Part shown: piece after piece, positions 1 to 64,000 of the stretch
Layout of the letters: every line of letters starts with the position of its first letter
Numbering within the stretch: position 1 is the first letter of the stretch
From: Thermoleophilia bacterium
Lineage (GTDB): Bacteria > Actinomycetota > Thermoleophilia > Miltoncostaeales > Miltoncostaeaceae
DNA length: 64,000 bases
NCBI GenBank assembly: GCA_028285405.1
Contig: JANQPH010000034.1
Location: forward strand, 1 to 64,000
Direction of reading: 5' to 3'
The notes under the pieces: generated by a model
Seen by the model: the letters and a program-made list of their open reading frames with translations, nothing else
Told to the model about the DNA's origin: nothing
The model's database searches: none
Program-made: the position numbers and the translations under genes

Positions 1-402
1 GCGCCGGCGCGCGGCGTCGGGATGGGGCTCTCCGTGGCGCCCGACGGCGACGACGGCGCCGAGCGCACCGCCCCGGCCACGCTCGAGCCGGTGACGGGCG
101 CGACGTCGGCCCAGGGGGAGGCCGTCGTCCTCGACGCCCAGGGCGACGGGCAGGTCGAGCTCGACGTGACGGGGCTGCCCCCGAGCGACCCGGGCACCGC
201 GTACGAGCTCTGGTTGCTGAACTCGCCGGACGACCTCGTCTCGCTCGGGACCTTCACCGTCCCGATGAGCGGGGAGAGGTCGGTCAGCGTGCCGCTGCCC
301 GTCGAGCCGACCGAGTTCGCGTTCTTCGACATCTCCGTCGAGCCGGTGGGCGGCGACGGCAGCCACTCGGGGCAGTCGGTGCTGCGAGGCGCCACCGCCT
401 GA
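1..402 (+). CDS. anti-sigma-K factor RskA-like C-terminal domain, partial
   Basis: The frame is open from base 1, so the gene begins before the window and only its C-terminal ~133 residues are seen. They look like the extracytoplasmic RskA-type domain: a beta-rich segment around 'YELWLLNSP', then 'LGTFTV' and 'FFDISVEPVGG'. Proteins of this family sit in the membrane and hold an ECF sigma factor until proteolysis. The cytoplasmic sigma-binding part, the membrane helix and the partner sigma gene lie outside the window. The family call is moderately sure. Confidence 0.6.
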   Translation, partial: APARGVGMGLSVAPDGDDGAERTAPATLEPVTGATSAQGEAVVLDAQGDGQVELDVTGLPPSDPGTAYELWLLNSPDDLVSLGTFTVPMSGERSVSVPLPVEPTEFAFFDISVEPVGGDGSHSGQSVLRGATA

Positions 403-410
403 GCCGGGCG

Positions 411-429
411 CGGCGGCCCCGGGCCGCCG
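411..429. terminator. GC-rich inverted repeat, possible terminator
   Basis: Nine-base arms (CGGCGGCCC / GGGCCGCCG) stand 9 bp after the stop of the anti-sigma gene. There is no T-tract, so intrinsic termination is only a possibility. Confidence 0.3.
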
Positions 430-438
430 GCCAGCAGG

Positions 439-444
439 TAGCGT
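439..444 (+). promoter_or_regulatory. -10 box TAGCGT for the CPA1 antiporter
   Basis: TAGCGT ends 6 nt before the GTG start at 451. No Shine-Dalgarno sequence is present, which fits a leaderless transcript. Confidence 0.4.
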
Positions 445-450
445 GCGCGC

Positions 451-1716
451 GTGGAAGACCTCGGGATCCTCGCGGCGCTGGTCCTGGCGTACGCGCTGAT
501 CTCACGGCGGGTCTCCGGCTGGATCATCACGGCGCCGATGGTCTTCGTCGCCGGAGGGATCATCCTCGGCCCGGACGCGCTCGGCCTGGTCAGGTTCGAC
601 CTCGAGGACGAGGCCATCCTGCTGGTGGCGGAGATCACCCTCGTGCTGATCCTGTTCACCGATGCGACCCGCATCCGGCTCTCGACGCTCGGCCGTGGCG
701 CAGAGCTGGCGTCGAGACTCCTCCTGATCGGGCTCCCGCTGACCATCGGGCTGGGATTCGCCGCCGCGGCGTGGCTGCTCACCGGCCTGGAGCTCTGGGA
801 GCTCGCGATCGTCGCCACGGTCCTCGCGCCGACCGACGCCGCGCTCGGGAAGGCCGTGGTCGAGAACCGGGCCGTGCCGAGGCGAATTCGTCAGGCGCTC
901 AACGTCGAGAGCGGCCTGAACGACGGGCTGTCCGTGCCCTTCCTGGTGGTGTTCCTCGGGCTGGCGGGCGCGGAGGAAGGGGTCTCGCCGGGCGGATGGC
1001 CGGTCGCGCGCCTCATGCTCGAGCAGATCGGCTACGGAGCCCTGATCGGCCTCGCGGTCGGAGCCGGCGGCGCCTGGCTGATCATGGTGTCGTTCCGATC
1101 CGGCTGGATGAGCGGGATCTTCGAGCAGCTCGCCATCGTCTCGCTGGCGGTGATCGCCTGGGCGGGTGCGGAAGTTGCCGGCGGGAACGGCTTCATCGCC
1201 GCATTCGTGGGCGGGCTGGCCGCCGGGTACACGCTTCTGGCCAGGAGTCGCGAGGTGGCGGCCGACTTCGCGATCGACGAAGGCGTGCTGCTGAACGTCG
1301 CGACCTTCTTCATCTTCGGAGTCGCGATCGCCGGGCCGTCGCTCGACGAGATCGGCTGGCGCGAGGTGGCCTACGGCGCGCTCAGCCTCACGCTGATCAG
1401 GATGGTCCCGGTCGCGATCGCGACCATCGGGGATCGGCTGAAGCCGATGTCGGTGCTCTTCCTCGGGTGGTTCGGGCCGCGTGGCATCGCGACCATCGTC
1501 CTGGCGCTGGTCGTGCTCGAGAGCTCGGAGATACGCGGCGCCGAGCAGATCCAGCTCGTCGCCACCACCGCGGTGCTGATGAGCGTGTTCCTGCACGGCA
1601 TCACCGCGGGCCCGCTCGCCTCGCTGTACGGGCGCGCGATGGAGGACGCCTCGGAGGACGAGGCGGAGATGCGGGACGTCGACGAGCTGCGGACGCGCTT
1701 CGGTACGCGCAAGTGA
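451..1716 (+). CDS. sodium/proton antiporter, CPA1 (NhaP/NHE) family
   Basis: A 421-residue polytopic membrane protein. The family's paired acidic sites are visible: 'APTDA' (Asp 129) and 'ESGLNDG' (Asn-Asp 157-158), followed by many hydrophobic helices and a short acidic cytoplasmic tail (about 395-421). CPA1 carriers exchange Na+ (or K+) for H+ across the plasma membrane for pH and salt balance. The start is GTG, preceded by a -10-like box and no ribosome-binding site. A second antiporter of a different family lies at 31.7-32.9 kb. Confidence 0.88.
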   Translation: MEDLGILAALVLAYALISRRVSGWIITAPMVFVAGGIILGPDALGLVRFDLEDEAILLVAEITLVLILFTDATRIRLSTLGRGAELASRLLLIGLPLTIGLGFAAAAWLLTGLELWELAIVATVLAPTDAALGKAVVENRAVPRRIRQALNVESGLNDGLSVPFLVVFLGLAGAEEGVSPGGWPVARLMLEQIGYGALIGLAVGAGGAWLIMVSFRSGWMSGIFEQLAIVSLAVIAWAGAEVAGGNGFIAAFVGGLAAGYTLLARSREVAADFAIDEGVLLNVATFFIFGVAIAGPSLDEIGWREVAYGALSLTLIRMVPVAIATIGDRLKPMSVLFLGWFGPRGIATIVLALVVLESSEIRGAEQIQLVATTAVLMSVFLHGITAGPLASLYGRAMEDASEDEAEMRDVDELRTRFGTRK

Positions 1717-1722
1717 CCGCGC

Positions 1723-1998
1723 TCAGCGTCCGGCGCCGACCGCCTCCTCGAGCTCCTGAGCGGTCCTGACGATCCAGGGCTGATCCGGCCCGATCCCGGT
1801 CGCGTGCGAGATCGCGTCGGCGATCGACGGGCGGGTCGCGTTCAGGTTCCGCTCCTCGCCGTCCGGCGCGCAGATCCACCCGTCCGGCGGCCACGCCCCG
1901 GCGATCCCCGGCAGCCGCTTCTTCGGCGGGACTCGGCGGATCCAGTACGTGCGGCCATTCGGGGCCTCGAACGTCGTCTGCGGGGCGTGTCGACCCAT
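1723..1998 (-). CDS. small hypothetical protein
   Basis: 91 residues starting at ATG 1998, tail-to-tail with the antiporter (6 bp apart). It has 'RTYWIRRVPPKKRLPG' near the N-terminus and a Trp/Pro-rich middle, with no membrane segment. Composition looks coding and no competing frame is better. I do not recognise the family. Confidence 0.55.
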   Translation of the reverse strand: MGRHAPQTTFEAPNGRTYWIRRVPPKKRLPGIAGAWPPDGWICAPDGEERNLNATRPSIADAISHATGIGPDQPWIVRTAQELEEAVGAGR

Positions 1999-2061
1999 CG
2001 AGACGTGAGGCTAGCGAACCTGCGACGCACGGCGAGCCAGGCGCTACCTTGCTCGTGACCC

Positions 2062-2134
2062 GCCGGGGTAGCTCAATTGGCAGAGCAGCTGATTTGTAAT
2101 CAGCAGGCTACGGGTTCGAGTCCCGTCTCCGGCT
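2062..2134 (+). tRNA. tRNA-Thr(TGT)
   Basis: A 73-nt cloverleaf: acceptor GCCGGGG pairs with CTCCGGC (one G-T), D-arm 'AGCTCAATTGGCAGAGC', anticodon stem GCTGA/TCAGC with loop TTTGTAA (anticodon TGT, reads ACA), and T-loop TTCGAGT. CCA is not encoded. A possible -10 (TACCTT, 2045-2050) precedes it. Confidence 0.96.
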
Positions 2135-2216
2135 TGGCAAGGAGGGCACAGAGCACCGGCCCAATTCCGCTGACGACCTCTGGTCGTCGCCTCAGTGTCT
2201 CCGGTGCTGGTTGCCC

Positions 2217-2237
2217 GACGCGCAGGCCGCAGCGCTT
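2217..2237 (+). repeat. 21-bp direct repeat, copy 1
   Basis: GACGCGCAGGCCGCAGCGCTT is repeated exactly at 2393-2413, 176 bp downstream. Flanks on both sides ('GCTGG' before, 'GCCCT' after, a CAGGGTG/GAGGGTG block about 70-80 bp on) are also similar, so the true unit is about 130-180 bp and diverged. Confidence 0.7.
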
Positions 2238-2392
2238 TGCCCTGAGGGCAATCTGTCCGTGTGGTGATGCCCCCTCGGGCGTGCCCTCAGGGTGAAGCGA
2301 CCGGCCGAAGTTGGGGCAAGAAGGCGCAAAGCTCCGTCTGATGTCGCCGACGAGCGCAGCTCCTCGCATTCTTCTGTCCGGAGCTGGTCGCC

Positions 2393-2413
2393 GACGCGCA
2401 GGCCGCAGCGCTT
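2393..2413 (+). repeat. 21-bp direct repeat, copy 2
   Basis: Exact copy of 2217-2237 within a diverged longer unit. Confidence 0.7.
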
Positions 2414-2538
2414 CGCCCTTGGGGCCCGTAGTCCGTCGCATCGAGGTGACGAGCCTCGATGCACACCTTCGGGGTGCCCCGAGGGTGAGGCCAACCGGAC
2501 GGTCCGGGTCATCCAGACCCGGCATGCGTCCTCTCGCC

Positions 2539-2597
2539 GAACACCTGCGACCGACCGTGCACGGCATCGCTCGTTCTCGGGTTCGCCTCACAGGGTG
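2539..2597 (+). repeat. dispersed ~60-bp repeat, copy 1 (downstream of tRNA-Thr)
   Basis: This segment matches the reverse complement of 60929-60989 almost base for base. The shared core includes GCATCGCTCGTTCTCGGGTT and ACACCTGCGACCGACCG, with a few substitutions and two one-base gaps. Both copies lie between a tRNA 3' end and the next co-directional gene. Confidence 0.8.
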
Positions 2598-2726
2598 ACC
2601 GGCCGGAGCTTTGGCAAGGAGCGAAAGCTCCGCGCGATTCCTTCGCAAGTACCCGCTCTCGCCGCGGAAGTCGATGAGTATGCTCCTGCGCGACACAGCC
2701 GGTATCGACCGAGAGGATCTCTCAGC

Positions 2727-3383
2727 ATGCAGGGCGTTCTTCGCTACGGCGACACGCTGGCCGACGTACTGCCGGGCGGCAACGACCGCACCACGGCGAT
2801 CGTCCGCGACGTCGTTCTCATCATCGCGGCGGTGGCGCTGGTCGCGGTGGCCGCTCAGGTGACGATCCCCTGGTACCCGGTCCCGTTCACCGGGCAGACG
2901 TTCGCGGTGCTGCTGGCCGCAGGGGTGCTCGGAATGTGGCGTGCCACGGCGGCGATGGCCCTCTACATGCTGGTCGGAATCGTCGGAGCACCGGTGTTCG
3001 CCGACCAGGCGAGCGGCTGGTCGATCATCATGGGCCCGACCGGTGGCTACATCATCGGCTTCATCGTCGGCGCCGCCGTCATCGGCTTCCTGGCCGAGAA
3101 GGGCGCGGACCGGAACATGGTCCCGATGATCGGGGCCCTGCTCCTCGGCGCGGTGATCATCTTCACGATCGGCGCCTGGTGGCTGGCCGAGTACGACTTC
3201 GCCGGCGTGCGATTCGGCTGGGCGAACGCCTACCAGACGGGCGTCGAGCCCTTCATCCTCGGCGACCTGCTGAAGATCGGCATCGTGGCCGGGCTGCTGC
3301 CGCTCGGCTGGGCCGGGGTGAACGCGCTCGGGCTGAGGCGCGGCCCCGGCAAGGACAAGACCGAGGAGCCCGAGGGCGCCTAG
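2727..3383 (+). CDS. bioY: biotin transporter BioY
   Basis: 218 residues with about six membrane helices. The family block '[19 protein letters not shown]' and '[11 protein letters not shown]' are visible. BioY is the substrate-binding S component of an ECF-type biotin importer; no bioM/bioN genes are nearby, so it may use a shared energising module or act alone. Start ATG 2727 has GAGAGG 9 nt upstream. The last base of its stop overlaps the stop of convergent msrB. Confidence 0.9.
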
Positions 3384-3826
3384 CTCTCGGCGCTCCCCGC
3401 GCGCTCGGCGCGCTCGGCGTCGTCCGCGTCGTCGCGGGCCTCGAAGTCGAGCGCGACCGAGTTGATGCAGTAGCGCTGCCCGGTCGGGTTGGGGCCGTCC
3501 GGGAACACATGGCCGAGGTGGGCGTCGCAGGTCGCGCACAGCACCTCGGTTCGCGTCATGAAGTGCGACTTGTCCTCCTCGAACCTCACGCCCCCCTCGC
3601 CGAGCGGCGCGTAGAAGCTCGGCCAGCCGGTGCCCGAGTCGAACTTCGTGTTCGAGTCGAACAGCGGCGCGCTGCAACAGATGCAGCGATAGACGCCGTC
3701 GCCCTTGTGGTCGTAGAACGCCCCGCTGAACGGCGGCTCGGTCGCCGCCTCGCGCGTCACCGCGAACTGCTCGGGCGTCAGCTTGTCCCGGTACTGCTCG
3801 TCCTGCTCGGTGCTCTTGCGGCCCAT
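3380..3826 (-). CDS. msrB: peptide-methionine (R)-S-oxide reductase MsrB
   Basis: 148 residues. Zinc-site cysteines occur in 'CICC' (48-51) and 'CATC' (97-100), the fold motif 'SGTGWPSF' at 64-71, and the catalytic Cys120 in 'RYCINS'. It reduces methionine-R-sulfoxide with thioredoxin. ATG 3826 is chosen because AAGGAGG lies 5 nt upstream; an in-frame ATG nine codons earlier has none. The C-terminus is acidic, and the gene ends 4 bp into bioY. Confidence 0.93.
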
Positions 3827-3904
3827 CGACGCCTCCTTGGTGCAGCGGTTCACCTCTCAGGGTGCCAGACCGCGCAAGCGGCCCGCGCAGAGCCGCCGCG
3901 GGGG

Positions 3905-3910
3905 TAACCT
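3905..3910 (+). promoter_or_regulatory. -10 box TAACCT, aldehyde dehydrogenase
   Basis: TAACCT ends 6 nt before ATG 3917, with no clear ribosome-binding site. A leaderless start is likely. Confidence 0.45.
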
Positions 3911-3916
3911 CAGGGC

Positions 3917-5365
3917 ATGGCGATCGTCTCCGACCTCCTCGACCCGGATCAGCCGACCGGGCTCCTGATCGGCGAGGAGTTCGCCGAGCCCAACGACGAT
4001 CTGGAGGTGCGGAGCCCGTTCACCGGGGAGGTCGTCGCCCGGGTCCCGGTCGCCGGTGCGACGGACGTCGACGCCGCGGTCGCGGTGGCGCGCCGGCACC
4101 TGCGCCCTCCACCGGCCGCCGAGCGGGCGGTGGTGCTCGAGCGGGCGGCCGGTCTCATCGGCGAGCGAGCGGAGCGGTTCGCGCGGACGATGGCGCTCGA
4201 GGCCGGCAAACCCCTCGCCCAGGCCCGGCTCGAGGTCCAGCGGGGAGTCGACACCTTCACGTTCTCGGCCGTCGAGGCGCGGACGCTGGCCGGCGACGTC
4301 ATCCCGATGGAGTCGAGCACGTCCGGTGTCGGGAAGATCGCCTTCACGATGCGCGAGCCGATCGGGATCGTGGGCGCGATCTCGCCCTTCAACTTCCCGC
4401 TGAACCTCGCGGCGCACAAGGTCGCCCCGGCCATCGCCGCCGGCTGTCCGGTCATCCTGAAGCCCGCCGAGAAGACGCCGCTGACGGCGCTCCTGATGGC
4501 AGAAGCCCTGCTCGATGCGGGCCTGCCACCCGGCTTCCTGCAGGTCGTGTTCGGCGACGGCGCGGCGGTCGGCGGAGCGCTCGTCGAGCATCCCGAGGTG
4601 CCGATGATCTCGTTCACCGGCAGCAACCCCGTCGGCTGGGCGATCAGGGAACGGGTCCCCAAGAAGCGCGTGGCGCTGGAGCTCGGCAACTCGACGCCCG
4701 TGATCGTGGCCGCCGACGCCGACCTCGAGCACGCCGCCGAGCGCATCGCCGCGTCCGGCTACTCCTACGCGGGCCAGTCCTGCATCTCGGTGCAGCGCGT
4801 CTACGCCCACCGATCCGTGCGGGAGGAGCTCGAGCAGCGCTTGGCCGACCGGATCTCGCGGCTCGAGGTGGGCGACCCTCTCGACGAGGCGACGGCGGTC
4901 GGTCCGGTCATCGACACCGGCTCGCGGGACCGGCTGACCTCGTGGATCGACGAGGACGAGCGGGCGGGGGCCAAGATCCTCGCCGGGGGTGCCCTCGCCG
5001 GAGACCACCTGGAGCCGACGCTTCTGGCCGACATCACCCGCCAGATGCGCGTCGGTCGCGAGGAGGCGTTCGGGCCGGTCGTCGGGATCGCGAGCTACGA
5101 GTCCCCGGAGGAGGCGATCGAGCTCGCCAACTCGACCGTGTTCGGGCTGCAGGCGGGGATCTTCACGACCCGCGTCGACCGGGCGATCGACTGGGCGCGC
5201 CGCCTCGAGTTCGGCGGCGTGGTCATCAACGAGACGCCGACCTTCCGCGCGGACCAGCAGCCCTATGGCGGACTCAAGGAGAGCGGCAACGTCAAGGAAG
5301 GCCCGAGGTACACGGTCGAGGACATGACCGAGGACCGGCTCGTGATCATCCAAGTGGCCGAATAG
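3917..5365 (+). CDS. aldehyde dehydrogenase family protein (NAD(P)+)
   Basis: 482 residues, the usual length. Motifs: 'ISPFNFPLNLAAHKVAPA' (155-172), 'LKPAEKTPL', 'FTGSNPVG' (233-240, the Rossmann Gly turn), general base Glu255 in 'LELGN', and nucleophile Cys289 in 'GQSC'. It oxidises an aldehyde to its acid; the substrate cannot be read from sequence. 'YGGLKESG' near the C-terminus is typical of glyceraldehyde/succinate-semialdehyde-like members. A small gene follows 11 bp later and is probably co-transcribed. Confidence 0.9.
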   Translation: MAIVSDLLDPDQPTGLLIGEEFAEPNDDLEVRSPFTGEVVARVPVAGATDVDAAVAVARRHLRPPPAAERAVVLERAAGLIGERAERFARTMALEAGKPLAQARLEVQRGVDTFTFSAVEARTLAGDVIPMESSTSGVGKIAFTMREPIGIVGAISPFNFPLNLAAHKVAPAIAAGCPVILKPAEKTPLTALLMAEALLDAGLPPGFLQVVFGDGAAVGGALVEHPEVPMISFTGSNPVGWAIRERVPKKRVALELGNSTPVIVAADADLEHAAERIAASGYSYAGQSCISVQRVYAHRSVREELEQRLADRISRLEVGDPLDEATAVGPVIDTGSRDRLTSWIDEDERAGAKILAGGALAGDHLEPTLLADITRQMRVGREEAFGPVVGIASYESPEEAIELANSTVFGLQAGIFTTRVDRAIDWARRLEFGGVVINETPTFRADQQPYGGLKESGNVKEGPRYTVEDMTEDRLVIIQVAE

Positions 5366-5376
5366 CGAGGAGGACG

Positions 5377-5607
5377 ATGCGCTTCGAGGAGCACCCCAGC
5401 GGCAAGTTCTTCACCGCCGACGACGCGAGGTTCAGGTACAGCATCAAGACCTGGGGCGGTGAGCACACCGACGTGATCATCGAGCGCAAGGATCCGGCCG
5501 AGGTGGTCTTCGCCGGGACGGTGCAGGAGCTGCGCGACGTACGCCAGGCGACGGCACGGGTCCTCGAGTTCCTGAAGCGCTTCGAGGAACAGTCGGGCAC
5601 GTCGTAG
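5377..5607 (+). CDS. small hypothetical protein
   Basis: 76 residues with a strong GAGGAGG ribosome-binding site just before ATG 5377. It is a soluble alpha/beta-looking protein: 'FRYSIKTWGGEHTDVII' then an amphipathic C-terminal helix. It follows the aldehyde dehydrogenase closely. The family is not recognised. Confidence 0.6.
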   Translation: MRFEEHPSGKFFTADDARFRYSIKTWGGEHTDVIIERKDPAEVVFAGTVQELRDVRQATARVLEFLKRFEEQSGTS

Positions 5608-5617
5608 GCTCCGGAGG

Positions 5618-6406
5618 ATGAGCGCCGCCCCAGTCGGGATCATCTGCGCGATCCCGCAAGAGCTCCCGCGCCTGTCCGGAGCGCTGACGGGCGCCTCCAG
5701 GATCCCGCTGGGCACCGGGACCGGCCTCGCGGGCGATCTCGACGGCACCCCGGTGGTGCTGACCGAGGCGGGGATCGGGAAGGTCAACACCGCGGTGACC
5801 GCCACGATGATGATCGAGCGGGCCGGTGTCGGCGCCGTGCTCTTCTCGGGCGTCGCGGGCGGCCTCGACCCCACAGGCCAGATCGGGGACGTCGTGATCG
5901 CCGACCGCGCGCTCCATCACGACGCGGGGGTCATGGTCGACGAGGAGCTCCGCATCTACCAGGCCGGCCACGTCCCGTTCCTGAACCCGACCGACCGCCT
6001 GGGCTATCCCGCGCAGCCCGAGCTCATCGAGGGTGTCCGCCGGCTGGCCGACGGGATCGAGCTCCCACCGCTCTCGGCCGCCGCGGGTGGCCGGGGCCGC
6101 CCGCCCCACATCCGGTTCGGGCTGATCGTGAGCGGGGACCAGTTCGTGAGCTCGGAGCGCATGCGCGACCACCTGCATCGGGCCCATGGCGGTCTCGCGG
6201 TCGAGATGGAGGGCGCGGCGCTCGCGCAGGTCGCGGAGGCTTTCGGAGTCCCGTGGCTCTCGATCCGCGCGCTCAGCGACCTCGCGGGTCGCGACTCGGA
6301 CATCGACTTCACCGCCTTCGTCGAGGAGGTCGCCGCGTCGTCGGCGGCGGTGGTGCTGGCGCTTCTCCCCGCGCTGCGGGATGCGATCAGGACGACCGCG
6401 GGGTAG
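5618..6406 (+). CDS. mtnN: 5'-methylthioadenosine/S-adenosylhomocysteine nucleosidase
   Basis: 262 residues. 'FSGVAGGLDPTGQIGDVVIA' is the family signature, and 'VEMEGAALAQ' with 'RALSDLAG' carries the nucleoside-binding Met-Glu and the catalytic Asp. The enzyme splits MTA and SAH to adenine and the thioribose. An insert of about 40 residues (about 130-170) sits between the signature and the MEG motif. TAGGCT (5605-5610) and GGAGG both precede ATG 5618. A futalosine hydrolase role is less likely. Confidence 0.85.
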   Translation: MSAAPVGIICAIPQELPRLSGALTGASRIPLGTGTGLAGDLDGTPVVLTEAGIGKVNTAVTATMMIERAGVGAVLFSGVAGGLDPTGQIGDVVIADRALHHDAGVMVDEELRIYQAGHVPFLNPTDRLGYPAQPELIEGVRRLADGIELPPLSAAAGGRGRPPHIRFGLIVSGDQFVSSERMRDHLHRAHGGLAVEMEGAALAQVAEAFGVPWLSIRALSDLAGRDSDIDFTAFVEEVAASSAAVVLALLPALRDAIRTTAG

Positions 6407-6473
6407 CGAGGACCCCGGCCGGCCGGCCACGCCTGCTGGAGGCCATTCCCGACCCGCTCCGAAACCTCTCTAG

Positions 6474-8270
6474 ATGGCAACCGACCTCGAGCTGCTGCGC
6501 GCCCACGAGCCGATCATCCGGTTCACCAACGGCGAGCTCTTCCTGCCGACGTCCGTCGAGGGCTACGTCGCCGCGTGCAGCCTGTGGGAGAACCGGCCGA
6601 ACGGCTCCAACGAGCAGATCGCGGCGCCGAGCGAGCTCGACCTGGACCGCCTGGCCGAGGAGGGGCGCCGTGGCGGCGGGCGGGCCCTCAGCCTGCGCTT
6701 CGTGCAGGCCCCGCTCAGCCGGTCGGAGTACCGCGCCTGGCGCAAGACGCCCCGGCCGCGGCTCGGGCGGGGCGGGCGCTTCCAGACCGTCGGCTACGTG
6801 GGGCGGCTGATCGACGGGGCGTTTCGGGCCACCCTGCTCGCCAGGGGCAGCGTGCCCGGCGGCCACATCGCCTCGGCGGAGACGACGTATCGCGAGCAGC
6901 TTCGCGACGGCACGTTCCCCTACTACGGGCACGTCTCGCGCGTCGGCGGCTACATCGTTCTGCAGTACTGGTACTTCTATGCGATGAACGACTGGCGCTC
7001 CACGTTCGGGGGCGTCAACGACCACGAGGCGGACTGGGAGATGGCGTGCGTCTTCCTGTCCGAGGGCGAGGACGGCGACCCGGTGCCCGAGTGGGTGGCG
7101 CTGTCCAACCACGACTTCACCGGCGACGACCTGCGCCGTCGCTGGGACGACCCCGATCTGCAGCGCGAGGGGATGCATCCGATCGGCTTCGCCGGAGCGG
7201 GGTCGCACTCGGGAGCGTTCATCCCCGGCGACTACGTCACGCGCGTCCACCTGCCGGTGATCGACTGGTTCAGCGGCCTGACGCAGCGGGCCCGGACCGC
7301 CCTGCGCCGGCGGCGCGGCCTGCCCGCCCCCAAGAACGAGGGGTTCGGCATCCCGTACGTCGACTACGCCCGGGGCGACGGGGTCAGCATCGGCCCGGGA
7401 CAGGATCACGAGTGGACGCCGGTCGTGATCGACGACGAGACGCCGTGGGTGCGCGACTTTCGGGGCCTGTGGGGCCTCGACACCGGTGATCCCTTCGGCG
7501 GAGAGCGCGCACCGGCTGGCCCCAGGTACGAGCGGGAGCGGGTGGTGCGGGGCTCCTGGGCCGACCCGGTCGCCTGGGCGGGCCTGCAGAAGGTCCCGCC
7601 AGGGCCGTCCGAGTACCGCGCGTCGCTCCAGGACCGGATCTCGCGGATCGGCGACCTGCTCGCCGAGCAGGATCACGAGCTAGACAAGGCCAGGACCCGC
7701 CTGCGCGCCCATTTCGCCGCGCGCGAGTCGCTCAGCGCACGGGGGCCGGCCCGCGCCGAACGGCGCGAACTCTCACGCGAGATCGCTCACGAGGAGAGCA
7801 CCGTCGAGGAGCTGATCGCCAAGCGATCCGCGCTCGTCGAGGAGCGGCGCCTGCATCAGGTGACCCTCGACGACCGGCTGCCCGAGACCGACCCGCACGC
7901 CCACCTGGTGCGGGCACACGGGCCCTACCAGCCTCGTGTGCACGGACGCCAGCGATTCCTCACGATCTGGGCGGCGATCTCGGCGCCCCTGCTCATCGCC
8001 TCGCTGATCCTCGTGCTGCTCAACCCCGTGGCGGGCACGGTGGCGACTTTCACCGGCATCACGCTCGTCTTCGCGGCCGTCGAGGCATGGGGTCGCGGCC
8101 GGCTGCTGGCCCTCGTCGCAGTGCTCGTCGGCGGGATCTTCATCCTCGTCATCGGCACGATCTTCGTGGGGCTCCTGATCGTCGAGTGGCGCCTCGCGAT
8201 CATCGCGCTCCTCGCCGCGATCGCCCTCGCGCTGCTGATCACCAACGTTCGCGAGCTGGTGCGGCACTAG
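6474..8270 (+). CDS. Vps62-like domain protein with coiled coil and C-terminal membrane helices
   Basis: 598 residues. The N-terminal ~370 contain 'LQYWYFYAMNDWRS', 'NDHEADWEM' and 'PVIDWFSGL', as in Vps62-related proteins of unknown enzymology. Residues ~380-470 are a charged coiled coil. After residue ~490 come four strongly hydrophobic stretches, so the protein is membrane-anchored at its C-terminus. No Shine-Dalgarno is obvious before ATG 6474. The function is unknown; the domain call is from motif resemblance. Confidence 0.65.
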   Translation: MATDLELLRAHEPIIRFTNGELFLPTSVEGYVAACSLWENRPNGSNEQIAAPSELDLDRLAEEGRRGGGRALSLRFVQAPLSRSEYRAWRKTPRPRLGRGGRFQTVGYVGRLIDGAFRATLLARGSVPGGHIASAETTYREQLRDGTFPYYGHVSRVGGYIVLQYWYFYAMNDWRSTFGGVNDHEADWEMACVFLSEGEDGDPVPEWVALSNHDFTGDDLRRRWDDPDLQREGMHPIGFAGAGSHSGAFIPGDYVTRVHLPVIDWFSGLTQRARTALRRRRGLPAPKNEGFGIPYVDYARGDGVSIGPGQDHEWTPVVIDDETPWVRDFRGLWGLDTGDPFGGERAPAGPRYERERVVRGSWADPVAWAGLQKVPPGPSEYRASLQDRISRIGDLLAEQDHELDKARTRLRAHFAARESLSARGPARAERRELSREIAHEESTVEELIAKRSALVEERRLHQVTLDDRLPETDPHAHLVRAHGPYQPRVHGRQRFLTIWAAISAPLLIASLILVLLNPVAGTVATFTGITLVFAAVEAWGRGRLLALVAVLVGGIFILVIGTIFVGLLIVEWRLAIIALLAAIALALLITNVRELVRH

Positions 8271-8281
8271 GCCGCCGCGGC

Positions 8282-8584
8282 TCAGCCGCCGCTCGTCTTC
8301 CACCAGCTCGGGTACTCCTCGAGCGTCGCCTCGGGCGGCTTCTCCTGGCGTGCCTCGGCCTCGCGGATCGCGTCGATCCCGTCGTCGTCGGCGATCCCGA
8401 GCGCGCGGTTGATCGCGGTCAGCGGCGTGATCGCGTCGTCACGTGCCAGCGGGCCCTTGGGAGTCTCCGGCTCGGCGCCGACCCGCGCCTCCTCCACCGC
8501 CCGCGCCCAGGCCTCGCCGATGACGGGCCAGCGACCCAGGATCTCGTTGTGGCGCTCGAGCCGTCGACGCGATTCCGGCGGCAT
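8282..8584 (-). CDS. hypothetical protein
   Basis: 100 residues from ATG 8584, soluble and charged: 'RLERHNEILGRWPVIGEAW' at the N-terminus and 'EEYPSWWKTSGG' at the C-terminus. It is tail-to-tail with the Vps62-like gene. Composition and absence of a better frame support it. The family is not recognised. Confidence 0.55.
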   Translation of the reverse strand: MPPESRRRLERHNEILGRWPVIGEAWARAVEEARVGAEPETPKGPLARDDAITPLTAINRALGIADDDGIDAIREAEARQEKPPEATLEEYPSWWKTSGG

Positions 8585-8610
8585 CGGCCAAGGCTAGCGA
8601 CCCGCGGCGC

Positions 8611-8616
8611 TATGCT
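8611..8616 (+). promoter_or_regulatory. -10 box TATGCT for tRNA-Pro
   Basis: TATGCT lies 27 bp before the first base of tRNA-Pro, a suitable place for its promoter. Confidence 0.4.
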
Positions 8617-8643
8617 CGGCGCGCGTCCGGACGACGGGCGCGA

Positions 8644-8717
8644 CGGGACGTGGCGCAGCCTGGTAGCGCACCGCCTTTGGGTGGCGGGGGTCCCCGGTTC
8701 GAATCCGGGCGTCCCGA
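8644..8717 (+). tRNA. tRNA-Pro(TGG)
   Basis: A 74-nt cloverleaf: acceptor CGGGACG/CGTCCCG, anticodon stem CCGCC/GGCGG with loop TTTGGGT (anticodon TGG, reads CCA), T-arm CCCGG-TTCGAAT-CCGGG. Its 3' 27 bases plus the next base are repeated at 11719-11746, so this gene marks the left edge of an integrated islet. Confidence 0.97.
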
Positions 8718-8718
8718 T
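8691..8718 (+). repeat. attL-like site: 3' end of tRNA-Pro
   Basis: The 28 bases from the T-arm to one base past the tRNA recur at 11719-11746 with a single G-to-A difference. This is the usual footprint of tyrosine-recombinase integration into a tRNA gene. Confidence 0.8.
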
Positions 8719-8796
8719 GTCGATCGGCAGGGGTTCTCGCCCGGCTGCCCTAGGCGCAGTCGGGGCCGTACCTCCGGTCTACCTCCGGACCCGCGC

Positions 8797-9561
8797 TCAC
8801 TTGAGCTGGTTGGCGTCAACCTCAAGCCCCGCGGCCCGCAGCTCCTTCGCCAACCTCAGCCGCCACCCTCCACCCCCGTCCAGCGGGATGTAGAGGACGC
8901 CGTCGTAGTCCGACGGTACCTCGACCTGCTCCTCGTAGAGGACTGCGACGCTCGACCGACCGAGTGCACCAATGAAGAAACCCATCTCGAAGATCACGTT
9001 CTGACGAGCCCGGGGCTTGAGGTCGGCCTCTCCAGTGGCCCTTCCGACATCATCCCCCGTCGCAAGAATCACGGCGAACGCCGAGCCGCCGGCGTGGCGC
9101 TCGAACTTCTCAATGATGGTCTGGCCCCGATCCGGCTTCTCGTGCAGGACCACAGGGTCGGTATTCGTGAGCTGACGAATGGTGTCCGCGACTTCGCTCC
9201 GGCGACCGTCGTGGCCGTGAACGAGGAAGATCTCTCGCGGACCGTCTGCGGCTGTGGGAGCGGGCATCGTTTGGGCCGGCACCGACTCCTCGAGCTCAAG
9301 GACGGCAGCTTCGAGAATCCCGACCGCTTCCTTGAGGCCCGACCGCTCGGCGTTCTTCCACACGGAACCCGGCATTCCAGCTATCACCACAGAAGGCGAG
9401 TAGCTGACCCCTTCGAAGCGTTCGTACAGAGGGTTGTCGGGCCCGATCGCGCGACGAAGAACCGATTCAGTGCGAACGCTCCAAGCGTCTAGGTCTTCAA
9501 TTCCCGACATCGCGACCTCGATCTGAGCTCGCAGGAGTCGGATCCCCTCCTCCGGTTCCAT
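8797..9561 (-). CDS. TIR-like nucleotide-binding protein (PF10137/CAP12-type)
   Basis: 254 residues. The C-terminal half (about 109-228) shows the TIR-like nucleotide-binding family: 'IFLVHGHDGR' (111-120), 'VVLHEKPDRGQTIIEKFE' (137-154), 'AVILATGDDVG' (163-173), 'ARQNVIFEMGFFIGALGR' (185-202) with putative catalytic Glu192, and 'YIPLD'. Relatives cleave NAD+ in CBASS TIR-STING and Pycsar-type systems. The N-terminal ~100 residues resemble no domain I know and may be the sensor. ATG 9561 is chosen because the family pattern starts there and a longer frame would overlap the next gene. It is the first gene of the tRNA-Pro islet and is more AT-rich than the core genes. Confidence 0.8.
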   Translation of the reverse strand: MEPEEGIRLLRAQIEVAMSGIEDLDAWSVRTESVLRRAIGPDNPLYERFEGVSYSPSVVIAGMPGSVWKNAERSGLKEAVGILEAAVLELEESVPAQTMPAPTAADGPREIFLVHGHDGRRSEVADTIRQLTNTDPVVLHEKPDRGQTIIEKFERHAGGSAFAVILATGDDVGRATGEADLKPRARQNVIFEMGFFIGALGRSSVAVLYEEQVEVPSDYDGVLYIPLDGGGGWRLRLAKELRAAGLEVDANQLK

Positions 9562-9631
9562 TGCTCGGATTCTAGATTTGCCAGCGGCGATCCGCGCGGC
9601 CGGAGCGACCCCACGAAGGCCCACGAACCGT

Positions 9632-9880
9632 CTAGTGCTTCGTATCTGGCGAACCCGGCGGCGGATCCTTCCCCGGCGGCACCGTGTCGGCGTCTCGAAT
9701 TCGCCCATCGGGACGATGGGTAACGGCCTCGGCGCCGCCGTCCTTGCCAAGGATCTCCTTCGCTCGGCGCTCAGCCTCGGCCCGGGTACGCGCCCGGGCA
9801 CTTGCGCGGCTCGACCCTGGCTTCACCACCTTCCACTCATCGTCGTCGGGGACAACGTGGCGCTCGTTCCTGCGTGGCAT
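9632..9880 (-). CDS. DUF2188-like small protein
   Basis: 82 residues: 'HVVPDDDEWKVVKPGSSRA' followed by 'RTRAEAERRAKEIL' and 'AVTHRPDGRIRDADT'. This is the layout of DUF2188 proteins (a W-x-V-x-x-x-G strand, a helix, then 'H..dGrI.d.dt'). They are small, of unknown role and common on mobile DNA. It is upstream of and in the same direction as the TIR-like gene. Confidence 0.7.
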   Translation of the reverse strand: MPRRNERHVVPDDDEWKVVKPGSSRASARARTRAEAERRAKEILGKDGGAEAVTHRPDGRIRDADTVPPGKDPPPGSPDTKH

Positions 9881-9935
9881 CGCCCAACCTCCCCGGCGCT
9901 ATGCCACACACCAAATAGCGGGTTCGGGCGCCTCG

Positions 9936-10409
9936 TTAGAAAGGTTCGTCCCGATGCAGCTCTCTGACGTCCGCGAGTTCTCCGAGTGCGTCGGTAGCGA
10001 ACGGCGTGAGCACGCCTGGCCCCTCATCGCCGCGAGTGATGATCACCTCGCGCAACTTCTCAGTCTTTGGCATCTGGAGCCCGCCACTCCTGCCGAGTGC
10101 CTCGTCGATCGCCTGGTAGTGGGCGAGGCGTTCGTCGTGGGTCAGTTGCTTGCGCTGGAACACAATCTCGAAGTACAAGGGCCAGACCGCACGAAAGGCC
10201 TCGCCCGCCCGATCCCACCGGTCCCAATGCTCGGCGCGCTTCGCTGCGCGATCAGTGATAAAGCCAGCCCACACCGCGATCGCCGCTGCGTAGGCCCCTA
10301 CGGCGTACCCGAACTCCGCTGGGCTGAAGACGAACGGCGTCGCGACGACAAGAACCGCACCGATCGCGAGCCAGATGCGCGGTGGCACGTTGCGCAGCTT
10401 CTGCAACAT
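9936..10409 (-). CDS. hypothetical membrane protein of the tRNA-Pro islet
   Basis: 157 residues. Two helices occupy about 12-50 ('IWLAIGAVLVVATPFVF', 'AVGAYAAAIAVWAGFI'). A soluble C-terminal part follows, with 'ERLAHYQAIDEALGRSGG' and 'TPFATDALGELADVRELH'. ATG 10409. It lies upstream of the DUF2188 and TIR-like genes on the same strand and diverges from the TIR gene. The family is not recognised; a membrane-associated partner of the islet's TIR proteins is conceivable but unproven. Confidence 0.65.
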   Translation of the reverse strand: MLQKLRNVPPRIWLAIGAVLVVATPFVFSPAEFGYAVGAYAAAIAVWAGFITDRAAKRAEHWDRWDRAGEAFRAVWPLYFEIVFQRKQLTHDERLAHYQAIDEALGRSGGLQMPKTEKLREVIITRGDEGPGVLTPFATDALGELADVRELHRDEPF

Positions 10410-10607
10410 GCGACCAAAGCTAGCGACGCGGTCAGTCGACGAGGTGTTGCGGAGGCTGCAACGCCAGGTGATCGCCGAAGATGGCCTTCGGGAGGCGCAT
10501 CAACTGTCCTAGACCCCCGCTTCCCCCGAGCGCTTGCGCCGCCATCACCGAGGGCACCCCTTCTCCCGAGCAAGCAGCATCCGGAACCCGCGCTACGTTC
10601 GGAAGGA

Positions 10608-11510
10608 ATGGCCAGTCTTGAGGACTCCGTCTTCATCTCCTACGCCCACGAGGACAAGCCCCTCGCCCGGGCGCTCGCCGGGGCGCTGCAGGCGCGTGGC
10701 GTCCAAGTATGGATCGACGAGGGCGAGATGCAGATCGGCGATTCTCTCATCGAGAAGATCTCGACTGCCATCGCCGGTGTCGACTACTTCCTTGCCCTCG
10801 TATCGGAAGCCTCGGCAGAGTCGAAGTGGTGCAAGAAGGAGCTGGCGCTTGCCGTCACCGGCGAACTCGGCCGAGAGGGCGTCAAGGTGCTCCCGGTTCG
10901 CGTCGGCGACGCCCCGATGCCCGCGTCGCTCGGCGACGTCTACCACGAGCCGCTTTCGTCGGCGAACGTCGACGAGGTGGCGTCAAAGGTCGCTGAGGCG
11001 ATCCCGAAGCACGCAGCCGATCAGCGCAAGAAGACCGAGCTGCGCAGGGCGAAGGCCCGCCGAGCACCATCTTCGAGGCCGGAGCCGGCATCGACCGAGG
11101 AAGACCCAATCAGAATCCTGGGTGTAGTCGAGGAGGGAGTTAGCCAGCCACGCAACGACGGCACGCGGGGTAGCGCGCTCTACCGGGTCCCCCTGCGCCT
11201 CTCGCGCACCCCCTCGCGAGTGTGGGCCACGCACTTCGTGAATACCTGGGACCGGCCACCCAGATGGACGCCGATGCACTCACCCGGGATCGCATCCGTC
11301 TCTGGCGACACAGTCACCCTCGACGGTACGACCATGGACGAGCTCGAGAAGTACCACGTGGAGACCCTCCGGCACGTGCTTGCAAAGGTGAACGACGATG
11401 TCGCCCAGTACGAGCGCGACCAACGGGTGCGCGCCGAGAAGAAGGCCCGGGAACTCGCAGAGCACGAAGAGAACGTCCGCGACACCTCAAGCCGCTTGAA
11501 GTTCGACTAG
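10608..11510 (+). CDS. TIR-domain protein with unassigned C-terminal domain
   Basis: 300 residues. The TIR domain spans about 5-135: 'VFISYAHEDKPLARALAGAL' (8-27), 'VWIDEGEMQIGDSLIEKI' (34-51), 'YFLALVSEASAESKWCKKEL' (60-79) with the probable NADase Glu78, and 'VLPVRVGD'. A basic linker (135-165) leads to a domain of about 135 residues with 'LYRVPLRLSRTPSRVW' and 'WTPMHSPGIASVSGDTV', ending in a charged helix (245-290). ATG 10608 follows GGAAGGA. It is the only plus-strand gene of the islet. Bacterial TIR proteins often destroy NAD+ during phage infection; the C-terminal domain may sense or bind a partner. Confidence 0.85.
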   Translation: MASLEDSVFISYAHEDKPLARALAGALQARGVQVWIDEGEMQIGDSLIEKISTAIAGVDYFLALVSEASAESKWCKKELALAVTGELGREGVKVLPVRVGDAPMPASLGDVYHEPLSSANVDEVASKVAEAIPKHAADQRKKTELRRAKARRAPSSRPEPASTEEDPIRILGVVEEGVSQPRNDGTRGSALYRVPLRLSRTPSRVWATHFVNTWDRPPRWTPMHSPGIASVSGDTVTLDGTTMDELEKYHVETLRHVLAKVNDDVAQYERDQRVRAEKKARELAEHEENVRDTSSRLKFD

Positions 11511-11718
11511 GCGCTGGCGATCCCGGCGGAGGTGGGATTGGAGGTGCGCGCGGCTCTCGATCTGCGCGCTGGGCGGCGGTCGTTGCTCGACGCGTGGGTC
11601 ATGCTCCGACGCTACTGGCCGACCTGACGAGCTGCCCTGGGAGGGGCGGAGCGCACTTGCCGCCGAACACCCCTGCCCGCCCCAGCCTTCGAGCGACGGC
11701 CTCAGCCCAAGCCCGGTA

Positions 11719-11746
11719 TCCCCGGTTCGAATCCGGGCATCCCGAT
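11719..11746 (+). repeat. attR-like site: duplicated 3' end of tRNA-Pro
   Basis: 27 of 28 bases match 8691-8718. The rest of the tRNA is absent, so this is a displaced 3' fragment, not a gene. It closes a 3.0-kb islet. Confidence 0.8.
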
Positions 11747-11773
11747 TTCTCGCCGGGGTCGTCGTTGCCGCCC

Positions 11774-12544
11774 CTAGCCGATGACGATCGCCGAGGCCGA
11801 GGCGCTGTTGTCGCCGATCCATTCTGCAACCGAGCCCGAGGTGCATGCGACCGCGACGTCGACACTCTGCGAACCGGCGGGGACGACCTGGTCCGTGATA
11901 CCGGTCAGCGAGAACGTATTGTCACTGGAAACGGCCATGAGCGACGCAAGGGACGACTCGATGTTCGCCTGATTGAGCCGTAGCCACATCCGGCCGAACG
12001 GGTCTCCGCCACAGTCGAGCCGGCCCGCGAACTGAACCGTCAGGTGGAGCCGGCCCGCCTCGGTTGTGGTGATCGACAGTCCTTGTGGCGGAACCGTCGC
12101 GTCCGGAGTCGGAAACGTGCTTGGCGTGAGGTTGGTGACGGCGACTCCTTCGGTGGGCCCCACGGGTCCCCGCGCACCCGCTGGACCTTGCGGGCCTTGG
12201 GCCCCCTGGGGGCCACCCGCGTTGAGCCTCTGACGGACGTCCTCCCGGAGTGCCGACTCTGGGATCCCTCCGCCCACGCCACGCTGCTGGCGAATCGGTC
12301 CGCTGTTCTTTCCGACGAGCTCGCCCGGGTTCGCCTCGTACACACCGACCAGGTTCCAGACTCGCTTTCCGAGGTTGATGGCTGCCTGGGCCTGCCCACT
12401 GGCAATCTTCACGTCGGCCTTGGTCGCGAACTGGCCGCGGGACTGAGCGTCGGCGCTGTCGGTGACCGCATCGATGGCAGCGATGCCCCCGGCTGCGAGA
12501 ACGGCACCGGCAGCGAGACCGGCGAGGATGGGACGAGTGCGCAT
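11774..12544 (-). CDS. secreted protein with short collagen-like segment
   Basis: 256 residues. A signal peptide covers about 1-33 ('ILAGLAAGAVLAAGGIAAID', then an 'ADAQ' cleavage region). A central Gly-x-y run (about 110-130, 'GPQGAQGPQGPAGARGPVGP') is followed by a beta-rich domain of about 110 residues containing 'LDCGGDPFGRMWLRLNQANI'. It is probably exported. It lies just outside the tRNA-Pro islet. Function unknown. Confidence 0.72.
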   Translation of the reverse strand: MRTRPILAGLAAGAVLAAGGIAAIDAVTDSADAQSRGQFATKADVKIASGQAQAAINLGKRVWNLVGVYEANPGELVGKNSGPIRQQRGVGGGIPESALREDVRQRLNAGGPQGAQGPQGPAGARGPVGPTEGVAVTNLTPSTFPTPDATVPPQGLSITTTEAGRLHLTVQFAGRLDCGGDPFGRMWLRLNQANIESSLASLMAVSSDNTFSLTGITDQVVPAGSQSVDVAVACTSGSVAEWIGDNSASASAIVIG

Positions 12545-12644
12545 TGGCTTTCTCCGGTTGTCGACCGGAGGAGGCTATGCCACCGCGCGAGCGCTCCGGA
12601 CGCAGGGTCGGTGGTAGATTCGCCGCCGTCGAGGAGGACGTCTC

Positions 12645-13421
12645 ATGAGCGACAGGATGAGTGGGCTCGCCGGCGTGGTGACCGGCGCGACCAAGGGGCT
12701 CGGTCGCGAGACCGCGCTGCTTCTCGCAGAGGAGGGGGCGTCGGTCGTCGGCGTCGGTCGCGATACCGACGACGGCAACAGCCTCGAGGAGGCCGCGCAG
12801 GCGCTCCCGGGCGATGTGATCTTCGTCCAAGGCGACGTGCGCGACGAGGACACCTCGAGCCGGGCGGTCGGAACGTGCATCGAGCGCTTCGGACAGCTCG
12901 ACATCATGGTCGCCAACGCCGGGATCCTCGGACCGGAGACACCGCTGCACGAGACCGATCGGGAGGGCTTCGACGAGGTCTTCGACGTCAACGTGCGCGG
13001 GCTGTTCTACGACTGTCGCGCCGCCGTGAGAGCGATGCTCGACGGCAACGGGGGCTCGATCGTGACCGTCGGGTCGATTCTGTCGGTCACGGCCGATCCG
13101 ATGCTCACCTCGTACACGGCCACCAAGGCGGCGGTGCTCGGCCTGACGAAGGCGATCGCCGTCGACTACGCCGCGCGCGGCATCCGCTGCAACTGCGTGC
13201 TGCCGGGCGACATGGAGACGCCGATGATCGAGGCGTACTTCGCCGCCACGGGCGACCCCGCGGCGGCCCGGCAGGAGATGGAGCAGACCTATCCGATCAA
13301 GCGGCTCGCCGACCCTCGCGAGGTCGCCCAGGCGATTCGCTTCCTCGCCTCCCCCGAGTCGTCGTACGTGACGGGTACCCATCTGCTCGTCGACGGAGGG
13401 CTGGTCGCGAAGGCCTACTGA
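12645..13421 (+). CDS. short-chain dehydrogenase/reductase (SDR)
   Basis: 258 residues, classical SDR: cofactor motif 'TGATKGLG' (about 10-17), 'NAGILG' (about 90), catalytic 'YTATK' (Tyr-x-x-x-Lys, about 157-161) and 'PGDMETPM'. The fold uses NAD(P)H to reduce or oxidise an alcohol/ketone. The 'GVGRDTDDG' after the second strand suggests NADP use. GAGGAGG precedes ATG 12645. Single transcription unit; substrate unknown. Confidence 0.9.
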   Translation: MSDRMSGLAGVVTGATKGLGRETALLLAEEGASVVGVGRDTDDGNSLEEAAQALPGDVIFVQGDVRDEDTSSRAVGTCIERFGQLDIMVANAGILGPETPLHETDREGFDEVFDVNVRGLFYDCRAAVRAMLDGNGGSIVTVGSILSVTADPMLTSYTATKAAVLGLTKAIAVDYAARGIRCNCVLPGDMETPMIEAYFAATGDPAAARQEMEQTYPIKRLADPREVAQAIRFLASPESSYVTGTHLLVDGGLVAKAY

Positions 13422-13589
13422 GCGGGCCGGTTCCCGCTCGGTTGGCGGACTCTCGGCGGGCTTCCGAACCGCCGCCCCGCGCACAGGAATCCGCAATCGC
13501 GAACTTGGTGTCGTATTTCGTCGCTGACTCAGCGAGAATGGGGGTGCCCCACGCCGCACGCGGCACCCACCACCCGTTCAGGAGGCGCG

Positions 13590-13880
13590 ATGTTCGTGCT
13601 GATCGCCAAGTACACCAAGCCCGCCGAGGAGGTCGACAAGCACCTCGAGGGCCACAAGGCCTGGATCAAGGGGAACTTCGAGTCGGGACGGTTCCTGCTC
13701 ACCGCGCGTCAGGTCCCGCTCGTCGGCGGGCTCATCCTCGCGACGGGCGACAGCGTCGCCGAGATGCGCGACCTGATCGCAGAAGACCCGTTCTTCACGT
13801 CGGGGTCCGCCGAGTACGACGTCCTCGAGTTCGACCCCGTTCGCTCGACGCCCGATCTCGAGTCGCTGATCGGGAAGTGA
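13590..13880 (+). CDS. YCII-related protein
   Basis: 96 residues, ferredoxin-like YciI family: 'FVLIAKYTKPAEEVDKHLEGH' with the conserved His20, then 'FLLTARQVPLVGGLILATGD' and 'DLIAEDPFFTSGSAEYDV'. Family members are small enzymes or stress proteins of mostly unknown role. GGAGG lies upstream of ATG 13590. Confidence 0.88.
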   Translation: MFVLIAKYTKPAEEVDKHLEGHKAWIKGNFESGRFLLTARQVPLVGGLILATGDSVAEMRDLIAEDPFFTSGSAEYDVLEFDPVRSTPDLESLIGK

Positions 13881-13881
13881 G

Positions 13882-13926
13882 CCGAGACGAGGGCGGCGGG
13901 ACGCCCGCGCGTCGCCCTCCTCTCGG
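13882..13926 (+). terminator. stem-loop terminator after the YCII gene
   Basis: Arms CCGAGAcGAGGGCG (13882-13895) and CGCCCTCcTCTCGG (13913-13926) pair along 13 of 14 positions around a GC-rich loop, starting 2 bp after the stop. No T-tract follows. Confidence 0.55.
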
Positions 13927-14092
13927 TGCGCGCCCCACCGGGGCGCGTCGCCAGTCATCCTCAAGTCCACGGTCGTTCTTGTCGACCGCGTGAGTATGGA
14001 ACCGACCGCTCGGTCCGAGTTTGCGTGCACGACTCGTGCACCTGGGCACCCACGTGCCACGACTCACGAGCGGAGAGACTGAGGAGAACGCC

Positions 14093-15124
14093 GTGCGCAC
14101 GTCACGACTCGCCGGAATCGCGATGGCCGCCATGGCCGCGCTGGGCCTCGGAGCGGGAGCCGCCGCCGCTGACGACTTCGACGTCGTCCGCCAGGTCAGC
14201 GTCGGCAACGCCCCGGGTCCCGTGATCTCGGGCTACGGGGCCGGCTGGGTGATCAACCAGACCGACAACACCGTGACCCGGATCGACTCGACGACCGGCA
14301 CGACCCGGACGATCAGCGTCGGCCAGGGAGCCGTCGCCATGGCCACCGCCGCCAACTCGGTCTGGGTGCTGACCGGCCAGGGCAGCTCCACGGCCACGAT
14401 CTACCGCCTCAACGGGTCGACCGGCGCGGTCCAGAAGACCATCCGGGCGGCGCTGCCGATCCCGGCCGGCGACTTCCACCAGGGCGGCATCGGCCCCGCC
14501 GGCGGCTACATCTGGGCCGGCGCAAACGACCAGAAGAAGCTGGTTCGCATCGACTACTCCAACAACAAGGCGTCGATCAGGGCCACCCCGTCGAGCTACG
14601 AGGGCTTCGCGACGGGTGACGGGAAGATCTGGACGACGGTCTTCAGCGGCTCCAGGGCGCTCCTGCAGTCATGGAACCCGAAGACGCTGAAGGTGGAGAA
14701 GTCGATCAACATCGACAGCATCAACGACGGAACCGGCGAGGTCTTCCTGACGTACGGCTCGAGCCAGATCTACTTCTCGGAGGTCGAGCCGAACGATGAC
14801 GGGGCGACCACCGTCATCGATGTCGGCAAGAGCAGGATCGGCAACACCTTCACCACCAACATCGAGCTGCAGTGCACGGTCACCGGCAACAACGCGCTGT
14901 GGGTGGGCGTCGACTACGACGTGCTCTCGGGGGAGACGGCGAAGGTCGCCGCGCTGAACGAGGACAACCTCAGCGTCCTGCGTCAGCAGCAGCCCTTCCC
15001 GACCGGCTCGACCAACGGCGCCGTCGGCTGCGTGGCGGCGGGCAGCGGCTACGTCTGGGTGCCCGACGGACAGTCGCCGGGCTCCGTCTACCAGCTGATC
15101 TCGAGCACGACCTCGTCGTCCTGA
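14093..15124 (+). CDS. secreted beta-propeller-like protein
   Basis: 343 residues. Signal peptide 1-25 ('LAGIAMAAMAALGLGAGAAA'), then repeats of about 40 residues such as 'GYGAGWVINQTDNTVTRID' and 'ANSVWVLTGQGSSTATIYRL', as in YVTN/Vgb-like beta-propellers. It is probably exported. Start GTG 14093 is chosen for its GAGGAG six nt upstream and for placing the signal peptide at the N-terminus; an upstream TTG (14021) adds 24 unlikely residues. Ligand or enzymatic role unknown. Confidence 0.75.
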   Translation: MRTSRLAGIAMAAMAALGLGAGAAAADDFDVVRQVSVGNAPGPVISGYGAGWVINQTDNTVTRIDSTTGTTRTISVGQGAVAMATAANSVWVLTGQGSSTATIYRLNGSTGAVQKTIRAALPIPAGDFHQGGIGPAGGYIWAGANDQKKLVRIDYSNNKASIRATPSSYEGFATGDGKIWTTVFSGSRALLQSWNPKTLKVEKSINIDSINDGTGEVFLTYGSSQIYFSEVEPNDDGATTVIDVGKSRIGNTFTTNIELQCTVTGNNALWVGVDYDVLSGETAKVAALNEDNLSVLRQQQPFPTGSTNGAVGCVAAGSGYVWVPDGQSPGSVYQLISSTTSSS

Positions 15125-15125
15125 G

Positions 15126-16190
15126 CTAGCCGCGCGCCCGGGCCGAGCCGAGTGGCTGGGCCCGGGCCGCGAGCGCCTGCCCGATCAGCTCGAAGGAGCG
15201 AACCCGCGGCGCCTCGCCGTGGATGCTCGTCGTGAGCATCAGCTCGTCGGCCTCGGTCTCGCGCTGGATCCCCTCGAGCTCGGTCAGGACGTCCTCGGCC
15301 AGCCCGTGGGCCACGTTGCCGAGCCACCTGCGCAGGTGCTCGGCGGCGTCACCGTGCCACTCGAACGCCGTTGCCTCCTCGGGCGTGGGGATCGGCCCCG
15401 GCTGCCCGGCGCGCATCAGGAGCATGGCGAGCGCACCCGAGGTGGCGAGGCGCTCCGCCTCCTCGGCGGTGTCGGCCGCGACCGCTCCGGTGCAGACCAT
15501 CGCGTAGGGGGCATCCAGCGCCGCCGACGGCCGAAAGCTCGAGCGGTACAGCTCGAGCGCCGGCAGCGTGTTGCGACGGCTGAAGTGCCGTGCGTACGCG
15601 TACGGCAGCCCCATCAGCCCCGCCAGCTGCGCGCTGTAGCCGCTGGATCCGAGCAGCCAGATCGGCGGGCCCGCGGACGGGCGCGGCATCAGCCCGATCC
15701 GGGCGTAGGCGTGCTCGGCCGGAAAGGCATCTTCGAGGAACGCCTGCACCTCGGCCACGGCCTGAGGGAAGTCGTCCGCGCCGGTGCCCTGCGCTCGCCG
15801 GATCGCAGCGGCCGTGAGCCCGTCGGTGCCCGGTGCCCGGCCGATGCCGAGGTCGATGCGCCCGGGATGGAGCGCCTCCAGCGTGGCGAACTGTTCGGCG
15901 ACCACGAGCGGCGCGTGGTTGGGCAGCATCACCCCACCGGAGCCCACCCGCAGCGTGGTCGTGTTGGCGGCCAGGTGTGCGAGCAGCACCGCGGGCGAGC
16001 TGCTGGCGACGCTCGGCATGTTGTGGTGCTCGGCGACCCAGAGCCGGTCGAAACCCCAGCCCTCCGCACCTCTGGCGATGTCGGTCGTCGCGGCGAGCGC
16101 CGCCTCGGACGTCGACCCGGACGAGACGTTCGCGAGCTCGAGGATCGAGAGCGGGACCGGAAAGCCGGCCGGTGGCGTGCCGCCGCTCAT
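15126..16190 (-). CDS. LLM-class flavin-dependent oxidoreductase
   Basis: 354 residues. Bacterial-luciferase-like (TIM barrel) motifs: 'PLSILELANV', 'RLWVAEHHNMPSVASSSPAV', 'LRVGSGGVMLPNHAPLVVAE', 'RIDLGIGRAPGTD'. These match the 'MsnO8-like' branch that uses FMNH2 or F420. Start ATG 16190 overlaps the end of hflX (16187) by 4 bp, so the two are translationally coupled. Confidence 0.88.
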   Translation of the reverse strand: MSGGTPPAGFPVPLSILELANVSSGSTSEAALAATTDIARGAEGWGFDRLWVAEHHNMPSVASSSPAVLLAHLAANTTTLRVGSGGVMLPNHAPLVVAEQFATLEALHPGRIDLGIGRAPGTDGLTAAAIRRAQGTGADDFPQAVAEVQAFLEDAFPAEHAYARIGLMPRPSAGPPIWLLGSSGYSAQLAGLMGLPYAYARHFSRRNTLPALELYRSSFRPSAALDAPYAMVCTGAVAADTAEEAERLATSGALAMLLMRAGQPGPIPTPEEATAFEWHGDAAEHLRRWLGNVAHGLAEDVLTELEGIQRETEADELMLTTSIHGEAPRVRSFELIGQALAARAQPLGSARARG

Positions 16191-17533
16191 CCCGGACGGC
16201 CCCCGTGCTCGACCGCTGAGCTGGAGCCGTTGCGCAGGTCGGCGAGGAGGATCGCCGCCGCGCGCTCGGGCAGGAGGGCCCGCATCCGTGTTCCCTCCGG
16301 CTCGGCCTCCTGCTCGATCTCGCGACCACTCGCGTAGACGCTCGACACCAGCTCGCCGCGGGCGTAGGGAATGAGAACGTCCACGGGAGTGAGCCGCCCG
16401 CGCGCCACCTCGAGCAGGCGCGCGCGCAGACCGTCGAGGCCTTCGCCCGTGCGGGCCGAGACGAGCACGGCGTCGGAGTTCTCGTGCCCCAGGTCGGCGC
16501 GGCCCTCGGCGTCGCACGCGTCCACCTTGTTCAGCACGCGCAGCCGGGGAACGTCCCCGGCCCCGATCTGGTCGAGCGTGCGCTCGACCGCGGCCGCCTG
16601 CTCGTCGCGCGTGCGCCAGTGCTCGGTCGCGTCGGCGACGTGCAGGATCAGATCGGCGTCGCGCACCTCGTCGAGCGTCGAGGCGAACGCCTCGACCAGC
16701 TCGTGCGGCAGGTCGCGCACGAAGCCGACGGTGTCCGAGAGGAGTACCCGGTGCGGCCCCAGCTCGAGCGCCCGCGTCGTGGAGTCGAGCGTCTCGAACA
16801 GCGCGTCGGCCGTCGACACGCCGGCACCCGTGAGCGCGTTCATCAGGCTCGACTTGCCGGCGTTCGTGTAGCCGGCCAGCGCAATCCGCGGAGCATCGGA
16901 TGCGAGCCGACGGCTGCGCATCACGTCGCGGGACTTGGCAACGTCGGCAAGCCGCCGGCGCAGGACGCCCATGCGAGTGCGGAGCATCCGCCGGTCCGAC
17001 TCCAGCTGGGTCTCACCCGGTCCCCGTGTGCCGACGCCACCGCCGAGGCGCTCGAGGTGCTGCCACAGGCCCTCCTGGCGCGAGTAGGAGTACTCGAGCT
17101 GGGCGAGCTCCACTTGCAGCTTGCCCTCCGCGGTGCTCGCGTGGAGCGCGAAGATGTCGAGGATCAGGCCGGTCCGATCGACCACGCGCTTCTTCAGGCG
17201 GTCCTCGAGATGCCGCTGCTGGCCGGCCGTCAGCTCACCGTCGACCGCGACGAGGTTCGGCTCGAGATCGCCCACGAGCAGCTGGAGCTCCTCGAGGCGG
17301 CCCTTGCCGAGATAGGTGCGTGGCTCGGGGCGGTCGCGATGCTGCACGACGACCTCGACCACCTCGGCCCCGGCGGTGTCGAGCAATGCGCCGAACTCGG
17401 CCAGCCGCGACTCGTCGTCGTCCTTCTGGCCGTAGACGGCCGCGACGACCGCGCGCTCGGGCCCGTCGAGCTCGGCGTCCTCCTCCCGCGTCGCTCGCCC
17501 GCGGTAGGTCCGTTGGATCTCGCGCTCACCCAC
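16187..17533 (-). CDS. hflX: GTPase HflX
   Basis: 448 residues. The N-terminal HflX domain has 'YLGKGRLEEL', then 'GGGVGTRGPGETQLESDRR'. The G domain shows Walker A 'GYTNAGKSSL', 'DTVGFVRDLPHEL' and 'NKVD'. HflX binds 50S/70S ribosomes and splits stalled ones, especially under heat stress. GTG 17533 overlaps the last 8 bp of the upstream ogt gene. The order is sigma, ogt, hflX, LLM oxidoreductase on one strand. Confidence 0.94.
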   Translation of the reverse strand: MGEREIQRTYRGRATREEDAELDGPERAVVAAVYGQKDDDESRLAEFGALLDTAGAEVVEVVVQHRDRPEPRTYLGKGRLEELQLLVGDLEPNLVAVDGELTAGQQRHLEDRLKKRVVDRTGLILDIFALHASTAEGKLQVELAQLEYSYSRQEGLWQHLERLGGGVGTRGPGETQLESDRRMLRTRMGVLRRRLADVAKSRDVMRSRRLASDAPRIALAGYTNAGKSSLMNALTGAGVSTADALFETLDSTTRALELGPHRVLLSDTVGFVRDLPHELVEAFASTLDEVRDADLILHVADATEHWRTRDEQAAAVERTLDQIGAGDVPRLRVLNKVDACDAEGRADLGHENSDAVLVSARTGEGLDGLRARLLEVARGRLTPVDVLIPYARGELVSSVYASGREIEQEAEPEGTRMRALLPERAAAILLADLRNGSSSAVEHGGRPG

Positions 17534-18152
17534 TTGCGAGCATTGTGCCGGACTCGCCCTCGAGCGCGAGGAGCGTCCGCTTCGCGTCGGAGCCGCCGCG
17601 GTAGCCGCCGACGCTGCCGTCGGAGCGCAAGACGCGATGGCACGGGACGATGATCGGGATCGGGTTCGTCGCGAGCGCCGTCCCGGCCGCGCGAACGGCC
17701 CGAGGCCGGCCGGCCTCGGCGGCCAGCTCGGAGTACGTAGTCGTCTCGCCGTAGGGGACCGCCACGAGCTCCTCGAGCACCTCCCGGCGAAAGCCCCGCG
17801 TGAGGCGCCAGTCGAGCGGGACCGAGAACGACCGGCGGCCACCGCCGAAGTACTCGTCGAGCTGCCTGCGAGTCGGATCGACCCGTCGCGGCGCACCGAG
17901 GATGCGCGGCGACACCGACGCCGCCAGCTCGGCGAGCAGCTCGTCCTCGGACTCGGTCGCCAGGCCGATCCTCACCACCCCCTCCTCGGTGGCGGCGACG
18001 AACAGCCGGCCGATCGGCGAGTCGAGGTGCCCCACCCCGACGTCGAGGATGCCCTCGTCCTCGGCCGCCGCCGCGAGGCGCTCCTTCTCGTGCGCCAAGT
18101 CGCCGACGGGCGGCAAGCCCGCCGTCAGCGCCCCTTCGAGTGTCGTGCCCAT
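17526..18152 (-). CDS. ogt: methylated-DNA-protein-cysteine methyltransferase
   Basis: 208 residues. The active site 'IIVPCHRV' has acceptor Cys171; 'PYGETTTYSELA' and 'RAAGTALATNP' are the DNA-binding wing and Arg-finger region. It removes methyl groups from O6-methylguanine by suicide transfer. About 35 extra N-terminal residues without cysteines precede the catalytic fold. ATG 18152 has GGAG upstream. It lies just downstream of an ECF sigma gene, a pairing known in actinobacteria. Confidence 0.92.
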   Translation of the reverse strand: MGTTLEGALTAGLPPVGDLAHEKERLAAAAEDEGILDVGVGHLDSPIGRLFVAATEEGVVRIGLATESEDELLAELAASVSPRILGAPRRVDPTRRQLDEYFGGGRRSFSVPLDWRLTRGFRREVLEELVAVPYGETTTYSELAAEAGRPRAVRAAGTALATNPIPIIVPCHRVLRSDGSVGGYRGGSDAKRTLLALEGESGTMLASG

Positions 18153-18210
18153 CTGCGTCTCCCTGTCTGCGTTCACCAAGAACGACGCGCGGGGACGAGA
18201 AAACGTGAGA

Positions 18211-18690
18211 TCAGATTTCGCCGGCGCGATCACGCAAGGTCGAGAGCCCCTCGTGCACGTTGCGCCGCGCGGCCTCGGGTGAGGTCCCCATCACCTCGCC
18301 GATCTCTCGGTAGGCCAGGTCGAGCGCGACGCGCAGCACGACCGCGGTCCGCTGCTTGTCGGGCAGCCGGCGCACTCCGCTCCACGCCCCGGAGGGATCC
18401 TCGGGCGCCCCCACCTCGGGCCGGTCCGGGACGTCGGCGACCGGGATCGGCCGCCGGCGCCGGGCCCGACCGGTGTCGTGGGCCGCGCGCTCGGCGATCC
18501 GAAGCAGCCATGACCTGGCCGCCCCGGCCTCCCGAAGATCCGGATACGCGCGCAGCGCGGACAGCATGGTCTCCTGGAACGCGTCCTCGGCATCGATCGG
18601 CCCGAGGCGCGCGATCAGGAACCGCATCACGACCGGCCCGTGCCGATCGACGAGCGTCTCGAAGGCGACATCGGGCATCCCGCCAAGCAT
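18211..18690 (-). CDS. RNA polymerase ECF sigma factor
   Basis: 159 residues. Region 2 is 'FETLVDRHGPVVMRFLIARL...AEDAFQETMLSALRAYPDL' and region 4 is 'LPDKQRTAVVLRVALDLAYREIGEVMG' with its helix-turn-helix. The linker is Arg/Pro-rich. ATG 18690 or 18678 could be the start. It heads the ogt-hflX-LLM set and no anti-sigma gene adjoins it, so activity may depend on expression or on the Ogt N-terminal extension (inference). Confidence 0.88.
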   Translation of the reverse strand: MLGGMPDVAFETLVDRHGPVVMRFLIARLGPIDAEDAFQETMLSALRAYPDLREAGAARSWLLRIAERAAHDTGRARRRRPIPVADVPDRPEVGAPEDPSGAWSGVRRLPDKQRTAVVLRVALDLAYREIGEVMGTSPEAARRNVHEGLSTLRDRAGEI

Positions 18691-18755
18691 GGCGCCGCCC
18701 GCGGCCGGCGGCCCCGACCTCCACGCGGTCGGGCCGGCTGGGCAAACTTGAGCCG

Positions 18756-20585
18756 ATGCCGCACGATCGACTCGCGCGCCGAACGGCGATCAGGCCCGGA
18801 GCGGAGCTCCTGGACACCGAAGGCCTCGTCGCCGAGCCGCGGCTGCTCGAGGCCGACGACGGCCACCACTGGGACGCGCTCTTCCTGCAGGCCCCTGGCC
18901 GGGAGCAGGCGCGCACGCTCGCGATCGTCGTCCACGGGTCCGTCGGCAACTACCTGGGTGGCGCGCCCCGTCGCATCGCGATCGAGCTGGCGCGGGCGGG
19001 CGTGTCGGCGCTCACGATCAACACGCGCCTCGCGAACTTCGGCGTGATCTACGGCGGCGGCCTGCTCCGGTCCGCCGTCGGCGACATCGACGCGGCCGTC
19101 GACGACGCGAGGAAGCTGGGCGCCGAGCGGATCGCCCTGGTCGGGTACGGCCAGGGCGCGATCCTGGTGGCGCTGCACCAGGCCGAGCACCCGGCGCCCG
19201 AGGTGGTCGCGCTGGTGCACGTCGCCCACCCCGGACATCCCGGCGAGGCGCAGCGTGAGCGCTGGGACCGGCTGGGCGCGAGCCCGTCCTGGGACGCGAT
19301 CGCCGCCGAGGCCGAAGGCCGAGCCCGAGACGGCGTCGACGACGAGATCTTCGTCGTCGAGCGGGGATGCGGGCCGACGAGCACCCCCGAGGACGCCGAG
19401 GTGTGGACCTGGCGCACTTGGCGGGAGGCTCGAGCGCCCGCCGCGGCGCATCTGGACGGTCCCGCCCTGGCGCGGCGGGCGGGCGTTCCCCAGCTGCTGA
19501 TCCAGCCGAGCACCCCGCTGGCCAAGCGGGTCGGCGAGGAGATCCTCGCCGCGGTCGCCGGTGAGCCGGGAGCGAGCGCCCGGATGGAGATCGTGAAGGA
19601 TTCCGACGCCGCGTTCGCCGACAGCACCCCGGAGGTCGCCCGGATCGCGGCCGACTTCATCCGCGAGGTCGAAGATCCGGGAGCTGGTCGGGTCCCCCTG
19701 CGGCAGCCATCGGCCTCGACCCACGTGCTCACGCTCACGGCGAGCGACGGCGAGGAGCACGACGCGCTGCTGATCGAGGACCCGGTCGCGACGGACGAGC
19801 GGGCCGCTCGGACCGGACGGCGGACCGCGATCGTCCACCTGCACGGCAACCAGGGCAACTTCAGCGTCGGCTCCCTGCGGTATCTCCCCCGCCCGCTGGC
19901 GTCGCTCGGGGTCCCGGTGATGACGCTCGAGACCCGCCTCGCGAATGCGTCGCAGATCTTCGGCGGCGCGCTATTCGAGGACGCGCTGCTCGACATCGGT
20001 GCGGCGATCGATGCGCTCGGGCGGCGCGGCTTCGACGGCGTCGTGCTCTCCGGCTACTCGCTCGGCGCGAACCTCGCCGCGCGCGCGGTCGCGGAGCACT
20101 GGAGCCTGCCGGTGCGCGGCGCGGTCCTGATCGGCACCGCGCAGAGCCTCCCGGCGAGCTCACAGCGGCGGATGGACCGCCTGGGCACCGATCCCTCGTA
20201 CGCGGCGCTGGTCGAGCGGTGCCGGGCCGCGATCGCGGACGGACGCGAGGAGGTCCTCGTCGTGCGCCGGCTCTACGGCCCGACCCTCGAGCCGCACCTG
20301 TCGGGCGTCTACACCACCTCGACCTGGTGGCACTCGCGGGGGCCGGAGGCGGTCGACGCGGTCGCGGATCGACACCTCGCCGCGGCCCGCTGCCCGATCC
20401 TGCTCGTCCAGGGAACCGCGGACACCGTAGTCGACCCCGCCGATGCGACCGCCATCGCCGAGGCGGTCAGAACGAGCGGTGGCGATGCGCAGATCGCCTG
20501 GATCGACGGCGCCGATCACCTGATGGGCGCTCACCACACCGAGCTCGTGGACGCCGTCTGCGCCTGGGTCGCCGAGCACGCCTGA
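18756..20585 (+). CDS. tandem alpha/beta-hydrolase, N-terminal copy degenerate
   Basis: 609 residues made of two homologous alpha/beta-hydrolase halves (about 40-310 and 315-605). Shared landmarks are 'NTRLANFGVIYGGGL' and 'ETRLANASQIFGGAL'. The second half keeps the nucleophile elbow 'GYSLG' (Ser435), an acid in 'VDPADAT' and a His in 'GADHLMG'. The first half has 'GYGQG' (Gly132 in place of Ser) and 'DSDAAFA' in place of Asp-His, so it has lost its triad. ATG 18756; the upstream frame overlaps genes on the other strand. Substrate unknown. Confidence 0.8.
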   Translation: MPHDRLARRTAIRPGAELLDTEGLVAEPRLLEADDGHHWDALFLQAPGREQARTLAIVVHGSVGNYLGGAPRRIAIELARAGVSALTINTRLANFGVIYGGGLLRSAVGDIDAAVDDARKLGAERIALVGYGQGAILVALHQAEHPAPEVVALVHVAHPGHPGEAQRERWDRLGASPSWDAIAAEAEGRARDGVDDEIFVVERGCGPTSTPEDAEVWTWRTWREARAPAAAHLDGPALARRAGVPQLLIQPSTPLAKRVGEEILAAVAGEPGASARMEIVKDSDAAFADSTPEVARIAADFIREVEDPGAGRVPLRQPSASTHVLTLTASDGEEHDALLIEDPVATDERAARTGRRTAIVHLHGNQGNFSVGSLRYLPRPLASLGVPVMTLETRLANASQIFGGALFEDALLDIGAAIDALGRRGFDGVVLSGYSLGANLAARAVAEHWSLPVRGAVLIGTAQSLPASSQRRMDRLGTDPSYAALVERCRAAIADGREEVLVVRRLYGPTLEPHLSGVYTTSTWWHSRGPEAVDAVADRHLAAARCPILLVQGTADTVVDPADATAIAEAVRTSGGDAQIAWIDGADHLMGAHHTELVDAVCAWVAEHA

Positions 20586-20588
20586 ACG

Positions 20589-21707
20589 ATGGCCGAGCGA
20601 CTGAAAGACCACTTCGGCCCGGACGTCCCGCGACGGATCGCCGACATGCTCGTCGCGGTCGAGCCGACATTCCCCGCCGAGCGGTTCGTGGCCGAGTCGC
20701 TGGACGGCTACGACGAGCTCGAGCTGCTCGACCGCGCGAGAGCGATCGCCGGCGCGCTCGGGAACGCCCTGCCGGCCGACTACGCGGATGCCGCCGACCT
20801 CCTGGTGCGCTCCCTCGGGCCGCCCCTGGAGCGCACCGAAGGCAACGGGATGGCGCCGTTTCTCTACATGCCGCACGTCTTCTACGTCGCCGAGCACGGC
20901 CTCGCCGACTTCGAGGTGTCGATGGCGGCCCAGCACGCGCTCACCCAGCGGTTCACCTGCGAGTTCAGCATCCGCCCGTTCATCGTCAGCGAGCCGGAGC
21001 GGACGCTCGCCGTGCTCGCGGCGTGGACCCGGGACGACAGCGTCCACGTGCGGCGGCTGGTCTCGGAGGGAACGCGGCCCCGGCTGCCGTGGGCGCCGCG
21101 GCTCGACGCGTTCGTCGCCGACCCGAGCCCGATCCTGCCCCTCCTCGACGCGCTCAAGGACGACCCCGAGGAGTACGTACGGCGCTCGGTCGCCAACAAC
21201 CTGAACGACATCTCGAAGGACAACCCGGCCGTCGCGATCGACACGGCGGGACGGTGGCTCGATCCCGGGGCGGGTGAGGATCGCCGACGACTGGTCCGCC
21301 ACGCGCTTCGCACGCTGTCGAAGGCGGGTGACGAGGCCGCGCTCGGCGTGCTCGGCTTTCGCGCCGACTCGCCGGTGGTTCCGTCGCAGATCTCCGTCGA
21401 TCCGGCGGCGCCGCGCATCGGGGGGCAGATCCATGTCGAGGTCGAGCTCACCAATCCCGCGGACGAGCTCGAGCCGACCATCGCCGAGCTCCGCGTCTGG
21501 TTCATGAAGTCGAGCGGCGACCTCAGCCCGCGCACCTTCCGCCTCGGCGAGGTGGACCTGCCGGGCGGGGAGGCGGTCGTCCTGAAGAAGCGCGTATCGC
21601 TGAAGCAGCACACGACGAGAACCCACTACCCCGGCACACACCGGATCGAGGTGATGGTGAACGGGACGGCCCACGCGGGCCCGGAGTTCGAGCTGGCGGC
21701 GGCGTGA
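20589..21707 (+). CDS. AlkC/AlkD-type DNA glycosylase
   Basis: 372 residues. The N-terminal ~250 form HEAT-like repeats with 'SVHVRRLVSEGTRPRLPW' and 'YVRRSVANNLNDISKDNP', signatures of the AlkC branch. The last ~100 residues ('PRIGGQIHVEVELTN', 'GTHRIEVMVNG') look like the Ig-like domain of AlkC proteins. Such enzymes excise alkylated bases such as 3-methyladenine. It starts 3 bp after the hydrolase stop, probably in one operon. With ogt nearby, alkylation defence is a local theme. Confidence 0.88.
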   Translation: MAERLKDHFGPDVPRRIADMLVAVEPTFPAERFVAESLDGYDELELLDRARAIAGALGNALPADYADAADLLVRSLGPPLERTEGNGMAPFLYMPHVFYVAEHGLADFEVSMAAQHALTQRFTCEFSIRPFIVSEPERTLAVLAAWTRDDSVHVRRLVSEGTRPRLPWAPRLDAFVADPSPILPLLDALKDDPEEYVRRSVANNLNDISKDNPAVAIDTAGRWLDPGAGEDRRRLVRHALRTLSKAGDEAALGVLGFRADSPVVPSQISVDPAAPRIGGQIHVEVELTNPADELEPTIAELRVWFMKSSGDLSPRTFRLGEVDLPGGEAVVLKKRVSLKQHTTRTHYPGTHRIEVMVNGTAHAGPEFELAAA

Positions 21708-21720
21708 TCGCCTGCGCCGA

Positions 21721-22572
21721 TCAGGGCTGCAGGGTGTTCCCCTCCGGGAAGCGGGTGCGCTCGTCCACGATCGCGCCCGAGATCGTGACGCCGGCCAGAT
21801 CGGCGGCTCGCAGGTCCGCGTTGACCAGCCGGGCATCCGTGAGGTTCGCGCGGGTGAGGTTGGCGCCCACCAGGCTCGCGCCGGTCAGGTCGGCGCCCTC
21901 GAAGTCGACGTCGGTCAGGTTGGCCGCGCCCAGATCGGCGCCCGACAGGTTGCGCCCGGCCAGGTTGGCGCCCTCGAGATTGGCCCCGGTGAGCGTGGCC
22001 CCGGCGAGCTCGATGTTGCCCAGCTCGGCGCGTCGCAGGTCGGCACCCGCGAGCTGATCCGCCCCGATCCGTGCGCCGTCCAGCCGTGCGCCCTCGAGGG
22101 TGACCCCGGCCAGGTCGGCGTTGCCCAGGTTGGCGTTGCGAAGATCGGCCGCCGACAGGTCGGCGCGCACGAGATCGGCGTTGGTGAGGTTGGCGCTCAT
22201 CAGGTTGGCCCGCCGGAGGTTCGCCTCGGCCAGGACCGACCCGCTCAGATCCGCCCCCTCGAGGTCGGCGGACTCCAGCTGCGCCCCCCGCAGGAACACC
22301 CCCGACAGGTCCTCGCCCTCCAGGCGAATCCCGGTGAGGTCTCCCCCTCCGCCCAGGCGCAGCGCGAGGGCCTCCTTTCGGACCTCGTCCTCTCGCTCGT
22401 CGGCCCGGGCGAGCTGCCAGGCGGCGAGGCCGACGAGGGTCGCCGCGACGAGCGCGGCGGCCGCCAGCGCAGCGCCGAGGGCGACCCGGGAGCCGCCCGT
22501 CGATCGCGCCGAGAACCACAGCAGCCCGCCGCCGGCGAGGACGAGCGCCGCTCCGACGGCGAACCAGCCCAC
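21721..22572 (-). CDS. pentapeptide-repeat membrane protein
   Basis: 283 residues as read from GTG 22572. Two membrane helices (about 1-20 and 30-52), a charged helix, then ~180 residues of A(D/N)Lxx pentapeptide repeats forming a right-handed beta-helix. The frame stays open upstream with another hydrophobic stretch ('LVAGGVVLGIIGAF') but no ATG/GTG/TTG before it reaches carD, so the true N-terminus is uncertain and may use a rarer start. Function unknown. Confidence 0.82.
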   Translation of the reverse strand: MGWFAVGAALVLAGGGLLWFSARSTGGSRVALGAALAAAALVAATLVGLAAWQLARADEREDEVRKEALALRLGGGGDLTGIRLEGEDLSGVFLRGAQLESADLEGADLSGSVLAEANLRRANLMSANLTNADLVRADLSAADLRNANLGNADLAGVTLEGARLDGARIGADQLAGADLRRAELGNIELAGATLTGANLEGANLAGRNLSGADLGAANLTDVDFEGADLTGASLVGANLTRANLTDARLVNADLRAADLAGVTISGAIVDERTRFPEGNTLQP

Positions 22573-22711
22573 GGCGCCGGGTGGATCGAACGCGCCGATG
22601 ATCCCGAGGACGACACCACCGGCGACCAGCGCATACGGCAGCAGCCCCGCCGGAAGCGGTCCCGAACCCGTGCCCGATCGGAGACGTCGCCGTCCCCGCC
22701 CCGCCGATTGC

Positions 22712-23227
22712 TCAGGCGGCGCGCCTGCCTCGGCCGGTCCCGGCTCCGGCTCCGTCGAGGGCGGACTCGACCCGGTCGTCGACGGCGGCTGTGTGCTCTG
22801 AGAAGACGACGGAGAGCTCCTCGACCAGGTTTGCGCGGGTCGCGCCGAGCAGCGAGTGCTCGTTGTAGCTGATCCTCCCAGACCGATCGAGCGCGGTCAT
22901 GTCGCGCACCGTCGCCGCCAGCTCGAGTGGATCGCCCGTCTTGAGCCGCGCCTGACACTTCGCCAGCCGCTGGCTCCAGGTGCCCGTGATCTTCTCAGGG
23001 CGGTCAGCCAGCACACCCATCACGGTCTTCGCGGTCTTCTTGGTCATGGCGGGTCGCAGGCCCGTCGAGAGGGCCTGATCGAGCGGCACGACGATGTTCA
23101 TGTCCCGGCTGGCCAGCTCGAGCTCGATTACCTCACGAGCCTCGCCCAGGACGGTCCGCTCGCCCGTTCCGCGAACGACCCCGACGCCGTGGGTCGCGTA
23201 TACGACGGTGTCCCCGTTGTGGAACAC
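22712..23227 (-). CDS. carD: CarD/CdnL-family transcriptional regulator
   Basis: 171 residues. The N-terminal RNAP-interaction domain is 'MFHNGDTVVYATHGVGVVRG', followed by the helical C-terminal domain with 'RLAKCQARLKTGDPLELA'. CarD binds the RNA polymerase beta lobe and stabilises open complexes at rRNA and other promoters; it is essential in mycobacteria. A Gly/Arg tail is added after residue 155. It is upstream of, and on the same strand as, the pentapeptide gene. Confidence 0.93.
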   Translation of the reverse strand: MFHNGDTVVYATHGVGVVRGTGERTVLGEAREVIELELASRDMNIVVPLDQALSTGLRPAMTKKTAKTVMGVLADRPEKITGTWSQRLAKCQARLKTGDPLELAATVRDMTALDRSGRISYNEHSLLGATRANLVEELSVVFSEHTAAVDDRVESALDGAGAGTGRGRRAA

Positions 23228-23323
23228 GCCTCACTCCTCTCCAGCTGCGCAGGACGGACGGCCCCCCGGTGGGGCGTCAACGCCGAGCGCAGCTGAATTG
23301 TAGCGCGTTCGGGAACGGGTGTT

Positions 23324-24064
23324 CTACGTGCCGAGCGCCGAGATCACGAGCTCCGCGGTCTTCGCGCCGGAGTACTGCTGCTGGCCGGTGATGAGGCGGC
23401 CATCGCGCACCGCAAAGCCCTTCCACAGTCCGCCGACCGCGAAGTTGGCGCCGCGCTCGGTCGCGACGTCCTCGATGCGCCACGGCATGACCTGCGTGCC
23501 GAACATCCCGTCGACGGCGTCCTCCTCCATGTTCGAGAACCCGGTGATCGTCTTGCCGTCGATCAGATGCGACCCGTCTGACAGCGTGACGTCGAGCAGG
23601 GCGCAGACACCGTGGCAGAGGGCGGCCGTGGGCTTCTCGGCCTCGTAGAACGCCCGGAGCGCGCGCTCGAGGACCTCGTTGCCGCGGAAGGTGAACATCG
23701 GCGACTGGCCGCCGCAGACGACGATGGCATCGAAGCGATCCAGGTCGAGGGCGCCGAGCGGCGCGGTGTCCTCGAGCTGCTCGGCCAGCTGCGGCGTCGA
23801 CAGGAACCCCATGCTGATGAGGTCGTCGGCCGAGTAGCCGCTCTCGTGACGGGGATCCGAGAACCCGTCGAGCTCCACGGGGCCCCCGTCCGGGCTGGCG
23901 ATCTCGACCTCGTAACCGGCCTCGACGAACGCCAGATACGGGTGGGTCAGCTCCGACGCCCAGAAGCCGACTGGGCCACCGACGGTCGTCGATGTCGATG
24001 GGTTGGCCACCACCATGAGCACGCGGATCGGCGTGGTCCTGGTGGTGTTGATCGTCTCGCTCAT
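23324..24064 (-). CDS. DJ-1/PfpI (Hsp31-like) protein
   Basis: 246 residues, class-I glutamine-amidotransferase-like fold. The nucleophile elbow 'ALCHGVCAL' and 'DAIVVCGGQSPMF' match the Hsp31/YhbO side of the family, whose members act as glyoxalase III or chaperones. ATG 24064 overlaps the upstream oxidoreductase stop by 4 bp, so they form an operon, probably controlled by the divergent MarR. Confidence 0.87.
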   Translation of the reverse strand: MSETINTTRTTPIRVLMVVANPSTSTTVGGPVGFWASELTHPYLAFVEAGYEVEIASPDGGPVELDGFSDPRHESGYSADDLISMGFLSTPQLAEQLEDTAPLGALDLDRFDAIVVCGGQSPMFTFRGNEVLERALRAFYEAEKPTAALCHGVCALLDVTLSDGSHLIDGKTITGFSNMEEDAVDGMFGTQVMPWRIEDVATERGANFAVGGLWKGFAVRDGRLITGQQQYSGAKTAELVISALGT

Positions 24065-24696
24065 CCCGACTCCCTTTCGGTCTCGGGCTCACCCTGGGCG
24101 GACGTGCCCAGGCGGTAGAAGAACTGGCCTCGTCCCTCGCGGTAGGCCAGCCCGATCACGAGCCGGGCGAACGCCTCGACGTCGCCCGACTGCTCGAGCC
24201 CGCCCGCGTCGACGGGCGCGAACCCCGCGTCTGCCGCGAGCTGCTCGACTATCCGCTTGGCGCCGGCGTCGTCGCCGCAGATGACGACGCTCGGCGGCGG
24301 CTCCTCGCTCCGGGCCGCGCCGAAGAGCTGCGCGAAGACCGTGTTGAAGGCCTTGACGACGTGCGCCCCGGGAACGCGGGCGGCCAGCTCCAGCCCGGCA
24401 GGCCGCCCGAGGCCGGCGCCGAGGGCGTTCGTCGCGTCGATCAGGACGGCGCCGGTCAGGTCCCCCGCTGCCGCCAGGGCCTCGTCCATGGCTGACCAGG
24501 GCGCCGCGACGAGCGTCGCGTCGGCCCCGCGCGCGGCCTCGTCGGGACTGCCGACGCTCGCGCCGATCTCCTCAGCCGTCCGCCGCAGCGCCTCTGCGTC
24601 GCGGCTGAACGACAGGGTCACGTCGTGCCCCGCCTCGACCCACACCCTCGCCAACCCCGCTCCGACGCGGCCCGCGCCGATGACTCCGATCCTCAC
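24061..24696 (-). CDS. NADPH-dependent F420 reductase-like oxidoreductase
   Basis: 211 residues. Rossmann start 'RIGVIGAGRVGAGLARVWVE', then 'ATLVAAPWSAM', 'DATNAL', and 'VVKAFNTVFAQL'. This matches the NADP/F420 oxidoreductase family (PF03807), many of whose members reduce unknown compounds. Start GTG 24696 has AGGAGGG upstream. First gene of a two-gene operon divergent from marR. Confidence 0.85.
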   Translation of the reverse strand: MRIGVIGAGRVGAGLARVWVEAGHDVTLSFSRDAEALRRTAEEIGASVGSPDEAARGADATLVAAPWSAMDEALAAAGDLTGAVLIDATNALGAGLGRPAGLELAARVPGAHVVKAFNTVFAQLFGAARSEEPPPSVVICGDDAGAKRIVEQLAADAGFAPVDAGGLEQSGDVEAFARLVIGLAYREGRGQFFYRLGTSAQGEPETERESG

Positions 24697-24723
24697 CAGC
24701 CCTCCTCTCGCTGTCCCGCCGAT

Positions 24724-24729
24724 ACCTTA
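24724..24729 (-). promoter_or_regulatory. -10 box of the oxidoreductase-PfpI operon
   Basis: Minus-strand TAAGGT, with -35 TTGACT at 24746-24751 and a 16-nt spacer. The -35 lies inside the MarR palindrome. Confidence 0.5.
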
Positions 24730-24734
24730 GGGAC

Positions 24735-24758
24735 AAGTAACTTGAAGTCAAGATACTT
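24735..24758. promoter_or_regulatory. MarR-type operator palindrome
   Basis: AAGTAACTTGA and TCAAGATACTT are inverted repeats (10 of 11 positions) separated by AG. It overlaps the -35 region of the minus-strand operon and sits just upstream of the marR -10, ideal for control of both directions. Confidence 0.65.
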
Positions 24759-24767
24759 ACGGCCGAG

Positions 24768-24773
24768 TAACAT
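24768..24773 (+). promoter_or_regulatory. -10 box TAACAT for marR
   Basis: Ends 7 nt before GTG 24781; leaderless arrangement, since no ribosome-binding site is visible. Confidence 0.45.
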
Positions 24774-24780
24774 CGGGGCG

Positions 24781-25305
24781 GTGACCGAGCTCGCTGCGGA
24801 TGCGGACGCGATCGATCGGGTGCTCGCCGACTGGCGGCGTGAGCGCCCGGAGCTCGACACGGGCGCCGTGGAGGTGGTCGGGCGGATCGCAAGGGCAGCC
24901 GCGCTGATCGCGCCCGCGCTCGAGCGCAACCTGGCCGAGCACGGCCTGAGCTCGGCCGGGTTCGACCTGCTGGCCACGCTGCGACGGGCCGGGGAGCCCT
25001 ACCGGCTGGCACCCCGCGAGCTGGCGGCCCGCACGCTGAAGACCAGCGGCACCATCACCGCCCGCGTCGACCGGCTCGAGGCGGATGGCTTCGTGGTTCG
25101 CGAGGCCGACCCCGACGACCGGCGCGGGGTCCTGGTTCGGCTCACGCCGGCGGGTGATGCCGCACTCACCGCGGCGATCCCGTCCCACCTGGCACTCCAG
25201 GAGGAGGCCCTGTCCGGCCTCACCGCACGAGAGCACGATCAGCTCGGCGGGCTGCTCCGCCGCCTGCTCGTCGGAATCGAGTCGGGGGCCGGCGGCTCGA
25301 CCTGA
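24781..25305 (+). CDS. MarR-family transcriptional regulator
   Basis: 174 residues. Winged helix: 'LSSAGFDLLATLRRAGEPY', recognition region 'LAARTLKTSGTITARVDRL', wing 'VREADPDDRRGVLVRLT'. MarR dimers usually repress themselves and a divergent gene set until a phenolic or oxidant ligand binds. The palindrome at 24735-24758 and the divergent oxidoreductase/PfpI pair suggest that target. GTG 24781 is chosen because the conserved part begins there and a longer frame would cross the operator. Confidence 0.9.
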   Translation: MTELAADADAIDRVLADWRRERPELDTGAVEVVGRIARAAALIAPALERNLAEHGLSSAGFDLLATLRRAGEPYRLAPRELAARTLKTSGTITARVDRLEADGFVVREADPDDRRGVLVRLTPAGDAALTAAIPSHLALQEEALSGLTAREHDQLGGLLRRLLVGIESGAGGST

Positions 25306-25323
25306 GCGCCCCCGCGCCCGGGG

Positions 25324-25800
25324 TCACACGTCGGAGCGGACTCCGCTCGTCAGGGAGATCTCCTCACCGTGCGCGTCCAGCGTGCCACCGAGGATCTCCC
25401 AGTCCCTGCCCAGCCGGGCCATGACGAGCTCGGCGATCCCGCTGCCGCCCGGCCCGGTGACCGAAACGCTGATCGTGGCCTGCCCCTCGGTGCGCCCGAG
25501 GACGTCCCCGCCCGGGCGGCCCAGCGTCACCGGGCTGCCGACTGCCTCGGTGACGGCCGGGTGATCCGACAGGAACGCCGCGATCGCGTCCCTGTCGCCG
25601 GCCGAGCGGTTGCGCCAGCCGCGGACGAGGATGATCGCCGCGAGGACGAGGAAGCCGTAGGCGATGGCGCCGCCGACGATCGAGAGCGTCTCCTGCGACC
25701 CATCCGTCCGCTGGATCGTGAAGGTGGCGATCGCGAAGGTTCCAAAGGCGAGGGCACCGACGATCAGCAGCCGCTTCTGGGTGCCCGGCGCGAAGGTCAC
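25324..25800 (-). CDS. membrane protein, cytochrome-oxidase assembly (Coa1)-like architecture
   Basis: 158 residues with two membrane helices (about 10-27 and 38-60), then a soluble alpha/beta domain 'AVGSPVTLGRPGGDV...GQATISVSVTG...IAELVMARLGRDWEILGG'. One helix region plus this fold recalls Coa1-like proteins, but the resemblance is weak. GTG 25800 overlaps the gltX stop (25797) by 4 bp, so it is co-translated with gltX. Confidence 0.55.
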   Translation of the reverse strand: MTFAPGTQKRLLIVGALAFGTFAIATFTIQRTDGSQETLSIVGGAIAYGFLVLAAIILVRGWRNRSAGDRDAIAAFLSDHPAVTEAVGSPVTLGRPGGDVLGRTEGQATISVSVTGPGGSGIAELVMARLGRDWEILGGTLDAHGEEISLTSGVRSDV

Positions 25801-27269
25801 GCGGCCGTCCACAGCTCGGCCAGTCGCCCGAGCATCTCGCGATAGCGGCGGATCGCCTCCTCCCGGCCGAGCAGCACGAGCGACTCGTAGATCCCGATCG
25901 AGATCAGCTGGCCGGTGATCGCGATGCGCTGGGGCTCGAGGAAGTCGCGCGCGGCCTCCCCCATGATGTGCAGCTGATCCTGCAGCGCGTCCTTGACGCT
26001 CTCGGTCGTGAACTCGTCGAGCTCCTCGAGCCGTCCGAGGCCGCCGCCGATGACCTGGATGGAGTGCTTGAGGTCCTTGCTGACGACCTCCCAGGCCTCG
26101 TCGGCGACCACCAGCGGCCGGAACAGCCACCCGGCGAGGTCGTCGTACTCGGCGAGGCGGCTGAGCTTGCGCTTCACCGCGGGCACGCTCTCGCGGATGA
26201 CGGCCTCGGCGCCCTCGCCGTACTCGGCCAGCCGCCCCCGACGCTCGAGGTAGCCGAGGAGCGTCTCGAGGAACTCCTCGTCGCTCATCAGGCGCATGTG
26301 GCGGCCGTTCAGCTTGTCGAGCTTGGCGACGTCGAAGACGGCGGGGCTCTTGGAGACCCGCGCCATCGTGAACTTCTCGACCAGCTCGTCGATCGTGAAG
26401 ACCGTCGTCTTGTCGTCGAAGCTCCATCCGAGCAGCGCGAGCGCGTTGATCACGGCGCTGCGGACGTAGCCGGTCTCCTCGAGATCCTCGACCGAGTCGG
26501 CTCCGTGGCGCTTGGACAGGCGCTTCTTGTCGGGCCCCAGGATGAGCGGGATGTGCGCGTACTCGGGAGGGGTCTCGCCGAGCGCCCGGATGACCATCAT
26601 CTGCTTGGGCGTGTTCGAGATGTGGTCCTCGCCGCGGATCACGTGCGAGATGCGCATGTCGAGATCGTCGACGGCGGCCGCGAGGTTGTAGGTCGCCGTG
26701 CCGTCGCTTCGGGCGACGACGAAGTCCTCGATCGAGCCGTGGTCGAACGTGACCTCACCGCGGACGTAGTCGTCGATGACCGTCTCGCCGGCGGGATCGA
26801 CCGCGAAGCGCCAGACCGGCTGGCGGCCTTCGGCCTCGAATCTGGCGAGGTCCTCGTCGCTCCAGTCGCGGCGACCGCGAACCACCGGGGCCTGCTTGCT
26901 CTCGCGCGCCGCGGCCCGCTGAGTCTCGAGCTCCTCCTCGCTCTCCCAGGCCGGATAGATCGCGCCGGCCTCGCGCAGCCGCTCGATCGCCTGGCGATGG
27001 ACGTCGCCGCGCTCGCTCTGGCGGACCGGCCCCTCGTCCCAGTCGAGGCCGAGCCAGGAGAGCGCGCGCAGGATCTCGGCCTCGCTCTCGGGCGTCGAGC
27101 GCTCGCGGTCGGTGTCCTCGAGGCGGAGCACGAAGTCGCCGCCCGTGTTGCGAGCGACGAGCCAGTTGAAGAGCGCCGTCCGCGCGCCGCCGACATGGAG
27201 CGTCCCGGTGGGGCTCGGGGCGAATCTCACCCGCGCCGGGCCCGTGATCTCGCGGCGTTCGCGTCCCAC
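25797..27269 (-). CDS. gltX: glutamyl-tRNA synthetase
   Basis: 490 residues. HIGH-class motif 'PSPTGTLHVGGARTALFNW', 'FVLRLEDTDRERS', 'GEDHISNTPKQ' and the KMSKS variant 'KKRLSKRHG', with an all-helical anticodon-binding C-terminus. It charges tRNA-Glu and in actinobacteria often also tRNA-Gln. GTG 27269 starts the conserved region, and a -10 box (TATCCT) ends 6 nt upstream with no Shine-Dalgarno. Length is normal. Confidence 0.95.
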   Translation of the reverse strand: MGRERREITGPARVRFAPSPTGTLHVGGARTALFNWLVARNTGGDFVLRLEDTDRERSTPESEAEILRALSWLGLDWDEGPVRQSERGDVHRQAIERLREAGAIYPAWESEEELETQRAAARESKQAPVVRGRRDWSDEDLARFEAEGRQPVWRFAVDPAGETVIDDYVRGEVTFDHGSIEDFVVARSDGTATYNLAAAVDDLDMRISHVIRGEDHISNTPKQMMVIRALGETPPEYAHIPLILGPDKKRLSKRHGADSVEDLEETGYVRSAVINALALLGWSFDDKTTVFTIDELVEKFTMARVSKSPAVFDVAKLDKLNGRHMRLMSDEEFLETLLGYLERRGRLAEYGEGAEAVIRESVPAVKRKLSRLAEYDDLAGWLFRPLVVADEAWEVVSKDLKHSIQVIGGGLGRLEELDEFTTESVKDALQDQLHIMGEAARDFLEPQRIAITGQLISIGIYESLVLLGREEAIRRYREMLGRLAELWTAA

Positions 27270-27275
27270 GCCAAG

Positions 27276-27281
27276 AGGATA
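27276..27281 (-). promoter_or_regulatory. -10 box TATCCT for gltX
   Basis: Read on the minus strand, 6 nt before GTG 27269; points to leaderless gltX mRNA. Confidence 0.5.
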
Positions 27282-27404
27282 GGGGACTCGGCGCGGGGGC
27301 CACGCGCCGAGCGGCGAGGCCGGGACACCCGGCAGGCGTGGATGTACCGTGGGGGTGCGGACACGACGTCCGACATCGATCGGCTGACGAGCTGGGGAGC
27401 GCCC

Positions 27405-27977
27405 ATGGGCCTCTTTCGAAGGAAGCACGGCAAGATCCGGGACGAGGAGCTCGCGATCTGGTTCGACGATCTCGCCATGCAGGTGGAGCAGCTGGACATC
27501 GACGATCCACGACAGCGGCAGGTCTACCGAGCGGCGGCCTTCGGCGGCGCCCTCGCCGTCGCACGGCTCTTGCGCAGCGACTCCTCCCCGTTCGCCGCGA
27601 GCGACGACGAGTTGCCGACCGGCTCGGTCGCGTCGCTGCTCGGCCGCGGTCGCTGGACCATCCTCCTGCACCACAGCGCCCACCCGGCCCACCCCATGGA
27701 GTACGACGACGCCGAGTTCGAGCGGGCGGTCAAGGAGCTCGACGTCGGGGAGGCGTCCGCGAGCGAGCTGCGACGGATCTGGGTCAAGATCCGCGAGCAG
27801 GACAGGCTCTTCATCGACGAGGCCCTCGCCGAGTGGCTCGTCAGCCCGATCATCGACCAGCAGCGTGGGGAGATCAGGCCGATCGATCTTCGCCCGGTCG
27901 AGCTCTACATCAACGAGGGCGCCCTCGCCGCCCACCGGCTGCTCGACGAGGACCACCCGCTGATCCAGGACCGCTGA
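27405..27977 (+). CDS. hypothetical protein
   Basis: 190 residues, soluble, acidic. 'EELAIWFDDLAMQVEQLDI' and 'GRWTILLHHSAHPAHPMEYDD' are prominent, and the C-terminal half has 'LRRIWVKIREQDRLFIDEALAEWL'. GGGGAG stands before ATG 27405. It is divergent from gltX and 5 bp upstream of nfo, so it may share its transcript. The family is not recognised. Confidence 0.65.
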   Translation: MGLFRRKHGKIRDEELAIWFDDLAMQVEQLDIDDPRQRQVYRAAAFGGALAVARLLRSDSSPFAASDDELPTGSVASLLGRGRWTILLHHSAHPAHPMEYDDAEFERAVKELDVGEASASELRRIWVKIREQDRLFIDEALAEWLVSPIIDQQRGEIRPIDLRPVELYINEGALAAHRLLDEDHPLIQDR

Positions 27978-27982
27978 GCGAC

Positions 27983-28876
27983 GTGCGGATCGGAGCGCAC
28001 GTCTCGGCGTCGGGCGGGATCTCGAAGGCGATCGACCGTGGGGTCGCGATCGGCTGCGAGAGCCTGCAGGTCTTCACGCACAATCCCCGCACCTGGCGCC
28101 CGATCAACCACAAGGACGCCGAGATCGAGGCCTTCCGCGAGAAGGCCGCGGCCGAGGGAATCGGGCCGATCGTGAGCCACGGGCTCTACCTGATCAACCT
28201 CGGCGCGCCAGACGAGGAGGTCCCGACCGGGCCGCCCGGCAAGCCCGCGAAGGGGATGCGCAACATCTACCGCTCGTCGGTGGAGAGCCTCGTCCAGCAC
28301 CTGGAGATCGGCGAGCGCCTGGGCCTCGAAGGCGTCGTCCTGCACGTCGGCTCCTCGCGCAACAGCACGATGGAGGAATCGATCGCCCGCATCGGCGCCG
28401 GGATCGCCGAGGCGTTCGCGGCGTCGCCCGGCGAGTGCGCCGTCTTCCTCGAGAACACGGCCGGAGCCGGCGACACGATCGGCCGGACCTTCGAGCAGCT
28501 GCGCGACGTCGAGGCCGCGATCGGGTCGTCGGACCGGGTGGGCTTCTGCCTCGACACCCAGCATCTCTTTGCCTCGGGCTACGACGTCGCCTCGCCCGGC
28601 GGGATGGCGAAGACCCTCGAGGAGTTCGAGGCCGTGCTCGGCCCGGGACGCCTGCGCTGCCTGCATCTGAACGACTCGAAGGTGGAGCTCGGCTCGAACC
28701 GCGACCGCCACGAGAACCTCGGCGAGGGCATGATCGGCGAGGAGGGCATGGCCGACATCCTGGCCACGCCGGCGCTCGCGGACCTGCCGTTGATCCTCGA
28801 GGTCCCCGGCCAAGACGGCAACGGCCCCGACGCGATCAACATCGATCGCGCGAAGGCCTGGAGGGACGCCGCCTAG
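27983..28876 (+). CDS. nfo: endonuclease IV (AP endonuclease)
   Basis: 297 residues, TIM-barrel zinc enzyme. 'RIGAHVSASGGISKAI' opens the protein; metal ligands appear in 'VLHVGSS', 'FLENTAG', 'FCLDTQHLFASGYD', 'CLHLNDSK', 'DRHENLGEG' and 'ILEVPGQDG'. It cuts the backbone 5' to abasic sites in base-excision repair. GTG 27983 begins the family pattern. Confidence 0.94.
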   Translation: MRIGAHVSASGGISKAIDRGVAIGCESLQVFTHNPRTWRPINHKDAEIEAFREKAAAEGIGPIVSHGLYLINLGAPDEEVPTGPPGKPAKGMRNIYRSSVESLVQHLEIGERLGLEGVVLHVGSSRNSTMEESIARIGAGIAEAFAASPGECAVFLENTAGAGDTIGRTFEQLRDVEAAIGSSDRVGFCLDTQHLFASGYDVASPGGMAKTLEEFEAVLGPGRLRCLHLNDSKVELGSNRDRHENLGEGMIGEEGMADILATPALADLPLILEVPGQDGNGPDAINIDRAKAWRDAA

Positions 28877-28882
28877 CCGCAC

Positions 28883-28895
28883 GCCCCGGCGGGGC
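28883..28895 (+). terminator. short GC hairpin after nfo
   Basis: GCCCC-GGC-GGGGC starts 7 bp after the stop of nfo. Short and without a T-tract. Confidence 0.3.
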
Positions 28896-28943
28896 CCAGG
28901 ACGAGTCGCTCGGGTGCGTCGGTATCGCCCCCGCCTCTACCGT

Positions 28944-29285
28944 ATGTCGGGCATGGGTACCTCGGAGTCCACCGGCGGAGCGAGCCGGCAGAGCGGCCGG
29001 ACCGGGCAGCACACGTTCGGCGGCGTCATGGTGGTCGGCTGGATCGTCTTCTTCGTGCTGCTGGTCTGGTTCCCACAGACGTTCGCCGACATCTGGACCT
29101 GGGTGATCAGCCTGCCGCTCTGGGCCGAGGTGATCGTCTGGATCGTCCTGCTCCCGTGGATGGTCGGCGCGTGGATCTGGAAGAGCGACCTGGCTGAATG
29201 GCAGAGGATCACGCTCGTCGCCATCGTTGCCCTGCTCTGGATCGTGGCCTCGGCACGGCCCGCGTCGCAGGGGGCCCGGCGATGA
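28944..29285 (+). CDS. small membrane protein
   Basis: About 113 residues with three hydrophobic helices: 'VMVVGWIVFFVLLVWF', 'LWAEVIVWIVLLPWMVGAWI', 'ITLVAIVALLWIVASA'. The N-terminus is Ser/Gly-rich. The start may be ATG 28944 or 28953. Its stop overlaps the next gene's ATG by 4 bp. Function unknown. Confidence 0.6.
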   Translation: MSGMGTSESTGGASRQSGRTGQHTFGGVMVVGWIVFFVLLVWFPQTFADIWTWVISLPLWAEVIVWIVLLPWMVGAWIWKSDLAEWQRITLVAIVALLWIVASARPASQGARR

Positions 29286-29725
29286 GGATCCGGGGCCCGC
29301 TTCGCGTGTCCCTTGCCGTGACCGACGGGATCGTGGGCCTCACCGCGGTTGGGGGCGGGATCGCGATGGCCGCCAGGCTCGAGAGCTTCCCCGAGCGCTG
29401 GTTGGAGCGGACCCCGTTCACCAGCTACCTCGCCCCCGGGGTGCTCCTGGCCACGGTGGTGGGCGGGAGCGCCGTGGCGGCGACCGCCGCGACGGCCCGC
29501 TCGCCGAGGATCGGCGGGTACGCGTCCATCGGCGCGGGCGTGGTGCTCGCGTCGTGGATCGCCGCCGAGATCGCGCTGCTGCCACGCGACGCGCGGCACT
29601 GGATCGAGCCGGCCTACCTCGGACTGGCGGCCGCAATGGCCGCCCTCGGCGCCGCGTCAGCCGGTCTTGACCAGGTCCCGGTCGGGGTCGACGCCCCAGC
29701 GGGCGGCGACGATCTCGAGGTCTGA
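29282..29725 (+). CDS. small membrane protein
   Basis: 147 residues with four hydrophobic segments ('SLAVTDGIVGLTAVGGGIAM', 'YLAPGVLLATVVGGSAV', 'ASIGAGVVLASWIAAEIALL', 'AYLGLAAAMAALGAAS'). ATG 29282 is coupled to the preceding gene. The last 69 bp overlap the convergent aldo/keto reductase gene, so its C-terminal ~20 residues are shared DNA. Family not recognised. Confidence 0.65.
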   Translation: MRIRGPLRVSLAVTDGIVGLTAVGGGIAMAARLESFPERWLERTPFTSYLAPGVLLATVVGGSAVAATAATARSPRIGGYASIGAGVVLASWIAAEIALLPRDARHWIEPAYLGLAAAMAALGAASAGLDQVPVGVDAPAGGDDLEV

Positions 29726-30790
29726 CGTCACGGGCCACGAGTCGGCGCGCTCCTCGCCCGCATGGCCGGGCGTGCCGCCCTTCAGATCCATGCAACCGCG
29801 GTTGTCGCCGACACGGGCGATCTCCTCGAGCTCGGCCTCGGTGAGCGTCACGTCCGACGGCAGCGAGGCGAGCTCCGCGCGCTCCTCCTCGACCGGCTTG
29901 GCGCCCTCGCCCGGCTCCTGGATCAGCGTCGGTGCGACGCTCTCGACCGCGGGCTGCTGAAGCGTCCACGTGCAGGCGAGCTGCAGAGGCGTCAGCCCGT
30001 GCGCGTCGGCGATCGGAGCGATCTCGTCGAGCCGACGGCGAGCGTCGGCGACCCAGCCGGCGGGTCGGAACGAGCGGTGATCGCCCTCGGCGAACTGATC
30101 CTCGTCGGGGACGCGGCCGTGGAAGACGCCACCGAAGTCCACGACCCGAGCCAGCACCTTCACGTCGAACTGCTCACACGCCGGCAGCGCCATGCTCACC
30201 GGCCAGGGCTCGAACGGGTTGAGGATCAGCATCGCCCACTCGATCTCGCTCCCGAACCGCTCCAGGCAGCCGATCACGTCCAGGGTGAACCCGTTGGCGG
30301 GACCGGGCGCGATGCCGACGGTGCCCGCGATCCCCTCGTCACGCAGGTCCGTCATTCCGCGCCAGACGACCTCGGACGTGTAGCCGATCCGGTCCGGGTT
30401 GTGCAGCAGCAGCACGTCGAAGCGGTCGACTCCGCATCGCTCGAGGCTCGCCTCGGCAGCCATTCTCAGGTAGCCCGCGTACTGATCCGCACCGCGAAGC
30501 CGGGGGTCCGTGAAGCGCGGGTAGCCCTTCGCCCCGTCGCGCGTGCCCTCGTAGAAGTCGTGGCCGATCGCGCCGACCAGCTGGTAGGCGTCCCGGTCGA
30601 GGCCGTCGAGCGTCCGTCCGACCAGCCGGTCCGCCGCCCCCTCCCCGTACACGTCGGCGGTGACGAGGCTCGTCAGCCGCTCGTCCGGCCTGAGCAGGTC
30701 GACGAGGCGATCCTCGTCGATCGGGATCCCGAAGCGCATCACTCGTCCGCCGCTCCAGGCGCCGAGGGCAGCTCGTGAGAGTTCGACCAT
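29657..30790 (-). CDS. aldo/keto reductase
   Basis: 377 residues, (beta/alpha)8 fold: 'DVYGEGAADRLVG', 'SLERCGVDRFDVLLLHNPDR', 'LKVLARVVDFGG'-like strand, 'LQLACTWTLQQP'. The usual catalytic Tyr/Lys pattern is only partly recognisable, so activity is not certain. Members use NADPH to reduce carbonyls. ATG 30790 is chosen as the first sensible start. Its 3' end overlaps the convergent membrane gene by 69 bp. Confidence 0.82.
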   Translation of the reverse strand: MVELSRAALGAWSGGRVMRFGIPIDEDRLVDLLRPDERLTSLVTADVYGEGAADRLVGRTLDGLDRDAYQLVGAIGHDFYEGTRDGAKGYPRFTDPRLRGADQYAGYLRMAAEASLERCGVDRFDVLLLHNPDRIGYTSEVVWRGMTDLRDEGIAGTVGIAPGPANGFTLDVIGCLERFGSEIEWAMLILNPFEPWPVSMALPACEQFDVKVLARVVDFGGVFHGRVPDEDQFAEGDHRSFRPAGWVADARRRLDEIAPIADAHGLTPLQLACTWTLQQPAVESVAPTLIQEPGEGAKPVEEERAELASLPSDVTLTEAELEEIARVGDNRGCMDLKGGTPGHAGEERADSWPVTSDLEIVAARWGVDPDRDLVKTG

Positions 30791-30936
30791 GGCCGGAGTC
30801 TCGCAGCCGGGCAGTGTCCATCGCGAGTGGCCGATCGTCCCGAGCGCCGGCGACCGTCGACCGCAACACTCGGCGGGCATGGGACAGCGCCGCCCGAGCC
30901 CATGACCCGGCGGCGCTCGTCGTGCCCATGCGGCAC

Positions 30937-31149
30937 CTACACGGTGCCGGTCGCCGGCGCCGTCCCGGGCGCCTCGTCCTCGCGAAGTCGCTTCAGGACG
31001 TCAGTGACGTCGGCCAGCTCCTGCTCGAGATCGCGTTGATGCTCCTCGAGCCGGCTGACGAGATCCTCCCGGTTCGGGAAGCGCCGCCGGCCGAAACCGA
31101 ACTTGCGGCCGCGGCCATGCCCGTGTCCGCACTTGCCTCGATGGCTCAT
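30937..31149 (-). CDS. small Gly/His/Arg-rich protein with coiled coil
   Basis: 70 residues: 'GKCGHGHGRGRKFGFGRRRF' at 5-24, then a coiled coil 'LVSRLEEHQRDLEQELADVTDVLKRL', then Ala/Pro tail. It lies 4 bp after the PadR gene on the same strand and is probably in its operon. Similar small partners accompany PadR genes elsewhere; the Cys/His cluster might bind a metal (inference). Confidence 0.65.
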   Translation of the reverse strand: MSHRGKCGHGHGRGRKFGFGRRRFPNREDLVSRLEEHQRDLEQELADVTDVLKRLREDEAPGTAPATGTV

Positions 31150-31153
31150 GTAC

Positions 31154-31588
31154 TCACCCCCTCTCGCGCTGCTCGTTGCGATCGAGGAACGCCGTGACCC
31201 CGTCCCGCGCGCCGCGCAGCCCGTCGACCCAGCGATCGAGCAGCTCGCGGCCGCTGTCGCTCAGCCAGTAGACGCGCTTGGCGGGCCCGTCGCCGCTGTC
31301 GTCCCACTGGGACGACACGATCCCCTCCTCCTCGAGGGAGCGCAGCAGCCGGTAGAGGTTCCCGAGATCGACCCGTTGCTCACCGGAGAGCTCGGGCAGA
31401 TCGTCGAGCAGCTCGTAGCCGTGCTTCGGCCCCTCGGCCAGGAGGAGGAGCAGCGACGGCTCGACGAAGCGCTCGATGCGCGCCTGCACCTGCCACTCGC
31501 CGGCCTCGGTCTGCCAGCGGCAGCGAGCGCCCCGGGGTCCGCGGCGTCCACCGCGGCCCGGTCGTCCTGGTCCTCTCCGTCCTCTCAT
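31154..31588 (-). CDS. PadR-family transcriptional regulator
   Basis: 144 residues. After an Arg/Gly-rich N-terminal 25 residues comes the winged helix: 'FVEPSLLLLLAEGPKHGYEL', 'VDLGNLYRLLRSLEEEGIV', 'AKRVYWLSDSGRELL'. PadR proteins repress efflux or stress genes. A consensus-quality promoter with a palindrome over its -35 lies just upstream, so autoregulation is likely. The ATG follows the -10 by 7 nt: leaderless. Confidence 0.9.
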   Translation of the reverse strand: MRGRRGPGRPGRGGRRGPRGARCRWQTEAGEWQVQARIERFVEPSLLLLLAEGPKHGYELLDDLPELSGEQRVDLGNLYRLLRSLEEEGIVSSQWDDSGDGPAKRVYWLSDSGRELLDRWVDGLRGARDGVTAFLDRNEQRERG

Positions 31589-31595
31589 GGCGAGC

Positions 31596-31601
31596 AGTAT
31601 A
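31596..31601 (-). promoter_or_regulatory. -10 box TATACT of the padR promoter
   Basis: With -35 TTGACA (31618-31623) and a 16-nt spacer this is the best sigma-70-like promoter in the window. The -10 ends 7 nt before ATG 31588. Confidence 0.65.
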
Positions 31602-31606
31602 TGTAT

Positions 31607-31623
31607 TTGACATATGTTGTCAA
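31607..31623. promoter_or_regulatory. palindromic operator over the padR -35
   Basis: TTGACA-TATGT-TGTCAA, perfect 6-bp arms. One arm is the -35 element itself, so a bound PadR dimer would block polymerase. The AT-rich patch stands out in a GC-rich region. Confidence 0.6.
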
Positions 31624-31722
31624 CCTAGTCACAGGGATCGGCGGCCGATGTCGTCGCACCGGCCGGGTCGTGCTGGCACGGGCGAACGGTCGCACCGAGG
31701 CCCGCCTGGGCCCCACCCCACC

Positions 31723-32934
31723 TCAGCGGCTGCTGCCGTCCGATCCGGCCGACGGCGCGGGCTGGACGAAGAGCCGCTCCGGCAGCACCCGGGCCACGAG
31801 GTGCGAGCGCGTCGCCGCGAGTGGGCCGAGGATCGCCAGCAGCAGGACGTACCCGGCCGCGAACGCCGACAGGCGCGGGTCGAGGCCGGCGGCGGCGGCA
31901 AGCGCGGCGAGGACGAGGGCGAACTCACCCCGCGAGAGCAGGGTCAGGCCCACGTTCGTGCCGGCCTGTCGGTCGAGCCCGGCGACCCGGGAGGCGAGCA
32001 CGCCCGAGGCCAGGTTGAGGACGATCGAGAGCACCGCCGCGATCAGGACCGGAACGATCACCGAGCCGACATCGCCCGGATCGATCGTCAGGCCGAAGGC
32101 GAAGAAGAAGAGCGCCCCGAAGGCATCTCGCAGGGGATGCGTGAAGCCGATCACCCGACCGCGGAGCGGCGTCGAGGCGAAGATGATCCCCACCATGAGC
32201 GCCGCGATCGCGTACTTGACGCCGAGCTGCTCGGACAGCCCGCCGACCAGGAGCACGGCGCCGATCACCGTGACGATGAGGAGCTCGTCCTCGGAGGTGT
32301 TGAAGATCCGGCCGACGAGCCGGCCACCGAAGCGGGCCACCGCACCCAACACCAGCAGGACCGCCAGGGCGAGGCCGATGTCGCGGATGGCCTCGACCGG
32401 GCCGTCCGCCCCGCCGAGCACCGGCGCCAGCAGCGCGAGGTAGACGGCGAGGAACACGTCCTCGATCACGATCACGCCGAGGATGAGCGACGACTCGGGG
32501 TTCTTCAGCCGATCCAGCTCGATCAGGATCTTGCTGACGATCGCCGAGGACGAGATCCCGAGGATGCCCGCGAGCACGAGCGCCTCGGACGCCCCCCATC
32601 CGAGCGCGAAGCCAAACGCGAGCCCACCGCCGACGTTCAGCAGGATGTAGGCGCCACCGGCGACGAGAAGCCCGCGCCCCCCGGACGTGAGCTCCTCGAC
32701 CGAGAACTCGAGCCCGATGTAGAGCAGCAGGAAGACGAGCCCGATCGCCGCGAGCAGGTCGAGGTCGACGGGGTCGTCGAACAGCACGATCCCCGGCGTG
32801 TTCGGCCCGCAGATGATCCCGGCCACCATGAACAGCGGGATCGTCGGCAGCTCGATCCGTCGGCCGAGCCGCGCGAGGGCACCCGCGACCAGGAAGGCCG
32901 CACCGAGCGCAACGAGGGCGTCGGCCAGCGTCAA
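31723..32934 (-). CDS. cation/proton antiporter, CPA2 (KefB/Sodium-hydrogen exchanger)
   Basis: 403 residues, about 12 membrane helices. 'PLFMVAGIICGPNTPG', 'LLYIGLEFS', 'GISSSAIVSKIL', 'VIVIEDVFLAVYLAL' (with the Glu-Asp pair) and 'LLSRGEFALVLAAL' are CPA2 landmarks. It lacks the NAD-binding TrkA/KTN domain of KefB/C. Start read as TTG 32934. Exchanges K+ or Na+ for H+. Confidence 0.88.
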   Translation of the reverse strand: MTLADALVALGAAFLVAGALARLGRRIELPTIPLFMVAGIICGPNTPGIVLFDDPVDLDLLAAIGLVFLLLYIGLEFSVEELTSGGRGLLVAGGAYILLNVGGGLAFGFALGWGASEALVLAGILGISSSAIVSKILIELDRLKNPESSLILGVIVIEDVFLAVYLALLAPVLGGADGPVEAIRDIGLALAVLLVLGAVARFGGRLVGRIFNTSEDELLIVTVIGAVLLVGGLSEQLGVKYAIAALMVGIIFASTPLRGRVIGFTHPLRDAFGALFFFAFGLTIDPGDVGSVIVPVLIAAVLSIVLNLASGVLASRVAGLDRQAGTNVGLTLLSRGEFALVLAALAAAAGLDPRLSAFAAGYVLLLAILGPLAATRSHLVARVLPERLFVQPAPSAGSDGSSR

Positions 32935-33091
32935 CGCGTTGGTCCCACGGCCGGCGCGACCAGGACCCGCCGGCGGCGCGGATCCTCTCTCTCGTGGGCG
33001 CGGGCGGCCGGGATCACCCCGGCGATGCTAGCCCGCCCTCGCCGACTTCCAGGCCCCATCCGCCGCCGTTCGTGACGTTCGCCGGACGCGC

Positions 33092-33097
33092 TACGCT
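33092..33097 (+). promoter_or_regulatory. -10 box TACGCT for tRNA-Gly
   Basis: Lies 41 bp before the tRNA-Gly gene and resembles the -10 of the other tRNAs here. Confidence 0.35.
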
Positions 33098-33138
33098 CAC
33101 CGGCGTCCGTCGCGGGCCGCCAAGCTCGCGGACGACGT

Positions 33139-33211
33139 GCGGGAGTAGCTCAGCTGGTAGAGCGTCGGCCTTCCAAGCCGGATGTCGCGGGTTCGAGCCC
33201 CGTCTCCCGCT
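33139..33211 (+). tRNA. tRNA-Gly(TCC)
   Basis: 73-nt cloverleaf: acceptor GCGGGAG/CTCCCGC, anticodon stem TCGGC/GCCGG (one T-G) with loop CTTCCAA (anticodon TCC, reads GGA), T-arm CGGGG-type with TTCGAGC. It sits at the left edge of the second accessory island. Confidence 0.96.
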
Positions 33212-33244
33212 CTCCGTTTGCAGAGCCTTCCCATGGAAGGCCCG

Positions 33245-33365
33245 CCAAGTGCCCCAAGCCTGGGACCTTCGGTTTCGTAGACCGACGTTCGGAGCGTCAG
33301 GACGCCCATTTCCATGCGGTTCTCGTCAGTCGGGTGCGCGCCGACACTTGGCGCCGACACTTCCG
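33245..33365 (+). repeat. island-flanking direct repeat, left copy
   Basis: Shares an ordered set of blocks with 40145-40265: CCAAGTGCC (first bases), the hairpin TTCGGTTTCGTAGACCGA (33268-33285), GCCGACACTT and CCGACACTTCCG (33354-33365). The first and last blocks are both exactly 6900 bp from their partners. Intervening bases have diverged. Confidence 0.6.
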
Positions 33366-33433
33366 TGTCGAGGTTCCTGCGCAGACGAGGGCGCGGGCGG
33401 TGCGGGAAGACGAGGCCCGCTAGCCCGCGCCTT

Positions 33434-34096
33434 CTAGAACGCCCCAAGGAATAGGAGCTCCGCCTCGCTAAGGGGCGTGCATGTCGCGCCAAGGATTGTC
33501 CCGTCGGGCGACACGAGAACGACGCAGCGCATTCGGGCGGAGGCGCTCCGAAGAAGAACGATCCAAGGCTCGACTCCCGCGTAGCCCATCTCGTGGGTCG
33601 CCTCCCCAGCCATGCCCATCGGCTCGTCAGCTGCTTCGAGCGCCCAAGAGTCTTCGTGATTGTGCGCTTCGTGCACATGTGCGGCAGCGAGGAGGACTGC
33701 AGCGCCACGTGACACAAAGATCGGGCTGCCCGCAACGTCGTCTGGGCCGTTGGCCCGACTACGGCGCAACCGCCGCCAGATTGCCAACGCTGCCTGTCCG
33801 GCTGCGGCTCCAACGACCCCCTTGGCTGCACTGTCGAAGAGGAACTCAAGAACTGGGATCCAGACTTCCGCTCCCCGGCCAGCGCTTCCATCAACAAGAA
33901 CGGCAGCTCCGAGTTCCGGATCTGCCTCATCTACTGCCCACGAGCCAACCTGACGCTCGAGCGCTGATCGAGCGTCGCCCCCCGCGACCTCGTGCCAATC
34001 GTCTTCGGGGACGACCACCGCGAAGGCGGGCCGAAGGGTGAAACGGGATCCCGGGGCCTGGAAGTCCCAGTCCATTCCTTCTGGCGCCTTTGGCAT
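33434..34096 (-). CDS. hypothetical protein of the tRNA-Gly island
   Basis: 220 residues from ATG 34096. It starts 'PKAPEGMDWDFQAPGSRFTL', has an Ala/Gly-rich possible helix at about 85-105 ('AAKGVVGAAAGQAALAIW'), and a C-terminal segment 'MRCVVLVSPDGTILGATC' that could be a regulatory strand pair. Codon use is less GC-biased than in neighbours. The family is not recognised. First gene inside the island, divergent from the GIY-YIG-like gene. Confidence 0.6.
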   Translation of the reverse strand: MPKAPEGMDWDFQAPGSRFTLRPAFAVVVPEDDWHEVAGGDARSALERQVGSWAVDEADPELGAAVLVDGSAGRGAEVWIPVLEFLFDSAAKGVVGAAAGQAALAIWRRLRRSRANGPDDVAGSPIFVSRGAAVLLAAAHVHEAHNHEDSWALEAADEPMGMAGEATHEMGYAGVEPWIVLLRSASARMRCVVLVSPDGTILGATCTPLSEAELLFLGAF

Positions 34097-34239
34097 AGAG
34101 GGAAGCTACTTGATGCGGCGTCGAATGTAGGGCAATCAGGGCCGCCGCACCTCGAAGCTGTTCGCTCCAGAGGGAAGGGGCTGGACCCGGGTGCGAGCGT
34201 GGGAGTGTGCGGCGTACCATCCTGATAGGCAAGGATTCG

Positions 34240-34965
34240 ATGCCGTCACACCAATCCGATCTCGATCGCTTCTACGAGCTCCTTGGTCGCCTCGCTCTGG
34301 CCGAGGACGGCCCTCGCACGCTAGCCAAGGCGAGCAAGCGCGATGGCTGGCCGGACCGAGGCGTCTACTTCTTCATGGAGGCGGGGGAAACCCGCCGAGA
34401 CTCGGCTGAACTGAGGGTCGTCCGCGTTGGCACCCACGCGCTCCGGCGCGGTTCAGGGACGACACTCTGGGGCCGCCTGTCCCAACACCGCGGACAGGTG
34501 GGCGGGCGTCACCCGGGCGGTGGCAACCATCGTGGTTCCATCTTTCGTCTGCTGGTAGGCACGTCCTTGATAGCCCGAGGTGCTCTGGGCGCGACTGAAG
34601 CGAAAGACACGTGGGGACGGGGCGCGACAGCGCCTCCCGGCGCCAGAGAGTCGGAAGACACACTCGAGGGGGCAGTGAGCGAGCAGATCGGATCGATGCC
34701 GGTCCTCTGGCTAGAGATTGGCGACGAGCCTGGTCCGGAGAGCCAACGCGGACTCATCGAGCGAAACGCGATCGGTCTGCTCAGCCATATGAGGGGCACA
34801 GAACGAGCCGATCCAGCGAGCGGAACTTGGCTTGGGAAGGACTGCGACCGCGCGGCCGTGCGCGCCTCAGGCCTGTGGAACCAGCAGCACGTCGACGAGC
34901 CCTACGACCCAGGCTTTCTCGACGCGATGGAGCGCCTCGTGAGGGCACAAGGGGCAGCCTCGTGA
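34240..34965 (+). CDS. GIY-YIG nuclease-like protein
   Basis: 241 residues. 'RGVYFFMEAGE' followed by 'LRVVRVGTHAL' fits the GIY and YIG strands, then 'LWGRLSQHRG' supplies the usual catalytic Arg helix and 'GNHRGSIFR' the next motif; a Glu-rich helix follows. GIY-YIG enzymes nick or cut DNA. The call is from motif spacing and is moderate. ATG 34240 is preferred because AAGGA lies 5 nt upstream; an earlier GTG (34207) has poor spacing. The next gene overlaps it by 4 bp. Confidence 0.55.
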   Translation: MPSHQSDLDRFYELLGRLALAEDGPRTLAKASKRDGWPDRGVYFFMEAGETRRDSAELRVVRVGTHALRRGSGTTLWGRLSQHRGQVGGRHPGGGNHRGSIFRLLVGTSLIARGALGATEAKDTWGRGATAPPGARESEDTLEGAVSEQIGSMPVLWLEIGDEPGPESQRGLIERNAIGLLSHMRGTERADPASGTWLGKDCDRAAVRASGLWNQQHVDEPYDPGFLDAMERLVRAQGAAS

Positions 34966-35390
34966 GCCGGCGCATCGGTCTCGTGGGCTGCGTCAAGCAG
35001 AAGGGCCTGCATGCCGCTACCGCCGCTGAGCTGTATACCAGCGCGCTCTTCCGGGGGCGACGCGCCTACGTCGAACGCACCTGCGATTCTTGGTTCGTGC
35101 TTTCCGCACTGCACGGTCTGCTCGAGCCGCAGGTAGTGGTCGCCCCGTACGACGTCACCCTCGCGGCTGCGCGCCGACCCGCCAAGCGGGAATGGAGCAA
35201 GCGCGCGCTGGCTCAGATAGACAAGGCCCTGGGGCCTTGTGCCGACGCGACCTTTGAGATCCACGCAGGGTCGGCGTATATGAACTTCGGCCTCGCCGAC
35301 GGCCTTGCGGGCAGGGGTGCATCTCTTGAATGGCCGGTCGCCGGGCTCCGGCTCGGCGAACAGCTTGCCTTCTACGCGGCGGATCGCTAG
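34962..35390 (+). CDS. DUF6884 domain protein
   Basis: 142 residues. 'RIGLVGCVKQKGLHAATAAE' then 'LYTSALFRGRRAYVE', 'WFVLSALHGLLEP' and 'PYDVTL' are the DUF6884 pattern, distantly related to YaaA/archaeosine-type proteins. Its activity is unknown; homologues are frequent on mobile and defence-rich DNA. Start GTG 34962 overlaps the GIY-YIG-like stop (GTGA), so translation is coupled and a joint role is likely. Confidence 0.75.
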   Translation: MSRRIGLVGCVKQKGLHAATAAELYTSALFRGRRAYVERTCDSWFVLSALHGLLEPQVVVAPYDVTLAAARRPAKREWSKRALAQIDKALGPCADATFEIHAGSAYMNFGLADGLAGRGASLEWPVAGLRLGEQLAFYAADR

Positions 35391-35744
35391 CGCAGGCAGT
35401 CGGGGCCCCTACAGGCGCCCGGAGTGCCGAACCTGTTCAGTCCCGTGGGGCTCTGGCTCAAGGCGCTGTCTGATGCACTCGTCGCCCGCATGCCGGAGTG
35501 CGATCATCGCAGCCTGTGCAATCAGCCCGTGCAATCGGCGGATCCCCTGACGTAGTTGTCTCGGCCGCCGTCGCAGCTCGCCCAAGAGCGCGCGCTTCCT
35601 CCCGCGCAGGCTGGGCAGACCGTCTGCTTGATCGAGGCCATATTGGCTTCCGCTCCAACGTCTAGTCGTGCCAGAGCCCACGCGGGATCCAAAGCCGTTT
35701 CGACTGCACACATCCTCGACACTGTCGACTTGCATTGGAGGCGT
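35391..35744. other. 354-bp gap without a gene
   Basis: Between convergent DUF6884 and the dual-HEPN gene. A minus-strand frame (35409-35735) is open but has poor codon composition. I see no RNA gene or repeat. Confidence 0.5.
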
Positions 35745-37526
35745 CTACCCCCGGGTGCGCCGCCCCCGGTTCCTGCGGCGTCCTCTCGCTGAGCGCTTGT
35801 CGGCGGAACGCCTCGGGCGCACCGAGAAGAGAATCGTGGGCGGTGTAGTTCCCGGTTCAGAGCTCAACTGGATGTCCAGGATGGCTCTCCGCGAGCGCAC
35901 TGGATCGAGCGGCTCGAGGGTAACAACGCGCACCTCCTCACCACCGTGCGACCAGTCGAAGCTCACCACCCTCCCGAGTCCACAGACATGAAGCGTGTTC
36001 CGAACGGCGATCTCGAACGATGCCCGAGTGTGATCGATTCGAGGCACCGCGGGAACCCTACGCCCAGATACGGCACCTGGAAACAGCGCTAAGCCCACCT
36101 CGACGCCTATCAACACCGATCGGAGCATCTGGTGGTCGAACTCAAGCTCCGATGTGTCAACCAGGTGCTGCACACCGTGAACGTCCTCATACTCCACCCT
36201 GTCGTGTCGCACAGTCACGCTTGCGTGCCCGAACGCATTCCTGGCGTGCCCCGAGGCGCACCGAGTGACGAGGTCGAACAGGACTTCCTCGCGACGAGCG
36301 CCAATACGGTCGAGTAGCTCGCCGACCAGCGGGGGGGTCCGCATCTCCACGGCGCCAGCGCTGGGTTCCTGCCCAATCGCGAGGGTGGCAGTGAGAATGT
36401 GCCTACCAACGGCCTCGAGAAGGGATCCGTGGGCCGCAACGAGGCGGCGCGGATCCCGGGACTCTTCCCATGCGGCGAACTCCCGACTCTCATCGAAGCC
36501 TCGGTCTGTTACCTTCGGCGCGATCTCAGCCCAGAATCGAGCGTGGAGCTCGCTCAAGGCGGGCTGCTTCTCCGGCGGTACTCCTCGAGCAAGCTCGAAG
36601 ACACATTCCGCGCTCAGGTAGGCAAGAAGCGGATCGGGTGCATCAAGCGCAAGCCGTACAGCGCACTGGCCTGGGGCGACCCAGTATTTGGCCTCGTCTC
36701 GGAGCCCGGCGAAGGCCACGTATCCCGCACCTATTGCGCGAAGGTCATCAAGTTGCCAGCCCCAAACGTCGCCCGCGCGCCCTGGCTCGTTCCATGTCAG
36801 CTGCCCATGACCGACCCTTAGGAGCACCTCGTTCTGCTGACGGTCCGTTTCTAGGCGAGAACACTCAGCCGCAACGGCGTCGTAGACGCTTGCCTCGGAC
36901 GTAGCTGGGTCGCTAGCAGCATCCGGTCCCAATACTCCCGGGAGGTTGGTTTCGAGGCTCTCGCCGTCGGCCACATTGCCATGAATGAGGGTGCTCCGAA
37001 GGTCCCGGTCGGTCTCCCAGCATGCGTGAAGAATCCTGAGGGCCCAGCCCACCGTTTCGCGACAGTCCTCTCGCGTTGGACCGAGCGGATCCGCACCGGT
37101 GCCTGGCTCGGCCGTCGCAACCCGGGCAAGGAATTCCCAGTGCGTCAGGACGTGGGCGATCTCGGCGACTACATGCCGGCATTCGGTACGGAGGTCCCCG
37201 AGACTGCTGCGATCCGCGAAGTCGATTCTTCTGAAGAGCCCGACCACGGCTCCCTTCAGGCGCTCCTGAGGCCGATAGAGCCACCGATTCGGCATCGTCC
37301 AGTTGACGAGTAGCAGCGGATGCAGGAAGAGGATGGGTTCGGCCTCGGGCTCGACAAGGGCCTCAAACCCCGAACTCAACCGCTCGACCTCGGCTTGGAG
37401 CTCAGCTCCGATGGCCCTGCTCGCGATCCCGACTGCCTCTCCGCTAGCGGTCTCCCAGGCCTTCACGTGCCGCGCAACTACCTCGAGATCGACAGCACTG
37501 TCGTCGGCATCTCTCGCTCTTGACAC
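35745..37526 (-). CDS. large protein with two HEPN-like RX4H motifs
   Basis: 593 residues, no membrane segment. Two HEPN-type ribonuclease motifs are visible: 'LRSTLIHGNV' (Arg177, His182) at the end of a helical stretch, and 'ARNAFGHASV' (Arg429, His434), the latter followed by a strand 'DRVEYEDVHG' and a long helix as in HEPN abortive-infection proteins. The N-terminal half has 'LHPLLLVNWTMPNRWLYRPQ'. The C-terminus is very basic ('RRSADKRSARGRRRNRGRR') and could bind nucleic acid. GTG 37526 with GGGGAAG upstream is preferred to TTG 37550. HEPN proteins often cleave RNA to stop phage growth; here that is inference. I know no named family for the whole protein. Confidence 0.75.
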   Translation of the reverse strand: MSRARDADDSAVDLEVVARHVKAWETASGEAVGIASRAIGAELQAEVERLSSGFEALVEPEAEPILFLHPLLLVNWTMPNRWLYRPQERLKGAVVGLFRRIDFADRSSLGDLRTECRHVVAEIAHVLTHWEFLARVATAEPGTGADPLGPTREDCRETVGWALRILHACWETDRDLRSTLIHGNVADGESLETNLPGVLGPDAASDPATSEASVYDAVAAECSRLETDRQQNEVLLRVGHGQLTWNEPGRAGDVWGWQLDDLRAIGAGYVAFAGLRDEAKYWVAPGQCAVRLALDAPDPLLAYLSAECVFELARGVPPEKQPALSELHARFWAEIAPKVTDRGFDESREFAAWEESRDPRRLVAAHGSLLEAVGRHILTATLAIGQEPSAGAVEMRTPPLVGELLDRIGARREEVLFDLVTRCASGHARNAFGHASVTVRHDRVEYEDVHGVQHLVDTSELEFDHQMLRSVLIGVEVGLALFPGAVSGRRVPAVPRIDHTRASFEIAVRNTLHVCGLGRVVSFDWSHGGEEVRVVTLEPLDPVRSRRAILDIQLSSEPGTTPPTILFSVRPRRSADKRSARGRRRNRGRRTRG

Positions 37527-37956
37527 GTTGGCTTCCCCAGTGGTTCTCAATCGAGGCGGCGCTCATCAGCGCAGTCGCCGTGGCCCCGCCGGGCGACCGG
37601 AGCCAGGCGACATTGAGCGTTCTTCGAGCGATGTCACCCCGCGACTCCTGGAGTCCGATGAAAGGTAGCGGCGCCTCTGAGAGGCCGTTGACCCGATGCA
37701 CGACAACCGCGGGTGCGTCGCTGCCTGCTCGTTCGACCGGGTAGCGATCGGTGCCAGGCTACGCCGCTCTTCTCGGAGAAGGTGCAGAACCAAAGGGGCT
37801 CCGAGGAGGACTGGGGCCTTGTGCCCAGCACTATCGAGGCTCCCCACTTCTTCACTCGCCCCGACCCCTCTCTAGCGTCGCGAACCCCGGCCTGACCGCA
37901 GCAATCCAACGGGCTTGGGGGCGGGCCGCGGAGGCGCAACCGCGTCGTCCCTGCCA
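37527..37956. other. 430-bp gap without a gene
   Basis: Between the SIR2-like and dual-HEPN genes, both on the minus strand, so it may hold the promoter of the latter. Short open frames are not convincing. No repeats noticed. Confidence 0.5.
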
Positions 37957-39033
37957 TCACACCCGCAGAAGGTCGGCGTGGTGAGAGAATTCGCGCAAGC
38001 TGTCAAATTGAACGACGCGTGCGCCTTCCTGGAGAGGCCCGACTAGCACCGAGCGGATCGCGCGGCGGTGTTCAGGGCTGGGATTGACGATAATCACGCG
38101 TTCCAGCTTGTCGTTCGACGCCATCGCTGCCCGAAACAGCGAGTCGACGTGGAGGTCGGTCGGAGTGAACGAGAACCCGGCCAGGGTCAGGACCCGAGCC
38201 CGCCTGAGCGCAAGCTCGGCGTTCCCCCAGAGCTTCCTGAGCACCGGGCGATCGAAGAGACGCTTGGCGTTCTCTGGCGGTACGAGTTCAAACTCCTTGT
38301 CGCCAGCCTGCTTGTAGGGACGCTCCCGGAGCTTTATCTCCAAGTGCTCCGCTTCTGGGAGGGGTCTCCAGTTGAGCGACCCATGGAGCTTCAGGAGATT
38401 GATGGAACGATTCTGGGAACTCGGTGGCTCCAGGGCACTCCATGGCTCATGACCAGACACCCTGCCTGGGTTCGGGAAGCAGTAGCCGTATTGCGCAGAC
38501 CACTTCCGGCGCCCGTGTCGACGTAGCGCGTCGTCCATGACACAGTCGTAGTTGAAGCTCAGGATTGTGTCTCTGGGCACAAGATGGCGAACGATTTCGG
38601 CGTGATACATGCAGGGATGTTGGCGCGCGCTCGAAGTGCTCTTCACTACGTCGGCAGACTCCTCGAGCACGGCCGAGAGCGCGTTGAGGAGTCGCTTCCG
38701 CATTTCGCGGAGCCCCTCAGGGGTGAGTGTCCTCGAACTGGCCGGTACTAGCTCCACAACCTCAAGCAGACCCTCGAGTTGGGTGACGTACTCTTCAAGG
38801 GTGACTCGATAGTTCGGCCCATAGATCCGAAGAGCGTCACGCAGCACGCCGTTGACGGTGGGCTGGTGCTTTGCGGTCTGGATCCGCTGGAGCTGGTTGA
38901 AGAAGTCCGCGTTCAGCGGCGGCTGACAGCGAGGGCTGTGTTCCTCGACGAATTGGGCCCCGCGGGTGGCGCCGGCTCCAATTACGAGGACGGTGTCCCC
39001 GGGGCTCCAACGAGCGATAGCGCAGCGTAACAC
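37957..39033 (-). CDS. SIR2-like domain protein
   Basis: 358 residues. SIR2_2-type motifs: 'TVLVIGAGATRG' (14-25, NAD-binding Gly turn), 'TILSFNYDCVMDDAL' (156-170, Asn161-Tyr-Asp), 'LLKLHGSLNW' (213-222, catalytic His217) and 'LAGFSFTPTD' (284-293). Stand-alone proteins of this type are often NADases in phage defence rather than deacetylases. GTG 39033 has GCGGGA upstream. It lies between the dual-HEPN and PIN-like genes, all on one strand. Confidence 0.82.
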   Translation of the reverse strand: MLRCAIARWSPGDTVLVIGAGATRGAQFVEEHSPRCQPPLNADFFNQLQRIQTAKHQPTVNGVLRDALRIYGPNYRVTLEEYVTQLEGLLEVVELVPASSRTLTPEGLREMRKRLLNALSAVLEESADVVKSTSSARQHPCMYHAEIVRHLVPRDTILSFNYDCVMDDALRRHGRRKWSAQYGYCFPNPGRVSGHEPWSALEPPSSQNRSINLLKLHGSLNWRPLPEAEHLEIKLRERPYKQAGDKEFELVPPENAKRLFDRPVLRKLWGNAELALRRARVLTLAGFSFTPTDLHVDSLFRAAMASNDKLERVIIVNPSPEHRRAIRSVLVGPLQEGARVVQFDSLREFSHHADLLRV

Positions 39034-39431
39034 GGCGTTCCCGCAAGGCTCTGGGGCGCGTCCCCTCCCCTACCGTCTGGCACTACCTGCGGACCGTGGT
39101 TCCCCAGCTTCTGGCCCGGCGGATAAGTCCACCTTGCGCTCCGGGCGGACACACCGAGCCAAGCAGGCGGCTCGGCTCGCCGCGGGGGGATCCCCGGCGA
39201 CCGATGGGCGACGCGTGGCCAACGCCCATCCATGAGCAGCTCCTCAGACCACCGGCGGCCTTGCCTGGTGGGCGGGGTAGGGTGGACCATTTCGTGGGAC
39301 GCCCTTCGTCAAGCGGTTTCTCAGAACGCGCTAGAGAGGCTCGAACCCTGACCTTCGGCTTCGCGGACGCCCGGTCCCCTGGCGATGAGAACAGCCTGCG
39401 TCGCCGTATGGGCTCCAGGGGCTCCTTGTTG
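39034..39431. other. 398-bp gap; possible tRNA-Gly antisense remnant
   Basis: No gene. The segment 39330-39370 (GGCTCGAACCC, then CTTCGGCTTCGCGGACG) weakly resembles the antisense of the tRNA-Gly T-arm and anticodon arm, and also the hairpin in the island-flanking repeat. Confidence 0.35.
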
Positions 39432-39983
39432 CTAGAGCCCCTTGAGGTGCGGCTGCAGCAGGTCCCACACCTCGGGCGGACGGAGTACGTCGATACCAAG
39501 CTCACGGCGTAGGTGGATGGCGTTCCTCGGGAGCCTGCGCTCGATGGTCAAGAACGTGTCGCACTCCAGCACGAGAGCGTCTCGGATCAGTAGGGCGTCC
39601 TCACGGCTTAGGTATCCGAAGGCTCCACCCCCAAGTCGAGCGGCTAGACCAACGCCCGAGCCGTCGAAAGGGCGTACGGCTAGGTCGACGCACGCCTCCC
39701 AGTGGTCGAGCACGTCGTGGGCCCAACGAAGGTAAGACTGGTCGCCGGTCGCATCCACCTCCCGGAGGGTGTTGGACGACAGGGCGAACTCGAAGGCTCC
39801 GCGGCGCGCAAACAGCATGATGCCGCGCAGGGCGAGGACGTCGTTATTGTCGGCTCCCGATCGGCCCCTCGGCTGGTACAGCTCACCCTCATAGACAGCT
39901 CCGCCGTGATCGAGGAGCGCCTGAAGAGCGTTCGAGTCGAGGAATAGCCGAAGGGGCCGGTGACGGCTCATCGATCCGCTCAT
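39432..39983 (-). CDS. PIN-domain-like nuclease
   Basis: 183 residues. Acidic metal-site residues are spaced as in PIN ribonucleases: Asp16 in 'LRLFLDSNAL', Glu75 in 'SSNTLREVD', Asp129 in 'SREDALLIRDAL' and Asp142 in 'ECDTFLTIERR'. PIN proteins cut RNA, commonly as VapC toxins. No VapB-type antitoxin gene is adjacent, and 183 residues is longer than usual VapC. ATG 39983 or 39971 may be the start. It is the last island gene. Confidence 0.75.
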   Translation of the reverse strand: MSGSMSRHRPLRLFLDSNALQALLDHGGAVYEGELYQPRGRSGADNNDVLALRGIMLFARRGAFEFALSSNTLREVDATGDQSYLRWAHDVLDHWEACVDLAVRPFDGSGVGLAARLGGGAFGYLSREDALLIRDALVLECDTFLTIERRLPRNAIHLRRELGIDVLRPPEVWDLLQPHLKGL

Positions 39984-40572
39984 GTGGCCATATTTGCAGG
40001 AGAAACCGAACCGCCAGCCAGCAGCCCTTGTCGGCACGCCGGGCGGGCCCGCGCCGACCCACGCCGCGTGGGCCTGAGAGCACCCGCAGAACCACTCGCT
40101 TCCGTTGTGTCAGTTGCCGTGCCGACGGCCGCCGGCCTCTCGCTCCAAGTGCCTGAAAGACGAGCTTCGGTCTAGTGGACCGACGCCCTCATCGAGTGCG
40201 AACCCCTCGCCCTCAGTGATCTCGCTCTCGACCTCAGCTGCCGACACTTCTCCCGACACTTCCGGCGCAACTTCGCCCCCGCCTCGATCGGGGGCCAACA
40301 CGGTCGTGCGCTGAGTCCTCCTGCTCGGCGGGCGGAGCCCGGCAGACCCTGTGCTCAGGACCGCTTGCGTCTTGCCCCAGCCCCGCAGGGCGATCTCGCC
40401 AACACTCTGGAAACCACGTCTTGGAGCGCCCCCGAGGCCCGAAGAGCTACAGTCCTCGTCGGGCGGTGCATGAAGTGACCCGCCCTTCACTCGCCCACGT
40501 GCCTTCGCGCAGGTCGGATCGAGGGAACACCGACCACGTCTGGCCGCCTGTCGGCCAAAGGAAGGCAACACC
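39984..40572. other. 589-bp gap with right-hand island repeat
   Basis: Holds the flanking repeat (40145-40265), otherwise no gene. The minus-strand frame through the repeat (40110-40577) is open in both repeat copies but looks like a relic. The helicase ribosome-binding site is at the right end. Confidence 0.5.
40145..40265 (+). repeat. island-flanking direct repeat, right copy
   Basis: Same ordered blocks as 33245-33365: CCAAGTGCC, hairpin TCGGTC-TAGTG-GACCGA (40167-40183), GCCGACACTT (40241-40250), CCGACACTTCCG (40254-40265). Marks the probable right boundary of the island. Confidence 0.6.
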
Positions 40573-41841
40573 ATCACAGATCAGCTTGGCTTTGCGGATC
40601 TCGGCATCCGTGCGCCCATCGTTCGCGCGCTCGAGAAGAAGGGCGCCACCAACCCGTTTCCGATCCAGTCGGCAGCGATCCCACACGCCAATGAAGGCCT
40701 CGACCTGCTCGCCAAGAGCCCAACGGGATCAGGAAAGACGCTCGCGTTCCTCGTGCCCGCACTCAACGCCCTGACCCCAGAGGACGGACCACCTGCGCTT
40801 CTGGTCCTCGCACCCACCCGGGAGCTCGCAAACCAGATCCACGACGAGGCGGGGCCGCTCGCAAAGGCCGTTGGCCTTCGCAGCGCCGTCGCGATCGGGG
40901 GGGCAAAGATCGAGCCTCAGGCCCGGCGCGTCGAGGGCGCCCAGGTGCTCGTTGCGACGCCGGGTCGGCTGATCGACTTGGTCGATCGGAGAGCGGTCGA
41001 TCTCGGCCGAGTCAAGATCCTCGTGCTCGACGAGGCGGATCGCATGCTCGACATGGGCTTTCGCCCGCAGATCGATCGACTCATCGCGAGGTTGCCACGG
41101 CGTCGCCAGACCATGCTGTTCTCGGCGACGCTCGATGGCGAGGTTGGAGAGCTGGCGCGCGCCTATACAGACGATCCCGCCCGAGTCTCGGCCGCCGCGC
41201 TGGGCGATGGCGAAGGCGAGGTCGCACACAGCTTCACGTCGGTCCAAGGCAATCGTGGGAAGCGCGATGCGCTACTCGAGCTCTTGGAGCGAGGCGACCC
41301 CGGACTCACACTCGTCTTCTCGCGGACCAAGCACGGTGTGAAGCGACTGCGCCGAGAGCTCGAGCAGCGGGGCACCTCGGTGGCCGCTCTGCACGGCGAC
41401 ATGACCCAAGCCGGACGTCAGCGGGCCCTTGCGGCGTTCACAGACGGCAAGGTGAACGTGCTGGTGGCGACCGACATCGCCGCTCGAGGGATCGATCTCG
41501 CGGACATCACCCGGGTCGTGCACTTCGACGCCCCGACCACGCGCGAGGACTTCGTACATCGCTCGGGACGCACCGGCCGGGCAGGGCGATCGGGAGTCTG
41601 CGTCACCTTCGTGACCTCGGCAGAGGAGGCAGACGTGTCTCGGCTGGCTGCCAGCTGTGGTCTGGAAGCCGAGTACCAAGCGGCGGGGCTCAAGATGGCC
41701 GCTCCGCGCATTCTGCGCACCGGCGGGCGCAACAAGGGCCGTGGAGGCCGGCGCGCGCGCTCAACTGCGCCGCCGACGCCGACACCTGATCGGGGAAACA
41801 GGATCCGACGAAAGAGCACCCCCTCCTCGACCAAAGGCTGA
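40573..41841 (+). CDS. DEAD-box RNA helicase
   Basis: 422 residues. Q-motif 'GFADLGI...PFPIQSAAIP', Walker A 'SPTGSGKT' (49-56), 'PTRELA', 'TPGRLID', 'VLDEADRMLDMGF', 'SATL', 'HGDMTQAGR', 'VATDIAARGIDL' and 'HRSGRTGRAG' are complete; the tail is basic. The conserved N-terminus begins right after ATC 40573, which has AAAGGAAGG at 40557-40565 with 7-nt spacing. No ATG, GTG or TTG occurs in frame between the stop at 40471 and Leu61, well inside the ATPase. ATC appears to be the start. If not, the gene is damaged or there is a base error. Confidence 0.88.
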   Translation: MTDQLGFADLGIRAPIVRALEKKGATNPFPIQSAAIPHANEGLDLLAKSPTGSGKTLAFLVPALNALTPEDGPPALLVLAPTRELANQIHDEAGPLAKAVGLRSAVAIGGAKIEPQARRVEGAQVLVATPGRLIDLVDRRAVDLGRVKILVLDEADRMLDMGFRPQIDRLIARLPRRRQTMLFSATLDGEVGELARAYTDDPARVSAAALGDGEGEVAHSFTSVQGNRGKRDALLELLERGDPGLTLVFSRTKHGVKRLRRELEQRGTSVAALHGDMTQAGRQRALAAFTDGKVNVLVATDIAARGIDLADITRVVHFDAPTTREDFVHRSGRTGRAGRSGVCVTFVTSAEEADVSRLAASCGLEAEYQAAGLKMAAPRILRTGGRNKGRGGRRARSTAPPTPTPDRGNRIRRKSTPSSTKG

Positions 41842-41920
41842 AGAGCGTCCGACTCGTCCCCGGGGGTTTGCCTTGGGGACGGAGCCCCGACGCCGGCCGC
41901 TGATCCAGGCGGGCGAGCGC

Positions 41921-42586
41921 CTAGTGGGGCCCGTGGACCACCAGCCAGACCCCGACGTCGAGGCACGCAAACGCTCCGACCGTCAGCAGATGAAAGAGCT
42001 CGTGGAATCCGAACGTGGATGGAAAGAGGTCCGGCGTCCGGAGCGCATAGATGAGGGCGCCGACCGAGTAGATCGCCCCACCCACGATCGCAAGGACAAC
42101 CGGCGCGATCCCGGCGCCGTCGAGCAGCTGGGGAAACACGGCGACCGCCGTCCACCCGAGAGCGACGTAGAGCGACACGAAGAACCAGCGGGGCGCCGCT
42201 CCCCACGCCAGGCGCACTACGACGCCTCCGGCCGCAGCGGTCCAGATGAACCCGAGCGCCAGCGCTTGCGTCACACCGGACAGCGCAACCACCAAGAACG
42301 GCGTGTACGTGCCCGCGATGATCAAGAAAATCGCGGCGTGATCGAGCCGCTGAAGGAGTTGGCCGGACCGGCCGCTCGCTCGGCTCAGGTGATACGTGGC
42401 GCTGGCGGCAAAGAGCGCAGCCGCACAGAGTCCGTAGAGGACGAGGGCCACCCGCGTTGCCGGGTCGGGCGCCAAGACGACGAGCACGATCCCGGTCGCG
42501 ACCACGAGAGGTAAAGCACCTGCATGGATCGCGCCCCGAAGGAGTGGGGTCGGTCGGATCGGGACAGGCGCAGGTACTGCGGTCAC
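41921..42586 (-). CDS. hemolysin III / PAQR-type membrane protein
   Basis: 221 residues, seven helices. 'ASATYHLSR', 'RLDHAAIFLIIAGTYTPFLV' and 'FGFHELFHLLTV' hold the family's Ser, Asp and three His, a likely zinc site. Bacterial members are of unclear physiological role. GTG 42586 with GGAG six nt upstream. Confidence 0.92.
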   Translation of the reverse strand: MTAVPAPVPIRPTPLLRGAIHAGALPLVVATGIVLVVLAPDPATRVALVLYGLCAAALFAASATYHLSRASGRSGQLLQRLDHAAIFLIIAGTYTPFLVVALSGVTQALALGFIWTAAAGGVVVRLAWGAAPRWFFVSLYVALGWTAVAVFPQLLDGAGIAPVVLAIVGGAIYSVGALIYALRTPDLFPSTFGFHELFHLLTVGAFACLDVGVWLVVHGPH

Positions 42587-42859
42587 CGGGAGCTCCTCGT
42601 GGATCGGCTCCGCGGTCCGCGGCGCACATCGATCGTAGCGCCCTCCGTGTCGAGGCCGAGAAACGATGGGCCTCCAGCGGGGGGCGTTGTCGCGCCCGGG
42701 GCGCGGCCACGCTCGAGAGTGGCCGCGGCCGTCCCGACGTTGTACTCGGCCGGCGATCTCCGTCTACGAGCCTCTGCGCGTGCGCTCGCGCGAGCCAGTG
42801 TGCGACACCGGCCGCACCTGCCTTGAAATCCGGCTGGGAACCCGCAAGCGTGCGCCCGG

Positions 42860-45619
42860 TTGCCCAATCCCACCGAGCCGAACGACGAGTCACGCGACGC
42901 GCCGCTCCGGCGGGACGTGTCGTTTCTCGGTCGCCTGCTCGGGGATGTACTGGTGGAGCAGGACGGTCCCGAGCTGCTCGAGGTGGTCGAGCACCTGCGT
43001 GGGGCCTATCGCCACGCCCGGCGCCCCGAGGGGCACGTCAGCCACGCCGAGGAGGCCGATGGTGTCGTCGGCGAGCTCGATCGGCGCGGCCTGCTCGGGG
43101 TGATCCGTGCGTTCAGCGTCTACTTCCTCCTCGTCAACGCGGCCGAGCAGCACCACCGCGTGCGCCGGCGGCGTGCGCGGGACGCCGAGCGCGAGGAGGC
43201 CCGCAGGTACCAGCCCGAGAGCATCGGGGCGGCGCTCTCGACGATGCATGCGCGCGAGCTGGACCCCGACCGGCTGCAGCGAGCCGTCGACCGGCTGTCG
43301 GTCGAGCTGGTCGCGACGGCGCATCCGACCGAGGTCTCGCGACCCGCGGTGCTCGAGAAGCACCTCGTGCTGAACGCGTGCCTGGCGCGCCTCGACGACA
43401 CCACGGTCCCCCCCGGCGAGCGTCGTGACATCACCGAGGAGCTGCTCGAGGAGATCACGCTCCTCTGGCAGACCGATCCGCTCAACGATCGCGCTCCGCG
43501 CGTCGTCGACGAGGTCGAGCGCATCCTCTTCTTCTTCGACCGGATCCTGATCGAGGAGTCGGTGCTGGTGCTCGAGGAGCTCGATCGCCAGCTGGACAAG
43601 TGGTTCCCCACCGTGCAGCCGCCGCACCGCGCGCTCAGCTTCGGATCGTGGGCTGGCGGCGACCAGGACGGCAACCCGAACGCGACGCCCGACCTGATCG
43701 GTGCGGCGCTCGCCAAGCACCACGCCCTCGTCGAGCGCTCGCTGGACCAGCGCCTCCGCCGGCTCGCCGAGAACCTCACGGTCTCGGATCGGCTGGTCGA
43801 GGTGAGCCCGGCACTGCTGGCCTCGCTCGAGCGCGACGCCGAGCGCGACCCCGAGGGCGCGGCGAGCCTGCACGATCGGTTCCCCCGCGAGCCGTACCGG
43901 GTCAAGCTCGAGCTCCTTCGCCGGCGCCTGTCGGGTGAGGCGCCGCGGTTCACCGGACCCGCCGAGCTCGCCGATGAGCTCGAGGACATGCGCGCGGCGC
44001 TCGCCCATCACCAGGGCGCCCGGGTGGCGGACCGGTCGCTCACCCGCCTGATCCGGCAGGTCGAGGTGTTCGGCTTCCATCTGGCGACGCTCGACGTCCG
44101 GCAGCACTCGAGCGTGATCGGCGCGAGCGCCGCCCGCACGATCGGCCTCGAGCCGGACGCGCTGGCGGCGCTCGACGAGGCGGAGCGCATCGAGGTGCTG
44201 AGCCGCGCACTGACGAGCGCGGAACCGCTCCAGCGTCATGACGAGGACTCGTACGTGGCAAGCCTCGTCGAGGTGAGAGACGCGATCGAGCGCCATGGCC
44301 CGGGTGCCGCGGGCACCCTCGTCATCAGCTTCACGTCACGGGTCTCGGACCTGCTCGCGACCCTCGTGGTGGCGCGGTCGGTGGGCCTGGTCCGCGTCCT
44401 GGACGACGGCGCCGTCGAGTCGGCGGTGGACGTGGTTCCGCTCTTCGAGACGATCGACGACCTCAGGCGTGGCCCCGCGATCCTGACCGAGCTGTTCGAG
44501 ACCCCGGCGTACCGGGGCGTGCTCGCGGCGCGCGGGGATCGCCAGACAGTGATGGTCGGCTACTCGGACTCGAACAAGGACGGGGGATATCTGTCCGCGA
44601 ACTGGGAGCTCTTTCGCTCACAGGAGCGGATGGCCGACACGTGCCGCCTGCACGGCATCGGGCTGACGCTGTTCCACGGACGCGGCGGCACCCCCTCGCG
44701 CGGTGGCGGATCGACGTACGCCGCGGTCAAGGGCGGGCCGATCGGCACGCTCGAGGGCCGCATCCGGATCACCGAGCAGGGCGAGATCCTGAGCTACAAG
44801 TACGGCCTGCCGCGCGTCGCCGAGCGCAACCTCGACTCGGTGCTCGCGGCCGTGCTCGAGCGCACGGTCGAGGAGGACGAGGCCGAGGGCCTCTCGGCCC
44901 GCCGGCCGGTGTGGGACGAGGTCGCCGAGGAGCTCGCGACCCTGTCGCTCACGACCTACCGCCAGCTGGTCGAGGAGGACCCGGGGTTCATGCCCTACTT
45001 CCTCCAGGCCAGCCCGGTCCGAGAGCTCGCCCTGCTGAACATCGGCTCACGCCCGGCAAAGCGTCCCGGCGGAGACGGTGAGCTCGCGCTGTCGGACCTG
45101 CGCGCCATCCCCTGGGTGTTCGCCTGGACGCAGAACCGGCATCTGCTGCCCTCGTGGTTCGGCGCCGGCACGGCGCTCAGCCGCCTCTCCGAGCGCTACC
45201 GGGGAGCGGCGGGCGTGCTCTCGGACATGTACTCGCGCTGGCCGTGGTGGCGGGCCGTCGTCGGCAACCTGCAGATGACGCTCGCCAAGACCGACCTGCG
45301 GATCGCTCGGACCTACGCCGGGCTGGTCGAGGACGAGGCCCTGCGCGAGCGCATGTTCGGGCTGATCGAGCGCGAGTACGCGGCCGCGTGCCGCGGAGTG
45401 CTGCAGATCCTGGACCAGGACGAGCTGCTCGACGACGCGCCGCACCTGCAGCGCTCAATCCGGCTGCGCAACCCCTACATCGATCCGCTGAACGCGGCCC
45501 AGGTGACGCTGCTGCAACGACTCAGGGCGACCTCCGACCCGCAGGCGCGCGAGCAGCTCGAGCACCCGCTCCGCCTGACCATCAGCGGCGTCGCGGCGGG
45601 GATGCGCAACACCGGCTGA
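42860..45619 (+). CDS. ppc: phosphoenolpyruvate carboxylase
   Basis: 919 residues, full length. Catalytic motifs: 'VATAHPTEVSRPA' (His near 155), 'SWAGGDQDGNPNAT', 'VMVGYSDSNKDGGY', 'LFHGRGGTPSRGGG', 'NLQMTLAKTD' and the C-terminal 'GMRNTG'. It adds bicarbonate to PEP to form oxaloacetate, replenishing the TCA cycle. The start is read as TTG 42860, since conserved 'LRRDVSFLGRLLG' lies 16 residues in. Pyruvate kinase at 61.4 kb draws on the same PEP pool. Confidence 0.96.
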   Translation: MPNPTEPNDESRDAPLRRDVSFLGRLLGDVLVEQDGPELLEVVEHLRGAYRHARRPEGHVSHAEEADGVVGELDRRGLLGVIRAFSVYFLLVNAAEQHHRVRRRRARDAEREEARRYQPESIGAALSTMHARELDPDRLQRAVDRLSVELVATAHPTEVSRPAVLEKHLVLNACLARLDDTTVPPGERRDITEELLEEITLLWQTDPLNDRAPRVVDEVERILFFFDRILIEESVLVLEELDRQLDKWFPTVQPPHRALSFGSWAGGDQDGNPNATPDLIGAALAKHHALVERSLDQRLRRLAENLTVSDRLVEVSPALLASLERDAERDPEGAASLHDRFPREPYRVKLELLRRRLSGEAPRFTGPAELADELEDMRAALAHHQGARVADRSLTRLIRQVEVFGFHLATLDVRQHSSVIGASAARTIGLEPDALAALDEAERIEVLSRALTSAEPLQRHDEDSYVASLVEVRDAIERHGPGAAGTLVISFTSRVSDLLATLVVARSVGLVRVLDDGAVESAVDVVPLFETIDDLRRGPAILTELFETPAYRGVLAARGDRQTVMVGYSDSNKDGGYLSANWELFRSQERMADTCRLHGIGLTLFHGRGGTPSRGGGSTYAAVKGGPIGTLEGRIRITEQGEILSYKYGLPRVAERNLDSVLAAVLERTVEEDEAEGLSARRPVWDEVAEELATLSLTTYRQLVEEDPGFMPYFLQASPVRELALLNIGSRPAKRPGGDGELALSDLRAIPWVFAWTQNRHLLPSWFGAGTALSRLSERYRGAAGVLSDMYSRWPWWRAVVGNLQMTLAKTDLRIARTYAGLVEDEALRERMFGLIEREYAAACRGVLQILDQDELLDDAPHLQRSIRLRNPYIDPLNAAQVTLLQRLRATSDPQAREQLEHPLRLTISGVAAGMRNTG

Positions 45620-45631
45620 CGCCCCTCACGG

Positions 45632-45637
45632 TAGGCT
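45632..45637 (+). promoter_or_regulatory. -10 box TAGGCT for the Tim44-domain pair
   Basis: Ends 7 nt before ATG 45645, no ribosome-binding site seen; leaderless pattern. Confidence 0.45.
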
Positions 45638-45644
45638 CGCGCCC

Positions 45645-46454
45645 ATGAGCCGCGCGCGACCCCTCCGGCTGCTCCTCACCCTGGGCATCGCCCTGCTCCT
45701 CGCCCTCCCCGCGGTCGCATCGGCCGCGGCCGGCGGCAGCACCGGCGGTGGCGGTGGCGGCGGTGGAGGCGGTGGCGGCAGCTTCGGCGGCGGCGGGAGC
45801 GGGAGCGGCGGCGACATCTCGACCGGCTCGACGACGTGGGACGCCGTGATCTGGACGATCATCGTCGTCGGGATCATCGTGTTCTCGTTCAGCGGCTGGT
45901 TCACGGCCCAGCTCAAGGTCATCCCGCGCCGGCGGCGCGCGAAGCGCATGCGGCGAGAGGCCGAGATCGCCGCGCTGAAGGACCCCACCTGGGACCCGGC
46001 CGAGCTCAAGGCCCGGGTGGTCGAGACCTTCTACCCGATCCAACGAACCTGGGCGCAGAACGACGCGCCGGCGTCGGATCCGTTCGTCTCGGACGCACTG
46101 CTCGAGCGGCACCGGCTCCAGCTCGACGGCTACAAGGCGCAGGGCCGCATCAATCGGATCGAGGACCTGAAGCTCGACGAGGTCGAGATCATCCGCGTCC
46201 ACAACGTGACCGAGGACCATCTGGACCACTTCGTCGCCTACCTGGAGTTCAAGTCGCGGGACTGGATGGAGGACGTGGAGACCGGCCAGGTGGTGAACGG
46301 GGTGAAGGGCCAGCTCAGCACCTTCAAGCAGTTCTGGACGTACACGCGCGATCCCGACGAGGGCTGGGTCCTCGACGAGATCCAGCAGGAGTCCGAAGGC
46401 GAATATCACCTGAAGGCCGAGGCGGTGAACGTCGACCGGCTCGTGCTCGCCTAG
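45645..46454 (+). CDS. Tim44-like domain protein, signal-anchored
   Basis: 269 residues: signal peptide 1-27, a Gly/Ser-rich stretch with a run of about 12 Gly (30-55), a membrane helix (about 65-87), a basic patch ('RRRRAKRMRR'), then a Tim44-like domain (about 110-265) with 'VVETFYPIQRTWAQND' and 'FKQFWTYTRDPDEGWVLDEI'. Bacterial Tim44 proteins are membrane-associated, of unknown cargo. The next gene is a shorter paralogue 12 bp downstream. Confidence 0.85.
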   Translation: MSRARPLRLLLTLGIALLLALPAVASAAAGGSTGGGGGGGGGGGGSFGGGGSGSGGDISTGSTTWDAVIWTIIVVGIIVFSFSGWFTAQLKVIPRRRRAKRMRREAEIAALKDPTWDPAELKARVVETFYPIQRTWAQNDAPASDPFVSDALLERHRLQLDGYKAQGRINRIEDLKLDEVEIIRVHNVTEDHLDHFVAYLEFKSRDWMEDVETGQVVNGVKGQLSTFKQFWTYTRDPDEGWVLDEIQQESEGEYHLKAEAVNVDRLVLA

Positions 46455-46466
46455 CGAGGCGGCAGG

Positions 46467-47132
46467 ATGGGACTGCTGAGGCGACTCTTCGGGAAGGCCG
46501 ACCCGGAGCACGAGGAGCGTGGCGAGGACGTCACGGCCCACCTGCGGGCGGCGGCCGCGACGGATCGAACCCTCGCGCCGGAGCGGATCCGGCGGCGGGT
46601 GCGAGACGTGTTCTTCGCCCTCCAGCGCTCGTGGATCGAGCGGGACCCGTCGGTCGCCGAGGGCTTCCTCAGCCCCTCCCTCGCCGAGCGCCAGCGCCTG
46701 CGGATCGACGGCCTGATCCGCCAGCACCGGGTCCACCGCCTGGAGAACCCGCTCATCGAGGACCTCGACTTCGTCTCGTTCGCCCCCGGAGACGACGTGG
46801 CCGAGCCGTGCGTGACGGCGCGCCTCTGGATCAGCATGGTCGAGACGATCCGGGACAGCCGCGACGGCACGCTGGTGGCGGGCACGCCGCGCGAGAAGCG
46901 GCTCACGACCGAGTACTGGACGTTCGAGCGCCGCGGAGGCACCTGGCTGCTGGCCGACGTCGAGCAGGACGACGAAGGGCGCCGCCACCTGTCCGCGCCG
47001 CTCGTCGGCGACGACTTCGCCCACCTCTCACCCGAGATGGCGCTCCGGGAGCGCTACGCCCGGGCCGAGATCACGCTGGAGCAGTTCGAGGAGCAGATGG
47101 GCGAGCTGCTCCGGCAGGACCCGATCGCCTGA
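46467..47132 (+). CDS. Tim44-like domain protein with SHOCT-like tail
   Basis: 221 residues, no signal peptide. Residues ~35-180 form a Tim44-like domain homologous to the preceding gene ('VRDVFFALQRSWIERDPS', 'RRGGTWLLADVEQDD'). Residues ~190-218 ('ALRERYARAEITLEQFEE') look like a SHOCT oligomerisation motif. GGCGGCAGG precedes ATG 46467. Probably a soluble partner of the anchored paralogue. Confidence 0.8.
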   Translation: MGLLRRLFGKADPEHEERGEDVTAHLRAAAATDRTLAPERIRRRVRDVFFALQRSWIERDPSVAEGFLSPSLAERQRLRIDGLIRQHRVHRLENPLIEDLDFVSFAPGDDVAEPCVTARLWISMVETIRDSRDGTLVAGTPREKRLTTEYWTFERRGGTWLLADVEQDDEGRRHLSAPLVGDDFAHLSPEMALRERYARAEITLEQFEEQMGELLRQDPIA

Positions 47133-47135
47133 TCG

Positions 47136-47154
47136 GAGCGGCTATGCGCCGCTC
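47136..47154. terminator. hairpin between convergent genes
   Basis: GAGCGGC-TATGC-GCCGCTC, perfect 7-bp stem, placed between the Tim44 gene and the convergent lipoprotein gene (overlaps the stop of the latter). Confidence 0.5.
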
Positions 47155-47633
47155 TCGGGCACGTCCTTGCAGTTCTCCTGCTCGAGCGCGTCGACCTCTG
47201 CGGCGGCCGGCTCGAGCGCGTCCTCGAGCGCTGCGCGGCGCTCCGGGGACTGCTCCTCCGCAAGGGCGGTGATCTGCGGCTGGGCCGACTGCACCGCCGC
47301 CAGCGCCTCGTCGGTGTTCACCTCGGCCCCCTGTGCGGCGAGGCTGACGCTGTCCATCGCGCCCCCGATCGCGGCGTTGATCTCCTGCAGCTCGGTCTGG
47401 CTCGTCGAGTCCGTGACCGACTGGGCTTGGCCGATCGCCGTCGACAGGTCCGCGAGGCTGGAGCAGAACTCGGCCACGGCGGTCTCGTCCGGGCCGGTGT
47501 CGGTGTCGCCCTCGTCGTCGCCGCCGCACGCCGCGAGCCCGAGCGCCAGCGCGCTCGCCGCGGCCACCGCGAACACGCCGAGACGACCTCTGCGCGTGAG
47601 GGTCCGGCCCCGTGGCGTCGTGCGATGCGACAT
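47142..47633 (-). CDS. secreted lipoprotein
   Basis: 163 residues. Type II signal: basic N-terminus, helix 'LGVFAVAAASALALGLAA', lipobox Cys at 'LAACGG'. The mature part is acidic and helical ('FCSSLADLSTAIGQAQSV'), with cysteines near both ends that could form a disulfide. ATG 47633. Function unknown. Confidence 0.75.
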   Translation of the reverse strand: MSHRTTPRGRTLTRRGRLGVFAVAAASALALGLAACGGDDEGDTDTGPDETAVAEFCSSLADLSTAIGQAQSVTDSTSQTELQEINAAIGGAMDSVSLAAQGAEVNTDEALAAVQSAQPQITALAEEQSPERRAALEDALEPAAAEVDALEQENCKDVPESGA

Positions 47634-47745
47634 CCGTCGGAGCCTAGTGGCTGAAATCCACCGGATTGCGACCCGGCAAGTAACAGTCGCGGCGGTAGGG
47701 TGGCGCGGCCGCGCCATCGGCCCGTTGCCTCGACCGAAAGCGCAC

Positions 47746-48438
47746 ATGACCGCGACGACCATCGGGGTGGTCACCGACACCCACGTCGGTGACGAGCTCC
47801 CCCGCCTGCCCACCGAGGTGCTCGAGCGGCTCTCCGGGGTCGATCTGGTGCTCCACGCGGGCGACCTGGTCGACCCGAGCGTCCTCGAGGACCTCCGCAC
47901 GGTCGCGCCGGTGGTGGCGGTGCGCGGAAACCACGACCACCAGAGCGATCTGCCCGACGTCGTGCTGGTCCGAGCCGGCGGACAGCGGATCGCGGTGCTG
48001 CACGGCATCCGCCCAGCGCCGATCGAGCTCGGCTCGGCGCTCGCGTTCACGTTCCTCGGACGACTCGATGTCGAGCGCCACTGCCGGGCGCTGGCGCACC
48101 AGGCACCCGCCGCCGACCTGGTCGTGTTCGGGCACATCCACATCCCGATCGACCGGACGATCGGGGGCACGCGCTTCTACTCCCCGGGACCGGTGTACCA
48201 GCCGGAGCTCGATCCGAGCTTCTCGTGGGACGGCGTGCCGAGGCGCATGTACCGCAAGCTGCGAGAGCGAATCCCCGCGCACGCCCGGCGTCCCGCGATC
48301 GGGATCGTGCGTGTGAACGCGTCCGGGATCCACGCCGGCACCGTGCATCTGGATGGGCCGATCGCCCCGGATGGGCCGACGTCCGATGACGCGCTCGGTT
48401 TGGCGAGCCATGGTGCGGCTCTACCCTGGCGGCCATGA
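47746..48438 (+). CDS. metallophosphoesterase (MJ0936/YfcE-like)
   Basis: 230 residues. Metal-site motifs: 'VVTDTHVGDELP', 'HAGDLVDPSVLE', 'VRGNHDHQ', 'VLHGI' and 'VFGHIHIP'. The YfcE-type fold hydrolyses phosphodiesters; substrate not predictable. The last 60 residues extend past the family core. ATG 47746. Its stop overlaps the next gene's ATG (ATGA). Confidence 0.9.
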   Translation: MTATTIGVVTDTHVGDELPRLPTEVLERLSGVDLVLHAGDLVDPSVLEDLRTVAPVVAVRGNHDHQSDLPDVVLVRAGGQRIAVLHGIRPAPIELGSALAFTFLGRLDVERHCRALAHQAPAADLVVFGHIHIPIDRTIGGTRFYSPGPVYQPELDPSFSWDGVPRRMYRKLRERIPAHARRPAIGIVRVNASGIHAGTVHLDGPIAPDGPTSDDALGLASHGAALPWRP

Positions 48439-49016
48439 CGAGACGACGGCTCACCATGCTTCTCGCGGTCGGCGGCATCGTGGTCGCGGTGCTCGTTGCC
48501 GCGACAATCGGCATCGCCGCATCGAGCGGAGGCGGCTCGTCGGGGCCGATCACCGGCGAGGCCGCGGACGAGGCGTACTACGACACGCTCGCCGAGCTGT
48601 CCGAGACCGGCGTCTCGGTCGTGACGGGACTCACGGATGCCGAGCGCCGCAGCGACCTCGAGGACTCCGCGCGAGAGCTGGTCGACGCCTACGAGGGCGC
48701 GATCGGAACGCTCGATGATCTGCGCCTCGACGATCCGGACCGGGAGGCTGAGCGCGTCGCGCTCGTCGAGCGGTCGGGGCCGATGCTGGACGCGCTGCGC
48801 GAGGCCGAGGACGCCGCGGACACGAGCGCGCTCGACGCCGTCGTGATCCTCGTCGACGAGCGGGGAGCGCTGCTCGACGGGCTGGAGGCGCTTGCGAACG
48901 CGTACCGCGGCGGCGCCGAGGCCCTGCGCGAGGGCGACGGCGACGCGTACCGCGAGGCCCTCGAGCGGCTGCGCCCGACGATCGACGAGCTGTCGGACCG
49001 CGTCGGGATCAGCTAG
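48435..49016 (+). CDS. anchored hypothetical protein
   Basis: 193 residues: one N-terminal membrane helix (about 8-30), then an all-helical acidic extracytoplasmic part ('DLEDSARELVDAYEGAIGTL', 'ALREGDGDAYREALERL'). TACCCT ends 7 nt before ATG 48435, so it may have its own leaderless start beside coupled translation. It overlaps the convergent DUF1295 gene by 8 bp. Function unknown. Confidence 0.65.
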   Translation: MTRRRLTMLLAVGGIVVAVLVAATIGIAASSGGGSSGPITGEAADEAYYDTLAELSETGVSVVTGLTDAERRSDLEDSARELVDAYEGAIGTLDDLRLDDPDREAERVALVERSGPMLDALREAEDAADTSALDAVVILVDERGALLDGLEALANAYRGGAEALREGDGDAYREALERLRPTIDELSDRVGIS

Positions 49017-49800
49017 ACGAGGCCGGCTCCCGGGGCGGGCGGGGGAAGAACCCGCTCGTGCGCCGCACGTAGTCGGCGTACCCCGGACGGCTCTTGGCGA
49101 GGTCCTTCTCGAGCAGGGCCGCACCGGAGACCCTGATCAGCAGCACCGACATCAGGATCGGGCCGAGGATGCTGGCCGCCCCGATCCCGGTCTCGGCCGC
49201 GACCAGGAAGATCCCCCACCACACGCAGAAGTCGCCGAAGTAGTTCGGATGGCGGGTGTAGCGCCAGAGGCCCGTGTCGAGCACGCGGCCCTTGTTGGCG
49301 GGGTTGGCGCGAAAGCGACCCAGCTGCCAGTCCCCGACGGTCTCGAAGAACAGACCCACCGCCCACACCGCGACACCGATCCCCGCGAGGACCCCGAGCC
49401 GGGTGTCGGGCACCGACCCCATCTGCACGGGCAGCGCGACGATCCACATCAACGCGCCCTGGAGCGCGAACACCGTGACCAGGCTGCGGATCCAGAAGAC
49501 CTTCGGCCGCCGCTCGCGCATGCGGACGTACCGGGGGTCCTCCCCCTTCCCGACGTTGCGCCGGAACAGGTGCACGAACAGGCGCAGGCCCCAGATCGTC
49601 ACCAGGCCAGCCAGCAGCCACCGGCGACCGGGATCGCCGCCACCCACCGAGAAGGCGATCCAGGCGGCCACCACGAATCCGACCGGCCAGACGATGTCGA
49701 TGATGCTGACGTCGCGCAGCGGCACGCTCACGGCCCAGGTGAGCAGCATGAGGGCGGCGATGCCGGCGGCGACCGCCCAGAAGACCAAGCCGAAGTCCAC
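49009..49800 (-). CDS. DUF1295 / steroid 5-alpha-reductase-like membrane protein
   Basis: 263 residues, about six helices. 'GLWRYTRHPNYFGDFCVWWG' is the family signature (isoprenylcysteine-methyltransferase-like C-terminus). Start read as GTG 49800. It diverges from the CFA-synthase-like gene 77 bp away; DUF1295 and CFA-like genes are frequent neighbours, so a lipid-modifying role is plausible. Confidence 0.87.
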   Translation of the reverse strand: MDFGLVFWAVAAGIAALMLLTWAVSVPLRDVSIIDIVWPVGFVVAAWIAFSVGGGDPGRRWLLAGLVTIWGLRLFVHLFRRNVGKGEDPRYVRMRERRPKVFWIRSLVTVFALQGALMWIVALPVQMGSVPDTRLGVLAGIGVAVWAVGLFFETVGDWQLGRFRANPANKGRVLDTGLWRYTRHPNYFGDFCVWWGIFLVAAETGIGAASILGPILMSVLLIRVSGAALLEKDLAKSRPGYADYVRRTSGFFPRPPREPASSS

Positions 49801-49862
49801 GGCCGAAGGCTCGCAGCCGGGACGCCGCGCGGGTAGGCCGATCTGGGCGCGCCGAGCGTCGC

Positions 49863-49868
49863 TAACCT
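49863..49868 (+). promoter_or_regulatory. -10 box TAACCT for the CFA-synthase-like gene
   Basis: Ends 8 nt before GTG 49877; no ribosome-binding site. Confidence 0.45.
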
Positions 49869-49876
49869 GACAAACC

Positions 49877-50929
49877 GTGGGCGAGCCGGCATCACCCTGG
49901 TACCTGCGGCTCGTCGAGGAGCGGGACGTCCCCGATCAGGTCGTCCGCTGGGCGATCGCCGCCCGCACCGAGGCGCTGCTTCGGCGCGAGTCGCAGGGCG
50001 GCGTGGACGGTCGCAGCGAACGGGCGCGCCACCTTCGCGCGCAGCTCGCCGCGGGACCGATCCGCATCGAGGCCGACGCGGCCAACGAGCAGCACTACGA
50101 GGTGCCGCCGGAGTTCTTCGAGCTCGTGCTCGGGCCGCGCCTGAAGTACTCGAGCGCGTACTGGCCGGCCGGCACGAAGACGCTGGCCCAGGCCGAGGAC
50201 GCGATGCTGGAGCTCTACCTGGACCGCGCGCGCCTCGAGGACGGGCAGTCGGTGCTGGAGCTCGGGTGCGGCTGGGGTTCGCTCACCTTGTGGCTCGCCG
50301 AGCGCCATCCCGCGAGCCACATCCACGCAGTCACGAACTCCGGCGACCAGCGCGACTTCGTGCGCTCACAGGCCAATCGGCGCGGGCTCGGGAACGTGTC
50401 GGTCGAGAAGACCGACATGGCGGTGTTCGACACCGACCGGCGATTCGACCGGATCGTCAGCATCGAGATGCTGGAGCACATGAAGAACTACCGGGTGCTG
50501 TTCGAGCGCATGCGCCGGTGGCTGAACGACGACGGGCTCGCCTTCGTGCACGTCTTCAGCCACCGCACGCTCGCCTTCGAGTACGTGGCCCGGACGCCCG
50601 GCGACTGGATCGCGCGCCACTTCTTCACCGGCGGCACCATGCCCTCGGACGACCTGCTGCTCCACTTCGCCGACGACCTCGCCGTGGTCGACCACTGGCG
50701 CCTGTCGGGTCGCCACTACGCCCACACCGCCGACGCCTGGCTGGAGAACCTCGACGGCGCGCGGCCCCGGGTCCGGGACGCGCTGGTCGCCGCCTACGGC
50801 GAGTCGGACGTGGAGCGGTGGGTGCGGCGCTGGCGCACGTTCTTCCTCACCGTGTCGGGCGTCTGGGGGCATCGCCGCGGACGGGAGTTCATGGTGTCGC
50901 ACTACCTTCTGCGCCCTCGAGGGAGCTGA
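49877..50929 (+). CDS. cyclopropane-fatty-acid-synthase-like SAM methyltransferase
   Basis: 350 residues. 'NEQHYEVPPEFFELVLGPRL', 'YSSAYW', SAM motif 'VLELGCGWGSLTLWLAE' and 'VSIEMLEHMKNY' are CFA-family. These enzymes add a methyl/methylene group to unsaturated lipid chains. The canonical 'GMFEHV' is replaced by 'EMLEHM', so the product may not be a cyclopropane. The 3' end overlaps the convergent hydrolase by 41 bp. Confidence 0.88.
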   Translation: MGEPASPWYLRLVEERDVPDQVVRWAIAARTEALLRRESQGGVDGRSERARHLRAQLAAGPIRIEADAANEQHYEVPPEFFELVLGPRLKYSSAYWPAGTKTLAQAEDAMLELYLDRARLEDGQSVLELGCGWGSLTLWLAERHPASHIHAVTNSGDQRDFVRSQANRRGLGNVSVEKTDMAVFDTDRRFDRIVSIEMLEHMKNYRVLFERMRRWLNDDGLAFVHVFSHRTLAFEYVARTPGDWIARHFFTGGTMPSDDLLLHFADDLAVVDHWRLSGRHYAHTADAWLENLDGARPRVRDALVAAYGESDVERWVRRWRTFFLTVSGVWGHRRGREFMVSHYLLRPRGS

Positions 50930-52844
50930 CGGCGCCGGCCAGCGGACTGCGCGGGTCATGGCCCGCGCCGAGCGAGGCCAGCCGCTGCCCCACCGGGCCG
51001 GCACCCAGGCTGACCGGCTCTCCGCCGAGGCGTCCGACGAGGCGCCCGTCCGGGCGGATCCGCACGATCCCCTTCGCGAAGGCCCCCTTGATGCGCAGGC
51101 GCCCGGTGCCGTTGCGAAGGGTGCCGCTGACCGAGACCCCCGGGACGTACGTGTAGCGCGAGAAGCGCAGCACGGCCCCGTTGCCCGTGAGCCTGCCGAC
51201 CACGACGCCGCCGCGCAGTCCCGTCCCACGCGCGGTCGTCTCGTCGGCCGGCCCGAGGCCGAGCGCCACCTCGGAGTCGAGGACCGCGAGCAGGGCCGCC
51301 GACAGCGTCCGGGAGATCACCGGCGGCAATCCCCGCAGCGGCGGCACCTGGGCGAGGCCGGTCGGCGGGACCCGGACGATGTCGGGCTCCTCGACCGATC
51401 GACTGCAGATCGCCTCGGAGACGGTCCCACCGACGAAGAAGGCTCGCATCGCCGAGTCGACGCAGCGCCGCTCCTCCGAGAGGACCGAATGCCCCGCCCC
51501 CCGCACCGGCACCACCGTCGCCGACGGGCTCGCCGCGGAGATCCGCCGAGCCGCCTCGAGGGGGGTCCTGATGTCCTCGGTGCCGACCACGACCATCGTC
51601 GGCACCGAGCCGGGGATGCCGCCGCTGGGCAGCCGGCTCGTCTCGGCCTCGGGCCAGCCGGTGCACGTCGGCCACACGTCGGCACCCCACGCGTCGGCCA
51701 CGGTGAACGGCGCGTACGCTCCCGCCGGCTGCGCGTCGAGCGCCGCCTCGAGGGCCGCCCGGCGCGCCGGCGCCGGCTGGCCCGTCGACCACGGGACGTC
51801 GGACTCCTGGCAGATCGTCGCGAGAAAGAGCGCCTCGCTCTGGAGCGTGGGGCTCTCGGACGATTCCCCGCCGGGCCCGACGATCCGCTGCAGCAGCGAG
51901 GAGTCTCCGCGCAGCGCGGCCCGGACGGCGGCCGGGTAGGCCGCGCGGGCGGTGGGGTTCTGGTCACCGACGACGAGGGCCTGCAGCAGCGCGCCCCGGT
52001 CGCGCGGACCGCCGAACGGCTGCTGTCGCGCCCGACCCCGCGCGTCGACGCTCACCCCCGGCACGGAGCGGCTCTTGAGCCGTTGGACCAGGCGCCGCGT
52101 ATCCGCCAGCGCGTTCCTCGTGACGCCGCGACACGCACCCGCGCGGCACACGTCAGCGAGCACCCGCCGGGCCGCGGTGAAGGTCTCGGTGGACGTCGCG
52201 CTCTCGCCCTCGAGGGGAACCGGCGAGTCGAGCACCAGCCGCTCGACCCGGTCCGGATACGCGCGCGCATAGGTGCTGCCGACCAGCGACCCATACGAGA
52301 TCCCCAGCATCGTCCACCGCTCCAGGCCGAGCGCTCGGCGGACCTGCTCCAGGTCCTCGACGGTGTCCGCGGTCGTGTAGTGCGTGCGGCTCGGACCGAT
52401 CTGCTCGGCGCAGGCCGCCGCGGCCCCGGCCAGCGACGTCAGCGCCAGCCCCTGCTCCCCACCCCCGTCAACGGCCGCGCAGCGCAGCGCGGATAAGCCG
52501 GTGCCGCGCTGGTCGAGCGAGATCACGTCGCGCCCCCCGGTCGTGCGGCCGAGCACGCGCATGGCCTCGACCCCGCCCGGCAGGGAGCCGAGCCCCGCCT
52601 GGCCGGGCCCTCCGGTCAGGACGACGAGCGGCGAGGCCCCCGGGGACGCGCCGCGCACACGCGTGAGCGCGATGGGGAGCGTCGGCCCGCCCGGTTCGGC
52701 CCGGTCGAGCGGAACCTCGAGGTCCGCGCACTGGGCAGACGAGTCGAAGCACGTCGAGAACTCGACCTGTGCCGCCGCCTCGACCGACGTGGCGATGAAT
52801 GCCGCCGCGACTCCGGCGACCGCCACCCGGCGCAACGTGCGCAA
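50889..52844 (-). CDS. secreted alpha/beta-hydrolase, TAP-like (tripeptidyl aminopeptidase type)
   Basis: 651 residues. Signal peptide near the N-terminus ('VAVAGVAAAFIATSVEAAAQ'). 'LTGGPGQAG', nucleophile elbow 'GISYGSLVG', 'VVVGTEDIRTP' and 'GAGHSV' give the triad and TAP C-terminal domain. A further ~110-residue beta-rich tail ('GRLRIKGAFAKGIVRIRPDG') is added. The start is TTG 52844, with GGGAGG 5-6 nt upstream; it places the signal peptide at the N-terminus. Probably releases peptides outside the cell. Confidence 0.85.
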   Translation of the reverse strand: MRTLRRVAVAGVAAAFIATSVEAAAQVEFSTCFDSSAQCADLEVPLDRAEPGGPTLPIALTRVRGASPGASPLVVLTGGPGQAGLGSLPGGVEAMRVLGRTTGGRDVISLDQRGTGLSALRCAAVDGGGEQGLALTSLAGAAAACAEQIGPSRTHYTTADTVEDLEQVRRALGLERWTMLGISYGSLVGSTYARAYPDRVERLVLDSPVPLEGESATSTETFTAARRVLADVCRAGACRGVTRNALADTRRLVQRLKSRSVPGVSVDARGRARQQPFGGPRDRGALLQALVVGDQNPTARAAYPAAVRAALRGDSSLLQRIVGPGGESSESPTLQSEALFLATICQESDVPWSTGQPAPARRAALEAALDAQPAGAYAPFTVADAWGADVWPTCTGWPEAETSRLPSGGIPGSVPTMVVVGTEDIRTPLEAARRISAASPSATVVPVRGAGHSVLSEERRCVDSAMRAFFVGGTVSEAICSRSVEEPDIVRVPPTGLAQVPPLRGLPPVISRTLSAALLAVLDSEVALGLGPADETTARGTGLRGGVVVGRLTGNGAVLRFSRYTYVPGVSVSGTLRNGTGRLRIKGAFAKGIVRIRPDGRLVGRLGGEPVSLGAGPVGQRLASLGAGHDPRSPLAGAVSSLEGAEGSATP

Positions 52845-53062
52845 TCTGCCTCCCAGACGACGAGCGGCACTCGGACCGGCGCCGCGCCCGCCCAGGCTAG
52901 TCGCATTCGCCGATGGCAACACGATCCTTTGGTCCAGTTCTGCCCCGATCACGGCCTCACACCGGCGCACGGCCCGACCCCGGATGCGCGCGGACCCTCC
53001 GTGTAGCGTGCGGGCCGTCACCCGGCGGCTTCGATGGCAGGACGCGATGGCGGAGGGACTCG

Positions 53063-55645
53063 CTGACGACACGTGAGGAGACGGGGGCACTGAGCCCCAC
53101 AGGTGACGCTTCCGCCGAGGTCGAGGAGCCACCGTCTCGGAAGGACCCGCTGGCGGTCGCTCGCGACGTCGCGGGAATCGTGGTCCCGCTGGCCGCCATC
53201 GGCGCGACCATCTTCGAGGCGGCGCTCGACATCCTGCCGGCGACCGGCCTCGTCGACCGGCTCACGGTCGGTCGGCTGCTCATCATCCTCGCGCTGGTCG
53301 CGCTGCTGGCGACCGGGGCACGGTTGCCCGACTTCCGAACCGGCGCCGACATCGCGATCGGGCTGCTCATCCTCGCGGCGGCCTTCACGACGGTGCGCGG
53401 GGGCTGGGACGGCGCGCCGTTGCGATTCCTGATCACCGCGGTCGCCGCCTACTACGTCGTCGTCGCGACGATCAGGCGCTTTCCGAATGCCCGCTCGGCA
53501 ATCTCGCTGATGGCGCTCACGGGTGTGGTCGCGACCGCCGGCCTCGGCATCGCCCAGGTCGCCGAGGAGGACTTCACCGGCTTCTATCGCGACGGCCTCG
53601 AGCCGATCACGAGCGAGATCGTGCGCCCCGACCTGCAGGTCCGTGCGATCGGCTCGTTCATCAATCCCAACCTGCTGGCGAGCTTCGTCGTGCTGCTCGG
53701 CCCGATCGGGCTCGCGACCGCCGCATGGGTGCCGAGACGCGAGATGCGATGGACCGTCTTCGGGCTCACCGCGCTCGCCTACATCGGCTTGGTGCTCACG
53801 TTCTCGCGGTCCGCGGTCCTCGGGGCGATCCTGGGCGCGCTGCTCGTGATCCTCCTGCTTCCGGCCGCATCGCCGATCCGCAAGGCCGCGATCTGGACCG
53901 CCGCCGGGCTCGCGGTCGCCGCGATCGTCGCCGCGGTCGCGACGGCCGGCCGTGCGGTGGGGGCGTTCGGTCGGTTCGAGGCCTGGGAACTGGCGCTCGA
54001 GGCCGCGGCCAACGAGCCTGCCACGGGCGTCGGCCTCGGACGATCGGGCGACGTGATCGTGGAGATCGGCGGCACGGACGAGACCTTTGCCCATGCGCAC
54101 AACCTGTGGCTCAACTGGCTGGTCGAGGCCGGACCCGTCGCCTTCCTCGCCATCGCCTTCCTCACGATCTGGCTCGTGGTGGAGGCGGCGCGCGGCACGC
54201 TCCGCGGCGACGCCTTCATGGCGGCGGCGCTCGCCGGAATGGTGGGGTTCCTGGTCGTCAGCTTCACCGATCACCCGGCGAACACCGAGCGCGTCGCGAT
54301 CACCTTCTGGATCCTGGCCGGCGTGATCGCCGCGTCGGGTGCCCCGAGCCTGCTCGCGCCCTGGCTGGGAGGCCCGGACGACAGCGACACCGAGCGGCCA
54401 CCCCCGGTGCTCGCGTCCGGTCCCGCACCCGAAGCCGCAGCGGCGGCGGCGACCGTCGCCGCCGCGCCGTTGCTGGCGCCCGAGCCCGCGCCGCTCGCCG
54501 AGAAGGCTGAGGACCCCCGCGACGCGGGTGAGAATGACGTATCTGACCCTCTACTTCAGCCTGAGGAACCGCCGGGGACTCCCCCTGGGGATGGCGATGT
54601 CGTGCGCGGCTCGACCGCACCGATCCCGCTGATCGTCCCGATCGAGGAGGGGGCGGACGACGAGACGGATGGCGCCGACGAAGATGCGCAGCCGGCCGTC
54701 GCCCCGACGCCGCCCGACGACGAGCCAACCGAGCCGCCGGAGCCCGCGGCTCTCCAGGCGGATGCCGACAGCGAGGCGGTGGACGAGGGGCCGGAGGCGC
54801 CGGAGCCGGTCCCCCCCATTCTGGCCGGCGTCGACGACGCCGCCCCGCCGGAGCCGGAGAGCGCCGACACCGGCGAGATCCCTCGCCCGCCGGAACTCGC
54901 CCCCGACGCGGACACCGAGCCCACACCCCCAGAGACGTTGGCCGAGGCCGAGGCGCCGGACCCCGGGCCAGCCGACGAGGACCTCGCCCCCGAGCCCATT
55001 CCCGAGGACCCGAACCTGCCTCCGGCGCTCTTCTTCGATCAGGACGCCGAACGCGACGCGCGCGAGATCGGTCCGCTCGGCACGCCTGCGCCGGGCGAGC
55101 CCGAGCCATCCGAGCCGGTCGCGTTCTTCGATCACGCGGCGGAGCCGGCGCCACCAACCCCGGACGGGATCGAGCCGGATCACGAGGAGGGCGACGCCCC
55201 CGCGGAGCCGGTGGCCCAGGCCGGTGACGACGCGGCGCCCGAGCCAGCACCCGCGGGCGGTGCCGACCCCGATGACCCGCCGGAGATCGCGGCCGGCGAA
55301 CCAGAGGCGCCGGAGCCGGAACGCGGCGCCGGCGTGGACGCCTGGGTCACGTTCGAGTCGCTCGCCGACGAGCTGCGAGACGACCCCGCCGTGACCGGCA
55401 GCACGATGATGGCGGCCCCCTCGCTGCGACGGGACGGCAAGTACTTCGCGGCGCTCTGGCACGACTCCCGCCTCGCCGTGAAGCTGCCCCGTTCCCGCTC
55501 GCGGTCGATGATCGACGACGGCGTCGCCGAGGAGTTCGCCCCCGCTGGCCGAACCCTCGACGAATGGGTGCTCGTCACACCGAAGGACAAGGATGAATGG
55601 CGGGGGCTGCTCGAGGAGGCCAAGGGGCACGCCGCCGGTTCCTGA
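53063..55645 (+). CDS. O-antigen-ligase-like membrane protein fused to acidic linker and TfoX-like domain
   Basis: About 860 residues. N-terminal ~430: ten or so helices with 'GSFINPNLLASFVVLLGPI', 'LTFSRSAVLGAILGALL' and 'HAHNLWLNWLVEAGP', the Wzy/WaaL (O-antigen ligase-like) signature. Then ~320 residues of Pro/Glu/Asp/Ala-rich low-complexity linker. The last ~75 ('GKYFAALWHDSRLAVKLPRS', 'PAGRTLDEWVLV') resemble TfoX-N/YjbR-type domains. No ATG/GTG start suits the conserved part. CTG 53063 has GGAGGGA about 4-5 nt upstream; ATG 52913 in the same frame lacks a ribosome-binding site and would add ~50 Arg/Pro-rich residues. Confidence 0.75.
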   Translation: MTTREETGALSPTGDASAEVEEPPSRKDPLAVARDVAGIVVPLAAIGATIFEAALDILPATGLVDRLTVGRLLIILALVALLATGARLPDFRTGADIAIGLLILAAAFTTVRGGWDGAPLRFLITAVAAYYVVVATIRRFPNARSAISLMALTGVVATAGLGIAQVAEEDFTGFYRDGLEPITSEIVRPDLQVRAIGSFINPNLLASFVVLLGPIGLATAAWVPRREMRWTVFGLTALAYIGLVLTFSRSAVLGAILGALLVILLLPAASPIRKAAIWTAAGLAVAAIVAAVATAGRAVGAFGRFEAWELALEAAANEPATGVGLGRSGDVIVEIGGTDETFAHAHNLWLNWLVEAGPVAFLAIAFLTIWLVVEAARGTLRGDAFMAAALAGMVGFLVVSFTDHPANTERVAITFWILAGVIAASGAPSLLAPWLGGPDDSDTERPPPVLASGPAPEAAAAAATVAAAPLLAPEPAPLAEKAEDPRDAGENDVSDPLLQPEEPPGTPPGDGDVVRGSTAPIPLIVPIEEGADDETDGADEDAQPAVAPTPPDDEPTEPPEPAALQADADSEAVDEGPEAPEPVPPILAGVDDAAPPEPESADTGEIPRPPELAPDADTEPTPPETLAEAEAPDPGPADEDLAPEPIPEDPNLPPALFFDQDAERDAREIGPLGTPAPGEPEPSEPVAFFDHAAEPAPPTPDGIEPDHEEGDAPAEPVAQAGDDAAPEPAPAGGADPDDPPEIAAGEPEAPEPERGAGVDAWVTFESLADELRDDPAVTGSTMMAAPSLRRDGKYFAALWHDSRLAVKLPRSRSRSMIDDGVAEEFAPAGRTLDEWVLVTPKDKDEWRGLLEEAKGHAAGS

Positions 55646-55732
55646 CGCCGAGGCGCGTCACGGGGTGTGGCGCGCGGCCGCGAACCATCCCGGGCGTGCC
55701 GATGCGGCCGATGTCCATGCGGTGAGCCTCCG

Positions 55733-57163
55733 ATGACCCCACACCCCAGCGAGCGCCAACCCGACGATCGCGCACGCCTCACCGACGTGGGCCTGGGCTC
55801 GGTCGCCCGCAGCAGCAAGATCGTGCGCCGGCTCCCGTCCCGGTTCGTGCGCAATCCGGCGCGGCTCGTCGCGGCGCTGTTCGCGCTCGCGATCCTGATC
55901 GGCACGTTCCTCCTGATGCTCCCGGGGATGAGTGAGGACCCGGGCTCGGCGCCGTTCATGACCGCGCTGTTCACCTCGACCTCGGCCGTGTCGGTCACCG
56001 GGCTCCAGCTCGTGGACACCGGCAGCTACTGGACCGGGACGGGCCACGTGACGATCCTCGTGCTGGTCCAGCTCGGCGGCCTCGGCATCCTCACGAGCAC
56101 GTCGGTGGCGTTCCTGGTGGCGGTGCGCCGCCTCGGCCTGCGCGGCCAGGTGGTCGGCAGCGTCGAGCAGGAGGCGCTTCGCAGCAACGACTTCCGCCTC
56201 GCGATCCGAACCGCGTTCGTGGTCACGCTCGTCGCCGAGGTCGCGATCGCGATCGGAATCGCCTCGCGCCTGGCGGCCGGTGGCACCGACGGCGGCTCGG
56301 CTGTGTGGCAGGGAGTGTTCCACTCGGTCTCGGCCTTCAACAACGCCGGCTTCTCGCTGTGGGGCGACAGCCTCGCCCGCTTCGCGACAGACCCGGCGAT
56401 GATCGGGATGTTCTCGGCGGCCATCGTGGCGGGCGGACTCGGGGTCCCGGTGTGGATCGATCTGCGGCGATCGTGGCGGCGGCCGCGACGGTGGTCGCTC
56501 CACACGAAGCTGACGCTCGCGACGAGCACGATCCTCCTGCTCTTCGGCGCCGGGGTGATCACCTGGATGGAATGGGGCAACGGGGAGACCATCGGCTCGG
56601 AGTCGCCCTCGACGCGGATCATGAGCGGGATCTTCGCCTCGATCACCGCGCGGAGCGCCGGCTTCAGCACGTTCGACTACGGGTTCGCGCGGGGAGAGAC
56701 GCTGTTCGTGACCGACGCGCTGATGTTCGCCGGGGCCGGCGCCGCCTCGACGGGTGGTGGCATCAAGGTGACGACGCTGGCCGTGCTGTTCCTGATCGCG
56801 TGGGCTGAGATCCGCAGCAGGGGCGATGTCGAGGCCTTCGGCCGGGCCGTGCCGGCCGCGATCCAGCGCCGGGCGATCGCGATCACCGTCATCGGTGCGA
56901 CGGTCGTCCTGTTCGGGGGGATCGCGCTGCTCCAGGCGGCGCCCTTCGACTTCGTGAGCGCGCTGTTCGTGGGCACGAGCGCACTCACGACGACCGGCCT
57001 CTCGGTGGGACTGGCCCCCAGCATGCCCGCGGTGGCGATCTGGACGCTGATTGCGATGATGTTCATCGGCAGAGTCGGCCTCATCACCGTCATGCTTGCC
57101 CTTGCGCTGCGCGAGCAGCCGAGGGCGTATCGCTACCCAGAGGAGCGGCCGATCGTTGGGTAA
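55733..57163 (+). CDS. trkH: TrkH/KtrB potassium-uptake membrane subunit
   Basis: 476 residues. Four pore-loop repeats are visible: 'TSTSAVSVTGLQ', 'SVSAFNNAGFSL', 'ITARSAGFST' and 'TSALTTTGLSVG', with 'STGGGIKVTT' nearby. Forms the K+ (or Na+/K+) channel-like transporter gated by TrkA. ATG 55733. Its last bases overlap the trkA start, so the two form one unit. Confidence 0.93.
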   Translation: MTPHPSERQPDDRARLTDVGLGSVARSSKIVRRLPSRFVRNPARLVAALFALAILIGTFLLMLPGMSEDPGSAPFMTALFTSTSAVSVTGLQLVDTGSYWTGTGHVTILVLVQLGGLGILTSTSVAFLVAVRRLGLRGQVVGSVEQEALRSNDFRLAIRTAFVVTLVAEVAIAIGIASRLAAGGTDGGSAVWQGVFHSVSAFNNAGFSLWGDSLARFATDPAMIGMFSAAIVAGGLGVPVWIDLRRSWRRPRRWSLHTKLTLATSTILLLFGAGVITWMEWGNGETIGSESPSTRIMSGIFASITARSAGFSTFDYGFARGETLFVTDALMFAGAGAASTGGGIKVTTLAVLFLIAWAEIRSRGDVEAFGRAVPAAIQRRAIAITVIGATVVLFGGIALLQAAPFDFVSALFVGTSALTTTGLSVGLAPSMPAVAIWTLIAMMFIGRVGLITVMLALALREQPRAYRYPEERPIVG

Positions 57164-57812
57164 GAACCGAGATGTGCTGGTCATCGGGCTCGGTCGGTTC
57201 GGGCGCCCGCTGGCTGAGAGCCTCGAGTCCCAAGGACACGACGTCCTCGGGGTCGACATCGACCTCGACCGGATCCGCTCGTGCTCGGACGTGTTGACGC
57301 GCGTGGTCCAGGCCGACGCCCGCGACCAGGAGGCGCTCCACCAGATCGGGGCGGCCGACTTCCCGATCGCGGTCGTCGCGATCGGAACGGACCTGGAAGC
57401 GAGCATGTCGGCGACGTTCGCGCTCAGCGAGCTGAAGGTGCCGTCGATCTGGGCCCGGGCGCTGACCGAGGAGCACGGCGAGATGCTGAGGCGAATCGGC
57501 GCGAGCAGGGTCGTCTTTCCGGAGCGCGCGATGGGCATCCGGGTCGCCCACTCGCTCATCGGTCGAGCCCTCGACTACGTCGCGCTCGAGGACGGCTTCG
57601 TGATCGTCGAGACCACCGCGCCACGAGCGGCGCAGGGGACGCCGCTCGCCGAGCTCTCGACCAGGCAGAAGTTCCGCGTGAACGTGCTCTGCGTGAAGCG
57701 CCCCGGCGAGCGGTTCGTGCAGGCGATGCCCGACACGGTGATCAACGCCGACGACATCCTCCTCGTCGCCGGCCTCGAGAAGGACGCGGAGGAGTTCGCG
57801 CGACAGCCCTGA
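57156..57812 (+). CDS. trkA: TrkA/KtrA-type RCK regulatory subunit
   Basis: 218 residues. RCK-N Rossmann fold 'DVLVIGLGRFGRPLAESLES' with 'GVDIDLDRI', then a TrkA-C domain ('FRVNVLCVKRPGE', 'NADDILLVAG'). It binds NAD(H)/ATP and gates TrkH. TTG 57156 overlaps the trkH stop by 8 bp, with GGAG upstream. Confidence 0.92.
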   Translation: MGKNRDVLVIGLGRFGRPLAESLESQGHDVLGVDIDLDRIRSCSDVLTRVVQADARDQEALHQIGAADFPIAVVAIGTDLEASMSATFALSELKVPSIWARALTEEHGEMLRRIGASRVVFPERAMGIRVAHSLIGRALDYVALEDGFVIVETTAPRAAQGTPLAELSTRQKFRVNVLCVKRPGERFVQAMPDTVINADDILLVAGLEKDAEEFARQP

Positions 57813-57843
57813 CCCGGGACGACGCGAACCGAATGCTGCGAGC

Positions 57844-58338
57844 ATGAGCGCGATGGAGGTTCGCGTCCTGTTCGTCTGCCTCGGCAACATCTGCCGCTCG
57901 CCCACGGCCGAGGGCGTGATGCGCGATCTGCTCGGCGCGGAGTCGCTCGAACAGCGGGTGGCGGTCGACAGCGCCGGCACCGGCTCCTGGCACGTCGGCA
58001 GCGCCCCGGACCGGCGCGCGCGGGCGGAGGGCGCTCGCCGGGGCGTCGAGATCACGGGCACCTCCCGCCAGGTCGTCGTGGACGACTTCGAGGAGTTCGA
58101 TCTGCTCGTGGCCATGGACGCCGAGAACGCCGCCCACCTACGAGCCATCGCGCCGTCCCAGGACGCCGCGGCGCGGGTGGTCATGCTCCGCGCGTTCGAT
58201 CCGGCGACCCCGCACGGGCCCGACGTTCCGGACCCGTACTACGGCGGCGACGACGGGTTCGCCGACGTGTTCGAGCTCGTGGAGGCGTCGTGCCGGGGGC
58301 TGATCGCCGAGCTCCGGGCCAACCACCTGTCGGAGTGA
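57844..58338 (+). CDS. low-molecular-weight protein-tyrosine phosphatase
   Basis: 164 residues. P-loop 'VCLGNICRSPTAEG' (C-x5-R-S) and catalytic Asp in 'VPDPYYGG' define the LMW-PTP family. It dephosphorylates tyrosine (or arginine) residues. The stop overlaps the next start (GTGA), coupling it to the fructosamine-kinase-like gene, a known actinobacterial pairing. Confidence 0.93.
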   Translation: MSAMEVRVLFVCLGNICRSPTAEGVMRDLLGAESLEQRVAVDSAGTGSWHVGSAPDRRARAEGARRGVEITGTSRQVVVDDFEEFDLLVAMDAENAAHLRAIAPSQDAAARVVMLRAFDPATPHGPDVPDPYYGGDDGFADVFELVEASCRGLIAELRANHLSE

Positions 58339-59195
58339 GCGAGCTCGAGGAGGCGGTCGCCGAGACCGTCGGCCAGGGGGTCCGATCGCTGACCGCCGTC
58401 GGGGGCGGCGACATCAACCGCGCCGCGCGGGCCGAGCTGGCCGACGGAACCAGCGTCTTCGTCAAGCATCGACCAGGCGCGCCGGCGGGGACGTTCGCCG
58501 TCGAGGCCGACGGGCTGAGCTGGCTCGCCGCCGCCGGCGCGGTGCGCATTCCGCAGGTCCGGGGGCTGCGCGACGACGCGGAGCCGCGACTGCTCGTGCC
58601 CGAGTGGGTCGAGCGCGGACGCCGCAGCGCCGAGCACGATGAGCGGCTCGGCCGCGGCCTGGCGGCGCTCCACCGAACCGGGGCCGACAGCTTCGGGTAT
58701 CCGATCGACAACCTGATCGGATCGCTCCACCAGGAGAACGCCGCGGCGGCGGACTGGGCCACCTTCTATGGAGAGCGGCGCATCGTCGCGATGGCGCGGT
58801 GCGCGATCGACGAGCGTCGGCTGGCGCTGTCGCTCGCCGCCAGGGTCGAGCGGCTCGCCGCCCGCCTCCCCGAGCTGCTCGGGCCCCCGGAGCCGCCCGC
58901 GCGGCTGCACGGGGATCTGTGGTCGGGCAACGCGCTCGTCGACGCGGCCGGCTCGCCCGTGCTCGTCGATCCGGCCGTGTACGGCGGCCATCGCGAGATG
59001 GACCTGGCGATGATGCGCCTGTTCGGCGGCTTCTCGGATCGCGTCTTCGACGCCTACGAGGAGGCCGCGCCCCTCGCGCCGGGCGCGCCGGAACGGCTCC
59101 GCCTGCACCAGCTCTACCCCCTCCTCGTCCACGTGGCGCTCTTTGGCGGCGGCTACGTCGGCTCGGTCGATCGGACGCTCAGCGCGTTCGAGTGA
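58335..59195 (+). CDS. fructosamine-3-kinase family protein
   Basis: 286 residues, APH-like kinase fold. 'GGDINRAARAELADGTSVFVKH' is the P-loop/Lys region, 'LHGDLWSGN' the catalytic Asp, 'LVDPAVYGGHREMDLAM' the metal Asp. It phosphorylates ketosamines (deglycation). GTG 58335 overlaps the phosphatase stop by 4 bp. LMW-PTP and FN3K may act in turn on glycated proteins (inference). Confidence 0.9.
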   Translation: MSELEEAVAETVGQGVRSLTAVGGGDINRAARAELADGTSVFVKHRPGAPAGTFAVEADGLSWLAAAGAVRIPQVRGLRDDAEPRLLVPEWVERGRRSAEHDERLGRGLAALHRTGADSFGYPIDNLIGSLHQENAAAADWATFYGERRIVAMARCAIDERRLALSLAARVERLAARLPELLGPPEPPARLHGDLWSGNALVDAAGSPVLVDPAVYGGHREMDLAMMRLFGGFSDRVFDAYEEAAPLAPGAPERLRLHQLYPLLVHVALFGGGYVGSVDRTLSAFE

Positions 59196-59259
59196 CCCGC
59201 CGAGGGCGGGTGTTCTGAAGCAACCGCTCCAGTTTGGCGACCCACGCACCCGCGGGAAG

Positions 59260-59279
59260 CTTCACTTCAAATAGTGAAG
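59260..59279. promoter_or_regulatory. palindrome upstream of the AhpD-like gene
   Basis: CTTCACT-TCAAAT-AGTGAAG, perfect 7-bp arms, 40 bp before the start. AT-rich against its flanks; a likely repressor/activator site (HxlR- or ArsR-like spacing). Confidence 0.45.
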
Positions 59280-59318
59280 TAGCTGCATCAGGACCGCAGC
59301 CGACCAAGGAGCGTGACC

Positions 59319-59879
59319 GTGAGTGAGTTCCCCATCTACGACGAGACCAATGCCCCCGAGGCCGCCCGCGGCACGCTGTCGGGCGCGAAGGCCGCCTTCG
59401 GGTTCATCCCCAACCTGCTCGGCGAGATGGCGGGCGCTCCGCCCGTGCTCGACGGGTACATGGCGCTGAACCAGCTCATCCAGAAGACGAGCCTCAGCCC
59501 GAAGGAGCAGCAGGTCGCGATCCTGTCCGTCTCGCGCGAGAACGAGTGCGACTACTGCGTCGCGGCCCACAGCGCGACCGCGACGATGACCAACGTCCCG
59601 GCCGAGGTCATCGAGGCAGTCAGGCAGGCGGACGACGTCCCGGACGAGCGCCTCTCGGCGCTGTCGCGCTTCGCCCAGGCGGTGGTACGAGATCGCGGCC
59701 GGCCGTCGAGCGACGAGGTGGATCGGTTCCTCGCCGCGGGCTACACGCGGGAGAACATCCTCGAGGTGGTCCTGATCGTCTCGATGAAGACGCTCAGCAA
59801 CTACGTCAACCACATCGCGGAGACCCCGCTCGACCAGCAGTTCGCCCCGTTTGCGTGGAGCGTGCCGCAGGCCGCCTGA
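59319..59879 (+). CDS. AhpD-like / carboxymuconolactone-decarboxylase family peroxidase
   Basis: 186 residues. 'ENECDYCVAAHSATA' holds the CxxC and the proton-relay His of AhpD-like peroxidases. These reduce peroxides with thiols. GTG 59319 is chosen because AAGGAG is 7 nt away; the nearer GTG (59313) is only 1 nt away. A palindrome at 59260-59279 lies upstream. Confidence 0.9.
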   Translation: MSEFPIYDETNAPEAARGTLSGAKAAFGFIPNLLGEMAGAPPVLDGYMALNQLIQKTSLSPKEQQVAILSVSRENECDYCVAAHSATATMTNVPAEVIEAVRQADDVPDERLSALSRFAQAVVRDRGRPSSDEVDRFLAAGYTRENILEVVLIVSMKTLSNYVNHIAETPLDQQFAPFAWSVPQAA

Positions 59880-59947
59880 GATCGCGGGCGACCCGGGGCG
59901 CGACACAGGTGTTGCGGCACCCGCGCAATGCTGGCCTGCGCCCCGGG

Positions 59948-59953
59948 TAGGCT
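59948..59953 (+). promoter_or_regulatory. -10 box TAGGCT for the DUF4389 gene
   Basis: Ends 7 nt before ATG 59961, with no ribosome-binding site. Confidence 0.45.
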
Positions 59954-59960
59954 CGCCCCC

Positions 59961-60551
59961 ATGACCACAGAGGCAGCCCCACCAAGTCATCCCATTCAGC
60001 TGACGCTCGGCGACGATCTCGAGCGGAACCGGCTCACCGTTCTCTTCCGTCTGATCCTGGCCATCCCCCATCTGATCTGGCTCATGCTCTGGGGGGTCGT
60101 CGTCTACTTCGCGGTGATCGGAAACTGGTTCGCCACGCTCTTCGGCGGGCGATCACCCGAAGGCCTGCACAACTTCATCGCCCAGTACCTGACGTACCTG
60201 ACGCACGTTCGCGCGTACCTGTATTTCCTGGCCGACCCCTACCCCGGTTTCATGGGCGACCAGGCCTATCCCACCGACATCACGATCGCCCCGCCGGCCG
60301 ACCAGAACCGGTGGATCACCGGCTTTCGGATCATCCTCGGGATCCCTGCGCTCATCGTCGCGTCGGTGCTCTCCTACGTCGCGCAGGTGCTGGCGTTCTT
60401 CGCCTGGATCGTCTGCCTCTTCATCGGGGCCATGCCGAAGGGCTTCGCCGACATCCTCGGCTGGGTCCTCCGCTTCGAGACGCAGACGAACGGTTACATC
60501 TGGATCCTGACCGACCGCTACCCGAGCTTCAGCACCGACCCAGAGGTGTGA
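59961..60551 (+). CDS. DUF4389 membrane protein
   Basis: 196 residues. Two to three helices, 'LFRLILAIPHLIWLMLWGVV' and 'GFRIILGIPALIVASVLSYV', with 'FATLFGGRSPEGLHNFI' and 'YWR'-like 'HVRAYLYFLADPYPGF'. DUF4389 is common in actinobacteria, of unknown function. ATG 59961. Confidence 0.9.
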   Translation: MTTEAAPPSHPIQLTLGDDLERNRLTVLFRLILAIPHLIWLMLWGVVVYFAVIGNWFATLFGGRSPEGLHNFIAQYLTYLTHVRAYLYFLADPYPGFMGDQAYPTDITIAPPADQNRWITGFRIILGIPALIVASVLSYVAQVLAFFAWIVCLFIGAMPKGFADILGWVLRFETQTNGYIWILTDRYPSFSTDPEV

Positions 60552-60559
60552 GCTCGACC

Positions 60560-60586
60560 GGCCGCGGGCGTGATCAGCCCGCGGCC
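60560..60586. terminator. bidirectional hairpin terminator
   Basis: GGCCGCGGGC-GTGATCA-GCCCGCGGCC, perfect 10-bp stem between the convergent DUF4389 and lipoprotein genes; it overlaps the last codons of the latter. Confidence 0.6.
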
Positions 60587-60915
60587 GTCCGGGGCGGGAA
60601 CTCGAGAAGCTCGGCGATGCCGGTGCTCGTCGAGTAGAAGACCTCGGAGTCACGGTCCAGGAAGCCGGCACCGGACTCGTCGGCGACCCTGATGTCGCAG
60701 AAGTACTGGTCGACGTCGTCCTGGATCGCGGTGGTCCGCAGGCAGCTCACGTCGACGACCCGCAGCGGCGGCGATCCGGGCCGTTCGATCTCGGCGAGGC
60801 GCGCGTCGGCCGCGTCGCGGACCGCCTGCTCGACGTCGTCGGTGCCGCCCCCGCATGCCGCGGCGAGCGCGAGCACGGCGCCGAGCGTCACGCTGATCGC
60901 GGGGAGCCGCCACAC
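60574..60915 (-). CDS. small lipoprotein
   Basis: 113 residues. Signal 'AISVTLGAVLALAAA' with lipobox Cys in 'AAACGG'. The mature part includes 'VVDVSCLRTT...QYFCDIRV', two cysteines likely paired. GTG 60915. The dispersed repeat lies directly upstream. Function unknown. Confidence 0.7.
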   Translation of the reverse strand: MWRLPAISVTLGAVLALAAACGGGTDDVEQAVRDAADARLAEIERPGSPPLRVVDVSCLRTTAIQDDVDQYFCDIRVADESGAGFLDRDSEVFYSTSTGIAELLEFPPRTAAG

Positions 60916-60928
60916 GGGTCGAGTGTGA

Positions 60929-60989
60929 CACCCCTGTGAGCCGAACCCGAGAACGAGCGATGCCCTGCATCGGTCGGTCGCAGGTGTTC
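60929..60989 (-). repeat. dispersed ~60-bp repeat, copy 2 (downstream of tRNA-Leu)
   Basis: Reverse complement matches 2539-2597 with few differences. It begins 10 bp past the tRNA-Leu 3' end. Confidence 0.8.
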
Positions 60990-60998
60990 AGCTCAGAG

Positions 60999-61082
60999 TG
61001 CGGATGAGAGGACTCGAACCTCCACGGAGTTTCCCCCACACGGACCTGAACCGTGCGCGTCTACCAGTTCCGCCACATCCGC
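60999..61082 (-). tRNA. tRNA-Leu(CAG)
   Basis: 84-nt class II tRNA: acceptor GCGGATG/CATCCGC, anticodon loop TTCAGGT (anticodon CAG, reads CTG), long variable arm, T-loop TTCGAGT. TACGCT (61096-61101, minus) is a likely -10. Confidence 0.96.
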
Positions 61083-61113
61083 GAGTGCGGCGGCCAGCGT
61101 AGCACCGGTGTGA

Positions 61114-61296
61114 ATGGCGCCATCAGACGTTTCGCTCCTGCGCGGAAACCTCATCCCGCTGGGTGCTACGGTGCTCCTCGTGCTGATCGCCGCCATCACG
61201 ACACAGGTAGCCACCGGGGCCCGCCCCGCGTCGGCCGGTGTCGTGCCGGCCACTGGGGTAGGCCCCATCCGCGGCGCGATCAGCGTCGGCTCCTAG
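61114..61296 (+). CDS. possible small membrane protein
   Basis: 60 residues with one strong hydrophobic helix ('LIPLGATVLLVLIAAITTQV') and a short Ala/Gly/Pro tail. ATG 61114, no ribosome-binding site. It diverges from tRNA-Leu and precedes pyk. It could be a chance frame. Confidence 0.35.
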   Translation: MAPSDVSLLRGNLIPLGATVLLVLIAAITTQVATGARPASAGVVPATGVGPIRGAISVGS

Positions 61297-61395
61297 GGCG
61301 AGCCCCGAGCCGAGCTCGACGCGCCAGGAGGCGACCGGACCGGTCGCCCCGAAGAGTGCTCCTGCACGCGATCCCACGAGCCCCCAGAGAACGAG

Positions 61396-62877
61396 ATGCC
61401 ACCTCCTCCCCCCCACACGATGCAGCGCTCCAACGGCAGTCCGGTCTTCACCGACGAGGACCTGTGGCGCCGCACGAAGGTGCTGGCGACGCTGGGGCCG
61501 GCGACGGATCCGCCCGAGGTGATGCAGGACCTGATCGACGCCGGGGTCAACGCCGTGCGGATCAACCTCGCGCACGGCTCCCGGGACGAGCACCGCGCGC
61601 GGGTGAAGGCCGCGCGCGAGGCGGCCGCGACGGCCGGGCGGGCGATCGGCGTGCTGCTCGACCTGCAGGGTCCCAAGGTCCGGCTCGGGCAGGCGCTCGA
61701 GCCCCGGGATGTCGCCCGGGACGAGCTGGTCACCTTCGTCGCCGGGACCGCTGCGCCCGACGAGATCCCGGTCGACTGGGGCACCGTCGCCAAGGGCGCG
61801 GAGATCGAGCGCTCGCAGATCGCGATCGGCGACGGCTCGCCGCGGTTCGTTGTCGCCGAGGTCAGCGACGACGGCAACCGCGTGGTCGGCCGGTGCGTGA
61901 TGCCGGGGACCATCCAGCCCCGAAAGGGCATCAACGTCACCTACTCGGACGCGAGCGGGCCGGCGCTGACCGACAAGGACCTCGAGGACCTCGACCTGAT
62001 CACGGAGGTCGATGCCGACTTCGTCGCGCTCAGCTTCGTCCGCGGACCCGAGGATGTCGACCTGCTGCGCGGCGAGCTCGAGGCGCGTGGCAGCCAGGCC
62101 AGGATCATCGCCAAGATCGAGCGCCTCGAGGCCGTCGAGCGGCTCGGCGAGATCGTCATGGCCGCCGAAGGAGTGATGGTCGCGCGGGGTGACCTCGGCG
62201 TCGAGGCCGGCGTCGCTCGCGTGGCCCTGCTGCAGAAGCAGATCATCGAGAAGGCCAAGCAGGCGGGCCGGCTCTGCATCACCGCGACGCAGATGCTCGA
62301 GTCGATGATCGAGGCCCCCGAGCCGACCCGCGCCGAGGCGCTCGATGTCGCGAACGCGGTGCTCGACGGCACGTCGGCGGTGATGCTGTCGGCCGAGTCG
62401 GCGATGGGTCGCGATCCAGGCGCCGTCGTCCGAGCGATGGCCGAGATCGCCTCAGAAGCCGAGAGCTCGGAGGACATCTACGCGATCGACCTCGACAACC
62501 CCGAGGTCGGCGTCGCGGCGATCATGAAGGCCGCGGTGCTCCTCGGTCGCGACACCGGAGCCGGCCTCCTGCTGATCCCCACCGCATCGGGTGGATCAGC
62601 CCGCGCCTGCGCGAAGTACCGCCCCGAGCGGCCGATCGTCGCGCTCGCGCGCGATCGGCGCATCGCCGCCCAGCTGACGCTCGACTGGGGCATCGTCCCC
62701 GGCGTGCTCGAGGACGCCGACGGAATCGACGACCTGGTCGGCACCTCCCTCGCCGCGGCCCGCCGCCTGACCGGACTCGCGGACGAGACGACGGTGGTCC
62801 TCACCGCTGGCGGCGTGATGACCGGCGAGGAGGACACCAACGTCATCGTCGTCAAGCGCCTCGGGGACGACAGCTAG
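61396..62877 (+). CDS. pyk: pyruvate kinase
   Basis: 493 residues. 'VLATLGPATDPPEVMQDLI', 'VRINLAHGS', the active-site 'IIAKIERLEAVERLGEIV' with Lys, 'VARGDLGVE' and 'TATQMLESM' are complete; the C-terminal allosteric domain is present. Final glycolytic step, PEP + ADP to pyruvate + ATP. The start may be ATG 61396 or 61420; the first eight residues are Pro-rich and unlikely to be conserved. Confidence 0.95.
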   Translation: MPPPPPHTMQRSNGSPVFTDEDLWRRTKVLATLGPATDPPEVMQDLIDAGVNAVRINLAHGSRDEHRARVKAAREAAATAGRAIGVLLDLQGPKVRLGQALEPRDVARDELVTFVAGTAAPDEIPVDWGTVAKGAEIERSQIAIGDGSPRFVVAEVSDDGNRVVGRCVMPGTIQPRKGINVTYSDASGPALTDKDLEDLDLITEVDADFVALSFVRGPEDVDLLRGELEARGSQARIIAKIERLEAVERLGEIVMAAEGVMVARGDLGVEAGVARVALLQKQIIEKAKQAGRLCITATQMLESMIEAPEPTRAEALDVANAVLDGTSAVMLSAESAMGRDPGAVVRAMAEIASEAESSEDIYAIDLDNPEVGVAAIMKAAVLLGRDTGAGLLLIPTASGGSARACAKYRPERPIVALARDRRIAAQLTLDWGIVPGVLEDADGIDDLVGTSLAAARRLTGLADETTVVLTAGGVMTGEEDTNVIVVKRLGDDS

Positions 62878-62886
62878 CCGCAGAGG

Positions 62887-63570
62887 TCAGCCGCCGCTGT
62901 CGGCCCACGAGTCCCAGTGGGCGAACTCGCCGAGCGGTGCCCGCGCACCCGGCGCGAAGTCGGTCCCGATGGTGTGGGCGACGGGGATCAGCGCGACCTG
63001 CATCACCTCGTCGTAGGGGATGTCGAGGATCTCGGCAGCCTCGCGCTCGTGGAACAGGTGGATCGTCGTCCACGCGCTGCCGAGCCCGCGCGAGCGAGCC
63101 GCCAGCATGAAGCTCCACGCCGCGGGCAGCACCGAGCCGAAGATCGAGGCCTGGACCACGTTGGGCTCTCCGTCGGTGCGGCCGCGGATGCACGGGATCA
63201 CGTGCACCGGGACGCGATCGATCACCTTCGCAAGGTGCGCCGCCGACCGGCCGATCCGCCGCTGACGCAGGCGCCCCTCCTCGTCGGCGGGGCGGACGTG
63301 ACCACCGGCGCCCCGCCCGCCGATCCCGTGCGTCGCGTACCGCTCCCACCCCTGGCGATAGACGTCGCCCAGCGCGGCCCGCTTGGCGGGGTCGGTGACC
63401 ACCACGAACGCCCAGCTCTGGCGGTTGCCGCCGCTCGGCGCCTGCTGGGCCAGCGAGAGGCACTCCTCGATCAGGTGCCGCTCGACGGGACGATCGAGGT
63501 CGAGCCGCCGCCGCACGGTGCGCGTCGTCGAGAGCAGCTCGTCGGGTGTCAGCTCCAGCAGATCGGCCAC
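62887..63570 (-). CDS. nitroreductase-family flavoprotein
   Basis: 227 residues. 'TTRTVRRRLDLDRPV', 'QQAPSGGNRQSWAFVVV' (FMN site) and 'GLGSAWTTIHLF' are nitroreductase-fold landmarks. NAD(P)H-dependent reduction of nitro or quinone-like substrates; actual substrate unknown. GTG 63570 starts the conserved region. Confidence 0.88.
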   Translation of the reverse strand: MADLLELTPDELLSTTRTVRRRLDLDRPVERHLIEECLSLAQQAPSGGNRQSWAFVVVTDPAKRAALGDVYRQGWERYATHGIGGRGAGGHVRPADEEGRLRQRRIGRSAAHLAKVIDRVPVHVIPCIRGRTDGEPNVVQASIFGSVLPAAWSFMLAARSRGLGSAWTTIHLFHEREAAEILDIPYDEVMQVALIPVAHTIGTDFAPGARAPLGEFAHWDSWADSGG

Positions 63571-63607
63571 ACCCGGATCGTGGCAGGCCTCGCCCTCGGG
63601 CGCCGCC

Positions 63608-64000
63608 TCACCGGCGCAGCTCGCTCTCGATGAGCTCGTACCGCGGCGAGTCGAGCGAGCCAGCCAGGAGCACCGCCCGAACGACGCTCTCAGATCCCGA
63701 GACCGCCCGTGCGATGAGGATCTGCGAGCGGCCGGGGACCGCTTCGATCGACCCCCATGCGTATTCGTCCCGACCAAGACTGGAGCTCTCCACCCGCATC
63801 AGCGGAGCAGCCGGCGGTCCGCCCGCTCGGCTCCAGGCCAGGGTGACCACCCCGTCGCCGGCGACGCCACGAAGGTGCGGCGGTGGCGGAGCGAACCGCG
63901 CCTCCGCCTCCTGCGCTGGCACCGCCCAGCGGGCCACGCGGCTGCTCGTCGACGCGTCGCCGCCGAGGACGGCTGCGTGGATCGCCCCGCCGTCTGCCCG
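63608..64000 (-). CDS. hypothetical protein, partial at the window edge
   Basis: The frame is open to base 64000, so the 5' part is missing. The visible ~130 residues have a Pro-rich turn and strand-like pieces ('GVVTLAWSRAGG', 'SQILIARAVSG', 'VVRAVLLAGSL'), suggesting a beta-sandwich domain. Not recognised. Confidence 0.45.
   Translation of the reverse strand, partial: RADGGAIHAAVLGGDASTSSRVARWAVPAQEAEARFAPPPPHLRGVAGDGVVTLAWSRAGGPPAAPLMRVESSSLGRDEYAWGSIEAVPGRSQILIARAVSGSESVVRAVLLAGSLDSPRYELIESELRR

Follow-up and report, generated by a model that had tools for sequence, protein, structure and literature searches.

A PDC-M57 candidate defence pair in a putative composite island next to a tRNA-Gly gene of a Thermoleophilia bacterium

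We report on a predicted defence island in a Thermoleophilia bacterium whose genome assembly comprises 2.4 Mb in 57 contigs. The analysis covered a 64 kb stretch of one contig (hereafter the window), in which six long ORFs lie downstream of a tRNA-Gly gene, the last one ending at position 40037, followed by a DEAD-box helicase gene that starts at approximately 40.57 kb (Table 1). Four of the six genes encode a divergent GIY-YIG nuclease, a DUF6884 protein, a SIR2_2 protein and a PIN-like nuclease, and the remaining two are ORFans.

Layout and edges of the island

The GC content varies between 0.60 and 0.69 within the island compared with approximately 0.70-0.75 on its left side, and third-position GC ranges between 0.67 and 0.78 across the six island genes vs 0.81-0.95 for most flanking genes; it is approximately 0.9 for the core genes to the left and intermediate, 0.77, for the adjoining helicase gene. 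ORFs in the intergenic gaps showed no coding signal, and tRNA-Gly was the only Rfam RNA found in the region. These ORF and GC data, together with the repeats described below, agree with a first-pass annotation of the same DNA that had proposed six accessory genes in A+T-richer DNA with several gaps, extending from tRNA-Gly to a repeat near 40.26 kb. For the first gene past tRNA-Gly, which has a coding-like frame, no match was obtained in Pfam, PADLOC or any other library searched.

Table 1. Positions of the island features and their neighbours in the window
Feature	Position	Strand	Evidence and remarks
tRNA-Gly (TCC)	33139..33212	+	Left neighbour of the island
Left edge direct repeat	33245..33366	+	CCAAGTGCC ... 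CTTCGGTTTCGTAGACCGACG ... GCCGACACTTGGCGCCGACACTTCCG; att-like, arm-site-like
ORFan, 220 aa	33434..34096	-	Coding-like frame; no match in the libraries searched
PDC-M57B, divergent GIY-YIG nuclease, 252 aa	34207..34965	+	PADLOC PDLC04714, E=6.5e-73, residues 15-246
PDC-M57A, DUF6884 / YaaA-like, 142 aa	34962..35390	+	PADLOC PDLC04712, 2e-30; PF21818, 1.5e-40
ORFan, 601 aa	35745..37550	-	Likely start GTG at ~37526; HEPN-like motifs RSTLIHG (185) and RNAFGHA (437)
Stand-alone SIR2_2 protein, 358 aa	37957..39033	-	GAGATRGA, SFNYD and LKLHGSLNW motifs intact
tRNA-3'-end-like, variable/T-arm-like short sequence	39341..39370	-	GAAGGTCAGGGTTCGAGCC; weak; between the SIR2 and PIN genes
PIN-like nuclease, 201 aa	39432..40037	-	Homologues suggest start at Met19 or Met23
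Right edge direct repeat	40147..40265	+	CCAAGTGCC ... CTTCGGTCTAGTGGACCGACG ... GCCGACACTTCTCCCGACACTTCCG

The predicted boundaries of the island rest on diverged repeats at its two edges. Specifically, CTTCGGTYTMGTRGACCGACG is present at ~33267 and ~40165, i.e. in one copy per edge, while GCCGACACTT, followed after 3-4 bases by CCGACACTTCCG, occurs at ~33340-33365 and ~40240-40264, and both blocks appear in identical order and with nearly equal spacing at either edge. The nonamer CCGACACTT has four copies in the 64 kb, all at the two island edges (0.34 expected), and the paired edge motif has two sites in the whole genome, both at the island edges; across 295 further genomes of the same phylum it was found once. 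The repeats are directly oriented, as expected of attachment sites. The edge motif was also considered, and rejected, as the mark of a particular phage, since in viral contigs it is a common simple repeat with unrelated flanks; likewise, stretching the edge repeat into tRNA-Gly was not significant under loose scoring, where 35 of 1451 random pairs were equally good.

The 3' end of tRNA-Gly has no duplicate at the right island edge, and the best other match to the gene inside the island spans only 11 bp (39338-39348). Moreover, no integrase (PF00589) was predicted on the contig of the window, and the four sites in the genome are all on other contigs. Because both the 3' duplicate and a tyrosine integrase on the contig are missing, the island does not fit the classic type of tRNA-integrated element and may instead represent a decayed or trans-mobilised element. 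The GAAGGTCAGGGTTCGAGCC stretch might be a remnant of an earlier insertion. When the DEAD-box helicase and tRNA-Gly neighbourhoods of relatives were compared in search of an empty site, synteny turned out not to be kept at family distance.

As regards the helicase gene itself, its frame runs upstream (40543-40753 in the window) across the region of the Q motif (ITDQLGFADLGIRAP), and this stretch contains no ATG, GTG or TTG. Since a ribosome-binding-like AAAGGAAGG stands upstream of ACC ATC, the start codon is either non-standard, mutated or misassembled.

The SIR2, PIN and 601-aa genes

The SIR2 protein matched PF13289 with an E-value of 2e-8 (34.9 bits against a cut-off of 24.5), which together with its intact motifs bears out the earlier SIR2 label. 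In the closest relative found, 32% identical and encoded in genome G117, the GAGATRGA, SFNYD and HGSLNW motifs are conserved. Its gene has neighbours encoding a 117-aa protein and an ion-channel-like protein, and a terminase-like gene follows within a few kb on one side or the other (the terminase and ion-channel labels are readings of the sequences and not profile matches), in what appears to be a prophage-like region. No SIR2 relatives were found in viral contigs. The island protein has the intact SIR2_2 motifs and several PADLOC SIR2 profile matches in common with stand-alone SIR2_2 defence proteins; however, it has no Argonaute, HerA, TIR or STAND partner and matches no specific system. 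Judging from the motif set it would probably consume NAD+ when triggered.

For the PIN protein no Pfam profile match was obtained. Its predicted model (pLDDT 62) gave 5h4g (VapC4) as best PDB match, a remote one (E 6.9e-3, prob 1.00, 14% identity), and D34, E93, D147, D153 and E166 are invariant in the three sequences available. The conserved acidic residues and the moderate fold match support its assignment as a putative PIN-like nuclease, which would probably cut RNA. The putative PIN-like fold and the acidic residues recall VapC-type PIN nucleases, while the island protein differs in being remote from VapC4 and in having no adjoining VapB-like antitoxin gene. Only two relatives were found. 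One is a solitary gene in a Rubrobacter MAG, and the other, in a Herminiimonas MAG, adjoins a DUF6236-like gene within a Tn7-like tnsABC-tniQ element; viral contigs and plasmids had none. The Herminiimonas element (tnsA, tnsB, tnsC and tniQ; L008, 273-8579) carries DUF6471, DUF6236-like and PIN-like genes as cargo, and the latter two may represent an undescribed two-gene module.

The 601-aa gene is a real-looking ORF with no stops in its frame vs 7-20 in the other five frames. Searches of Pfam, NCBIfam, PADLOC, PHROGs and PDB gave no HEPN support for the protein, its fragments returned nothing relevant from Pfam, and no relatives were detected in 60 related genomes, 396 genomes of the phylum, a collection of genome contigs, viral contigs, plasmids or phages. 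An AlphaFold2 model of the protein alone reached a pLDDT of 37, too low for use. The plain RX4-6H pattern occurs in it at chance frequency (P=0.46), and a tighter HEPN pattern, chosen with the sequence already in view, is rarer (P=0.003). The two HEPN-like motifs are suggestive and not statistically secure, and the "dual HEPN" label given in the first-pass annotation stays at the level of short motifs. That the protein is a new dual-HEPN RNase, unrelated in sequence to the described HEPN families, and that it acts with SIR2 in a defence system of two or three genes not yet described, we regard as very unlikely.

The same annotation had suggested that the HEPN-like, SIR2 and PIN genes form one undescribed system. 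The three genes are adjacent and on one strand, and HEPN, SIR2 and PIN folds are all used in known defence systems, which could be reconciled with a phage-triggered system combining a dual-HEPN RNase as sensor/effector, a SIR2 NADase and a PIN RNase. Against this, the genes do not overlap and are separated by gaps without coding signal of 406 bp (601-aa to SIR2) and 398 bp (SIR2 to PIN), the second of which contains the tRNA-end-like remnant. In addition, none of the 60-396 genomes searched per gene carries any two of the three, and the PIN and SIR2 relatives stand alone or with other partners, so that their neighbours differ. As far as these searches reach, the absence of co-occurrence speaks against the proposal; since most genomes searched lack all of these genes, its absence in 300-400 genomes would also be compatible with a rare system. 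Taken together, a three-gene system appears extremely improbable.

A smaller unit, in which SIR2 and the 601-aa protein act as an effector/sensor pair and PIN is independent, would fit the adjacency of the two genes on the same strand, and a 358-aa SIR2 domain protein that lacks a sensor domain frequently depends on a partner. Given the 406-bp gap, and given that the G117 SIR2 relative is accompanied by the 117-aa and ion-channel-like genes and has no 601-aa-like neighbour, we consider also this arrangement unlikely.

The PDC-M57 pair and its predicted function

The pair of genes on the plus strand (34207-35390) is predicted to constitute a two-gene operon of the PDC-M57 type, with the GTG start of M57A overlapping the stop of M57B by 4 bp (GTGA junction). 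For M57B the Pfam search was without match. Aligned with its relatives (11 sequences), it has invariant or near-invariant GVY, RVG, RL..H and E154 positions (GxY/RxG/R..H/E), where RVG replaces the canonical YIG, and this conservation fits a divergent GIY-YIG site. M57A retains the CxxxK and LSAxxG motifs. Hence, the DUF6884 and GIY-YIG labels given from the sequence alone are upheld, the former by PF21818 and the latter by the PDC-M57B profile (Table 1) and the conserved active-site positions.

Of the 296 genomes of the phylum, 9 carry M57B, at ten sites in total; M57A adjoins eight of these and was not detected in the neighbourhoods examined at the other two. Neighbours at some of the other sites include GmrSD, an Eco57I-type methylase, McrBC and an HNH protein, while no relatives of the SIR2, PIN or 601-aa genes were detectable in the M57 neighbourhoods. 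Viral contigs had no M57B relatives. One of the sites is a second M57 copy in the same genome, 63% and 60% identical to the island pair, which is located ~2 kb past a 49-bp duplicate of a tRNA-Ser sequence. At this locus the 3' half of tRNA-Ser(TGA) (L090, G000:C2, 3620-3709) has a perfect 49-bp copy at 7861-7909, ~4.2 kb away, and two genes (345 and 445 aa) without Pfam or PADLOC matches lie in between; this is a clear small tRNA-type island, i.e. a true tRNA-type insertion.

That DUF6884/GIY-YIG would be a system separate from the other island genes, as had been suggested, is in keeping with the strong matches of the two adjacent, overlapping genes to PDC-M57 and with their pairing at eight of the ten sites. 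PDC-M57 (M57A plus M57B) is already catalogued in PADLOC-DB as a candidate phage defence system and consequently is not undescribed; the gene order is B then A in the island and A then B in several relatives. A literature search yielded no experimental work on defence by M57.

According to the Pfam curators DUF6884 is distantly related to YaaA, with CxxxK and LSAxxG proposed as part of the active site in a YaaA-like DNA-binding fold; YfjM has been reported among interactors of DNA lesions, and base flipping was predicted by AlphaFold3 (PMC11701544). CxxxK and LSAxxG are common to M57A and YaaA or the B. subtilis DUF6884 protein YfjM; these stand alone, whereas the island DUF6884 gene forms an operon with a nuclease-like gene. 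On the basis of the conserved motifs, the published YfjM finding and the predicted base flipping we propose that PDC-M57 probably recognises odd or modified bases and cuts there or nearby. In this proposal M57A would bind DNA and flip a damaged or modified base out of the helix, in line with what has been proposed for the related YfjM, and M57B would then cut the marked DNA, which would amount to modification-dependent restriction. As would be the case for M57, the GIY-YIG type IV restriction enzyme CMoRE uses a GIY-YIG nuclease in phage defence against modified DNA (PMC12923530), but there a single protein also contains the sensing domain, unlike the two-gene M57.

A probable composite island

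The presence of the PADLOC candidate PDC-M57 is consistent with the earlier view of the locus as a defence-type island. Our data suggest that it is likely an accreted, integrase-less defence island that combines PDC-M57, with the mechanism proposed above, and four independent genes (SIR2 NADase-like, PIN nuclease-like and two ORFans). This is supported by the profile identities, the operon overlap, the M57A-M57B pairing, the absence of linkage among the remaining island genes across the searched genomes, and edge repeats that are unique in the genome. The activity of the island, its antiphage effect and its mobility are predictions from sequence.

The long gaps, the ORFans, the lack of an integrase and the diverged edge repeats might be expected of a decayed graveyard, the genes of which are unexpressed or unselected and kept by chance. 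This is quite unlikely, however, considering that all six frames are open, that the SIR2, PIN, GIY-YIG and DUF6884 active-site motifs are intact, and that the genome keeps a second M57 copy.

With a composite island as the favoured reading, the finding is largely ordinary, since a three-gene system is unsupported and the M57 pair is already in databases; HEPN-, SIR2- and PIN-like genes side by side in an island do not by that alone make a system. Finally, the locus provides a clean example of PDC-M57, present twice in one small genome and elsewhere at several sites near type IV restriction genes, and this distribution gives a specific, testable proposal, namely that a base-recognising YaaA-like protein would guide a GIY-YIG cutter.
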